Shown here: piece after piece, positions 1-43,145 of the stretch
Numbering within the stretch: position 1 is the first letter of the stretch
Layout of the letters: every line of letters begins with the position of its first letter
Assembly (NCBI GenBank): GCA_024689585.1
Contig: JAILDF010000172.1
Location: 1-43,145 of the forward strand
DNA: 43,145 nucleotides
DNA from: Oribacterium sp.
GTDB lineage: Bacteria; Bacillota; Clostridia; Lachnospirales; Lachnospiraceae
Reading direction: 5' to 3'
Notes under the pieces: generated by a model
Told to the model about the DNA's origin: nothing
Databases searched by the model: none
Seen by the model: the letters and a program-made list of their open reading frames with translations, nothing else
Program-made: the position numbers and the translations under genes

Positions 1-2
1 CA

Positions 3-938
3 ATATTCAGAGGAGATTCACGAAAGTTTCTCCTTATTATAGGACCATGTTCCGCGGATCATCCGGATCCTGTACTTGACTACTGTAACCGCCTTAAAGA
101 AATTGCGGAGCAGGTCAAAGACAGCATCATGATAGTGCCCCGTATATATACAAACAAACCCCGTACTACAGGTCAGGGCTACAAAGGCATGCTCCATCAG
201 CCGGATCCTGAAAAGGATGCCAATGTTTTGGGCGGCATCGCAGCCATCAGAAAGCTTCACATGGAAGTCCTTCAGCAGACCGGTATGTCAACCGCTGACG
301 AGATGCTCTATCCGGATAACCTCCGTTACTTAAGTGATATTATGAGCTATGTAGCGGTAGGTGCCCGCTCAGTTGAGAACCAGCAGCACAGACTTGTGGC
401 ATCAGGAATAGATGTTCCTACAGGAATGAAGAATCCGACATCCGGAGACTTCGGGGTAATGCTTAACTCCATTTATGCAGGACAGCATGCTCACGATTTC
501 ATCTTCCGTGAGTGGGAAGTTCAGTCAGACGGAAACCCCTATACACATGCCATTTTAAGAGGTGCCCAGTCAAAGCACGGTCAGATGATGCCGAACTATC
601 ATTATGAAGACCTTAAGCTCCTCTACAACCTATACACCAAGAAAGAGCTTGTATATCCCGCAGTAGTTGTGGACACTAACCATTGCAATTCAGCCAAGAA
701 GTACAAAGAGCAGCTTCGTATCGCTCAGGAAGTAATGCATTCCAGAAAGTATTCACCTGAGCTTGCAGGCTTTGTAAAGGGCCTCATGGTAGAGTCCTAC
801 ATCGAAGAAGGCAGTTGCAAGGTGGAAGACCACATTTACGGAAAGTCCATCACCGACGCCTGCATCGGCTGGGATGACACAAAACGTCTCATCTCAAACG
901 TCTACGACTACGTTCAAATGACAAAATTCGAGGACTGA
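3..938 (+). CDS. 3-deoxy-7-phosphoheptulonate (DAHP) synthase, class I; 5' end outside window
   Basis: Open frame from window start (IFRGDSRKFLLIIGPCSADHPDP...), with GPCSADHPD, KNPTSGDFGVMLN and VDTNHCNSAKKYKEQ motifs; stop TGA at 936-938. The ORF-track ATG at 129 is internal. Confidence 0.95.
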   Translation: MFRGDSRKFLLIIGPCSADHPDPVLDYCNRLKEIAEQVKDSIMIVPRIYTNKPRTTGQGYKGMLHQPDPEKDANVLGGIAAIRKLHMEVLQQTGMSTADEMLYPDNLRYLSDIMSYVAVGARSVENQQHRLVASGIDVPTGMKNPTSGDFGVMLNSIYAGQHAHDFIFREWEVQSDGNPYTHAILRGAQSKHGQMMPNYHYEDLKLLYNLYTKKELVYPAVVVDTNHCNSAKKYKEQLRIAQEVMHSRKYSPELAGFVKGLMVESYIEEGSCKVEDHIYGKSITDACIGWDDTKRLISNVYDYVQMTKFED

Positions 939-949
939 TAAGACTAGGA

Positions 950-1173
950 CAGAGACGGCAGGCTTCCATTCAAAAACGTTGAGCAAGGCGCTGAAAAATC
1001 GAAATCGGACCCCTTAGAACCACTTGGCTCTATTTTCCTTAGCCCCCTCGCCAAGTCAGATTTTTCATAAAGAAAATATCTGACATTGGCGAGGGCCTAG
1101 TGGTTCTTAGGGGTCCGATTTCGGATTTTTCCGCCGAAGCGACCCGTTTTTGAATGGAAGCCTGCCGTCTCTG
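950..1173. repeat. Long nested hairpin element A
   Basis: Outer 29-bp perfect inverted repeat CAGAGACGGCAGGCTTCCATTCAAAAACG (950-978) / CGTTTTTGAATGGAAGCCTGCCGTCTCTG (1145-1173); inner arms TCGGACCCCTTAGAACCACT / AGTGGTTCTTAGGGGTCCGA; apical CCTCGCCAAGTCAGAT...ATCTGACATTGGCGAGG. Confidence 0.93.
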
Positions 1174-1194
1174 GACGCATTGTATCGATTTTAT

Positions 1195-1222
1195 TTGCAT
1201 TTACGATTATGCTGGGTATAAT
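1195..1222 (+). promoter_or_regulatory. Putative sigma-A promoter for tyrS
   Basis: TTGCAT (1195-1200), 16-bp spacer, TATAAT (1217-1222). Confidence 0.6.
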
Positions 1223-1271
1223 AGGGTGATATGAGTGTGAAAACACATTAATTGCAAAGGAGAATGATTCG

Positions 1272-2492
1272 ATGGGAGTATACGAAGAATTAGTAGCCAG
1301 AGGCCTGATCGCTCAGGTAACAAATGAAGAAGAGATCAAGAATCTCGTTAATAACGGTAAGGCTACATTTTATATAGGCTTTGACCCGACTGCTGATTCT
1401 CTGCATGTCGGACACTTTATGGCACTGACACTTATGAAGCGTCTTCAGGAAGCCGGCAACAAGCCGATCGCTCTTGTAGGCGGAGGAACTGCCATGATCG
1501 GTGATCCTTCAGGACGTTCAGACATGCGTTCCATGATGACCATTGAGCAGATCGATCATAACTGCGAGTGCTTCAAGAAGCAGATGAGCCGCTTCATCGA
1601 GTTCGGTGAAGGAAAGGCTATGCTGGTAAACAATGCTGACTGGCTGAGAAACCTCAACTTCCTTGATTTCATGCGTGAGATCGGACCTTGCTTCTCAGTA
1701 AATGACATGCTTCGCGCAAGATGTTATGTAAACCGTATGGAGCAGGGACTTACCTTCCTTGAGTTCTCATACATGCTTATGCAGGGATATGATTTCTACA
1801 GACTCTTCAAGGATTACGGCTGTAACATGGAGTTCGGTGGCGATGACCAGTGGTCAAACATGCTTGCCGGAACAGAGCTCATCCGTAAGAAAGAAGCTAA
1901 AGATGCCCATGCCCTTACCATCACACTTCTTACAAACAAAGAAGGAAAGAAGATGGGTAAGACCGCAAGCGGCGCTGTATGGCTTGATCCTGAGAAGACT
2001 ACACCTTATGACTTCTACCAGTATTGGAGAAATGTTGACGACGCGGACGTTATCAAGTGCCTTAAGCTCCTTACCTTTGTTCCTCTTGAGGAGATTCAGG
2101 AGATGGAGAAGTGGGAAGGCGCAGAGCTTAATAAGGCCAAGGAGAGACTTGCATACTCACTTACAGAGCTTGTTCACGGAAAGGAAGAGGCTGATAAGGC
2201 CGATTCAGCTGCAAAGGCTATATTTGTAAGCGGAAGCGACAGTGAGAATATGCCTAAGTACACACTTAAGGCTGAGGATTACAGAGACGGCGCTGTAGAC
2301 ATTTGCGGAATTCTTACAGTTTCGGGACTTACAAAATCAAGATCCGAAGCACGTCAGAACGTACAGCAGGGCGGTGTTCAGGTTGCCGGAGAAAAGGTTT
2401 CCGACATAAAGGCAAGCTACACAGCAGACTTCTTCAAGGATGGTGTAGTAGTACAGCGAGGAAAGAAGAAATTTGTAAAGATTTTCTCCTAA
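1272..2492 (+). CDS. tyrS: Tyrosyl-tRNA synthetase
   Basis: FYIGFDPTADSLHVGHFMAL (HIGH-like), GGDDQWSNMLAG, KMGKTASGAVWLD (KMSKS-like), C-terminal S4-like region; RBS AAAGGAG upstream. Confidence 0.97.
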   Translation: MGVYEELVARGLIAQVTNEEEIKNLVNNGKATFYIGFDPTADSLHVGHFMALTLMKRLQEAGNKPIALVGGGTAMIGDPSGRSDMRSMMTIEQIDHNCECFKKQMSRFIEFGEGKAMLVNNADWLRNLNFLDFMREIGPCFSVNDMLRARCYVNRMEQGLTFLEFSYMLMQGYDFYRLFKDYGCNMEFGGDDQWSNMLAGTELIRKKEAKDAHALTITLLTNKEGKKMGKTASGAVWLDPEKTTPYDFYQYWRNVDDADVIKCLKLLTFVPLEEIQEMEKWEGAELNKAKERLAYSLTELVHGKEEADKADSAAKAIFVSGSDSENMPKYTLKAEDYRDGAVDICGILTVSGLTKSRSEARQNVQQGGVQVAGEKVSDIKASYTADFFKDGVVVQRGKKKFVKIFS

Positions 2493-2599
2493 GGGCTTTA
2501 AGATATAGTTAAAAATCAACGTATTCAAAGACTTTTCGGCTTTTTTTACGGCTGGTTTATTTAGAAAGAATTACTTCTTTAGTCTTAAATTTAGTTTAC

Positions 2600-2634
2600 A
2601 GATGGGGCTTCGGTATTGTCGGGCTCCATCTTTT
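2600..2634 (+). terminator. Possible intrinsic terminator
   Basis: AGATGGGGCTT-CGGTATTGTCG-GGCTCCATCTTTT; imperfect stem followed by T-run. Confidence 0.45.
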
Positions 2635-2728
2635 ACTTTATAATGGATTTGTAGGTTGATTAAAATTTAACATGTTTATGCGGTTTTTAAGTATTTACAT
2701 GAAATCTTAGAAGGAGCTATATCAATCC

Positions 2729-3298
2729 ATGCTATTAAAAAACATACTCCGTGGAACTATCGCGGCCTCTGTTCTGGCAGCTGCATTTAGTTTTACGGCA
2801 TTGGCCTCCTCAAAGGAAGGTGTTGTGGATCCCATAAAGATAGTGGTCGACAGCGACTATATATTGTACAAGGTTAATGATCCTGTTACACGTATGACCA
2901 AGCAGGCTTATATTGTGTGTGACAATGCAGAATTTCATTTTGTTTCCGGTTCGTACAATGAAGCTGAAACGATATTCTATATCAACGAATTTATCTCAGG
3001 ACAGGATGCAGGTGTATCAAACAGAGTACTGAAGAAGAAAGTCAGGATGGGCGAACAGCTCACCATGCTTCCCGAAGATGTATTCGATGAGGATGTAAGC
3101 GACGGTTCGGCATACAGATTTACAGACCGCTGCTATGATGTAAGGGTTTATTACGGACCCGGCGACAATTACGATGATTTCTATTTCGGACTTGTGGATT
3201 CCAAGACATTTGAAAAGATGTCAGAGAGTATCGGAACCTCTGAAGAGAAGGAAGAAGTTACCGAAATCAGTTACACCCCAGGACCTGTAGCAGGCTAA
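2729..3298 (+). CDS. Small secreted protein of unknown function
   Basis: N-terminal signal peptide (LRGTIAASVLAAAFSFTALAS); 189 aa; RBS AGAAGGAG upstream; no family recognised. Confidence 0.75.
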   Translation: MLLKNILRGTIAASVLAAAFSFTALASSKEGVVDPIKIVVDSDYILYKVNDPVTRMTKQAYIVCDNAEFHFVSGSYNEAETIFYINEFISGQDAGVSNRVLKKKVRMGEQLTMLPEDVFDEDVSDGSAYRFTDRCYDVRVYYGPGDNYDDFYFGLVDSKTFEKMSESIGTSEEKEEVTEISYTPGPVAG

Positions 3299-3334
3299 AG
3301 GAATTGCTTTAAAATTAAATAATGATCATAAAGA

Positions 3335-3370
3335 GGATACATACGGGTTCGCCTGTAGGTATCCTTTTTT
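3335..3370 (+). terminator. Intrinsic terminator
   Basis: GGATACATACGGG-TTCG-CCTGTAGGTATCC-TTTTTT. Confidence 0.9.
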
Positions 3371-3384
3371 GTCCCCGGTGGATT
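3371..3384. repeat. Half-copy remnant of short palindrome family
   Basis: GTCCCCGGTGGATT matches the right arm of the 17041-17088 palindrome and starts directly after a terminator T-run. Confidence 0.5.
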
Positions 3385-3503
3385 CACAACAATTAATAAT
3401 CAAGATATTTTTATTTAATCAACTCTTTCATAAGAGTAAGAAAAAAGCTATAGGTTGGGATTTTTTGAAATGATATACTTTTCATACCTGGGAGGAAAAG
3501 TAA

Positions 3504-5312
3504 ATGACATTTAAATCATATAAATACAAATTGATGACATTGGCTGTAACAGGCACATTCGTTGCATTGTCACAGCTTACAGCCTTTGCGGAGGTTGTGG
3601 GTAAAGGAGTGGATCCTTCCCTTATTCAGGGGCCGGCGTCGGCAACAACACAGGAGGATTATTCCGGAACTGCTGCCAATGCTTCCATCAGCGTCGGAAA
3701 CGGTTATGGTTACAAAATCGACTACACTACAGCGGATTCCCTGAGAGCATCCACGGTGGTATCGGGACAGGCAACCATAACAAATGTAAGTTTGAATATC
3801 AATGACCCGACAAAAATAAACATTGCAGTTGATGCAAGTTCTCTTCTTGGTCAGGTTCAGGAATTAACTCTGTTTGACATTAAGCCTTACGAAACAGATC
3901 TTTTTACCAGAACAGACCCGCTGTTGGTCCAGCCCATAGGAAACGGAATATTTACAGTGACTGTGGACCTTTTCAAAGAAGATGGAAGCAACAGATTATA
4001 CGATGCTTTTGTTCTTGGGATTCCTACTGAAAACGGGTACTACGTAGTTTCCAACAGATGTTATATTTCAAATCCGGAGGCCATAGCTGCGGATCAGACA
4101 CCGGCTCAAAACCTCGGGAAAAAGGGTCTGATGGTTGACCCAAATATACTGGATGATGCCATTGATCAGAACATAAAGCATGCCTTCATTGCCGTAACCA
4201 CCAGCCAGCTTTTCGGAACCGGAATAAACTATTCCTTCGAAGGAAAAACCTATTCCTTTGATTCGGGACTCATCAATCAGCTGGATCAGGAGATAAACCG
4301 TCTCAGCTCAAGCGGCATAGCTGTGACAGCCGGTATCGTAAACGGATGGAATGCTTCATATCCTGAACTCTACAGACCGGGTACTGCAGTTCAGAGTTCG
4401 GCCGCAGCACTTTACTACGGTTTTAATGTTGAGACTGAGGAAGGCTTCCAGATGGTGAAAGCATTGGCCTCCTTCCTGGCAAACCGATACAACGGACATA
4501 ACAGTCACGGAAAGATTACCAACTGGGTTATAGGAAACGAGATCAACAACCAGTATTGGAATTATGTTGGTAACTACAGTGTCAATGACTATACCAGGAT
4601 ATTCCAGAGGTCCTTCAGAGTATTCTATAACGCTATCAAGTCGGTTTCCGCCAATGATAATGTCATGTTTTCACTGGACTTCTACTGGACGATTCCCGCA
4701 GAATCCGGATTTGTGGGTAAATATCCCGGAAAGGATGTACTTGACAGCTTTGCGGCTCTTGATAAACAGGAGGGAAGCTCCAACTGGGCACTGGCCATCC
4801 ATCCTTATCCATATCCCTTGATTGATCCGAACTTCTGGGATGATGAAAGCTCCGGAAAGGTTACTCAGGATCTCACCACACCTGTTGTCAGCTATCTGAA
4901 CCTTAGTGTACTTACAAACTATATGCATAACAGTTACATGCTTGATAACAGCGGAAACGTGCGTAACATCTTTATGACAGAGCAGGGCTTCAGTTCTGTA
5001 AGAAACCTGTCCCAGGATGCACAGACGGAACAGGCTGCGGCAGTTGCCTACGGACACTACATAGTGGAGAACAATCCTGACATAGATGCATATATGCTTT
5101 CTCGACAGCTGGATAATGCCGGAGAAACCGTGGATGGTCTGTATTTCGGCCTGTCCACCACAGGTGCAGACGGTTCTCTGGTTGCAAAGCCTGCAAGAGA
5201 GGTATTTAAGTACATCGATGATCCTGCAAAATCTTTACAGGTTTCCGATTTTGCCAAAAAAATCATCGGTATAACGGACTGGTCAGAAGTCATTCCGAAT
5301 TTCCATATTTAA
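3504..5312 (+). CDS. Exported glycoside-hydrolase-like protein (resembles the family I recall as DUF5722; unverified)
   Basis: Signal peptide; NWVIGNEINNQYWNYVG, WALAIHPYPYPLIDPNFW and MTEQGFSS motifs typical of TIM-barrel GH-like proteins (putative catalytic Glu in GNEIN and TEQG); RBS GGGAGG. Confidence 0.7.
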   Translation: MTFKSYKYKLMTLAVTGTFVALSQLTAFAEVVGKGVDPSLIQGPASATTQEDYSGTAANASISVGNGYGYKIDYTTADSLRASTVVSGQATITNVSLNINDPTKINIAVDASSLLGQVQELTLFDIKPYETDLFTRTDPLLVQPIGNGIFTVTVDLFKEDGSNRLYDAFVLGIPTENGYYVVSNRCYISNPEAIAADQTPAQNLGKKGLMVDPNILDDAIDQNIKHAFIAVTTSQLFGTGINYSFEGKTYSFDSGLINQLDQEINRLSSSGIAVTAGIVNGWNASYPELYRPGTAVQSSAAALYYGFNVETEEGFQMVKALASFLANRYNGHNSHGKITNWVIGNEINNQYWNYVGNYSVNDYTRIFQRSFRVFYNAIKSVSANDNVMFSLDFYWTIPAESGFVGKYPGKDVLDSFAALDKQEGSSNWALAIHPYPYPLIDPNFWDDESSGKVTQDLTTPVVSYLNLSVLTNYMHNSYMLDNSGNVRNIFMTEQGFSSVRNLSQDAQTEQAAAVAYGHYIVENNPDIDAYMLSRQLDNAGETVDGLYFGLSTTGADGSLVAKPAREVFKYIDDPAKSLQVSDFAKKIIGITDWSEVIPNFHI

Positions 5313-5327
5313 AAAGATGTCTCATTC

Positions 5328-5362
5328 AGGGCAGGTCGGTTTCATCCCGGCCTGCCTTCTTT
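5328..5362 (+). terminator. Intrinsic terminator
   Basis: GGCAGGTCGG-TTTCATC-CCGGCCTGCC-TTCTTT. Confidence 0.75.
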
Positions 5363-5372
5363 AATTCGCAGG

Positions 5373-5406
5373 AAACCCATCGGGGACGGTTCTCGCCGGT
5401 GGGTTT
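5373..5406. repeat. Deleted/rearranged member of short palindrome family
   Basis: AAACCCATCGGGGACGGTTCTCGCCGGTGGGTTT: CGGGGACGGTTCTCGCCGG is identical to the left arm plus centre of the full palindrome; 11-bp stem, 12-nt loop. Confidence 0.75.
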
Positions 5407-5526
5407 GAATGAAACAGGAAGAGGGTAGTAAAAGTTAGTTATGATGTGTACAAGTTTCAAAACTAACCGAAAGATTTTTTTGTGAAAATTTGTAGAAATA
5501 TTGATAAAATATAGACGTGACTAACG

Positions 5527-5545
5527 TTATAGTAAAAAACTATAA
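5527..5545. promoter_or_regulatory. Candidate operator for the P-type ATPase operon
   Basis: Inverted repeat TTATAGT-AAAAA-ACTATAA located ~20 bp after a plausible -10 (GATAAAATATAG). Confidence 0.4.
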
Positions 5546-5633
5546 TTGACTCATAAACAATGAAAGGCTTAGGTCAGGGCATCACATGCCTCATGATCCA
5601 TCCCCGAATATAAAACCGAAAGGAGAACATATT

Positions 5634-5936
5634 ATGTGGTTAACAGATTGTTTTTGTAAGGTCAATTGGAAGAAGGTTGGCATTTTCATGAGCGGATTTG
5701 CTTTCGGAACAGCAGGCCTCAAGATCCTTGCGTCAAAGGATGCAAAGAAGGCTTATGTTCAGGCAACGGCGGCTGCACTTCGTGCAAAGGAGTGCGTTCT
5801 TGACACAGCAGCCTGCATCCAGGAGAATGCTGAGGACGTTCTTGCCGCTGCAAAGGAAGAAAACGAAAAGAGAGCCGCAGAAGTTATAACAGACGAAGAT
5901 CTTGCAGAAGATACAGAGTCAGACGATGAGGAATGA
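5634..5936 (+). CDS. Small single-TM protein preceding P1B-ATPase (DUF6110-like; name from memory, unverified)
   Basis: MWLTDCFCKVNWKKVGIFMSGFAFGTAGLKILASKDAKKAYVQATAAALRAK...; RBS AAAGGAGAAC before ATG at 5634; stop overlaps the start of the next gene. ORF-track start 5586 is upstream of the RBS. Confidence 0.75.
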   Translation: MWLTDCFCKVNWKKVGIFMSGFAFGTAGLKILASKDAKKAYVQATAAALRAKECVLDTAACIQENAEDVLAAAKEENEKRAAEVITDEDLAEDTESDDEE

Positions 5937-8038
5937 TGAAGATCATCATCCGTGATGATATCAGAGGGCGTATACGTTTTACTTTAGGTAAAAAGAGATT
6001 TACTGAAAAGCAGGCGGATATGCTCTTATATTATCTGCTTTCACTTGACCAGGTAGAAAAAGCAAAGGTTTACCAGCGTACGGGAAGTGCGGCAGTCACA
6101 TATACGGGAGATAAGCAGACTCTTTTAAAAGAGATACTAAGGTTTAGATTTGAATCCGATGAAATTGCAGCTCTTGTGCCGGAGCATACCGGAAGAGCTC
6201 TTGCAAATGAATATCAGGATCGTATCGTGACAAAAGTGGTTCTGCATTATCTTTTAAATGTGATTCTTCCCAGACCTCTCAGGAACCTTAAAACACTTAT
6301 TCTGTCTGTTAAATATCTTAAAGAAGGCCTCAAATGTCTTTGGGAGAAAAAACTTGAAGTCCCTGTACTGGATGCAACGGCCATAGGAGTATCTATTCTA
6401 CGGAAGGATTTCAAGACTGCCTCCAGTGTCATGTTTCTTCTCGGCATCGGTGACATCCTTGAAGAATGGACTCACAAAAAATCCGTTGAAGATCTTGCCC
6501 GGTCCATGGCCCTTACAGATGAAAAGGTATGGGTTAAGAGCGGTGAGGACGAAGTTCTGGTTCCTGTCAAAAGTGTCAAAGCGGGAACATTGATATGCGT
6601 TCATATGGGCAGACAGATACCTTTGGACGGAGTCGTTGTTGATGGTGAGGCAATGGTCAATCAGGCATCCCTTACCGGAGAGGGCGTTCCTGTTCACAAG
6701 GATGCCGGTGCTTATGTTTACGCCGGAACAGCCATTGAGGAAGGCGACCTCCTTGTCAGAGTTGAAAATGCAAAGGGTACGACAAGATATGAAAAGATCA
6801 TTAAGATGATCGAAGACTCCGAGAAACTGAAAGCAGGACTCGAAGCCAAGGCTTCAAATCTTGCAGACAGACTTGTGCCCTGGAGCTTTGCGGGAACAGG
6901 ATTAACCTATCTTCTTACAGGAAACATCACAAAGGCTATATCAATCCTTATGGTGGATTTCTCCTGTGCACTTAAACTAAGTATGCCCGTGTCTGTCCTC
7001 TCGGCAATGAGAGAAGCCCAGGATCACAACCTGACAGTAAAGGGCGGACGCTATCTTGAAGCAGTGGCCGAGGCGGATACACTTATATTCGATAAGACGG
7101 GAACCCTCACCAAGGCTACACCGACAGTTGCGGATGTCATACCTTTTAACGGTATGGATGAAAAAGAAGTTTTAAGAATCGCAGCCTGCCTCGAAGAGCA
7201 TTACCCCCACAGTATAGCCAATGCAGTTGTGAAAAAGGCAGAAGAAGAGGGACTGGACCACGAAGAAATGCATAAGGAAGTTCAGTATGTGGTGGCTCAT
7301 GGAATAGCTTCGCTTATTGAAGGCAAAAAGGTCGTGATCGGAAGCTCACACTTCGTGTTTGAAGATGAGAAGGTGAAGATACCTGCAAAGGAAAAGAAAA
7401 AGTTCAATTCAATATCTACACAGTACTCACATCTGTACCTTGCCATAGGCGGAAAACTGGCAGCTGTAATATGCATAGAGGATCCCCTCCGTCCGGAAGC
7501 ACCTGAAGTCATCAGAAAACTTCACGAAGCAGGCTTCAGGCATATAGTTATGATGACAGGAGATTCAAAGCACACAGCCGAGAATGTTGCTTCCATCGTT
7601 GGTGTTGACGAGTTTTATGCAGAAGTATTACCGGAGGATAAAGCATCCTTTGTGGAAAAGCAGAAGGCAAACGGACATAAAGTTATCATGGTGGGAGACG
7701 GTATCAATGACTCCCCGGCACTTAGTGCTGCGGATGTAGGCATTGCCATTTCGGAAGGTGCCCAGATTGCAAGAGACATAGCGGATATCACCATCTCAGG
7801 CTCCGACCTTGAAGGATTACTCACACTTAAAGAAATCGCCAATGGCCTCATGAAGAGAGTAAATCACAACTATCACTTCATAATCGACTGGAATCTCGGC
7901 CTCATCGCACTTGGCCTCATGAGCGTTATCCGACCAAGCACCAGTGCCCTGTTCCATAACCTCAGCACCATAGGCATCGGAATGCACAGCCTCACCAATT
8001 TGCTTCCCGAGAAAAAACCGAGAAACAAAAAAAAATAA
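5933..8038 (+). CDS. Heavy-metal-translocating P-type (P1B) ATPase with non-canonical CPx site
   Basis: DKTGTLT, MMTGDSKHTAENVA, GDGINDSPALSAADVGIAI, SLTGEGVPVHKD; the CPC position reads DFSCALKLSMP. Confidence 0.93.
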   Translation: MMKIIIRDDIRGRIRFTLGKKRFTEKQADMLLYYLLSLDQVEKAKVYQRTGSAAVTYTGDKQTLLKEILRFRFESDEIAALVPEHTGRALANEYQDRIVTKVVLHYLLNVILPRPLRNLKTLILSVKYLKEGLKCLWEKKLEVPVLDATAIGVSILRKDFKTASSVMFLLGIGDILEEWTHKKSVEDLARSMALTDEKVWVKSGEDEVLVPVKSVKAGTLICVHMGRQIPLDGVVVDGEAMVNQASLTGEGVPVHKDAGAYVYAGTAIEEGDLLVRVENAKGTTRYEKIIKMIEDSEKLKAGLEAKASNLADRLVPWSFAGTGLTYLLTGNITKAISILMVDFSCALKLSMPVSVLSAMREAQDHNLTVKGGRYLEAVAEADTLIFDKTGTLTKATPTVADVIPFNGMDEKEVLRIAACLEEHYPHSIANAVVKKAEEEGLDHEEMHKEVQYVVAHGIASLIEGKKVVIGSSHFVFEDEKVKIPAKEKKKFNSISTQYSHLYLAIGGKLAAVICIEDPLRPEAPEVIRKLHEAGFRHIVMMTGDSKHTAENVASIVGVDEFYAEVLPEDKASFVEKQKANGHKVIMVGDGINDSPALSAADVGIAISEGAQIARDIADITISGSDLEGLLTLKEIANGLMKRVNHNYHFIIDWNLGLIALGLMSVIRPSTSALFHNLSTIGIGMHSLTNLLPEKKPRNKKK

Positions 8039-8063
8039 ATTTCAGTTCAAAAGATTAAACGGT

Positions 8064-8292
8064 GGAACGAGCGGTCGGGCATCCATTTGAATGCGTTGAG
8101 CTGAGTCGAGAAAAATCAATATCAGACCCCTTAGAGGCTCTTGATCCATTTTCCTTAGCCCCCTCGCCAAGTCTGAGTTTTCATAAAAGTAAACTCAGAC
8201 ATTGGCGAGGGTCTAGAGCCTCTTAGGGGTCTGATATTAGATTTTTCCGACGAAGCGACTCGCATTCAAATGGATGCCCGACCGCTCGTTCC
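8064..8292. repeat. Long nested hairpin element B
   Basis: Outer 32-bp perfect IR GGAACGAGCGGTCGGGCATCCATTTGAATGCG (8064-8095)/(8261-8292); inner ATATCAGACCCCTTAGAGGCTCT / AGAGCCTCTTAGGGGTCTGATAT; apical CCTCGCCAAGTCTGAGTTT...AAACTCAGACATTGGCGAGG. Confidence 0.95.
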
Positions 8293-8402
8293 TTCACAAC
8301 CTAGAGTTACTGAAACAAATATTATTGTTTCGAGAAAAAAATTGTTTTATAATTGAAGGAAATAAAACAGATTTTTAATAGTTTTAGAGGAGGAATGTAA
8401 AT

Positions 8403-9674
8403 ATGGGACTTGTGCGTGTTGCTATGGGAGCTCTGAATACAGTTCTCGCCGATCAGTGGCGTGAATACTTCTACTGCGATTCCTTAAGCGAAAATGTGCT
8501 TATGCAGAAGGGCTTACCACGTAAGCAAAAGAACAGCCAGAACACAAAGAACTCTGAGAACCTGATTTCAAACGGATCTGTTGTAGCTGTTAATGAGGGA
8601 CAGTGTATGATCATCGTTGACAACGGTGCCATCGTTGAAGTCAGTGCTGAACCCGGACAGTACGTGTTCGATTCATCAACAGAGCCGTCAATCTTCTACG
8701 GCGGACTTGGAAAGGGTATCGTTGATTCCTTTAACCAGTGGAAGAAGCGTGTAGGCTTCGGTGGAGATACAGCAACAGATCAGAGAGTATATTTCTTCAA
8801 CACAAAGGACATTATGGGCAATAAATACGGAACACAGAATCCGATCCCATTCCGTCTTATTGACAGAAATATCAATCTTGATGTTGAATTTGGTGTACGC
8901 TGTCATGGTGAATACAGCTACAGACTTGTAGATCCTATTCTTTTCTACAAGAAGGTTTGCGGTAATGTAACTGAAGAGTTCACTCGTGACCGTATCGACA
9001 GCCAGCTTAAGTCAGAGCTTCTTACAGCACTTCAGCCGGCATTTGCAGATATTTCAGCAAAGGGAATCCGTTATTCCGAGTTACCTGCACACGCTGATGA
9101 TATCGCAGAGGCACTTAACAAGCACCTTACAGAAACCTGGGGCAAGAACTACGGCGTAGAGATCGCTGCCTTCGGATTAAGCTCTGCTACTATCTCTGAG
9201 GCAGATGCAGAGAAGATCCAGACACTCCAGCTCAATGCTTCCCTTCGTGATCCCGGAATGGCCGGTGCTACACTTGCGGCAGCTCAGGCTCAGGCTATGA
9301 AGGACGCTGCAAACAATCAGAGTGCAGGACCTATGATGGCATTTGCCGGTCTTAATATGGCTAATATGGCCGGCGGAATGAATACCGGCAACCTTTACAA
9401 CATGGCTGCTCAACAGCAGCAGATGGCTCAGCAGGCTCAGCCACAGATGCAGCAGCCGGGAGCACCTGTAGCAGGAGTTGTAGCCGGCGGACCGGCTGAG
9501 GCTCCAAAGATGCAGGCAGGCAGCTGGACATGCGAGTGCGGAAGTGAGAATAACGGTAACTTCTGTACAAATTGCGGAAAGCCAAAGCCACAGCCAAAGA
9601 GCTGGTTCTGTCCACAGTGCGGAATTGAAAACACAGGAAACTTCTGCACAAACTGCGGAACAAAGAAACCATAA
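8403..9674 (+). CDS. SPFH-domain protein with two C-terminal zinc ribbons
   Basis: SPFH-like N-terminal region (LSENVLMQKG...VNEGQCMIIVDNGAIVEVSAEPGQYVF), Gln/Met/Ala-rich linker, then WTCECGSENNGNFCTNCGKPK and WFCPQCGIENTGNFCTNCGTKKP. Confidence 0.85.
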   Translation: MGLVRVAMGALNTVLADQWREYFYCDSLSENVLMQKGLPRKQKNSQNTKNSENLISNGSVVAVNEGQCMIIVDNGAIVEVSAEPGQYVFDSSTEPSIFYGGLGKGIVDSFNQWKKRVGFGGDTATDQRVYFFNTKDIMGNKYGTQNPIPFRLIDRNINLDVEFGVRCHGEYSYRLVDPILFYKKVCGNVTEEFTRDRIDSQLKSELLTALQPAFADISAKGIRYSELPAHADDIAEALNKHLTETWGKNYGVEIAAFGLSSATISEADAEKIQTLQLNASLRDPGMAGATLAAAQAQAMKDAANNQSAGPMMAFAGLNMANMAGGMNTGNLYNMAAQQQQMAQQAQPQMQQPGAPVAGVVAGGPAEAPKMQAGSWTCECGSENNGNFCTNCGKPKPQPKSWFCPQCGIENTGNFCTNCGTKKP

Positions 9675-9692
9675 GATATGAATTGTTGATCC

Positions 9693-9729
9693 AAACCGGA
9701 CTCTTGAGGAAACTCAGGGTCCGGTTTTT
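9693..9729 (+). terminator. Intrinsic terminator
   Basis: AAACCGGACTCTTGAG-GAAA-CTCAGGGTCCGGTTTTT. Confidence 0.85.
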
Positions 9730-9731
9730 AA

Positions 9732-9777
9732 ATCCACCGGGGCCGGTTCTCGCCGGCGAGAACCGGCCCCGGTGGAT
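9732..9777. repeat. Short perfect palindrome, copy 1 (46 bp)
   Basis: ATCCACCGGGGCCGGTTCTCGCC|GGCGAGAACCGGCCCCGGTGGAT. Confidence 0.95.
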
Positions 9778-9782
9778 AAATA

Positions 9783-9823
9783 AAAGAGAGAGTCATCCCT
9801 CAAAAAAGGAATAACTCTCTCTT
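9783..9823 (-). terminator. Intrinsic terminator of the tRNA-Arg gene
   Basis: Minus strand AGAGAGAGT...ACTCTCTCTTTT; arms at 9785-9793 and 9814-9822. Confidence 0.8.
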
Positions 9824-9826
9824 TGT

Positions 9827-9898
9827 GTTCCTAGACGGACTCGAACCGTCACTACAGGCGTCGGAGGCCTGCGCTCTATCCGGTTAAGCTATAGAAAC
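9827..9898 (-). tRNA. tRNA-Arg (anticodon CCG)
   Basis: Minus strand GTTTCTATAGCTTAACCGGATAGAGCGCAGGCCTCCGACGCCTGTAGTGACGGTTCGAGTCCGTCTAGGAAC: 7-bp acceptor, CAGGC-CTCCGAC-GCCTG anticodon arm, GACGG-TTCGAGT-CCGTC T-arm; CCA not encoded. Confidence 0.93.
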
Positions 9899-9956
9899 AA
9901 AATTTATTCTTTTCAGAACTTCTAGAGTATAAAACATTTGAACCTAAAAAACAAGA

Positions 9957-10032
9957 CTGCACAGGACTTGTCTTTTAATCATGGGAGCCGCGCGAAATTC
10001 ATAGTTTCAAAAGAATTCGCAAAGATTCTCTC
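9957..10032. repeat. Free-standing copy of a ~78-bp module also found inside hairpin element C
   Basis: CTGCACAGGACTTGTCTTTTAATCATGGGAGCCGCGCG...TTTCAAAAGAATTCG...GATTCTCTC aligns without gaps to the reverse complement of 34916-34994 (about 60 of 78 positions identical by manual count). Confidence 0.75.
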
Positions 10033-10103
10033 CTCGTTGATCATAAAGAAGAAAAATCATACATACCAATAAATAAAAGTGATATCTTTTAATATTCTTT
10101 AGA

Positions 10104-10132
10104 TTGAAACTAATTTTCGAAGGTGCTATGAT
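10104..10132 (+). promoter_or_regulatory. Putative sigma-A promoter for the RpiR-type regulator
   Basis: TTGAAA, 17-bp spacer, TATGAT. Confidence 0.6.
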
Positions 10133-10299
10133 GTTATAAGAGTGATAAATCTGTCTCACGATCTGTTGATAAGCATTGACATCCGATCGGATCTGCATCT
10201 GTGTATCTGATATTAAGGCTTAAAATATCAAAATAGATGAGGAAGGGACAGATTTGGTATCGTTTTATAGATTATTAAGGCTTTTGAGAGGAGAAAGAA

Positions 10300-11163
10300 A
10301 TGCAGGAGGATTATATCTCAAAAATTCGTTCCGCATATAATCAGTTTACTAAGGCTGAGAAAAAGGTAGCAGATTATATCCTGGCACATCCGAGAGAAGT
10401 ATTGTTTATGTCCATATCAGACCTGGCAGAGGCGTGTGATGTAGGTGATACCTCCGTATTCAGATTTTGTAAGACCATGAATGTGAAGGGATATCAGGAA
10501 TTCAAAATGATGCTCTCCCTCAGCATGAGATCCGGCGAAACCGCCATACCCTCAACTGATGATGACGTTATAGATCTGGAAGATGATTTTGATAACCTTT
10601 CAAAAAAGGTTCTCATGGAAAATATTTCTGCAATAAAAGAAACCTACAACCTGATCGATGCCGCTCAGATGAAAGAAGTCATGAACGCCATGACATCAGC
10701 AGAAAGAATCGTATTCTTCGGAATCGGAACCTCAATGCTTACAGCCATGAAGGCCATGAACAAATTCCTGCGTATCGAACCCAAGGTTGTATGTAATATG
10801 GATGTCAACATGCAGCTTATCATGGCATCTACACTGACCGACAGGGACGTTGCACTGATCTTTTCCTACTCAGGATCAACCAAGGATACAGTAGAAATAG
10901 CAAAATATGCTAAAAAGGCCAATGCAAAGACCGTGGTGATCACAAGATTCGCAAAATCCCAGCTCACCCAGTATGCAGACATCCTTCTGCTCTGCGGAGC
11001 CAACGAAGGAAACCTCCAGAACGGTTCCACCTCCGCCGAAATCTCCCAGCTGTTCCTGGTAGATGTAATGTACAGCGAGTACTACCGCCGTCACTACAAA
11101 AAGTGCAAACCCATCTGGGACAGTACCACCGAAGCCGTCAAAGACAAAAACTATCTAAACTAA
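10300..11163 (+). CDS. MurR/RpiR family transcriptional regulator (HTH + SIS domain)
   Basis: N-terminal HTH (FTKAEKKVADYILAHPREVLFMSISDLAEACDVGDTSVFRFCKTMNVKGYQEFKMML) plus SIS domain (IVFFGIGTSMLTAMKAMNKFLRI, VALIFSYSGSTKDTVEIAKYAKKANAKTVVIT). Confidence 0.95.
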   Translation: MQEDYISKIRSAYNQFTKAEKKVADYILAHPREVLFMSISDLAEACDVGDTSVFRFCKTMNVKGYQEFKMMLSLSMRSGETAIPSTDDDVIDLEDDFDNLSKKVLMENISAIKETYNLIDAAQMKEVMNAMTSAERIVFFGIGTSMLTAMKAMNKFLRIEPKVVCNMDVNMQLIMASTLTDRDVALIFSYSGSTKDTVEIAKYAKKANAKTVVITRFAKSQLTQYADILLLCGANEGNLQNGSTSAEISQLFLVDVMYSEYYRRHYKKCKPIWDSTTEAVKDKNYLN

Positions 11164-11166
11164 AAA

Positions 11167-11200
11167 TAAGCCGGAGGGTCATCCCCTCCGGCTTTCATGA
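11167..11200. terminator. Bidirectional-looking terminator between convergent regulator and uvrB
   Basis: AAGCCGGAGGGtcatcCCCTCCGGCTT. Confidence 0.8.
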
Positions 11201-11203
11201 TGA

Positions 11204-13198
11204 TTAATCTTCTTTACTGAGTCGTTTCCTGATCTCCTCGATCCTGTCTCGGTACTTTGCCGCATCCTCAAAGTTGAGCTCGGTAGCCGCAGCCCGCATC
11301 TTCTTCGTAAGCTCCCTGATAAGCTTGTCAATCTCCTGATGATTCATGGACTCGATATCCTTCTTTATACCGGTCTTATCATCAGAATCCGCCGCCCTGG
11401 AAATAGCGATAAGCTCCGCCACCGCCTTTTTGATGGTGGTAGGTGTAATGTTGTGCTCCTCATTGTAAGCCATCTGAACCTTGCGGCGCCTGTTGGTCTC
11501 ATCAATGGTACGTTTCATGGAGTCGGTGATACTATCCGCATACATGATGACGTGACCCTCCGAATTTCTTGCGGCACGTCCTACCGTCTGAATAAGAGAT
11601 GTTTCCGAACGAAGGAAGCCCTCCTTGTCGGCATCAAGAATAGCTACCAATGCAACCTCGGGAATATCCAGACCCTCCCTCAAAAGATTGATACCCACAA
11701 GAACATCAAACTTATCAAGACGCATGTCCCTTATGATGGAAGCACGCTCCAGAGTGTCTATATCCGAGTGGAGATATTTGACTCTGATATCTGCATCCTT
11801 AAGATATTTCGTGAGATCCTCCGCCATACGCTTGGTTAATGTTGTAACCAGAATCTTATGGTTTGCTTTAGTCTCTTTATGAATCTGGGCAATGAGATCA
11901 TCAATCTGCCCCTTGGTAGGACGGACATCGATCTCCGGATCCAGAAGACCTGTAGGTCTGATGATCTGTTCCGCTCTCAAAAGCTCATGATCAGCCTCAT
12001 AGTCACCCGGAGTTGCAGATACAAAAAGCATCTGATCAACCTTCTGCTCGAACTCTTCAAAATTAAGAGGACGGTTATCAAGCGCAGAAGGCAGTCTGAA
12101 ACCGAAATCCACAAGAGTGGTTTTTCTGGACAGATTTCCATTGTACATACCCCTCACCTGCGGAAGAGTAACATGTGACTCATCGATAATGATGAGATAG
12201 TCATCCGGAAAATAATCCATAAGAGTATAGGGTGGCTCCCCCGGCTTCGCAAAATTCAGATGCCTCGTATAGTTCTCGATACCGGAACAGAAACCTGTCT
12301 CCTTAAGCATTTCCACATCGTAATTGGTTCTTTCGGAAATGCGCTGTGCTTCTATAAGCTTGTCATTATCCTTAAAGTACTTAACCCGTTCCTCAAGCTC
12401 ACTTATTATATTCTCACATGCAAGATTCAGCTTTTCCTGAGGGATGACATAAGGACTTGCCGGGAAAATCATGATATGTTCCATGGTGGCGGTGGCCTTG
12501 GCTGTGAGAGCATTTATTCGGGTTATACGATCAATCTCGTCCCCGAAAAACTCAACTCTGTAAGCCTCTTCACCTTCACTTGCGGGAAATACATCCACAA
12601 CATCACCCATGACACGGAAAGTACCACGTTTGAAATCCATATCATTACGATTGTACTGAATATCTATAAGCTGCCTTATAAACTGATCCCTGTCCTTCTG
12701 CATTCCCGGACGCAGAGAAATCGCCATATTCAGATATTCCGTAGGCGCACCCAGACCATAGATACATGAAACCGAAGAAACCACGATGACATCATCCCTC
12801 TCCGAAAGAGAAGCCATGGCAGAGTTCCTGAGCTTATCGATCTCATCATTGATATCCGAATCCTTTTCGATGTAGGTATCAGTGGATGGAACATAAGCTT
12901 CCGGCTGATAATAATCATAGTAGGACACAAAATACTCCACTGCATTCTCCGGAAAAAACTCCTTCATCTCGGAATACAACTGCGCCGCCAGAGTCTTGTT
13001 ATGTGAAATGATTAGCGTCGGCTTTTTCACCGCCTGTATAACATTCGCCATAGTAAAAGTCTTACCTGATCCCGTGACCCCAAGCAGCGTCTCAAACTGA
13101 TTTCCCTCTTTGAACCCCGCCACCAGCAAATCTATCGCCTGCGGCTGATCTCCCGTAGGCGCATAATCAGAGTGTAGTTTAAATTCATGATGTTCCAT
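11204..13198 (-). CDS. uvrB: Excinuclease ABC subunit B
   Basis: [15 protein letters not shown] (Walker A), [61 protein letters not shown]-terminal UVR motif. Confidence 0.98.
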
Positions 13199-13335
13199 AT
13201 ATATTTCCTCTTGTGCATTCTTGTTACATCACATTGTATCATATCAGTCATAGCGTATATATATTTGTTTTCTCATTATGGAATTGTAGTATAATATGTA
13301 TATTAGTTATATCAATTCATAGAGAGGAAAAACTG

Positions 13336-14430
13336 ATGAATTACAAGATCGTAACCATTCCGGGAGACGGAATAGGACCTGAAATAGTCAGGGAAGCACA
13401 AAAGGTACTTGAAAAGGTGGCTAATGTTTACGGCCACAACTTCACCTTCGAAAAGGTACTCATGGGCGGTTGTTCCATAGATGCCTACGGAGTCCCCCTT
13501 ACAGACGAAACCATAGAAAAATGTAAGAGTGCAGACGCAGTACTTATGGGTTCCATAGGAGGAAAAGTAGGAGTTTCAAAGTGGTATGAACTTCCTGCAG
13601 ACAAGCGCCCGGAAGCAGGACTGCTGAAGCTCCGTAAGTCCCTGGGACTGTTCTGTAATCTGAGACCGGCACACCTTTATCCGGAACTTAAAAACGCCTG
13701 CCCGCTCAAAGAGTCCATCGCTGAAAAAGGCTTTGATGTAATGATGGTGAGAGAGCTTACCGGCGGTCTTTACTTCGGCGCCCGTAAGACAGAAATCATT
13801 GACGGAGAGGAAGTAGCTATCGATACCCTTGAGTATCATGATTACGAGATTAGACGTATAGCAAAGAAAGCATTTGAAATAGCCGGAAAGAGAAACAAGA
13901 AACTCACCTCAGTCGATAAGGCAAATGTTCTGGATTCCTCTAGACTCTGGAGAAAGATATTCAAGGAAGTATCAAAAGACTATCCTGAAGTGACACTTGA
14001 GGATGCACTTGTTGACTCAACCGCCATGCAGCTGGTTCGTAACCCTGCACAGTTTGACGTGGTAGCCACAGAGAATATGTTCGGAGACATTCTTTCCGAT
14101 GAAATGGCAGAGATTGCAGGATCCCTGGGAATGCTTCCGTCGGCCTCACTCCGTGAGGACAGCTTCGGCCTTTATGAGCCGTCAGGCGGATCCGCACCTG
14201 ATATTGCAGGAAAGAATATAGCCAATCCTCTGGCAACCATCCTTAGCGCAGCCATGCTCCTGAGATATTCCTTCAATCTTTCCGAGGAAGCGGATGCTAT
14301 TGAGAATGCGGTGGAGAAGGCATTGGCACAGGGCTATCGTACCGGAGACATTCTGGAGGAAGGCGTTGAAGGTCTGACACTTCTTCATACAGATGAAATG
14401 GGAGATAAGATCGCAGAGCTGATCGGCTGA
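13336..14430 (+). CDS. leuB: 3-isopropylmalate dehydrogenase
   Basis: [80 protein letters not shown] before ATG 13336 (ORF-track start 13213 is an upstream extension). Confidence 0.96.
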
Positions 14431-14481
14431 ATTCTATAGAAGAGTAATTTGAGCTGATCGATTGAACTTTATAAAACAATT

Positions 14482-14529
14482 ATTTACCTGTATGAGTCCA
14501 ATGTTTCCTGCGGACACATACAGGTAAAT
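14482..14529 (+). terminator. Hairpin after leuB (terminator-like, no U-tract)
   Basis: ATTTACCTGTATG-A-GTCC-AATGTTTCCTGC-GGAC-A-CATACAGGTAAAT. Confidence 0.55.
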
Positions 14530-14699
14530 GTATCTATATTAATACATAAAAATATTTTATATATACGATAAAGCCTAATGGTGCTATATTATGCACATAT
14601 CCAAAAGCAATCACGAAAAACATTTGTATAAAAGCAGGTTATATCTGATAAATACGTGTTTTATGGATGCCGTAAAATAAAATGAAGGGGAAACAAATT

Positions 14700-15782
14700 A
14701 TGAGCAGAGTTTACAATTTCAGTGCAGGTCCGGCAGTATTACCGGAGGAGGTTCTTAAAACAGCAGCGGCAGAAATGCTTGACTATCACGGCTGTGGTAT
14801 GTCAGTCATGGAGATGTCTCACAGATCAAAGGACTACCAGAACATCATAGATACAGCTGAGGCTGATTTCAGAGAGCTTCTCAACGTACCTGATAATTAC
14901 AAAGTACTTTTCCTTCAGGGAGGCGGAAACACACAGTTCGCCATGGTTCCCATGAACCTTATGAAGAATAAGGTTGCAGACTACATCCTTACAGGTCAGT
15001 GGGCCAAGAAAGCGGCCAAGGAAGCTGAGATGTACGGTAAAGTCAATATCATCGCAAGTTCTGCGGACAAGACTTTCTCATATATTCCCGATCTTACAAA
15101 TCTTAAAATTTCAGACGATGCGGATTACGTATACATTTGCCAGAACAACACTATCTACGGAACTACCTTCAAGGAGCTTCCAGATACAAAGGGCAAAACA
15201 CTTGTTTCGGATGTTTCTTCCATGTTCCTGAGTGAGCCTATGGATGTATCAAAGTACGGTGTACTCTGGGGCGGTGTTCAGAAGAATATCGGACCCGCAG
15301 GTGTAACCATCGTAGTTATCCGTGAAGACCTCATCACGGAAGATGTTCTTCCGGGCACACCTACCATGCTCCGTTACAAGATCCACGCAGATAACAAGTC
15401 ACTTTACAACACACCTCCTTGCTACAATATCTACATTTGCGGACTTGTATTCAAGTGGCTTAAGGAAATGGGCGGTCTTTCAGTCATGAAGGAACGTAAC
15501 GAAGAAAAGGCAAAGGTTCTCTACGATTTCCTTGACGCTTCAAATATGTTCCACGGAACCGTAGTTCCTAAGGATCGTTCTCTTATGAATGTTCCGTTTA
15601 TCACAGGCAACGAAGAGCTTGACAAGAAGTTCATCGCAGAGGCTTCTGCAGCAGGCTTCAAGAACCTGAAGGGACACCGTACAGTAGGCGGTATGAGAGC
15701 TTCCATCTACAATGCTATGCCGAAGGAAGGCGTAGAAAAGCTTGTAGAGTTTATGGACAATTTTGAAAAGAATAATAAATAA
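14700..15782 (+). CDS. serC: Phosphoserine aminotransferase
   Basis: MSRVYNFSAGPAVLPEEVL, LFLQGGGNTQFAMVPMNL, GGVQKNIGPAGVTIVVIRED; RBS AAGGGGAAA before ATG 14700. Confidence 0.97.
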   Translation: MSRVYNFSAGPAVLPEEVLKTAAAEMLDYHGCGMSVMEMSHRSKDYQNIIDTAEADFRELLNVPDNYKVLFLQGGGNTQFAMVPMNLMKNKVADYILTGQWAKKAAKEAEMYGKVNIIASSADKTFSYIPDLTNLKISDDADYVYICQNNTIYGTTFKELPDTKGKTLVSDVSSMFLSEPMDVSKYGVLWGGVQKNIGPAGVTIVVIREDLITEDVLPGTPTMLRYKIHADNKSLYNTPPCYNIYICGLVFKWLKEMGGLSVMKERNEEKAKVLYDFLDASNMFHGTVVPKDRSLMNVPFITGNEELDKKFIAEASAAGFKNLKGHRTVGGMRASIYNAMPKEGVEKLVEFMDNFEKNNK

Positions 15783-15803
15783 GCGGAAGGGTCGTGAGAT
15801 AAC

Positions 15804-16973
15804 ATGAAAGATCGTGAAATTTTTTGCCTCAATAACATTAGCCGTGTGGGTACCACAAAATTCAGAAAGGGCTATACACTTGTAGACAGTATCGATAATG
15901 CAGCAGGCGTTCTTGTACGTTCAGCTGACATGAAAGCTATGGATTTTCCGAAGCCTCTTCGTGCCATCGGACGTGCCGGTGCCGGAGTAAACAACATCCC
16001 TATCGATAAGTGCTCCGAGCAGGGAATCGTTGTTTTCAACACACCGGGTGCCAATGCCAACGCCGTTAAGGAACTGGTTATCGCAGGTCTCATGCTGGCG
16101 AGCCGTGATGTTATCGGAGGAGCAGAGTGGATAAAGGCTAATGCTTCCGACCCTGACATCGCAAAGAATGCAGAAAAGGCAAAGAAGAATTTTGCGGGAA
16201 ATGAGATCAAAGGCAAAAAGCTCGGAGTTATCGGACTCGGTGCCATCGGTGTTCTGGTAGCCAATGCCGCAGTTGAACTTGGAATGGATGTTTACGGCTA
16301 TGATCCGTATCTTTCTGTAAATTCCGCATGGAAGCTTAGTCAGAAGGTTCATCACGCTGCAGTAGTTGATGAAATCTATGAGAAGTCAGACTATATCACA
16401 GTTCATGTTCCGGCACTTGATTCAACCAAGGGCATGATCAACAGAGACTCCATCAGCAGGATGAAGGACGGAGTACATATCCTTAATTTTGCAAGAGATG
16501 TTCTGGTTAATGATGATGACATCGCAGAGGCATTGGCAAAGGGCAAGGTAAAGACCTATGTTACCGATTTCCCTAATGCTAAATCCGCCAATATGCAGGG
16601 TGCGGTAGTTCTTCCTCATCTCGGAGCATCCACAGAAGAAGCAGAGGATAACTGTGCGGTAATGGCAGTTGAGCAGGTTCAGGATTATCTTGATAATGGT
16701 AATATCCATAACTCAGTCAACTTCCCTGAGACCGATATGGGAGTTTGCCAGAGCGGCGGACGTATCGCAATCCTTCACAGAAACATCCCCAACATGCTGG
16801 GACAGATCACAAAGGCTCTCGGTGATGCTTCCATAAACATTGACGGACTTCAGAATAAGTCAAAGGGTAATTTCGCATATACTCTTATGGATATCGATAA
16901 GCATCTCACAGACGACGGACTTGAGAACCTCGGAAAGATCGAAGGAATCCTGAGAGTCCGTAAAGTTAAATAA
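15804..16973 (+). CDS. serA: D-3-phosphoglycerate dehydrogenase with C-terminal ACT domain
   Basis: RAGAGVNNIPIDKCSEQGIVVFNTPGANANAVKEL, KKLGVIGLGAIG, LPHLGASTEEAEDNCA, C-terminal ACT-like segment; 22 bp after serC. Confidence 0.95.
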   Translation: MKDREIFCLNNISRVGTTKFRKGYTLVDSIDNAAGVLVRSADMKAMDFPKPLRAIGRAGAGVNNIPIDKCSEQGIVVFNTPGANANAVKELVIAGLMLASRDVIGGAEWIKANASDPDIAKNAEKAKKNFAGNEIKGKKLGVIGLGAIGVLVANAAVELGMDVYGYDPYLSVNSAWKLSQKVHHAAVVDEIYEKSDYITVHVPALDSTKGMINRDSISRMKDGVHILNFARDVLVNDDDIAEALAKGKVKTYVTDFPNAKSANMQGAVVLPHLGASTEEAEDNCAVMAVEQVQDYLDNGNIHNSVNFPETDMGVCQSGGRIAILHRNIPNMLGQITKALGDASINIDGLQNKSKGNFAYTLMDIDKHLTDDGLENLGKIEGILRVRKVK

Positions 16974-16996
16974 AAAAGATAAGAACATAATAACGA

Positions 16997-17034
16997 ATAT
17001 CAGTCGGAGAAAAGTTTCTCTGGCTGATATTTTT
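16997..17034 (+). terminator. Intrinsic terminator
   Basis: ATATCAGTCGGAGAAA-AG-TTTCTCTGGCTGATATTTTT. Confidence 0.9.
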
Positions 17035-17040
17035 GTGTAG

Positions 17041-17088
17041 TATCCACCGGGGACGGTTCTCGCCGGCGAGAACCGTCCCCGGTGGATA
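17041..17088. repeat. Short perfect palindrome, copy 2 (48 bp)
   Basis: TATCCACCGGGGACGGTTCTCGCC|GGCGAGAACCGTCCCCGGTGGATA. Confidence 0.95.
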
Positions 17089-17110
17089 AGTGGGCAGTTC
17101 ATCAGTCAGG

Positions 17111-17186
17111 TTTGCTTGCAAGGATGTGCTGACATCTGATACGATATCAGGTATCGAAATTTAGAGTGTCAGCATAGTAATGCAAA
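17111..17186 (+). promoter_or_regulatory. Candidate structured 5' leader of the DUF1015 gene
   Basis: Nested complementary segments: TTGCA/TGCAA (17116-17120/17181-17185), TGCTGACA/TGTCAGCA (17127-17134/17167-17174), CTGATA/TATCAG (17136-17141/17145-17150). Confidence 0.4.
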
Positions 17187-17214
17187 GGATTTATAGATTG
17201 TGGAGGATAGATAT

Positions 17215-18504
17215 ATGGCAACAGTCAAGCCTTTCAAAGCCATTAGACCAAATATCGATGTTGTAAGTGAAGTTGCGGCACTTCCCTACGACGTTTACTC
17301 AAGAGCAGAAGCAAGGGAAGCAGTGAAGGGTCACCCGCTTTCATTTTTAAACATTGACAGACCGGAAACACAGTTCCCCGAGGATCAGGATATGTATGCT
17401 CCCGAGGTTTATGAAAAGGCCTCAGAGCTCCTTTCCGAAAGAATAAAAGACGGTACTTATATAAGAGATGATGAAGCCTGCTTCTACGTATATGAGCTCA
17501 CCATGGAGGGACGTACCCAGACAGGAATAGCAGCCCTGAGCTCCATTGATGATTATCTGAACGGAGTATGCAAAAAGCATGAAAATACAGTGGAAGAAAA
17601 AGAACAGGACCGCATAAGACATGTAGATACCTGCTCCTGCCAGACCGGTCCCATCTTCCTTGCCTACAGGGAGAAAAGAGAAATCTCCGATATAGTTAAT
17701 GAGGCCAAGAAAAACGAAACAGTCTACGACTTTGTTTCGGAAGACGGCATCAGACACAGAGTGTGGGTGATTTCTGAAAGAGCAGTGGTGGAACGGCTTG
17801 AAAAAGCATTTTCAGAAGTACCCGCTACCTACATAGCAGACGGTCATCACCGTGCAGCCAGCGCAGTAAAAGTAGGACTTAAAAGAAGAGAAGAACACCC
17901 GGGCTATTCCGGAAACGAAGAATTCAACTTCTTCCTTTCGGTTCTGTTCCCTGATGACCAGTTAAAGATCCTTGATTATAACCGTGTGGTGAAGGATCTG
18001 CGGGGCCATGATCCAGAAGAACTGATGCTGAGCATCGAGGAAAACTTTACTGTATTTAATGTAAAGGAAGCCTTCGTACCAAAGGTAAAAGGCGAGATGC
18101 TCATGTACATTTCCGGCGAATGGTTCCTCCTCCGCGCCAAGGATGAGGTTATGGAAGCACGCAGGAACGATCCGGTAGCCTCCCTTGACGTCTCCATACT
18201 CCAGGAGCTGATACTAGAACCATTACTCGGAATAGGAGATCCAAGAACTGACAAACGCATCGAATTCGTTGGCGGCATCCGCGGCTTAAAGGAACTCGAA
18301 AAACGTGTAAGCCAGCATACCTACAGCCATGCCATGGACGGAACCCTGGAAGAAACCGGTCCTGCCGTAGCCTTTGCCATGCATCCCACCGACATAAAAG
18401 AGCTCCTGGACGTAGCCGACCACAAACTCCTGATGCCCCCGAAATCCACCTGGTTCGAACCCAAACTCCGCTCCGGCATATTCTTACACGAGTTTGAGAG
18501 ATAA
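17215..18504 (+). CDS. DUF1015-family protein
   Basis: MATVKPFKAIRPNIDVVSEVAALPYDVYSRAEARE..., TYIADGHHRAASAVKV, VADHKLLMPPKSTWFEPKLRSG; RBS TGGAGGAT before ATG 17215. Confidence 0.9.
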   Translation: MATVKPFKAIRPNIDVVSEVAALPYDVYSRAEAREAVKGHPLSFLNIDRPETQFPEDQDMYAPEVYEKASELLSERIKDGTYIRDDEACFYVYELTMEGRTQTGIAALSSIDDYLNGVCKKHENTVEEKEQDRIRHVDTCSCQTGPIFLAYREKREISDIVNEAKKNETVYDFVSEDGIRHRVWVISERAVVERLEKAFSEVPATYIADGHHRAASAVKVGLKRREEHPGYSGNEEFNFFLSVLFPDDQLKILDYNRVVKDLRGHDPEELMLSIEENFTVFNVKEAFVPKVKGEMLMYISGEWFLLRAKDEVMEARRNDPVASLDVSILQELILEPLLGIGDPRTDKRIEFVGGIRGLKELEKRVSQHTYSHAMDGTLEETGPAVAFAMHPTDIKELLDVADHKLLMPPKSTWFEPKLRSGIFLHEFER

Positions 18505-18537
18505 GGCGCATTGAACCAACGCTTCACACTGTCTGTC

Positions 18538-18566
18538 TTGATTTTGGCTCTTGCGTTCTTTATAAT
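18538..18566 (+). promoter_or_regulatory. Putative sigma-A promoter for ftsH
   Basis: TTGATT, 17-bp spacer, TATAAT. Confidence 0.65.
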
Positions 18567-18626
18567 TAAAAGTGCTTTAAAAGCAGAAGTCTGCCCTTGA
18601 AAAGGGGCAAGGGAATGGAGACATAG

Positions 18627-20819
18627 ATGGATAACAATAACAGCCAGGGTAATGACGGAAAGAGATTCAATCATTCAAGTCAGACTTTTATCATTCTGAT
18701 AATCGCTGCAGTTATTACTTTCTTTGTTTACACCATGATAAGAGGATTTTTCGTTTCAGGTGTTACACAGGAAGTAAGTTACACAGAGTTCATTTCAATG
18801 ATAGACGGAAACCAGATTTCCGAAGTGGAGTGGGGGGACTCGGATATAACCATATATCTTAAGTCTTCAGCAGAAGCTTCTGTCAAAAATCCTCCGGTAA
18901 ATACAAAGGATCAGTACAGCCAGTATCTCAGTCAGATGAATGTGAGATATTATGTTGTACCTGTCAATGCTGACGCCGAAAATCTTGTGGACCGCATGCT
19001 TCGTCATGGTGTCGAGATCTATAAGCTTAAGCCTGATAATTCAGGCTATATCATGGAAGCCATGATAAGTATAGTTATTCCTTTCGTACTTATCTTTGTG
19101 ATCATGAATATGACCATGCGTCGTATGGGAAACGGCGGCGGTGGTCTTATGGGAGTTGGAAAATCCACTGCAAAGATGTACATGCAGAAAGAAACCGGAG
19201 TTACATTTAAGGATGTTGCCGGTGAAGATGAAGCCAAGGAATCACTTGTGGAAATAGTCGACTTCCTTCATAATCCGACAAAGTATACCGCAATAGGTGC
19301 AAAGCTTCCGAAGGGAGCACTTCTTGTGGGACCTCCCGGAACAGGAAAGACACTTCTTGCAAAAGCCGTTGCCGGTGAGGCACAGGTACCATTTTACAGT
19401 CTCTCGGGTTCTGATTTCGTAGAGATGTTTGTAGGTGTAGGTGCCAGCCGTGTAAGAGATCTTTTTAAGAATGCAACACAGTCTGCGCCATGTATCATAT
19501 TCATCGATGAGATCGATGCCATCGGTAAGACAAGAGATACAAGATACGGCGGAAACGATGAGCGTGAGCAGACCCTGAACCAGCTGCTTTCGGAAATGGA
19601 TGGTTTTGATGCATCAAAGGGTATCATGGTTATGGGCGCAACAAACAGACCTGAGATCCTGGATCCCGCACTTTTAAGACCCGGTCGTTTCGACAGACGT
19701 ATAGTTGTTGAAAAACCGGACCTTAAAGGCCGTGTCAATATCCTCAAGGTTCATGCAAAAGATGTTCAGCTGGACGATACAGTTGATTTCAATGAGATAG
19801 CCCTTGCAACTTCAGGTGCGGTAGGTGCGGATCTTGCCAACATGATGAATGAAGCAGCCATTACAGCTGTCAAGCATGGACGCAAGAAGGTGTCACAGGC
19901 AGATCTTTTTGAAGCTGTTGAAGTAGTCCTGGTAGGTAAGGAAAAGAAGGATCGTATCCTTTCAAAAGAGGAGAGACGTATCGTTTCCTATCACGAGGTT
20001 GGACATGCACTTGTATCCGCTATCCAGAAGGATGCAGAGCCTGTACAGAAGATCACCATCGTTCCCAGAACCATGGGCGCTTTGGGATACGTTATGCAGG
20101 TTCCCGAAGAAGAGAAATATCTCAACACCAAGGATGAGCTTCATGCCATGCTTGTGGGCTATCTCGGCGGAAGAGCAGCTGAAGAGATAGTATTCGGCAC
20201 AGTCACAACCGGTGCTTCCAATGACATTGAAAAAGCCACAAAGCTTGCAAGAGCCATGGTCACACAGTATGGTATGACCGAAAAGTTCGGACTCATGGGT
20301 CTCGCCACTCAGGAATCACTGTATCTCAATACCGGAAGAACGGTCATGAACTGTGGAGATGATACAGCTACACAGGTTGATCAGGAAGTCATGCGTATCC
20401 TTAAGGAATGCTACGAAGAGGCTAAGGAGATACTTAACAGTAACAGATTCGCACTTGATCGTATAGCTGAGTATCTCATTGAAAGAGAGACCATAACAGG
20501 AAAAGAGTTCTTACATATCCTTCATGATGTACAGAAGGAAGAAGATATGAAGCTTCATCCTGAGAAGTATGCAAACGAAAATGCAGTAACAGATACTTCT
20601 TTTGATGCCGGTTCTACTGAAACAGTTCCAAGGATTGAGGATTCCGGTACAGGCTTTTCTTCATCTGTTTCCGGATCCGGATCACAGGAGAATAAAGGAA
20701 AGATGCCTTTTGAAGAAGTAAGAGCAAAGTATGCTGCACAGGATGTCACAGAACAGCTTGATAAAACAACTTCGGACAGTGGCGAAAGCTCAGGAAACGA
20801 TAGCACATCTTCATTATGA
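18627..20819 (+). CDS. ftsH: ATP-dependent zinc metalloprotease FtsH
   Basis: VGPPGTGKTLLAKAVAGEA, IIFIDEIDAIG, SRH region RPGRFDRRI, zinc site HEVGH; Ser/Glu-rich C-terminal tail. Confidence 0.98.
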   Translation: MDNNNSQGNDGKRFNHSSQTFIILIIAAVITFFVYTMIRGFFVSGVTQEVSYTEFISMIDGNQISEVEWGDSDITIYLKSSAEASVKNPPVNTKDQYSQYLSQMNVRYYVVPVNADAENLVDRMLRHGVEIYKLKPDNSGYIMEAMISIVIPFVLIFVIMNMTMRRMGNGGGGLMGVGKSTAKMYMQKETGVTFKDVAGEDEAKESLVEIVDFLHNPTKYTAIGAKLPKGALLVGPPGTGKTLLAKAVAGEAQVPFYSLSGSDFVEMFVGVGASRVRDLFKNATQSAPCIIFIDEIDAIGKTRDTRYGGNDEREQTLNQLLSEMDGFDASKGIMVMGATNRPEILDPALLRPGRFDRRIVVEKPDLKGRVNILKVHAKDVQLDDTVDFNEIALATSGAVGADLANMMNEAAITAVKHGRKKVSQADLFEAVEVVLVGKEKKDRILSKEERRIVSYHEVGHALVSAIQKDAEPVQKITIVPRTMGALGYVMQVPEEEKYLNTKDELHAMLVGYLGGRAAEEIVFGTVTTGASNDIEKATKLARAMVTQYGMTEKFGLMGLATQESLYLNTGRTVMNCGDDTATQVDQEVMRILKECYEEAKEILNSNRFALDRIAEYLIERETITGKEFLHILHDVQKEEDMKLHPEKYANENAVTDTSFDAGSTETVPRIEDSGTGFSSSVSGSGSQENKGKMPFEEVRAKYAAQDVTEQLDKTTSDSGESSGNDSTSSL

Positions 20820-20835
20820 TCGGTTTTTGTTCAAG

Positions 20836-20872
20836 AAAAAAGTGTCGGTACTTTATCCCGGCACTTTTTTTC
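20836..20872 (+). terminator. Intrinsic terminator
   Basis: AAAAAAGTGTCGG-TACTTTATC-CCGGCACTTTTTTT. Confidence 0.85.
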
Positions 20873-20928
20873 TTCGTAGAATACCATTGATTTCACATTA
20901 GAGTGAAAAAGATCATATGATAATCTGA

Positions 20929-21189
20929 TTAAATGATTGCCGGTTTCTTTCTGTCGGGACATAGGATGAAGATATCAGAAGGATGAATATTAAGTCGTAA
21001 ACATAGCATGGCTATGGATTTTAAAGTCAGAGGCTGGTCTTTTCTGAGCTTCTGAAGCATGCTTGAAGAAATATAAAGCTTATTTACCAGATCGTATTGA
21101 GATAGCTTTTTCTTTTTGAGTGTGTTCCAGAACGGAGCATAAGAGATTACATCCTCATAAGAAGATGGTTCGTCGAAATAATTGTTCAT
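20929..21189 (-). CDS. Small Cro/C1-type HTH regulator
   Basis: MNNYFDEPSSYEDVISYAPFWNTLKKKKLSQYDLVNKLYISSSMLQKLRKDQPLTLKSIAMLCLRLNIHPSDIFILC; AAGG RBS-like upstream of 21189. ORF-track extension to 21381 overlaps the divergent gene. Confidence 0.75.
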   Translation of the reverse strand: MNNYFDEPSSYEDVISYAPFWNTLKKKKLSQYDLVNKLYISSSMLQKLRKDQPLTLKSIAMLCLRLNIHPSDIFILCPDRKKPAII

Positions 21190-21322
21190 ACTACTTGTTA
21201 CCTTTTGAAATATGGGGTTGATAGTTACAATCGGGTTATTTATTAAAGAAGTGAATAAAAACCCAAAGAAATGTGAGAATTTAATAAAAATAACCGAATG
21301 AAATAATATAACGAGAGGTTTT

Positions 21323-22255
21323 ATGTTTTCAATCGTAATAAGCACCATTTTTTTTATTCTGATTTTTATCATAATCACCATAACTATATCAAATTGGGAG
21401 AGAAATAACCTGAAAGTATACCGGTATAATATTCACTCCGGAAAGCTTAAGGATACTCACAGATTTGTATATATAAGTGATCTTCATGAAAAGGAATTTG
21501 GTGAGAATAACAAAGAGCTTTTAGAAAAAATTGACGAACTTAATCCGGAATTCATTATAATCGGCGGTGATCTCATCAGATGCCGAAAGGTTAGAGACCC
21601 TGAGAAATATAAGGATAAAGATAAAATTGAGGTTTCATTAAAGCTTTTAAATAACCTGAAAAACAAATACAGGTTATATTTCTGCTATGGTAATCATGAA
21701 CAGAGACTCCTGGACAAAGCCGGTTTCAATGATTGCAATGAGACCTCAAAATATGATAAATATATACAGGATATTTCTTTGGAGAGAGCCACACGTCTGA
21801 AGCAGACTTTGGAAGGGATAACGGTATTGGACGATGAAACCGTAAGCTTCTCTGACTTCGATCTGACGGGCTTTACTCTGCCGCTTGATTACTACAGGCC
21901 TTTGTTTATGAAATCCAAAGAAATGCTTCAAGAAGAAGACATTGCCCTTCACATAGCTAAACCGGATAATGAAAAATTTCATATAATCATGCTTCATACA
22001 CCTATGTATTATAAAGAAATGATAGATTATGGAGCAGATCTGGTTCTTTCCGGTCATTATCATGGAGGAACCGTAAGATTACCGTTTTTAGGTGCTCTTA
22101 TGACTCCGCAATACCAGTTTTTCGTAAAGGAATGTGCAGGGGAGTTTAAATATAAAACCGGAACCTTGATAGCCACCAGGGGACTGGGAACCCATTCCAT
22201 AAATATACGCATCAATGACCCTCCGGAAATAAGTTTTATAACCATTGAACCATAA
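21323..22255 (+). CDS. Membrane-anchored metallophosphoesterase (YkuE-like)
   Basis: N-terminal TM; FVYISDLHEKEFG, EFIIIGGDLI, CYGNHEQRL, LHTPMYYKEM, VLSGHYHGGTVRLPF. Confidence 0.9.
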   Translation: MFSIVISTIFFILIFIIITITISNWERNNLKVYRYNIHSGKLKDTHRFVYISDLHEKEFGENNKELLEKIDELNPEFIIIGGDLIRCRKVRDPEKYKDKDKIEVSLKLLNNLKNKYRLYFCYGNHEQRLLDKAGFNDCNETSKYDKYIQDISLERATRLKQTLEGITVLDDETVSFSDFDLTGFTLPLDYYRPLFMKSKEMLQEEDIALHIAKPDNEKFHIIMLHTPMYYKEMIDYGADLVLSGHYHGGTVRLPFLGALMTPQYQFFVKECAGEFKYKTGTLIATRGLGTHSINIRINDPPEISFITIEP

Positions 22256-22266
22256 GGAAGTATTTT

Positions 22267-23067
22267 ATGTCTGAAATCACATATAAACTGGATAAATTTG
22301 AAGGTCCGCTGGATCTGCTCCTTCATCTGATAGAGAGAGACAAGGTTGATATATTTGATATCCCTATTGTTCAGATTACAGCAGAATATCTTGAGTATGT
22401 CAGCAATATGGAAGAAGAGAATCTGGATGTGGTTTCGGATTTCCTTGTTATGGCAGCGACTTTACTTGAGATTAAATCCCGGATGCTGCTTCCGAGAGAA
22501 GTGGATGAGGAAACCGGTGAGGAAGTTGACCCGAGAGCAGAACTTGTTGAGAGACTCCTTGAGTACAGGAAATATAAGCTTATGGGACAGATACTTCAGG
22601 ATCGTGAGGATGCTGCAGACAGATTCTATTACAAAGGCCCGACTATACCAAAGGAAGTTGAAAAGTATGTTCCGCCCATTGATCTGGATGATCTTTTGAA
22701 AAATGTTTCTCTGGAAAATCTCAAAACCGTTTTTGAAGATGTAATGAGACGTAAAGAGGATTCCATTGATAAGGTTCGTTCAAAATTTGGCGTGATCAAG
22801 AAGGAAAAGATATCCCTGGAAGGCCGTATAAGGGATGTTTTAAAGTATGTCCGGGGACATCATAAGTTTTCTTTCAGACATATGATAAGAAAGAAAAAGG
22901 ACAAGATGGACGTGGTAGTAAGCTTCCTTGCCATACTGGAGCTTATGAAAATGGGACGTATAACCCTGGTCCAGGATACTCCCTTTGGAGATATGGATAT
23001 AACTGAAGTTGAAGATCCAAATCAGAGTGATGAAGAACTGGATCTTACAAATCTGGAGGACTTGTAA
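22267..23067 (+). CDS. scpA: Segregation and condensation protein A
   Basis: ITYKLDKFEGPLDLLLHLIERDKVDIFDIPIVQITAEYLEYV; FLVMAATLLEIKSRMLLP. Confidence 0.97.
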   Translation: MSEITYKLDKFEGPLDLLLHLIERDKVDIFDIPIVQITAEYLEYVSNMEEENLDVVSDFLVMAATLLEIKSRMLLPREVDEETGEEVDPRAELVERLLEYRKYKLMGQILQDREDAADRFYYKGPTIPKEVEKYVPPIDLDDLLKNVSLENLKTVFEDVMRRKEDSIDKVRSKFGVIKKEKISLEGRIRDVLKYVRGHHKFSFRHMIRKKKDKMDVVVSFLAILELMKMGRITLVQDTPFGDMDITEVEDPNQSDEELDLTNLEDL

Positions 23068-23070
23068 TTA

Positions 23071-23841
23071 ATGAATGATGTTGAACAGTTAAGACTTCCC
23101 ATAGACGGAGATCAGCTTTCCGAAAAGGAAAGGAAGCTTGCAAAGGAAATAGACAAGGAATTTACCGATGAACTCCAGATGGAAGAGAATATTATCGAAG
23201 CCCTTTTATTTGCGAAAGGGAATTCCGTAAGTCTTGAAGAGATTAAGACAGCCCTTGACTGTGGAGAAAAGCCGGCCCTTAAGGCTCTTAACAGACTGAT
23301 AAAAAAATATGAAGAACGCCATGGAGGAATCATTATCCAGACAGTGGGTAATCATTACCAGATGACCACAAATCCCGAATGCTTTGACGGACTTATCAGA
23401 GTCGCAAAGCATCCCAAGAAGCCTGTGCTTTCAGATATTGTTATGGAAACACTTGCCATAATCGCATATAAACAGCCGGTAACAAAGGCCGAGATTGAAA
23501 GAGTCAGAGGTGTATCCTCGGATCACGCGGTAAACAAGCTTGTAGAGTATGGACTTGCCTACGAGGTTGGTCGTTTAAATGCTCCCGGCCGTCCTGCATT
23601 ATTTGCCACCACAGAAGAATTCTTGCGAAGATTTGGTGTAAGTTCTCTGGATAACCTTCCGAATCTCAATCCTGAAATGGAGGATGAGATCAAGAAGGAG
23701 GTTAACGAAGAAGTTATCGACATCATGGGCGCCGCACCAACCACAAATCAGGAAGAAGTGAAACCGGATCAGAAGGATAATGCTGACGAAACGAAGACTC
23801 CGGCTCAAACCGGGACTGAAACCACCGGATCAGAATCCTGA
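23071..23841 (+). CDS. scpB: Segregation and condensation protein B
   Basis: NIIEALLFAKGNSVSLEEI, LSDIVMETLAIIAYKQPVTKAEIERVRGV, GRPALFATTEEFLRRFG; directly after scpA. Confidence 0.97.
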   Translation: MNDVEQLRLPIDGDQLSEKERKLAKEIDKEFTDELQMEENIIEALLFAKGNSVSLEEIKTALDCGEKPALKALNRLIKKYEERHGGIIIQTVGNHYQMTTNPECFDGLIRVAKHPKKPVLSDIVMETLAIIAYKQPVTKAEIERVRGVSSDHAVNKLVEYGLAYEVGRLNAPGRPALFATTEEFLRRFGVSSLDNLPNLNPEMEDEIKKEVNEEVIDIMGAAPTTNQEEVKPDQKDNADETKTPAQTGTETTGSES

Positions 23842-23900
23842 TGATAGTTTCTGTACCGGTTGGCTAAAATAAATATAGTAGTGAGATGAGGAGAAAAATC

Positions 23901-24338
23901 ATGGAAAAAACAATCAGAATAAAGTACCATTCAGAAGAAATTGAAAAGCTTGAGTACATAGCCGGAAAAAGCGACTGGATCGATCTGAGAGTTGCTGAGG
24001 ATGTTACATTAAAAAAAGGTGATTTCAAGCTGATCAGTATGGGAATCTCACTTCAGGTTCCCGAAGGCTACGAGATGCTTCTGGCACCGAGAAGCTCAAC
24101 CTTCAAAAACTTCGGACTCATCCAGACCAACTCTCTCGGAGTTATTGATGAAACCTATTGCGGAGATAATGACATTATCCGCATGCCGGTTTACGCCACA
24201 AGAGATACCGAGCTTCATGTAAACGACCGTATCGCCCAGTTCCGTATCATTGAACATCAGCCCCATATAGTATTTGATGAAGTTGATTCTCTCGGAAATG
24301 CTGACAGAGGCGGATTTGGATCTACCGGTAAAAACTGA
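23901..24338 (+). CDS. dut: dUTP diphosphatase (dUTPase superfamily)
   Basis: LLAPRSSTFKNFGLIQTNSLGVIDETYCGDN, C-terminal GGFGSTGKN; RBS GAGGAGAAA before ATG 23901. Confidence 0.88.
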   Translation: MEKTIRIKYHSEEIEKLEYIAGKSDWIDLRVAEDVTLKKGDFKLISMGISLQVPEGYEMLLAPRSSTFKNFGLIQTNSLGVIDETYCGDNDIIRMPVYATRDTELHVNDRIAQFRIIEHQPHIVFDEVDSLGNADRGGFGSTGKN

Positions 24339-24352
24339 TTTTTTTAGATTGG

Positions 24353-24991
24353 GTGTTTTTCAATATGTTCAAAAACAGATCATTAACAAAATTCATAAAA
24401 AGAACAGCCATCATAGCTTCGATGCTTCTTCTAACCGCCTGTTCCTCAAAAAAGGTATACGAACTGAGAGAGAAAGGCATAGAAGAGCTTCAGATGGCAA
24501 AATATGAGCAGGCCATCGAGACCTTTAATGAAGCTTTGGATAACAGCAACGGAAAAGTCACTGAAACCCAGTTCGACATCCTTCTCTACAGAGCTGAAGC
24601 CGAGTATATGCTTGGGGATTATTCTGCTGCCCAGAAAACCATTGACACCTTAAGGGAAGTTGACGGAGACAAAGAAAACTATCTTAAATTCCAGGGCCAG
24701 CTCGATGCCAAAAAGCTCATTGCAGAGGCAACCGAAGCCCTGAACAACAACGATCCGGAAACAGCAAGGGAAAAGCTTGATGCTGCAAAAGCCGCAGGAA
24801 TCTCCAACGACCGTGACCTCCAGTTTAACGAGATAGTCTACCTTGAGAAAACTGCAAAATGGCGCGAAGCCTACGAGGCAGTAAAAAACTACCTCACTCA
24901 GTTTCCCGGAGACGAAGCCGCCGAGCGGGAAAAATTCTTCCTGGAAACTCGAGTCGAAGCGTTAGACAGTAACCCTTTACTTTCAGAGTAG
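24353..24991 (+). CDS. TPR-like lipoprotein
   Basis: Signal peptide with lipobox LLLTACSSK; TPR-type ELREKGIEELQMAKYEQAIETFNEAL. Start GTG 24353 or ATG 24365 unresolved. Confidence 0.8.
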   Translation: MFFNMFKNRSLTKFIKRTAIIASMLLLTACSSKKVYELREKGIEELQMAKYEQAIETFNEALDNSNGKVTETQFDILLYRAEAEYMLGDYSAAQKTIDTLREVDGDKENYLKFQGQLDAKKLIAEATEALNNNDPETAREKLDAAKAAGISNDRDLQFNEIVYLEKTAKWREAYEAVKNYLTQFPGDEAAEREKFFLETRVEALDSNPLLSE

Positions 24992-25001
24992 TAGTGGGTA
25001 A

Positions 25002-25039
25002 AGCGGTCGGGCATCCATTTAAATGGATGCCCGACCGCT
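25002..25039. repeat. Collapsed derivative of long hairpin family (element D, 38-bp perfect palindrome)
   Basis: AGCGGTCGGGCATCCATTT|AAATGGATGCCCGACCGCT; its 19-nt arm is identical to the outer-arm segment of element B. Confidence 0.92.
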
Positions 25040-25094
25040 CTTTCAATGTGCACCTGATTATCCCTGCTATCATGAAGAGTTATGGATTTCTACC

Positions 25095-25124
25095 GCCCGA
25101 CGCTTGCAAGCATCGGGCTTTTTG
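25095..25124 (+). terminator. Intrinsic terminator
   Basis: GCCCGACGCTTGCAAGCATCGGGCTTTTTG. Confidence 0.75.
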
Positions 25125-25169
25125 ATTATACTCGGAAAGTATAAAAACATAACAGGCGGGAGGCCACTT

Positions 25170-26516
25170 ATGAAAGCTTACACAAAAATGACAAAAGAAG
25201 AGCTTCAGAAGGAGCTTGTGAATCTTAAAAAAGAGTATGAAAAATATCAGGCAATGGAAATGAGTCTTGATATGAGCCGCGGAAAACCATGTAAAGAGCA
25301 GCTCGATCTCAGCATGGGACTCATGGACGCCCTTACCAGCGGTGCCGACATGTATTGTGAAGACGGAACTGACTGCAGAAATTACGGTGTTCTGGGAGGA
25401 ATAGATGAGGCCAAGGTTCTTCTTTCTGACATGATGGAGAATAATCCCTACAACATTATCATTTACGGAAATTCATCCCTGAACGTAATGTATGACTCGA
25501 TTTCCAGATCCATGACACATGGCGTTATGGGAAATACACCCTGGTGTAAGCTTGATAAGGTTAAGTGGCTCTGCCCTGTACCGGGATATGACAGACATTT
25601 CGGAATAACCGAGTATTTTGGCATTGAGATGATCAATGTTCCTATGACACCAACCGGACCTGATATGGATATGGTGGAAAAGCTTGTAAGTGAAGACGAA
25701 GCTATAAAGGGAATCTGGTGCGTTCCCAAATATTCCAATCCTCAAGGCTACAGCTATAATGACGAAACAGTCCGTCGTTTTGCCAGACTCCGTCCTGCTG
25801 CCAAGGATTTCAGAATTTATTGGGACAATGCTTACGGCATCCATCATCTTTATGATAAAAATCAGGATTACCTTATTGAAATCCTTGCCGAGTGTAAACG
25901 TGCGGGAAATCCTGATCTGGTATATAAATTTGCATCCACTTCCAAGATAACCTTCCCTGGTTCGGGAATTGCGGCACTGGCTACCTCATCAAACAACCTG
26001 GATGATATAAGAAATCAGATGCAGCATCAGACTATCGGATACGATAAGGTTAACCAGCTTCGTCATGTACGTTTCTTCAAAGATATTCATGGTATGGTAG
26101 AGCATATGCGTAAGCATGCGGATATCATCAGACCAAAGTTTGAAATGGTTGAAAAGATTTTTGCCGAAAAGCTTGATGGCCTTGGAATAGGAGAATGGAC
26201 TAAGCCTAACGGAGGATATTTTATCAGCTTTGATACTATGGATGGCTGTGCAAAGTCTGTTGTAGATCATTGCAAGAAAGCAGGTGTCAAGCTCACAGGT
26301 GCCGGAGCTACCTTCCCTTACCATAAGGACCCTAAGGACAGTAATATCCGTATCGCACCAACATATCCGCCACTTGAAGACCTTAAGACAGCTGCCGATC
26401 TGTTCACACTCTGCGTCAAGCTTGTTTCTGCCGAAAAGCTTCTTTCTCAGAAAACCGGCGAGGACATCGAGACTCTGGATGCAGAAAAGCCTGAAGAGGT
26501 TATTGCAAAAGGTTAA
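25170..26516 (+). CDS. PLP-dependent aminotransferase, MocR-type (Aminotran_MocR-like)
   Basis: MSLDMSRGKPCKEQLDLS, YGNSSLNVMYD, WCVPKYSNPQGYSYNDETV, YWDNAYGIHHL, FASTSKITFPGSGIAAL; RBS GGGAGG before ATG 25170 (25023 extension reads through palindrome D). Confidence 0.9.
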   Translation: MKAYTKMTKEELQKELVNLKKEYEKYQAMEMSLDMSRGKPCKEQLDLSMGLMDALTSGADMYCEDGTDCRNYGVLGGIDEAKVLLSDMMENNPYNIIIYGNSSLNVMYDSISRSMTHGVMGNTPWCKLDKVKWLCPVPGYDRHFGITEYFGIEMINVPMTPTGPDMDMVEKLVSEDEAIKGIWCVPKYSNPQGYSYNDETVRRFARLRPAAKDFRIYWDNAYGIHHLYDKNQDYLIEILAECKRAGNPDLVYKFASTSKITFPGSGIAALATSSNNLDDIRNQMQHQTIGYDKVNQLRHVRFFKDIHGMVEHMRKHADIIRPKFEMVEKIFAEKLDGLGIGEWTKPNGGYFISFDTMDGCAKSVVDHCKKAGVKLTGAGATFPYHKDPKDSNIRIAPTYPPLEDLKTAADLFTLCVKLVSAEKLLSQKTGEDIETLDAEKPEEVIAKG

Positions 26517-26525
26517 TGATAAATT

Positions 26526-26557
26526 TAAGGACGGTTCGCAATGAACCGTCCTTATTT
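26526..26557 (+). terminator. Intrinsic terminator sharing GGACGGTTC with the adjacent palindrome
   Basis: TAAGGACGGTTC-GCAAT-GAACCGTCCTTATTTTT. Confidence 0.88.
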
Positions 26558-26565
26558 TTGATTTG

Positions 26566-26613
26566 ATCCACCGGGGGACGGTTCTCGCCGGCGAGAACCG
26601 TCCCCCGGTGGAT
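26566..26613. repeat. Short perfect palindrome, copy 3 (48 bp)
   Basis: ATCCACCGGGGGACGGTTCTCGCC|GGCGAGAACCGTCCCCCGGTGGAT followed by TTTTTT. Confidence 0.95.
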
Positions 26614-26628
26614 TTTTTTCAACAGCTT

Positions 26629-27147
26629 TTAACTTAACAACTGCTTTACTATGAACGCATAGATTTCCTGATTTTTCTCACTCCACCTTACACACATTCT
26701 CTCGGCAGATTCCTTATCCGGAACATTGATATCCAGAGCATAGAGAATGGAGTTCTCTTCTCTTACTTCGGCATGAACTATGTAATCACCGCCATCTGTT
26801 TCGTAATAATCAGTAAAATTCGAGGATTCCTGACGGAGCTTTATCTTGTTTTCTCTCAGAAAGTCATCCATATCCTTGATGGCACCGGAGGAAATATCGT
26901 TTCCGAAAAGCTCAACAGTATTGGAACCTTCCTGTGTGATCTCATAACGAGTGGATTTTTTGCTCTGATGGGTTTTTATAAAACCTGCATCATCCAGTTC
27001 GGAAATGGCCTGCTGTAATGTGAAATAGGTTGTGTATTCGTAATCAAGGAAAAATCCACTTAACTGATTGTTTGTTAAAGGATAGTTTACGGTTTTTAAT
27101 AAGTATAAGATCATAAGCTTATACAGTGTGATCGGTTCTGTTATCAT
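26629..27147 (-). CDS. DUF4364-like winged-helix protein, putative regulator
   Basis: MITEPITLYKLMILYLLKTVNYPLTNNQLSGFFLDYEYTTYFTLQQAISELDDAGFIKTHQSKKSTRYEITQEG; winged-helix-like pattern; divergent from the 27316 gene. Confidence 0.8.
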   Translation of the reverse strand: MITEPITLYKLMILYLLKTVNYPLTNNQLSGFFLDYEYTTYFTLQQAISELDDAGFIKTHQSKKSTRYEITQEGSNTVELFGNDISSGAIKDMDDFLRENKIKLRQESSNFTDYYETDGGDYIVHAEVREENSILYALDINVPDKESAERMCVRWSEKNQEIYAFIVKQLLS

Positions 27148-27315
27148 ATGGGGTTCCTTTGCTGGTTTAATGTAAAAGCCGGAGAATGATGTTGAAAATC
27201 CTTCCGTTCTTTGCCTATACAATGATACCAACAAAAGCTCCGTATTACAATTACTCTTTAATAAGACCCTTTTCTGTGTTAAAATACATGGAGATTTTCT
27301 CGGAGAAAACACAGT

Positions 27316-30000
27316 ATGAAAGAACGTATAAATAAATTGGCAAGAGGAATAGTTGAGATAGACCGTCCTTTGCTTAAATTAAGTGATAAATCTTTTAAAG
27401 GAACTTTGGATGTCGGTGAACTCACAAAGTTCGATCTGATCATTTATTCCGAAAACGGAATACTGCTTAAAGGACTCATTTATTCTGACAATCCTGCAGT
27501 AACCGTACAAAAGGATGCTTTCGGTGGAATCAGATCCCGTATCAAGTGTTCTGTTGATACCCATAACCTGCAGGATGGAGACAAAATTGAAGGACAGCTC
27601 TGTATAGTATCAAACGGAGGCGAATTTAAGCTCCCGTATTCTTTTGATGTTTGTTCATCACACAAGTCCGGTGAGGTTATTTCAGGATTTGAAACAAAAG
27701 AAGATTTTATAGAGTTTTACGGAAAAGAACCTGAGCTTGCAAGAAGAGTATTTGATTACAGTGATTTTGAGAATGCTCCCTTCATGAAGGACTCGGGTAT
27801 TTATACCATTTACCGCGGACTTAAGAGAGGCCATGACAGAAACATTGCACTGAAACAGTTTTTAAGAGCACTTGGATGCCCTCAGGAGAAGGAAAATGAT
27901 ACTGATGTATCGGATGCCGGAGAAAGAAGCATTCAGGACGGGAATGAGCAGTCTGAAAAGATAGAGCTGTTCCCCCTTGATGTTAATGATAAGCCGCTTA
28001 TAGAGAAGGCAGCCAGCATTTGTATAAGAGAAGGGGCAACCGATGAGATGGCTTTTTACATATATCAGAGAGCCATAGAGATGGGATCCACCATCACAAG
28101 GCTTTATGAATATTATGTTTATGCCATGCCCAAGGGCTATAAAGGATTACTGCCGAGAGAAGTATATCTGTACTTTGCATATGAGCGCTCCATAGAGGAA
28201 AACATGAAGCTTCCTCTTTTTTATAATGTCATCGTAAATTTCAGGGAATCCGATGATATATACCAGAGGTTTGAACATAAGATTCAAAGCTACGCAATCG
28301 ATATGCTTCTGAAATCCGAATTCAACCAGCGTCTGAGTGTTATTTATGACAGGATGATCCTTGAGGACATGATAGACGAAAGGATCGCTTCGGTATTTCC
28401 TGCCATTCTTCGTTCCTACAGGCTTACAACAAATGATTCACGTCTTAGCTACGTGGTTGTGAAGTACAGGGAGCTTGACCGTGAAGAGGTATATGCATTA
28501 AAAGAGGGTAATGCTTACATCCCTATCTTCTTTGAAAACAGTGAGCTTTTGTTCCAGGACGGCTATGGAAACCGTTATACGGATGTTGTATACGAAACAA
28601 CCCGCATAATGCATAAGGAGGAAATGGAAAGAAAGTGCTTTGAGATATTACCTGAGCATGCCATGTTAAAGCTTGCAAAAGCAAGGAACATTGCGAACAA
28701 GGGTATAGCGGACATAGCTCAGCTCAGGATCGTCGAGCAGGTTATGACGGATATGGATATTTCGAAGCCTTACCGCAGCTTCCTCAATAAAGTTATTCTT
28801 GAGTATCATGATGCCTTTACAAAGGATTCCGACAAGGATCTCAGTGAGCTGGATATCAGGATACTTAAGAATATAGATATCAGAAATCTTGATCGTAAAG
28901 AGAAGGATATTCTTCTCTGCACTTATATAAAGCTTTCAATGTTTAAGGATGCCTATAAGCTCATTCTTGAGATGGGTGAAACCGACATTGAGATGACCTA
29001 TCTTGAAAAACTGATAAAAGCTCTTATAATAGACGAGCAAGCAGGAGAATCCAAGGAAATCATGATGCTGACGCTTCATGCGTTCCGAAAAGGCTCTGAG
29101 GATATGGATATTTTGAATTTCCTTCTCAGGGAATACAATGGCCTTTCAAAGGATATGCTGGAGCTTTTAAGGAAGGGTCAGAAAGCAGGTGCCGGAATCA
29201 ATGATATGGCAGAGAGGCTTCTGGCACAGATGATCTTCTGCTGGGCCGATGATGACCTTGATGAGGTTTATCATATATACAGACATAGCTCGGCGCCTCA
29301 GAATGTGCTTATCAGGGCTTATATAACAAAGCGCTGTATCGATTATTTCCTTTACGGAAAGGGCGCATCGGAAGAGGTATTTGCCGATGTTTACGGCATC
29401 ATACATGACGAGAGATATAAGGAAAAAGTACCTGTGATTTATCTCCTTGCCATGTCAAAGTATATGTCGGAGAATAAGAAGCTTACCGGTGAAGAGAAGT
29501 ATGTTCTTCAGGAGGTTGTGGATCTTCTTGTTCAGAAGAAGCTGGTATTCCCGTACACCAGAACCCTCAGTGATATTATTCGTATCCCTGACAGTGTCAT
29601 GGATAAATATTACATTGAGTATCATGGCGAAAAGTCCATAAGACCTTCTTTATATTTAAGGATCTTGCCGGATGAGCGTGACTTTGAGGAAGTTGAGATA
29701 ACAAGGGTTTATCAGAATATTTACGTCCGTCCGTTAACACTCTTCAGCGGAGAAAGAGCAGAATATCAGATATATGATGAAGAAAAGGGTGAAGACTTTG
29801 TTGAAAGCGGTACGATAAAAGCCGATAACAAAGTACGTCTTAAAGGCGACACCTTTGACATAATAAATGAGATGTCCGGCCTGCTTAGTCAGGATAATGA
29901 CGTTAAGCTGCGGGATGTTATGCTTCGCTATGTGAAAAATGAATCGGTTATTGACGAGCTTTTCACTAAAGAGCTGGATGAAACGAATGATAAGGAGTAA
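27316..30000 (+). CDS. Large (894 aa) protein of unknown function, N-terminal beta domain plus helical-repeat body (DUF5717-like; name from memory)
   Basis: KERINKLARGIVEIDRPLLKLSDKSFKGTLDVGE...; extended helical region; no signal peptide or TM segment; no catalytic motif recognised. Confidence 0.75.
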   Translation: MKERINKLARGIVEIDRPLLKLSDKSFKGTLDVGELTKFDLIIYSENGILLKGLIYSDNPAVTVQKDAFGGIRSRIKCSVDTHNLQDGDKIEGQLCIVSNGGEFKLPYSFDVCSSHKSGEVISGFETKEDFIEFYGKEPELARRVFDYSDFENAPFMKDSGIYTIYRGLKRGHDRNIALKQFLRALGCPQEKENDTDVSDAGERSIQDGNEQSEKIELFPLDVNDKPLIEKAASICIREGATDEMAFYIYQRAIEMGSTITRLYEYYVYAMPKGYKGLLPREVYLYFAYERSIEENMKLPLFYNVIVNFRESDDIYQRFEHKIQSYAIDMLLKSEFNQRLSVIYDRMILEDMIDERIASVFPAILRSYRLTTNDSRLSYVVVKYRELDREEVYALKEGNAYIPIFFENSELLFQDGYGNRYTDVVYETTRIMHKEEMERKCFEILPEHAMLKLAKARNIANKGIADIAQLRIVEQVMTDMDISKPYRSFLNKVILEYHDAFTKDSDKDLSELDIRILKNIDIRNLDRKEKDILLCTYIKLSMFKDAYKLILEMGETDIEMTYLEKLIKALIIDEQAGESKEIMMLTLHAFRKGSEDMDILNFLLREYNGLSKDMLELLRKGQKAGAGINDMAERLLAQMIFCWADDDLDEVYHIYRHSSAPQNVLIRAYITKRCIDYFLYGKGASEEVFADVYGIIHDERYKEKVPVIYLLAMSKYMSENKKLTGEEKYVLQEVVDLLVQKKLVFPYTRTLSDIIRIPDSVMDKYYIEYHGEKSIRPSLYLRILPDERDFEEVEITRVYQNIYVRPLTLFSGERAEYQIYDEEKGEDFVESGTIKADNKVRLKGDTFDIINEMSGLLSQDNDVKLRDVMLRYVKNESVIDELFTKELDETNDKE

Positions 30001-30008
30001 TAAATATA

Positions 30009-31226
30009 GTGAGTCGCTACATTGGAATTTCACTAAATGATGATTATACATGCATCTGCATAAACGATAAAACCATATCCACATATCATCCCACAGTCAT
30101 CGCCAGGGACAAAAATGATGATACATGGACTATAGGTGAGGATGCTTATAAGTCTACTCTTGCAGGTTCGGGAGTTATAGTGGATAAACTTCTGAGCCTT
30201 ATTGAAAAGAACGGTACGGCAACCATTGCAAGGGTTAAGTACCACGCTGTAGATATACTTGCCCACTATTTCCATGAGCTTTTGGGAAAAGACAGCATCA
30301 AAGCGGATGAAGATCTGGTGGCCATCACCATCAGAAAGCCAAGCCGTGAGGTGGTAGTCAGGATAAAAGAAGCGCTTATAAGAGCAGGTGTTCATGAGGA
30401 TAACATTTATATCCTGAGCCATACGGAGAGCTTTGCCCATTTCGTTCTGGATCAGGATCCCAATCTTTACAATCGCATGGTTGGGATGTTTGAGCTTAAC
30501 AATCAGTGCCTTTACTACTATGAGATGCATGTTTCCAGAGGCACCAGACGTTATGTCATGGTGGCTCATGAAGCGGAGGAGGAAGCTTTCAATCTGGATA
30601 TCCTGAAGACAGCTTCAGGCGGAAAGATAGCAGATAAGATACTGACCACCGTGGCAGAAAGAGTGATGGGAAAGAATTACTACTCATCCATATTCTTATC
30701 CGGAAGAGGTTTCCAGGATACGAACTTTGCCACCAATTTTATGAACTATATCTGTAAGAAAAGAAGAGTTCTTATAGAACCCGGAATGTTCGCAATTGGT
30801 GCTGAGATTTATGTAAAGAATAAATCTGAAGGAAAAGGCGAGGATTACATGATCTTATGTGACACTCGCAGCAAATCGGATGTTTCCGTAAAAGTAGTTG
30901 TGAATGAAAAGGTTGAGAGCCTGCCGATCGTTCGTGCGGGAGAACCCTGGATGGATACCTGTTCAAGCTATGATATGATACTTGATGATCAGGATTTCAT
31001 TGATTTCCAGGTCACTTCCATAACAAAACCGCAAAGACCTCTGAGACTCCGCATGATGCTGGATTCTTTTCCTGAAAGAGAGAATCGTACAACCAAAGTC
31101 CGTATGACAACGGAATTCAGGGACGCCGATACTTTGAGGGTGACAGTTAAGGATCTTGGATTCGGAGATATTTTCCCTGCCTCGGATAAAGAGATTGTGG
31201 AAGAAATCGATCTGTCTGATAAGTAA
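30009..31226 (+). CDS. Degenerate Hsp70/actin-fold-like protein (DUF5716-like; name from memory)
   Basis: YIGISLNDDYTCICI at phosphate-1 position, SIFLSGRGFQ and GMFAIGAEIY at adenosine-loop-like positions, C-terminal LRLRMMLDSFPERENRTTKVRMTTEFRDADTLRVTVKDLGFGD resembling the DnaK substrate-binding beta domain. Confidence 0.65.
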   Translation: MSRYIGISLNDDYTCICINDKTISTYHPTVIARDKNDDTWTIGEDAYKSTLAGSGVIVDKLLSLIEKNGTATIARVKYHAVDILAHYFHELLGKDSIKADEDLVAITIRKPSREVVVRIKEALIRAGVHEDNIYILSHTESFAHFVLDQDPNLYNRMVGMFELNNQCLYYYEMHVSRGTRRYVMVAHEAEEEAFNLDILKTASGGKIADKILTTVAERVMGKNYYSSIFLSGRGFQDTNFATNFMNYICKKRRVLIEPGMFAIGAEIYVKNKSEGKGEDYMILCDTRSKSDVSVKVVVNEKVESLPIVRAGEPWMDTCSSYDMILDDQDFIDFQVTSITKPQRPLRLRMMLDSFPERENRTTKVRMTTEFRDADTLRVTVKDLGFGDIFPASDKEIVEEIDLSDK

Positions 31227-31296
31227 AGGTATGCCTTTAGATTTTTGGTACAGATGGTTGTGCCATGTCCGGCACAGATTTTTATAGGAAAAATTC

Positions 31297-32088
31297 ATGG
31301 GATTACTTTTGTGTAATAAGGATGCACGACATCCGTTTTACTATGAAAAACTGGATATAGATATCTGGTCTATACAGGAGCTTAGCTATGTAATATACAA
31401 TTATCCTGTTATCATACCTGAGGATTTTGTTGATCATAAGCTTACCACGTGGATCAGAGATGAGCTTTCCATGGGTATACTTGCGGCCAAGCTTGAGCAG
31501 TATCTGAGTGTTTCTGATGAAATCGATCAGGAACGTCTCATAGTCCTGATCCTTAAGGAAAGCAATTACTACACTCAGTTAGAGATATCAAGGTTTCAAA
31601 ATGAGTTTAAAAAGCTCAGAAATATCGACAAACACGTATTTTTGAATATGCTTGGCGATACTTATTTTCATATGGGACGATACGGAAAAGCTATCGAGTC
31701 GTATGAAGAGTCGCTTTTTCTGAATGCCGATAACAAGGTTCAGATGAAACTTGCCGGAACTTATGTTACAGTTATGCAGTTCCGGAAAGCCGCAGATCTT
31801 TATGAGGAGATCTATGTGACTACCCAGTCGGAAGAGGCGCTTTATAAGCTGTATCTGATCAATAAGCTTGAGCCTGCGGTGAAAACCATAGAGAAATATA
31901 TCGATGTTATCGATGTGGAAACTCTTGCAGGCTGGGAGCTTGAGTATAACAATGCAGTGACCGATGCTGAGCATGATGGTCGCGCAAAGGAAATCTATGA
32001 TATATTTCAGAAAAGCCATTCAGCTTTTCGTGAACATGCAAAGATCATGGTGCTCAAATGGAAACGAGAGTATCGTGCCAAACTTTGA
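31297..32088 (+). CDS. TPR protein
   Basis: FLNMLGDTYFHMGRYGKAIESYEESLFLNADN (canonical TPR) and VQMKLAGTYVTVMQFRKAADLYEEIYV; 71 bp after the Hsp70-like gene. Confidence 0.75.
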   Translation: MGLLLCNKDARHPFYYEKLDIDIWSIQELSYVIYNYPVIIPEDFVDHKLTTWIRDELSMGILAAKLEQYLSVSDEIDQERLIVLILKESNYYTQLEISRFQNEFKKLRNIDKHVFLNMLGDTYFHMGRYGKAIESYEESLFLNADNKVQMKLAGTYVTVMQFRKAADLYEEIYVTTQSEEALYKLYLINKLEPAVKTIEKYIDVIDVETLAGWELEYNNAVTDAEHDGRAKEIYDIFQKSHSAFREHAKIMVLKWKREYRAKL

Positions 32089-32111
32089 TAAAAAAAGAAA
32101 GGTAAACATAT

Positions 32112-34751
32112 ATGAAGGAACTTGCTAAACAGTACAATCCGGAAGAGGTTGAGGACCGCATTTATGAAATGTGGATGAAAGGTAATTATTTTCATGCAGA
32201 GGTAAATGCCAATAAAAAGCCATTTACCATCATGATGCCTCCTCCAAACGTAACCGGACAGTTACATATGGGACATGCTCTCGACAATACATTACAGGAT
32301 TCACTTATCCGTTTTAAGAGAATGCAGGGTTACGAGGCTCTCTGGCAGCCCGGATGTGACCATGCAGCCATTGCTACAGAGGTTAAGGTTACCAATAAAC
32401 TTAAGGAGCAGGGCATCGACAAGCATGATCTCGGACGTGAGGGATTCCTTAAGGAGGCATGGAAGTGGAAGGAAGAATATGAGTCAAGAATCGTTGACCA
32501 GCTCCACAAAATGGGTTCCTCCGCTGACTGGGACAGACTCCGTTTCACTATGGATGAGGGCTGTTCAAAAGCTGTTGAGACAACCTTTATAAAGCTTTAC
32601 AAGAAGGGCTATATCTATAAGGGCTCACGTATCATTAACTGGTGCCCGGTTTGCCATACATCACTTTCCGATGCCGAGGTTATCCATGAGGAGCAGGAAG
32701 GACATTTCTGGCATATCAATTACCCTATCGCAGGACAGGAAGGCAGATTTATCGAGATCGCCACAACAAGACCTGAGACAATGCTTGGTGATACAGCGGT
32801 TGCAGTTAACCCTGAGGATCCGAGATATAAGGATCTCATCGGAAAGAATGTCAAGCTTCCTCTTACAGACAGGGAGATCCCTATCGTAGGAGATGAGCAT
32901 GCCGATATGGAGGTTGGTACAGGTGCTGTTAAGATCACTCCTGCACATGACCCTAACGACTTCGAGGTAGGAAAGAGACATAACCTTCCTGAGCTTAACA
33001 TCATGAATGATGATGCTACCATCAACTGCCCGGGCTCAAAGTATCACGGTATGGATCGTTACGAAGCCCGTAAGCTCATCGTGGAGGATCTCAAGGAGCT
33101 CGGTCTTCTGGTTAAGATCATGCCTACAAAGCACAATGTCGGAACCCACGACCGTTGCGGTACAACCGTTGAGCCTATGATCAAGCCTCAGTGGTTTGTA
33201 AAGATGGCTGAGATGGCTAAGCCTGCTATCAAGGCTATAGAGACCGGTGACCTTCAGTTTGTTCCCGAGAACTACTCAAAGACATATCTTCACTGGCTTG
33301 AGAATATCAAAGACTGGTGTATCTCCAGACAGCTTTGGTGGGGACACAGAATCCCGGCATATTACTGCGATGATTGCGGTGAGATGGTGGTTTCTTCAGA
33401 GGTTCCGACAGTTTGTCCTAAGTGCGGAAAGAATCATTTCACACAGGATCCGGATACTCTGGATACCTGGTTCTCAAGTGCTCTCTGGCCTTTTGAGACA
33501 TTAGGATGGCCTGAAGAGACACCTGAGTATAAATATTTCTATCCTACAAATGTACTTGTAACAGGTTACGATATAATTTTCTTCTGGGTAGTACGTATGG
33601 TATTCTCCGGAATCGAGCAGACAGGAAAGGTTCCTTTCGGAAAGGTACTTATCCATGGTCTTGTAAGAGATGATCAGGGACGTAAGATGAGTAAGTCCCT
33701 TGGAAACGGTATCGATCCTCTTGAGGTTATCAAGACTTACGGTGCTGATGCCCTTCGTATGACACTTCTTACAGGAAATGCTCCGGGAAATGACATGCGT
33801 TTCTACTGGTCAAGAGTAGAGGCATCACGTAACTTCATGAACAAGGTATGGAATGCTTCAAGATTTATCATGATGAATCTTGATAAGGCAGATATCCCTG
33901 AGACAATGCCGGAAAACCTCTCAATGGCTGACCGCTGGATACTCAGCAAGGTTAATAACCTGGTTACCGATGTTACACGTAATATGGAGGCATTTGACCT
34001 TGGTATCGCTCTTGATAAGGTTCAGAACTTCATCTGGGAAGAGTTCTGCGACTGGTATATCGAGATGGTTAAGCCAAGACTCTGGAGTGAGGAGGATGAG
34101 ACAAAGGGTGCAGCTCTCTGGACTCTTAAGCATGTTCTCATCACATCTCTTAAGCTTCTTCATCCATTCTGTCCGTTCATTACAGAGGAGATTTACGATA
34201 CACTTACTGACAGTTCATCACCTCTTATGAGACAGGATTGGCCATCTTACGATAAGGCTCTTGATTTTGCTGAGGATGAGGCTGAGATCGAGGCTATAAA
34301 GGAAGCTGTACGTGCTATCAGAAATATCCGTACAGAGATGAATGTTGCTCCTTCCAGAAAGGCCCAGAACTATGTTGTTACAACCAACGACAGAGTAAGA
34401 AAGACTTTCGAGCACAGTAAGGTATTCTTTGCTACTCTTGCTTATGCTTCTGAGGTATTTATCCAGGAGGATAAGAACGGTATCGCTGATGATGCGGTTT
34501 CTGTAGCTATTCCTGATGCGGTTATCTACATTCCGTTTGCGGATCTTGTGGATATCGAGAAGGAGAAGGAGAGACTTCTCAAGGAAAAGGCTAAGTGGGA
34601 GGCTGAGATCAAGCGTTCCGAGGGCATGCTCAATAACGAGCGTTTCATCTCCAAGGCACCTGAGGCTAAGGTTCAGGAGGAGAGAGACAAGCTCGAGAAG
34701 AATAAACAGATGCTCAAGCAGGTTACTGACCGACTTGAGGCACTTCACTAA
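32112..34751 (+). CDS. valS: Valyl-tRNA synthetase
   Basis: PPPNVTGQLHMGHALDNTLQD (HIGH), GCDHAAIATEVKV, DQGRKMSKSLGNGIDPLE (KMSKS), C-terminal coiled coil. Confidence 0.98.
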   Translation: MKELAKQYNPEEVEDRIYEMWMKGNYFHAEVNANKKPFTIMMPPPNVTGQLHMGHALDNTLQDSLIRFKRMQGYEALWQPGCDHAAIATEVKVTNKLKEQGIDKHDLGREGFLKEAWKWKEEYESRIVDQLHKMGSSADWDRLRFTMDEGCSKAVETTFIKLYKKGYIYKGSRIINWCPVCHTSLSDAEVIHEEQEGHFWHINYPIAGQEGRFIEIATTRPETMLGDTAVAVNPEDPRYKDLIGKNVKLPLTDREIPIVGDEHADMEVGTGAVKITPAHDPNDFEVGKRHNLPELNIMNDDATINCPGSKYHGMDRYEARKLIVEDLKELGLLVKIMPTKHNVGTHDRCGTTVEPMIKPQWFVKMAEMAKPAIKAIETGDLQFVPENYSKTYLHWLENIKDWCISRQLWWGHRIPAYYCDDCGEMVVSSEVPTVCPKCGKNHFTQDPDTLDTWFSSALWPFETLGWPEETPEYKYFYPTNVLVTGYDIIFFWVVRMVFSGIEQTGKVPFGKVLIHGLVRDDQGRKMSKSLGNGIDPLEVIKTYGADALRMTLLTGNAPGNDMRFYWSRVEASRNFMNKVWNASRFIMMNLDKADIPETMPENLSMADRWILSKVNNLVTDVTRNMEAFDLGIALDKVQNFIWEEFCDWYIEMVKPRLWSEEDETKGAALWTLKHVLITSLKLLHPFCPFITEEIYDTLTDSSSPLMRQDWPSYDKALDFAEDEAEIEAIKEAVRAIRNIRTEMNVAPSRKAQNYVVTTNDRVRKTFEHSKVFFATLAYASEVFIQEDKNGIADDAVSVAIPDAVIYIPFADLVDIEKEKERLLKEKAKWEAEIKRSEGMLNNERFISKAPEAKVQEERDKLEKNKQMLKQVTDRLEALH

Positions 34752-34762
34752 TTAAAACTTAC

Positions 34763-35197
34763 GCCTGAGTCAGTGGGCATCCTTTTTATAACGGATAGCT
34801 TTGGCGGAAAAATCAAAATCTGACTCCTACGAGGCTGTGGGCATCCTTTTAAAATCGAGGCGCCTTGGCAGAAAATCTAAAACAGACCCCCTAAGAACCA
34901 CTAGGCCCTCGCCAAAGAAAGAATCCTATCGGATTCTTTTGAACCGCTCAAAGCCGCGCGGCTCCCAGGATTAAAAAACAAATCCTGGGCAGAAATGTCA
35001 GATATTTTCTTTATGAAAAATCTGACTTGGCGAGGGGGCTAAGGAAAATGGGACCAAGTGGTTCTAAGGGGGTCTGTTTTGATTTTTCAAGCCTCGGCTT
35101 TACGATTTTAAAAGGATGCCCACAGCCTCTAAGAAGTCAGAGTTTGATTTTTCTAGTTTAATTTTACGAAATAAAAAGGATGCCCACTGACTCAGGC
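34763..35197. repeat. Long nested hairpin element C (double element with internal 79-bp insert)
   Basis: Outer 27-bp perfect IR GCCTGAGTCAGTGGGCATCCTTTTTAT (34763-34789)/(35171-35197); inner 27-bp perfect IR GAGGCTGTGGGCATCCTTTTAAAATCG (34831-34857)/(35103-35129); GTCAGATATTTTCTTTATGAAAAATCTGAC is the exact reverse complement of the element A apex. Confidence 0.95.
34916..34994. repeat. 79-bp insert in the apical part of element C
   Basis: Interrupts CGCCAA|ATGTCAGA relative to element A (CGCCAATGTCAGA); contains AGAATCC/GGATTCT, AGCCGCGCGGCT and CCCAGGATT/AATCCTGGG stems; homologous to 9957-10032. Confidence 0.8.
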
Positions 35198-35222
35198 TGA
35201 TTTTGATTATGATTTAAATGTT

Positions 35223-35702
35223 ATGAAGATTACACTTATTACAGTTGGAAAAATTAAAGAAAAGTATCTGAAAGACGCCATTGCTGAATATTCAAAGAGG
35301 CTTAGTGCTTATTGTGATATCAATATTATCGAGCTGCAGGACGAGAAGACGCCGGACAGGGCACCGGCGGCGGTGGAGGAGAAGATCAAGGAGACTGAAG
35401 GAGGACGGATTCTTCAGAAGATTGGGGACAGGGCTTATGTGATTGCGCTGGCTATCAACGGGGATATGCTTAGTTCTGAGGAGCTGGCGGAGAAGATGTC
35501 GGATCTTATGGTCAGGGGGAACTCGGATATCGTGTTTGTTATCGGAGGGTCCCTGGGGCTTTCGCCGGAGGTTCTCAAGAGAGCGAATTATAAGCTCAGT
35601 TTCAGCAGGATGACTTTCCCGCACCAGCTTATGAGGGTGATTCTTCTGGAACAGGTTTACAGGGCTTTCAAGATAAACAGTAATGAGCCGTATCATAAGT
35701 GA
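35223..35702 (+). CDS. rlmH: 23S rRNA (pseudouridine1915-N3)-methyltransferase RlmH
   Basis: [74 protein letters not shown]...PYHK. Confidence 0.97.
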
Positions 35703-35848
35703 TCATCAGAAGAATGGGTGTGTTATCCCTGGAACTGTTATGACAAATCCCATCTAAAACATACAGACTCTTTGTAAAAAACCTATTTGTAAGTATACGG
35801 ACTAAGATGATAAAATTGTCTGTCTGAATATCTGATTTGAAAGTAATA

Positions 35849-35880
35849 AGGGCTTCGGATTTTTGAATCCGAAGCCCTTT
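35849..35880. terminator. Intrinsic terminator, possibly bidirectional (rlmH / CarD-like convergent)
   Basis: AGGGCTTCGGAT-TTTTGA-ATCCGAAGCCCTTT. Confidence 0.88.
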
Positions 35881-35966
35881 GTCTTATCTATATCTATACT
35901 AAATTTTAGTTATTATCCAAATCTCGATGCAATAGCTTTAAATCAGGGCCCATCACCCTTTTTTAC

Positions 35967-36476
35967 TCATACTACAGATTTATGTACGATGCCGGAAATA
36001 TACTCGGGAACATTGTCCTTCGGCATATCCAGTACGAGAGCAAGCTCGTCATAAAGGATGCCTTCTGCCTGCTGCATATAGTGTGAATCTGTAAGTGTAA
36101 GTTTCTTGCCCTGGCTGATACGTTCCTCTTTGCGAACGTATAAAGTTTTGATGACCCTCATAAGCTCGTCCGGGTCGCAGCTGCGGATACACTCTTTATA
36201 AGCATCTTCGCGCTGTTTGTTGTTTTTGATGTCAAGGATGCCTATGCCCGGAACTGTTTTGATGAAAGCATTAGCTTCTTCCTTTGACATGATCTTTCTC
36301 ATGTTGATCTTCTGAGCATCAACAGGAGCATAAACGGAACCTGATGGCTTATCAAATGGCTGCATCACATAATACTCTTTGTTCTTGGATACGCCATCCA
36401 TGTTAAGCGTTGTTTTGTCGATGATTTTGTGTATGCCTTTACATCCGTAAACTACATAATCACCATTTTGAAACAT
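35967..36476 (-). CDS. CarD/CdnL family transcriptional regulator
   Basis: MFQNGDYVVYGCKGIHKIIDKT...EYYVMQPFDKPSGSVYAPVDAQKINMRKIMSKEEANAFI; CarD N-terminal RNAP-interaction-like domain plus helical C-terminus; RBS AGGAGG. Confidence 0.9.
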   Translation of the reverse strand: MFQNGDYVVYGCKGIHKIIDKTTLNMDGVSKNKEYYVMQPFDKPSGSVYAPVDAQKINMRKIMSKEEANAFIKTVPGIGILDIKNNKQREDAYKECIRSCDPDELMRVIKTLYVRKEERISQGKKLTLTDSHYMQQAEGILYDELALVLDMPKDNVPEYISGIVHKSVV

Positions 36477-36849
36477 AATACCTCCTTTAAAAAATATGGT
36501 CTAACTAGAAACAAGTTCTGATGGGAACTTAAACAATTACTTAAATCACAATAAAATTACGATTGATTTGTAAGAAAATAATCTGAATTTAATATTGACA
36601 ATCAAAGTAGGAATTCATATATTATATATTTTACATTTTTTGGCAAAACTTTCAAAGTCAATATTGCACAATTAAGATTTAAAATTTCACCCTTTTCTTG
36701 ATATGAATTAAGCTCTGGGCTATACTTTAGCGAGGTTATATATATCAAAATTACGTAATATGCCAAAACCGGAACAAGGTTTGGACCTCATATAAGAGCC
36801 CGAAATTGAGCTTGTTTTGATTAAAAAACATCCGTCCGGAGAGATATTT

Positions 36850-37275
36850 ATGGATAAATTAAAAGAGTTATACTTTAAATATAAAGAGATAGTTAACTAT
36901 CTGATAGTTGGGGGATTAACAACCGTTGTAAGCCTTAGTGTATATTTTATCTGTGTTTCCACCTTTTGTGATCCGACTTCACCGCTTCAGCTTCAGGTAG
37001 CTAATGTTATTTCATGGGTAGCGGCAGTAACATTTGCCTTTTTCACTAACCGAAAATATGTTTTTGAGAGCACCGGTAAAAACATCTGGGCTGAAGCCGG
37101 TAAATTCTACATTTCCAGGCTAAGTACCCTGGGGATAGATATGCTGATAATGTTTATAACGGTAACTGTTCTAGGCATGAATGATAAGGTGGCCAAGCTG
37201 ATTGTTCAGGTTGTTGTCACCATCACGAATTATTTATTCAGTAAATACCTGGTGTTCAACAATAAGAATCCATAA
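36850..37275 (+). CDS. GtrA family membrane protein
   Basis: NYLIVGGLTTVVSLSVYFI, WVAAVTFAFFTNRKYVFES, TNYLFSKYLVF; four TM segments; RBS GGAGAG before ATG 36850. Confidence 0.92.
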   Translation: MDKLKELYFKYKEIVNYLIVGGLTTVVSLSVYFICVSTFCDPTSPLQLQVANVISWVAAVTFAFFTNRKYVFESTGKNIWAEAGKFYISRLSTLGIDMLIMFITVTVLGMNDKVAKLIVQVVVTITNYLFSKYLVFNNKNP

Positions 37276-37405
37276 ATCGGGATGAGAACATCTTGATATC
37301 AGATAATAAGACCAAAACAGCTTTGACAGATGAGCCTTTCAGATTTACATATGAGTGTCAGATATTAAGGTGAAAAAGCAGAGCTGATATATGAGGAGTC
37401 GACAG

Positions 37406-40069
37406 ATGAGTTTAAAATATTTCAAGAATAAAAGAGCCTATGTTATGGCGTTTATATTCCCGGTCATAGCAATGATTCTCATTTTCTTCTTCAGGGGAAT
37501 CTATCCTTTTGGAGATGAGACATTCCTTCGTACTGATATGTATCATCAGTATGCTCCGTTTTCATCTGAGTTTAATTATAAGCTTCAGCATGGAGGCTCC
37601 CTTTTATACACCTGGGACGTAGGACTGGGTATCAATTTTACGGCGCTGTACGCATATTATCTGGCCAGTCCTCTTAACTGGCTTATGGCTCTTTGCCCCA
37701 AGGGACTTATTCTTGAATTCATGACCTACATGATCGTGCTCAAGATCGGTCTTTGCGGTGTTACCATGTGCTATTATCTCAGACATCATTATATTAATGA
37801 TGACCTGGGCTCCGCCTTCTTCGCAGTCTGCTATGCTTTATCAGGCTACATTTCAGCCTACAGTTGGAACTGGATGTGGCTTGACTGCATTGTTCTTTTC
37901 CCGCTAATCATGCTTGGCCTTGAAAGACTGGTAAAAGGGAAGAGCGGAATGCTGTATGTTGTGACATTGGGCCTCAGCATTCTTTCAAACTACTACATTT
38001 CCATAATGATCTGCATCTTTATGGTGTTTTACTTTATATGTCTTAACTTCCTCGAAGGCCTGGACAGCTTTGAGACATTTATCGTAAGGAGCATAAGATT
38101 CGGTATTTATTCAATGATAGCCGGAGGACTTGCGGCAGTTACTCTGATTCCGGAAATATTTGCTCTCCAGCTTACAGCTTCGGGAGATTTCAGCTTTCCG
38201 AAAACCGCACAGCAGTATTTCACCATCATAGACATGTTTGCAAGACAGATGCCGCTGGTTGAGACAGAGCAGGGACTTGATCATTGGCCTAATGTCTATG
38301 CCGGGTCCATGGTGTTCATGATGCTGCCACTGTATTTCATGAACGGTGCAATAAGAGTTAAGGATAAAGTCATAAACGGCATTCTCCTTTTGTTCTTTTT
38401 CCTTAGCTTCAGCATAAATATACTTAACTTCATCTGGCACGGGTTCCATTTCCCGAACTCGCTGCCCTGCAGACAGAGCTTCATATACATTTTCATAATC
38501 CTTTATATGTGCTATGAGGCTTATATCAAGAGACATAATTCCGGAATCAAGGAAATCGGCGTAGCCTTTTTCACGGCAGCTGCATTCATCCTTCTTGCCC
38601 AGAAGCTGGTAACAGATGATGCCTTAAAGTGGTACACCTTCTATGTGTCCCTGCTTTTTGTGCTGATTTACTTCGGCTTCCTCTATGCAGATGTATTAAA
38701 AAAATTCGATCATGATATAGGAGTTATACTTCTCACCTTTGTACTGTTCTTGGAGCTTACCCTCAACATGGCGGTAACCTCTGTGCCGACAACTTCAAGG
38801 GAATCCTATACAGCAGACAATCAGGATGTAATAAAGCTGGTTTCCGAAATAAAAGAAAAGGACAACAGTTTTTACCGCTTCGAGAAGATGACCAGAAAGA
38901 GCAAGGATGACGGAGCCTGGATGAACTTCAGAAGCGTTTCAATGTTTTCGTCCACAGCCTATTCAGCCTGCTCGGATTTCTTCAAGTCCATGGGTATGGA
39001 AGCATCCACCAATGCCTACTCCATAACAGGCTCAACTCCTCTTATGAATATGCTGTTTGCGGTAAAATACAGCATCTATTCACAGAAAGTAGATAAACCC
39101 GAAGAACTTTCCCTTAAGCTTCTGGAAGACTCGGGAAACACCTACATGTATGAGAATGCCTATGCATTACCCCTTGGATACATGCTTTCCGATAAAGAAC
39201 TGTCATCCTGGTACACAGACATGGGCACACCGACAATGAACCAAAACAGCTTGTGCGACGCCCTGGAAACAAACCTGGTATTGAAAAGCGTTCTCGGAGA
39301 GCAGAACGGAAAACAATACAGCTTTACCGCAGGCGTGCCCGGCGATTACTATGCCTATGTCACCGACTCTTCAATAAAAGAAGTCAATGTTGACTACGGG
39401 TACAGATCCAAAAAAGTAAACAACTTAAACAGAGGTTACTTTATAGAGATAGGCTACCTCAACATGGGAGATTCGGTAACCCTTAAAAATGAGACCAATG
39501 ATAAAGCATTGACACTGGACATCTTCCGCTTTGACTATGAAGCCCTTAAGGAAGTCTACGACAAGCTTAATGACGAAGGCTGGAACCTTACAACAATAGA
39601 AGACACCTATCTGTCCGGAGAAATCACAGCGACCGCCGACGGCACCATGATGACCTCAATTCCCTACGACGAAGGCTGGAGCATCTTCGTAGACGGCGAA
39701 AAGCAGGAACTCACAAAGGTAAAAGACACCTTCATAGGCGTAAAACTCCGTGAAGGCACCCACAAAGTGGAAATGAAATACTTCCCCCGCGGCCTAAAAG
39801 AAGGCGCCGCCATTTCCGCCCTCAGCATCCTCGCCCTCATCCTCATAGCCATCTTCATCAAAAAATTCGGCTACCTTGAACACCTCCTCCCGGAAACTAT
39901 TGAAGAAGATGACGACGAAGAAGACGATTATGAAGAGGATGCCGTCACCGAAGATAACGCTGACGAAATCAAAGCCAAAGATGAGGTGGAAGAAATCCTG
40001 GAAGAAACTCTCGAAGAACTGGAGGAAGTCGAAAAACCGGATGTTCCGGAAGATGAGGAAAATCATTAA
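37406..40069 (+). CDS. YfhO family multi-TM membrane protein with acidic C-terminal tail
   Basis: GIYPFGDETFLRTDMYHQYAPF, MTSIPYDEGWSIFVDGEKQEL...GVKLREGTHKVEMKYFPRGLKEGAAIS; RBS AGGAGTC before ATG 37406. Confidence 0.9.
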   Translation: MSLKYFKNKRAYVMAFIFPVIAMILIFFFRGIYPFGDETFLRTDMYHQYAPFSSEFNYKLQHGGSLLYTWDVGLGINFTALYAYYLASPLNWLMALCPKGLILEFMTYMIVLKIGLCGVTMCYYLRHHYINDDLGSAFFAVCYALSGYISAYSWNWMWLDCIVLFPLIMLGLERLVKGKSGMLYVVTLGLSILSNYYISIMICIFMVFYFICLNFLEGLDSFETFIVRSIRFGIYSMIAGGLAAVTLIPEIFALQLTASGDFSFPKTAQQYFTIIDMFARQMPLVETEQGLDHWPNVYAGSMVFMMLPLYFMNGAIRVKDKVINGILLLFFFLSFSINILNFIWHGFHFPNSLPCRQSFIYIFIILYMCYEAYIKRHNSGIKEIGVAFFTAAAFILLAQKLVTDDALKWYTFYVSLLFVLIYFGFLYADVLKKFDHDIGVILLTFVLFLELTLNMAVTSVPTTSRESYTADNQDVIKLVSEIKEKDNSFYRFEKMTRKSKDDGAWMNFRSVSMFSSTAYSACSDFFKSMGMEASTNAYSITGSTPLMNMLFAVKYSIYSQKVDKPEELSLKLLEDSGNTYMYENAYALPLGYMLSDKELSSWYTDMGTPTMNQNSLCDALETNLVLKSVLGEQNGKQYSFTAGVPGDYYAYVTDSSIKEVNVDYGYRSKKVNNLNRGYFIEIGYLNMGDSVTLKNETNDKALTLDIFRFDYEALKEVYDKLNDEGWNLTTIEDTYLSGEITATADGTMMTSIPYDEGWSIFVDGEKQELTKVKDTFIGVKLREGTHKVEMKYFPRGLKEGAAISALSILALILIAIFIKKFGYLEHLLPETIEEDDDEEDDYEEDAVTEDNADEIKAKDEVEEILEETLEELEEVEKPDVPEDEENH

Positions 40070-40100
40070 TACCAGATATTCATTTAAAATATTTAACATA

Positions 40101-40138
40101 ATATCCCTTGTGTAGTAAAATACACAGGGGATATTTTT
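40101..40138 (+). terminator. Intrinsic terminator
   Basis: ATATCCCTTGTGTA-GTAAAA-TACACAGGGGATAT-TTTTA. Confidence 0.9.
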
Positions 40139-40170
40139 ATTCAAAAAATTCAGATCACGGAGGAACGCCA

Positions 40171-41502
40171 ATGAAGCTTTGGGGCGGCAGATTTACAGAA
40201 GCAGAAGATGCATTAACAGAAGCATTTAACGAATCACTCAGTTTTGATAAACGCATGTACAGACAGGACATCAGAGGATCCATAGCACATGCAAAAATGC
40301 TTGGAAAACAAAGCATCATCTCAGAAGAAGACAGCGAAGCCATCGTAAAAGGCCTCGAAGGAATCCTTTCAGACATAGAAGCAGGAAAACTCACAATAGG
40401 AGGAGATGCCGAAGACATTCACAGCTTTATAGAAGCAGAACTTACAGAGCGAATCGGAGAAGCAGGAAAAAGACTTCACACAGGACGCAGCCGTAATGAT
40501 CAGGTAGCCCTTGATATGAAGATGTATACCCGCGACCATATGGACAGCATGGTGGAAGAGATCAAAGAACTCATTAACACCTTTGAAAAGCTGATAAATG
40601 AAAATCGCGACACATATATGCCGGGCTTTACACATCTTCAGAAGGCACAGCCCACAACCCTCGCACATCACATGAGTGCGTATAAAGAAATGTTTCTGAG
40701 AGACCTGAGCCGTCTCAGCGATACAAGAGACCGTCTTAACGAGTGCCCCCTTGGAGCAGGAGCATTTGCAGGCACCACATATCCTCTGGACAGAGACTAT
40801 ACAGCGAAGCTTCTGGAATTCAGAAAACCCACAAACAACTCCATGGATTCCGTATCTGACAGAGATTATCTTCTTGAATATGTATTTGATCTTTCAACCA
40901 TACAGATGCACCTGAGCCGTTTAAGCGAAGAAATCATCATCTGGAACTCCAATGAGTACCAGTTTGTCCGCATATCCGACGCCTATTCCACCGGCTCCAG
41001 CATTATGCCGCAGAAGAAGAACCCGGATATAGCCGAACTTATTCGCGGAAAGACCGGACGTGTTTACGGAGCACTTCAGAGCCTTCTGGTCGTTATGAAG
41101 GGCCTTCCACTTGCCTACAACAAAGATATGCAGGAGGATAAAGAATTTGCCTTTGATGCAATGGATACCGTTCTTGATTCCGTAAAACTGATGAACGGAA
41201 TGCTTAGCACCATAACCTTCAACAAGAACCGCATGGAGGATTCAGCAAAGCGCGGCTTCACCAATGCTACAGATGTTGCAGATTACCTCGTAAGAAAAGG
41301 CGTACCCTTCAGAACAGCTCACGGCATCGTAGGAGAGCTTGTTCTCTTATGCGAAGAAAAGAAGTGCGCCCTCGACGACCTCACACTCACAGATTATAAG
41401 AACATTTGCGACAAAATAGATGAAGACATCTATGACGCCATCTCCCTCGAGACCTGCGTTAAAAACCGTAAAACCACCGGCGCTCCCGGAGAGTTACTGT
41501 AA
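40171..41502 (+). CDS. argH: Argininosuccinate lyase
   Basis: MKLWGGRFTEAEDALTEAFNESL, TGRSRNDQVA, GFTHLQKAQPTTLAHH, GSSIMPQKKNPD; RBS CGGAGG before ATG 40171. Confidence 0.98.
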   Translation: MKLWGGRFTEAEDALTEAFNESLSFDKRMYRQDIRGSIAHAKMLGKQSIISEEDSEAIVKGLEGILSDIEAGKLTIGGDAEDIHSFIEAELTERIGEAGKRLHTGRSRNDQVALDMKMYTRDHMDSMVEEIKELINTFEKLINENRDTYMPGFTHLQKAQPTTLAHHMSAYKEMFLRDLSRLSDTRDRLNECPLGAGAFAGTTYPLDRDYTAKLLEFRKPTNNSMDSVSDRDYLLEYVFDLSTIQMHLSRLSEEIIIWNSNEYQFVRISDAYSTGSSIMPQKKNPDIAELIRGKTGRVYGALQSLLVVMKGLPLAYNKDMQEDKEFAFDAMDTVLDSVKLMNGMLSTITFNKNRMEDSAKRGFTNATDVADYLVRKGVPFRTAHGIVGELVLLCEEKKCALDDLTLTDYKNICDKIDEDIYDAISLETCVKNRKTTGAPGELL

Positions 41503-41505
41503 ATC

Positions 41506-41543
41506 ATAGGGGAAGGTTCCCGAAGTCGGGAATCTTCCCCTAT
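41506..41543 (+). terminator. Hairpin after argH (terminator-like, weak U-tract)
   Basis: ATAGGGGAAGGTTCCCG-AAGT-CGGGAATCTTCCCCTAT (one G-U pair). Confidence 0.65.
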
Positions 41544-41556
41544 AATGCATTAACGA

Positions 41557-41657
41557 TGTATAAATATGCTACAAATATGCATTGAATGAAGTTTTATACA
41601 AGATAAAATAACTAAATATGCATTTTTATACAATTAACACTTGCATTTTCATGCAAG
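41557..41657 (+). promoter_or_regulatory. Cluster of ARG-box-like operator sites upstream of argG
   Basis: TGTATAAATATGC (41557), TATGCATTTTTATACA (41617-41632), CTTGCATTTTCATGCAAG (41640-41657), resembling AhrC/ArgR A/T-rich boxes. Confidence 0.55.
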
Positions 41658-41669
41658 AAAGCGTATTAT
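41641..41669 (+). promoter_or_regulatory. argG promoter overlapped by palindromic operator
   Basis: TTGCAT (41641-41646), 17-bp spacer, TATTAT (41664-41669). Confidence 0.6.
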
Positions 41670-41765
41670 CCAAACAGCAGTAAAGTAAATGCTTTTTGAA
41701 GAAGTACTTACCACACTTCACAGGATAACCTGTAAAGTCAAAAAGTTTTGAAAAGGAGAAAAGAT

Positions 41766-43028
41766 ATGGGCAATCTTACACCAAAGAACAACACACAGGG
41801 CGAGAAAGTAGTACTCGCGTATTCCGGCGGACTTGACACAACAGCTATCGTACCATGGCTTAAAGAAACCTTTGGATACGAAGTAATCTGCTGCTGTGTA
41901 GACGTAGGACAGGGCAATGAGCTCGACGGACTTGCTGAGAGAGCAAAGCTTTCCGGAGCTGCAAAGCTTTACATCGAAGACATTACCGACGATTTCTGTG
42001 ACAACTACGTTGTACCCTGCCTCCAGGCAGATGCAACATATGAGAATAAATATTTACTTGGAACTTCCATGGCGAGACCGGCCATCGCAAAGAAGCTGGT
42101 TGATATAGCACGTAAGGAAGGCGCAAAGGCAATCTGCCACGGAGCTACAGGAAAGGGCAACGACCAGATCCGTTTCGAGCTTTCCATCAAGGCTCTTGCA
42201 CCTGACCTTGACATCATCGCTCCATGGAGAATGACAGATATCTGGACCTTCCAGTCACGTGAAGATGAGTACGACTACATCAAGTCAAAGGGAATTCCTC
42301 TTACATTCTCTGCGGACAATTCCTACAGCCGTGACAGAAACATTGTTCATATCTCACACGAGGGACTTGAGCTTGAGGATCCTTCACAGGAGCCGAATTA
42401 TGACCACATGCTGGTTCTTTCAAACTCTCCCGAAAAGGCACCGGACAAGGTGACAGATGTGGAGATCAAGTGGGAGGCAGGAATCCCTGTTGAGCTTAAC
42501 GGCAAGAAGATGTCAGTAAAGGATATCATTATAGAGCTCAACAAGCTTGGCGGAGAGAACGGCATCGGTATCATCGATATCGTTGAGAACCGTGTAGTAG
42601 GTATGAAGAGCCGTGGTGTTTATGAGACTCCGGGACTTACCATCCTTATGGAAGCTCATAAGCAGATCGAGGAGCTGATCCTTGACCGTCAGACCATGGA
42701 ATTCAAGCAGATGGTAGATGTTAAGTACTCTCAGGTAGTATATGAGGGTAAGTGGTTCGATCCTCTTCGTGAGGCTCTTCAGGCATTTGTAGAGTCAACA
42801 CAGAAGTATGTTACAGGTGTTACGAAGCTTAAGCTTTACAAGGGCAACATCACAAAGGCAGGAACAACTTCACCATATTCACTTTACAACGAGTCTCTTG
42901 CATCCTTCACAACAGGAGATCTTTACGATCACCATGACGCTTCAGGATTCATCACCTTATTCGGTCTTCCCGAGAAGGTTCGCGCAATGAAGATGCTTGA
43001 GGTTAAGAACCTTCAAAATAACAAATAA
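41766..43028 (+). CDS. argG: Argininosuccinate synthase
   Basis: KVVLAYSGGLDTTAIVPWLKE, CHGATGKGNDQIRFE, YSRDRNIVHISHEG; RBS AAGGAGAAA before ATG 41766 (ORF-track TTG 41748 is upstream of the RBS). Confidence 0.98.
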   Translation: MGNLTPKNNTQGEKVVLAYSGGLDTTAIVPWLKETFGYEVICCCVDVGQGNELDGLAERAKLSGAAKLYIEDITDDFCDNYVVPCLQADATYENKYLLGTSMARPAIAKKLVDIARKEGAKAICHGATGKGNDQIRFELSIKALAPDLDIIAPWRMTDIWTFQSREDEYDYIKSKGIPLTFSADNSYSRDRNIVHISHEGLELEDPSQEPNYDHMLVLSNSPEKAPDKVTDVEIKWEAGIPVELNGKKMSVKDIIIELNKLGGENGIGIIDIVENRVVGMKSRGVYETPGLTILMEAHKQIEELILDRQTMEFKQMVDVKYSQVVYEGKWFDPLREALQAFVESTQKYVTGVTKLKLYKGNITKAGTTSPYSLYNESLASFTTGDLYDHHDASGFITLFGLPEKVRAMKMLEVKNLQNNK

Positions 43029-43049
43029 ATCCGGTAAGAACTTTGTATG

Positions 43050-43081
43050 ATGCCTTCATCGGAAAAATACCGATAAGGCAT
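43050..43081 (+). terminator. Hairpin after argG
   Basis: ATGCCTTCATCGG-AAAAATA-CCGATAAGGCAT. Confidence 0.6.
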
Positions 43082-43106
43082 TATAGAGAGTTTGCTCATA
43101 GAATGA

Positions 43107-43135
43107 AGCTCTTCGGCTCGGTAAACCGAAGAGCT
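43107..43135. terminator. Hairpin at window end
   Basis: AGCTCTTCGG-CTCGGTAAA-CCGAAGAGCT. Confidence 0.5.
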
Positions 43136-43145
43136 GAGTTCACAT

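Follow-up and report, generated by a model that had tools for sequence, protein, structure and literature searches.

Long perfect hairpins raise an old question, namely how they originate and how they are kept up. Palindromic intergenic repeats of the ERIC and YPAL type have been reviewed (PMC2229807, PMC10969869) and catalogued (PMC2267715). The small mobile repeats SMR-A of Haloquadratum sit in the near-terminal palindromes of PATE and IS605 elements (PMC3119063), and several IS elements, including ISPsy8 (at the hairpin symmetry axis), IS1397 and ISKpn1, insert into REP hairpins (PMC1525189). Template-switch mutation has been described as a process that creates and keeps hairpins (PMC8794818). 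Here we describe a hairpin between valS and rlmH of a rumen Oribacterium sp., element C, in which a member of a repeat family is nested inside another member of the same family.

The window, i.e. the whole stretch of DNA that was analysed, is 43,145 nt long (contig JAILDF010000172.1 of assembly GCA_024689585.1; the source genome is referred to as G000). It contains element C with its two neighboring genes, two single family members and a bare stub:

950..1173, plus strand: single family member, core on the plus strand
8064..8292, plus strand: single family member, core on the plus strand
25002..25039, no strand assigned: bare family stub (AGCGGTCGGGCATCCATTTAAATGGATGCCCGACCGCT), in the same state in NK2B42 and nearly the same in KHPX15
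32112..34751, plus strand: valS (valine--tRNA ligase); element C starts 11 nt past its stop codon
34763..34789, plus strand: left arm of the outer unit, 27 bp, perfect partner of 35171-35197
34790..34830, plus strand: left second-level stem of the outer unit (GGCGGAAAAATCAAAATCTGACTCCTAC), delimited partly by the family alignment
34831..34857, plus strand: left arm of the inner unit, 27 bp, perfect partner of 35103-35129
34858..34913, plus strand: left second- and third-level stems of the inner unit, up to CCCTCGCC
34914..34993, plus strand: 80-bp insertion between GCC and AATGTCAG in the inner apex, a second dispersed repeat with three short hairpins
34994..35049, minus strand: apex hairpin of the inner unit with the conserved asymmetric core (ATTTTCCTTAGCCCCCTCGCC on the minus strand)
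35050..35102, plus strand: right third- and second-level stems of the inner unit
35103..35129, plus strand: right arm of the inner unit
35130..35170, plus strand: right second-level stem of the outer unit
35171..35197, plus strand: right arm of the outer unit
35223..35702, plus strand: rlmH; its start codon lies 25 nt past the end of element C

The preliminary description of this DNA had reported two concentric 27-bp inverted repeats, each followed by a family block, around an inner core in reversed orientation. Both inverted repeats are present and perfect, the blocks follow them as claimed, and CGAGGGGGCTAAGGAAAAT indeed corresponds to the reverse-complemented core of the copies at 950-1173 and 8064-8292. 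The outer unit, described as having apparently lost its own apex, has neither third-level stem nor core, and the whole inner unit stands in their place; according to the family alignment, these missing parts of the outer unit would be expected to follow position 34830. The motif GGGCATCCTTTT has four exact occurrences, all within the arms of element C, and nine matches in the window with at most one mismatch (0.33 expected). The 435 nt of element C fold as a single hairpin under both RNA and DNA parameters, with an energy of -251 kcal/mol as compared to -117 +/- 7 for shuffles (z about -20). The orthologous site in NK2B42 (G004) carries a bare hairpin whose arms match the outer arms of element C. 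We confirm that element C is one hairpin built of two concentric family members.

The 80-bp repeat adds a third layer to element C that was absent from the preliminary description; the same site is occupied in several other family copies, and insert-free copies lack it there. Rickettsia palindromic elements are found in frame inside protein genes. The 80-bp repeat is similar to them in that it also occurs in frame in a protein gene, and in element C it is a passenger, not the element itself. It forms a family of its own (34914-34993 of the window, L027 1501-1565, which is G000 C185:11006-11070, and L016 1501-1583). In L027 it lies in frame in a MutS2-like-looking open frame of 665 residues, to which it adds the peptide KERILTDSSEPLKAARLPQLK, and a short ORF in L016 reads it in the same frame (KERILSDSLEPLKAARLPRLK).

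The conserved core of the family (CTTAGCCCCCTCGCCAAGTC) is also found in Oribacterium sp. KHPX15 (G012), NK2B42 and one Lachnospiraceae assembly. In G000 it has 20 matches at up to three mismatches, versus 0 for a reversed control; this genome contains about 22 core-bearing copies plus bare stubs, and further copies are more diverged. Searches with the 221-bp consensus gave matches in 9 of 17 Oribacterium genomes and in none of 249 other sampled genera of Lachnospiraceae, where distant relatives could be missed because three candidates were scored per genome. In the consensus unit, the 27-bp arm contains the motif GGGCATCC; the second-level stem lies around GAAAAATCAAAATC, the third-level stem reads TTAGAACCACTTGG or TTAGAGGCTCTTGG, and one strand of the apex hairpin, TTTTCCTTAGCCCCCTCGCC, is conserved and asymmetric. 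The family is multi-copy, dispersed and intergenic, and it folds into a long single stem-loop with conserved pairing, two properties that it shares with palindromic intergenic repeats, of which it is a new variant. Its arms differ from locus to locus yet stay perfectly paired, and there is no constant element end; the fixed terminal inverted repeats and constant target duplication of a MITE were not found, the junction repeats ranging from 0 to 6 bp. A profile search found the Y1 transposase PF01797 in G000, G004 and G012 and no match in G013, G005, G007 and G008, all of which carry the family, and mobilisation by RAYT/Y1 was rejected on this inconsistent presence. A phage, plasmid or viral origin was rejected on zero matches among the plasmids, phages and viral contigs searched, and a known structured RNA on a comparison with the Rfam-curated RNA families, with no match at the gathering threshold and none meaningful at a relaxed one.

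We also note that NK2B42 contains about 30 Y1 transposase matches, many of which are truncated by the end of a contig; this suggests that an IS200-like element was active recently and breaks up the assembly. In G011, copies L111, L118, L125 and L133 keep the inner core and have locus-specific outer arms with CCATAC/GTACTGTG at the arm tip; L111, between convergent genes, has terminator-like arms. A third hairpin family (CAGTTCAGCCGGGGCA..TGCCCCGGCTGAACTG) was seen in G000 (C230/L019 and C87/L022) and in G012 (L041 and L044); at locus C230 it is bare in NK2B42 and KHPX15 and encloses a full element in G000, which is a further kind of nesting.

Among the 27 copies examined in G000, 26 directly follow the 3' end of one ORF or more (7 of these gene-end copies are flanked by convergent genes), none lies inside an ORF, and the sole copy between divergent genes has short, doubtful ORFs on both sides. 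Judging by position, the most likely role of the family hairpins is that of transcription terminators or of 3'-end hairpins. A T run is present in some stubs (those of KHPX15 and NK2B42 at locus C227); element C has no T run directly after the arm, and a terminator pattern scan of it returned weak internal sites only. A single repeat family is rebuilding many gene ends in this bacterial lineage.

The preliminary description had pointed to the valS-rlmH gap of relatives as the place to look for intermediates, and single, stub and double states are all found there. G000 has the double hairpin; G013 has a single unit with its own core and outer arms homologous to those of element C; NK2B42 has an arm-only stub (GCCGGAGTCAGTGGGCATCCTTTTTATAAAGGATGCCCACTGACTCCGGC); KHPX15 has a short terminator of the 10-bp class (GAGCCGGAGG..CCCCGGCTC). 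The gap is very short and without a hairpin in G005, G007 and G008, and longer and unrelated in G006. The polarity of these states is based on three or four species. Since related species carry one hairpin, a bare stub or a short terminator at the same site, the hairpins grow and shrink at their tips.

A comparison across G000, G004, G012 and G013 covered 26 orthologous gaps. According to two-piece alignments, the clean short forms consist of a left-arm prefix and a right-arm suffix joined at a direct repeat: TTTAAA at C288a, GCAT at C253, ATGC at C85, TC at C312, CG at C107 and TAGAG at C128. Except where stated, loci with unclear breakpoints (C126, w951, C227, C168, C296, C24, w8069 and C201/G004) and the valS stub (1-2 bp repeat) were left out of the evidence. 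The repeats at the joins vary in position and in length (2-6 bp at clean stubs), which fits deletion and differs from the target duplication of a transposon, and the clean stubs are best read as apex deletions at microhomologies, mostly scars rather than ancestral empty sites, so that the process would run in both directions. Insertion with a fixed target duplication was considered; TTTAAA fits it at C288a, but the other loci show other repeats and lengths, and we therefore read TTTAAA as a deletion microhomology as well. Locus C87, with a full element in G000 and an older GATGCATC terminator kept in three relatives, indicates that some copying to new sites occurs. At C151 of G000 (L249 1475-1590) there is a second, lone right-arm-like TTTTAAATGGATGCCCGCCGGC about 40 nt past the bare stub, absent from NK2B42.

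Element C is one of three doubles. Locus C162 of G000 has the same architecture (outer arms AGAGCCGAAGGGCATCC, inner arms AGAGGCAGTGGGCATCC, with strongly different tips) and unrelated terminators in relatives. The third double was found in KHPX15 by a search for the tandem-arm pattern, and its ortholog in NK2B42 is also double. G013 has a different terminator at this locus, and in G000 the inner unit is gone except for GAGCTGGTGG of its left arm, joined at GTGG, which makes this locus a collapsed double. The growth model of the preliminary description is revised on these points: most stubs are best read as apex deletions, one G000 locus is a collapsed double, and the 80-bp insert adds a layer. 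In all three doubles, exactly the outer third-level stem and core are missing, both units share the same orientation, the outer unit ends with CTAM and the inner one begins with GAG(G/C)(C/T)..GGGC. The three inner units form no single clade in the tree, with weak node support, which suggests separate nesting events at the three loci.

G000 is a metagenome-assembled genome in 317 contigs (77% complete), and a double hairpin could in principle be produced by assembly. The unique flanks of element C match the valS and rlmH of relatives on both sides, however, and the longest exact match between this locus and the other fetched G000 copies is 56 bp; as this match is confined to the inner apex, those copies do not share the outer-inner junctions. 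The third double in both isolate genomes (KHPX15 and NK2B42), together with its collapsed remnant in G000, makes an assembly artefact very unlikely indeed.

Without its insert, the inner unit is most similar to C107 (87% identity), which has the same insert at the same place, while its identity to its own outer unit is about 68-70%, no closer than to many other copies. The outer left segment of element C is nearest to the G013 ortholog (73%). The tree neighbor of the inner unit is another copy than C107 (support 0.79), so that identity and tree disagree on the donor. At the junction, the outer third-level stem (AGAGGCAGT) is similar to the base of the family arm (AGAGCCAGT), and this holds on either side; a two-sided switch at this point would therefore swap the outer apex for a whole copy.

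The arms change in concert. In an alignment of 44 copies, two-sided changes are found in 59 of 75 pairs, and 96.7% of cells are paired as compared to 82.9% in shuffles and at most 49% with slid partners. There are 370 two-sided Watson-Crick changes versus 49 G-U, 36 A-C and 72 other-mismatch cells; these are counts, not events, because related copies are not independent. Nine orthologous pairs give 63 matched two-arm changes, 38 one-sided changes and 6 two-sided changes without restored pairing. Transversions make up 50 of the 63 matched changes (79%) versus 126 of 296 in the flanks (P = 8e-8, uncorrected for linkage among changes). At C312, one matched change, T-A to A-T, is the only difference within the element between G000 and G004. 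This pattern favors matched arms having been copied, from another locus or across the hairpin, rather than slow G-U compensation; template switching is a general proposal for such copying (PMC8794818).

We favor, with moderate confidence, the replacement of the outer apex by another family copy, probably through a template switch or ectopic conversion at AGAG(C/G)C. An older unit at valS-rlmH, still single in G013, would have lost its third-level stem and core, and a complete second member, with the 80-bp insert already aboard, would have taken the place of the apex, giving a hairpin within a hairpin. The route would be a template switch during replication or ectopic gene conversion, with homology on both sides of the palindrome between the start of the outer third-level stem, AGAGGC(A/T)GT, and the base of the donor arm, AGAGCC(A/G)GT. 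Events of the same kind could explain the matched-pair changes of the arms at a locus, and on the reverse path the apex would be deleted at short repeats within the two arms, leaving stubs and collapsed forms. Of the growth by nested insertion or template switching proposed earlier, the nesting stands, supported by the ladder of states, two more doubles and an inner unit nearer to other members; of the two routes, a templated one is probable. More tentatively, and with less confidence than in the event at valS-rlmH, the family may be a self-nesting repeat that spreads and grows transposase-free: template switching at internal homologies would copy matched arms from locus to locus and exchange the apex of one copy for another whole copy, microhomology deletion would trim the result, and the gene-end hairpins would form an evolving ladder of lengths.

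Templated replacement is favored over insertion because the junction is fixed and lies at an internal homology, and because precisely the outer apex is lost. The junction homology is only 6-8 bp and degenerate, so that an insertion into an apex-truncated stub would leave a nearly identical product. A MITE-like element mobilised by a transposase in trans could have entered the loop of a hairpin truncated by an earlier deletion, since apex-truncated outer units do stand alone (e.g. KHPX15 at C128, ending ..CCCTTAGAG.CCTCTAAGG), the new-site gain at C87 is something a transposase could do, and small repeats or IS elements are known to insert into palindromes (PMC3119063, PMC1525189). We consider this unlikely, though the most serious rival: the lack of a constant target duplication, the locus-specific, perfectly paired arms without a constant end, and the absence of Y1 (this transposase family only) from four carriers all count against it. 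Less likely still is a local duplication, in which slippage backward, from the third-level stem of the outer unit to that copy's own outer arm, would duplicate 64 nt on one side and hairpin-templated repair would copy them to the other. In its favor, the left segments of the two units form a direct repeat with a spacing of 64 nt and 73% identity, and the unusual GGGCATCCTTTT is common to both units. Identity does not support such an origin, as many other copies are at least as close to the inner unit as its own outer unit is. The inner unit also carries a whole apex, core and insert, all missing from the outer unit, and in C162 the arm tips of the two units differ strongly.

Selection on 3'-end RNA pairing by stepwise compensation, with nesting as a neutral accident, would be consistent with the strong pairing covariation and with the position of copies behind stop codons. 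It is improbable as the main explanation, given that G-U intermediates are far outnumbered by two-sided changes, that A-C cells are about as frequent as G-U cells, that transversions predominate among the matched changes of orthologs, and that C312 differs within the element by one matched change alone. Pairing selection may additionally be at work alongside the apex replacement that we favor.

Gene-end sites of this family can be read as double, single, collapsed or stub, their two arms change in matched fashion, and intermediates are few. A few more strains would therefore allow template switching, ectopic conversion and transposition to be told apart directly; element C and its relatives form an informative natural series. 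Among the known systems closest to the family are ERIC and YPAL, which are likewise dispersed, mainly intergenic, transposase-free and shaped as one long stem-loop with length variants. It differs from them in sequence as far as tested (no Rfam match), in its greater length and several stem levels, and in recurrent self-nesting and apex collapse at orthologous sites. With SMR-A it shares prominent inverted repeats, the lack of a target duplication and a place inside the palindromes of other elements; SMR-A, of about 110 bp, is archaeal and targets another class of element, whereas Oribacterium members nest in their own family and replace the apex of the host unit. IS elements in REP hairpins also insert at or near the apex. 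They differ in coding for transposases, and ISPsy8 in the short repeat that it leaves on each side; the Oribacterium elements show neither feature. Under the template-switch model, stems should be perfect and the two arms should change together with no intermediate steps, which resembles the Oribacterium pattern; the model was described on the short stems of rRNA and other RNA genes, not for a repeat family that grows by nesting.
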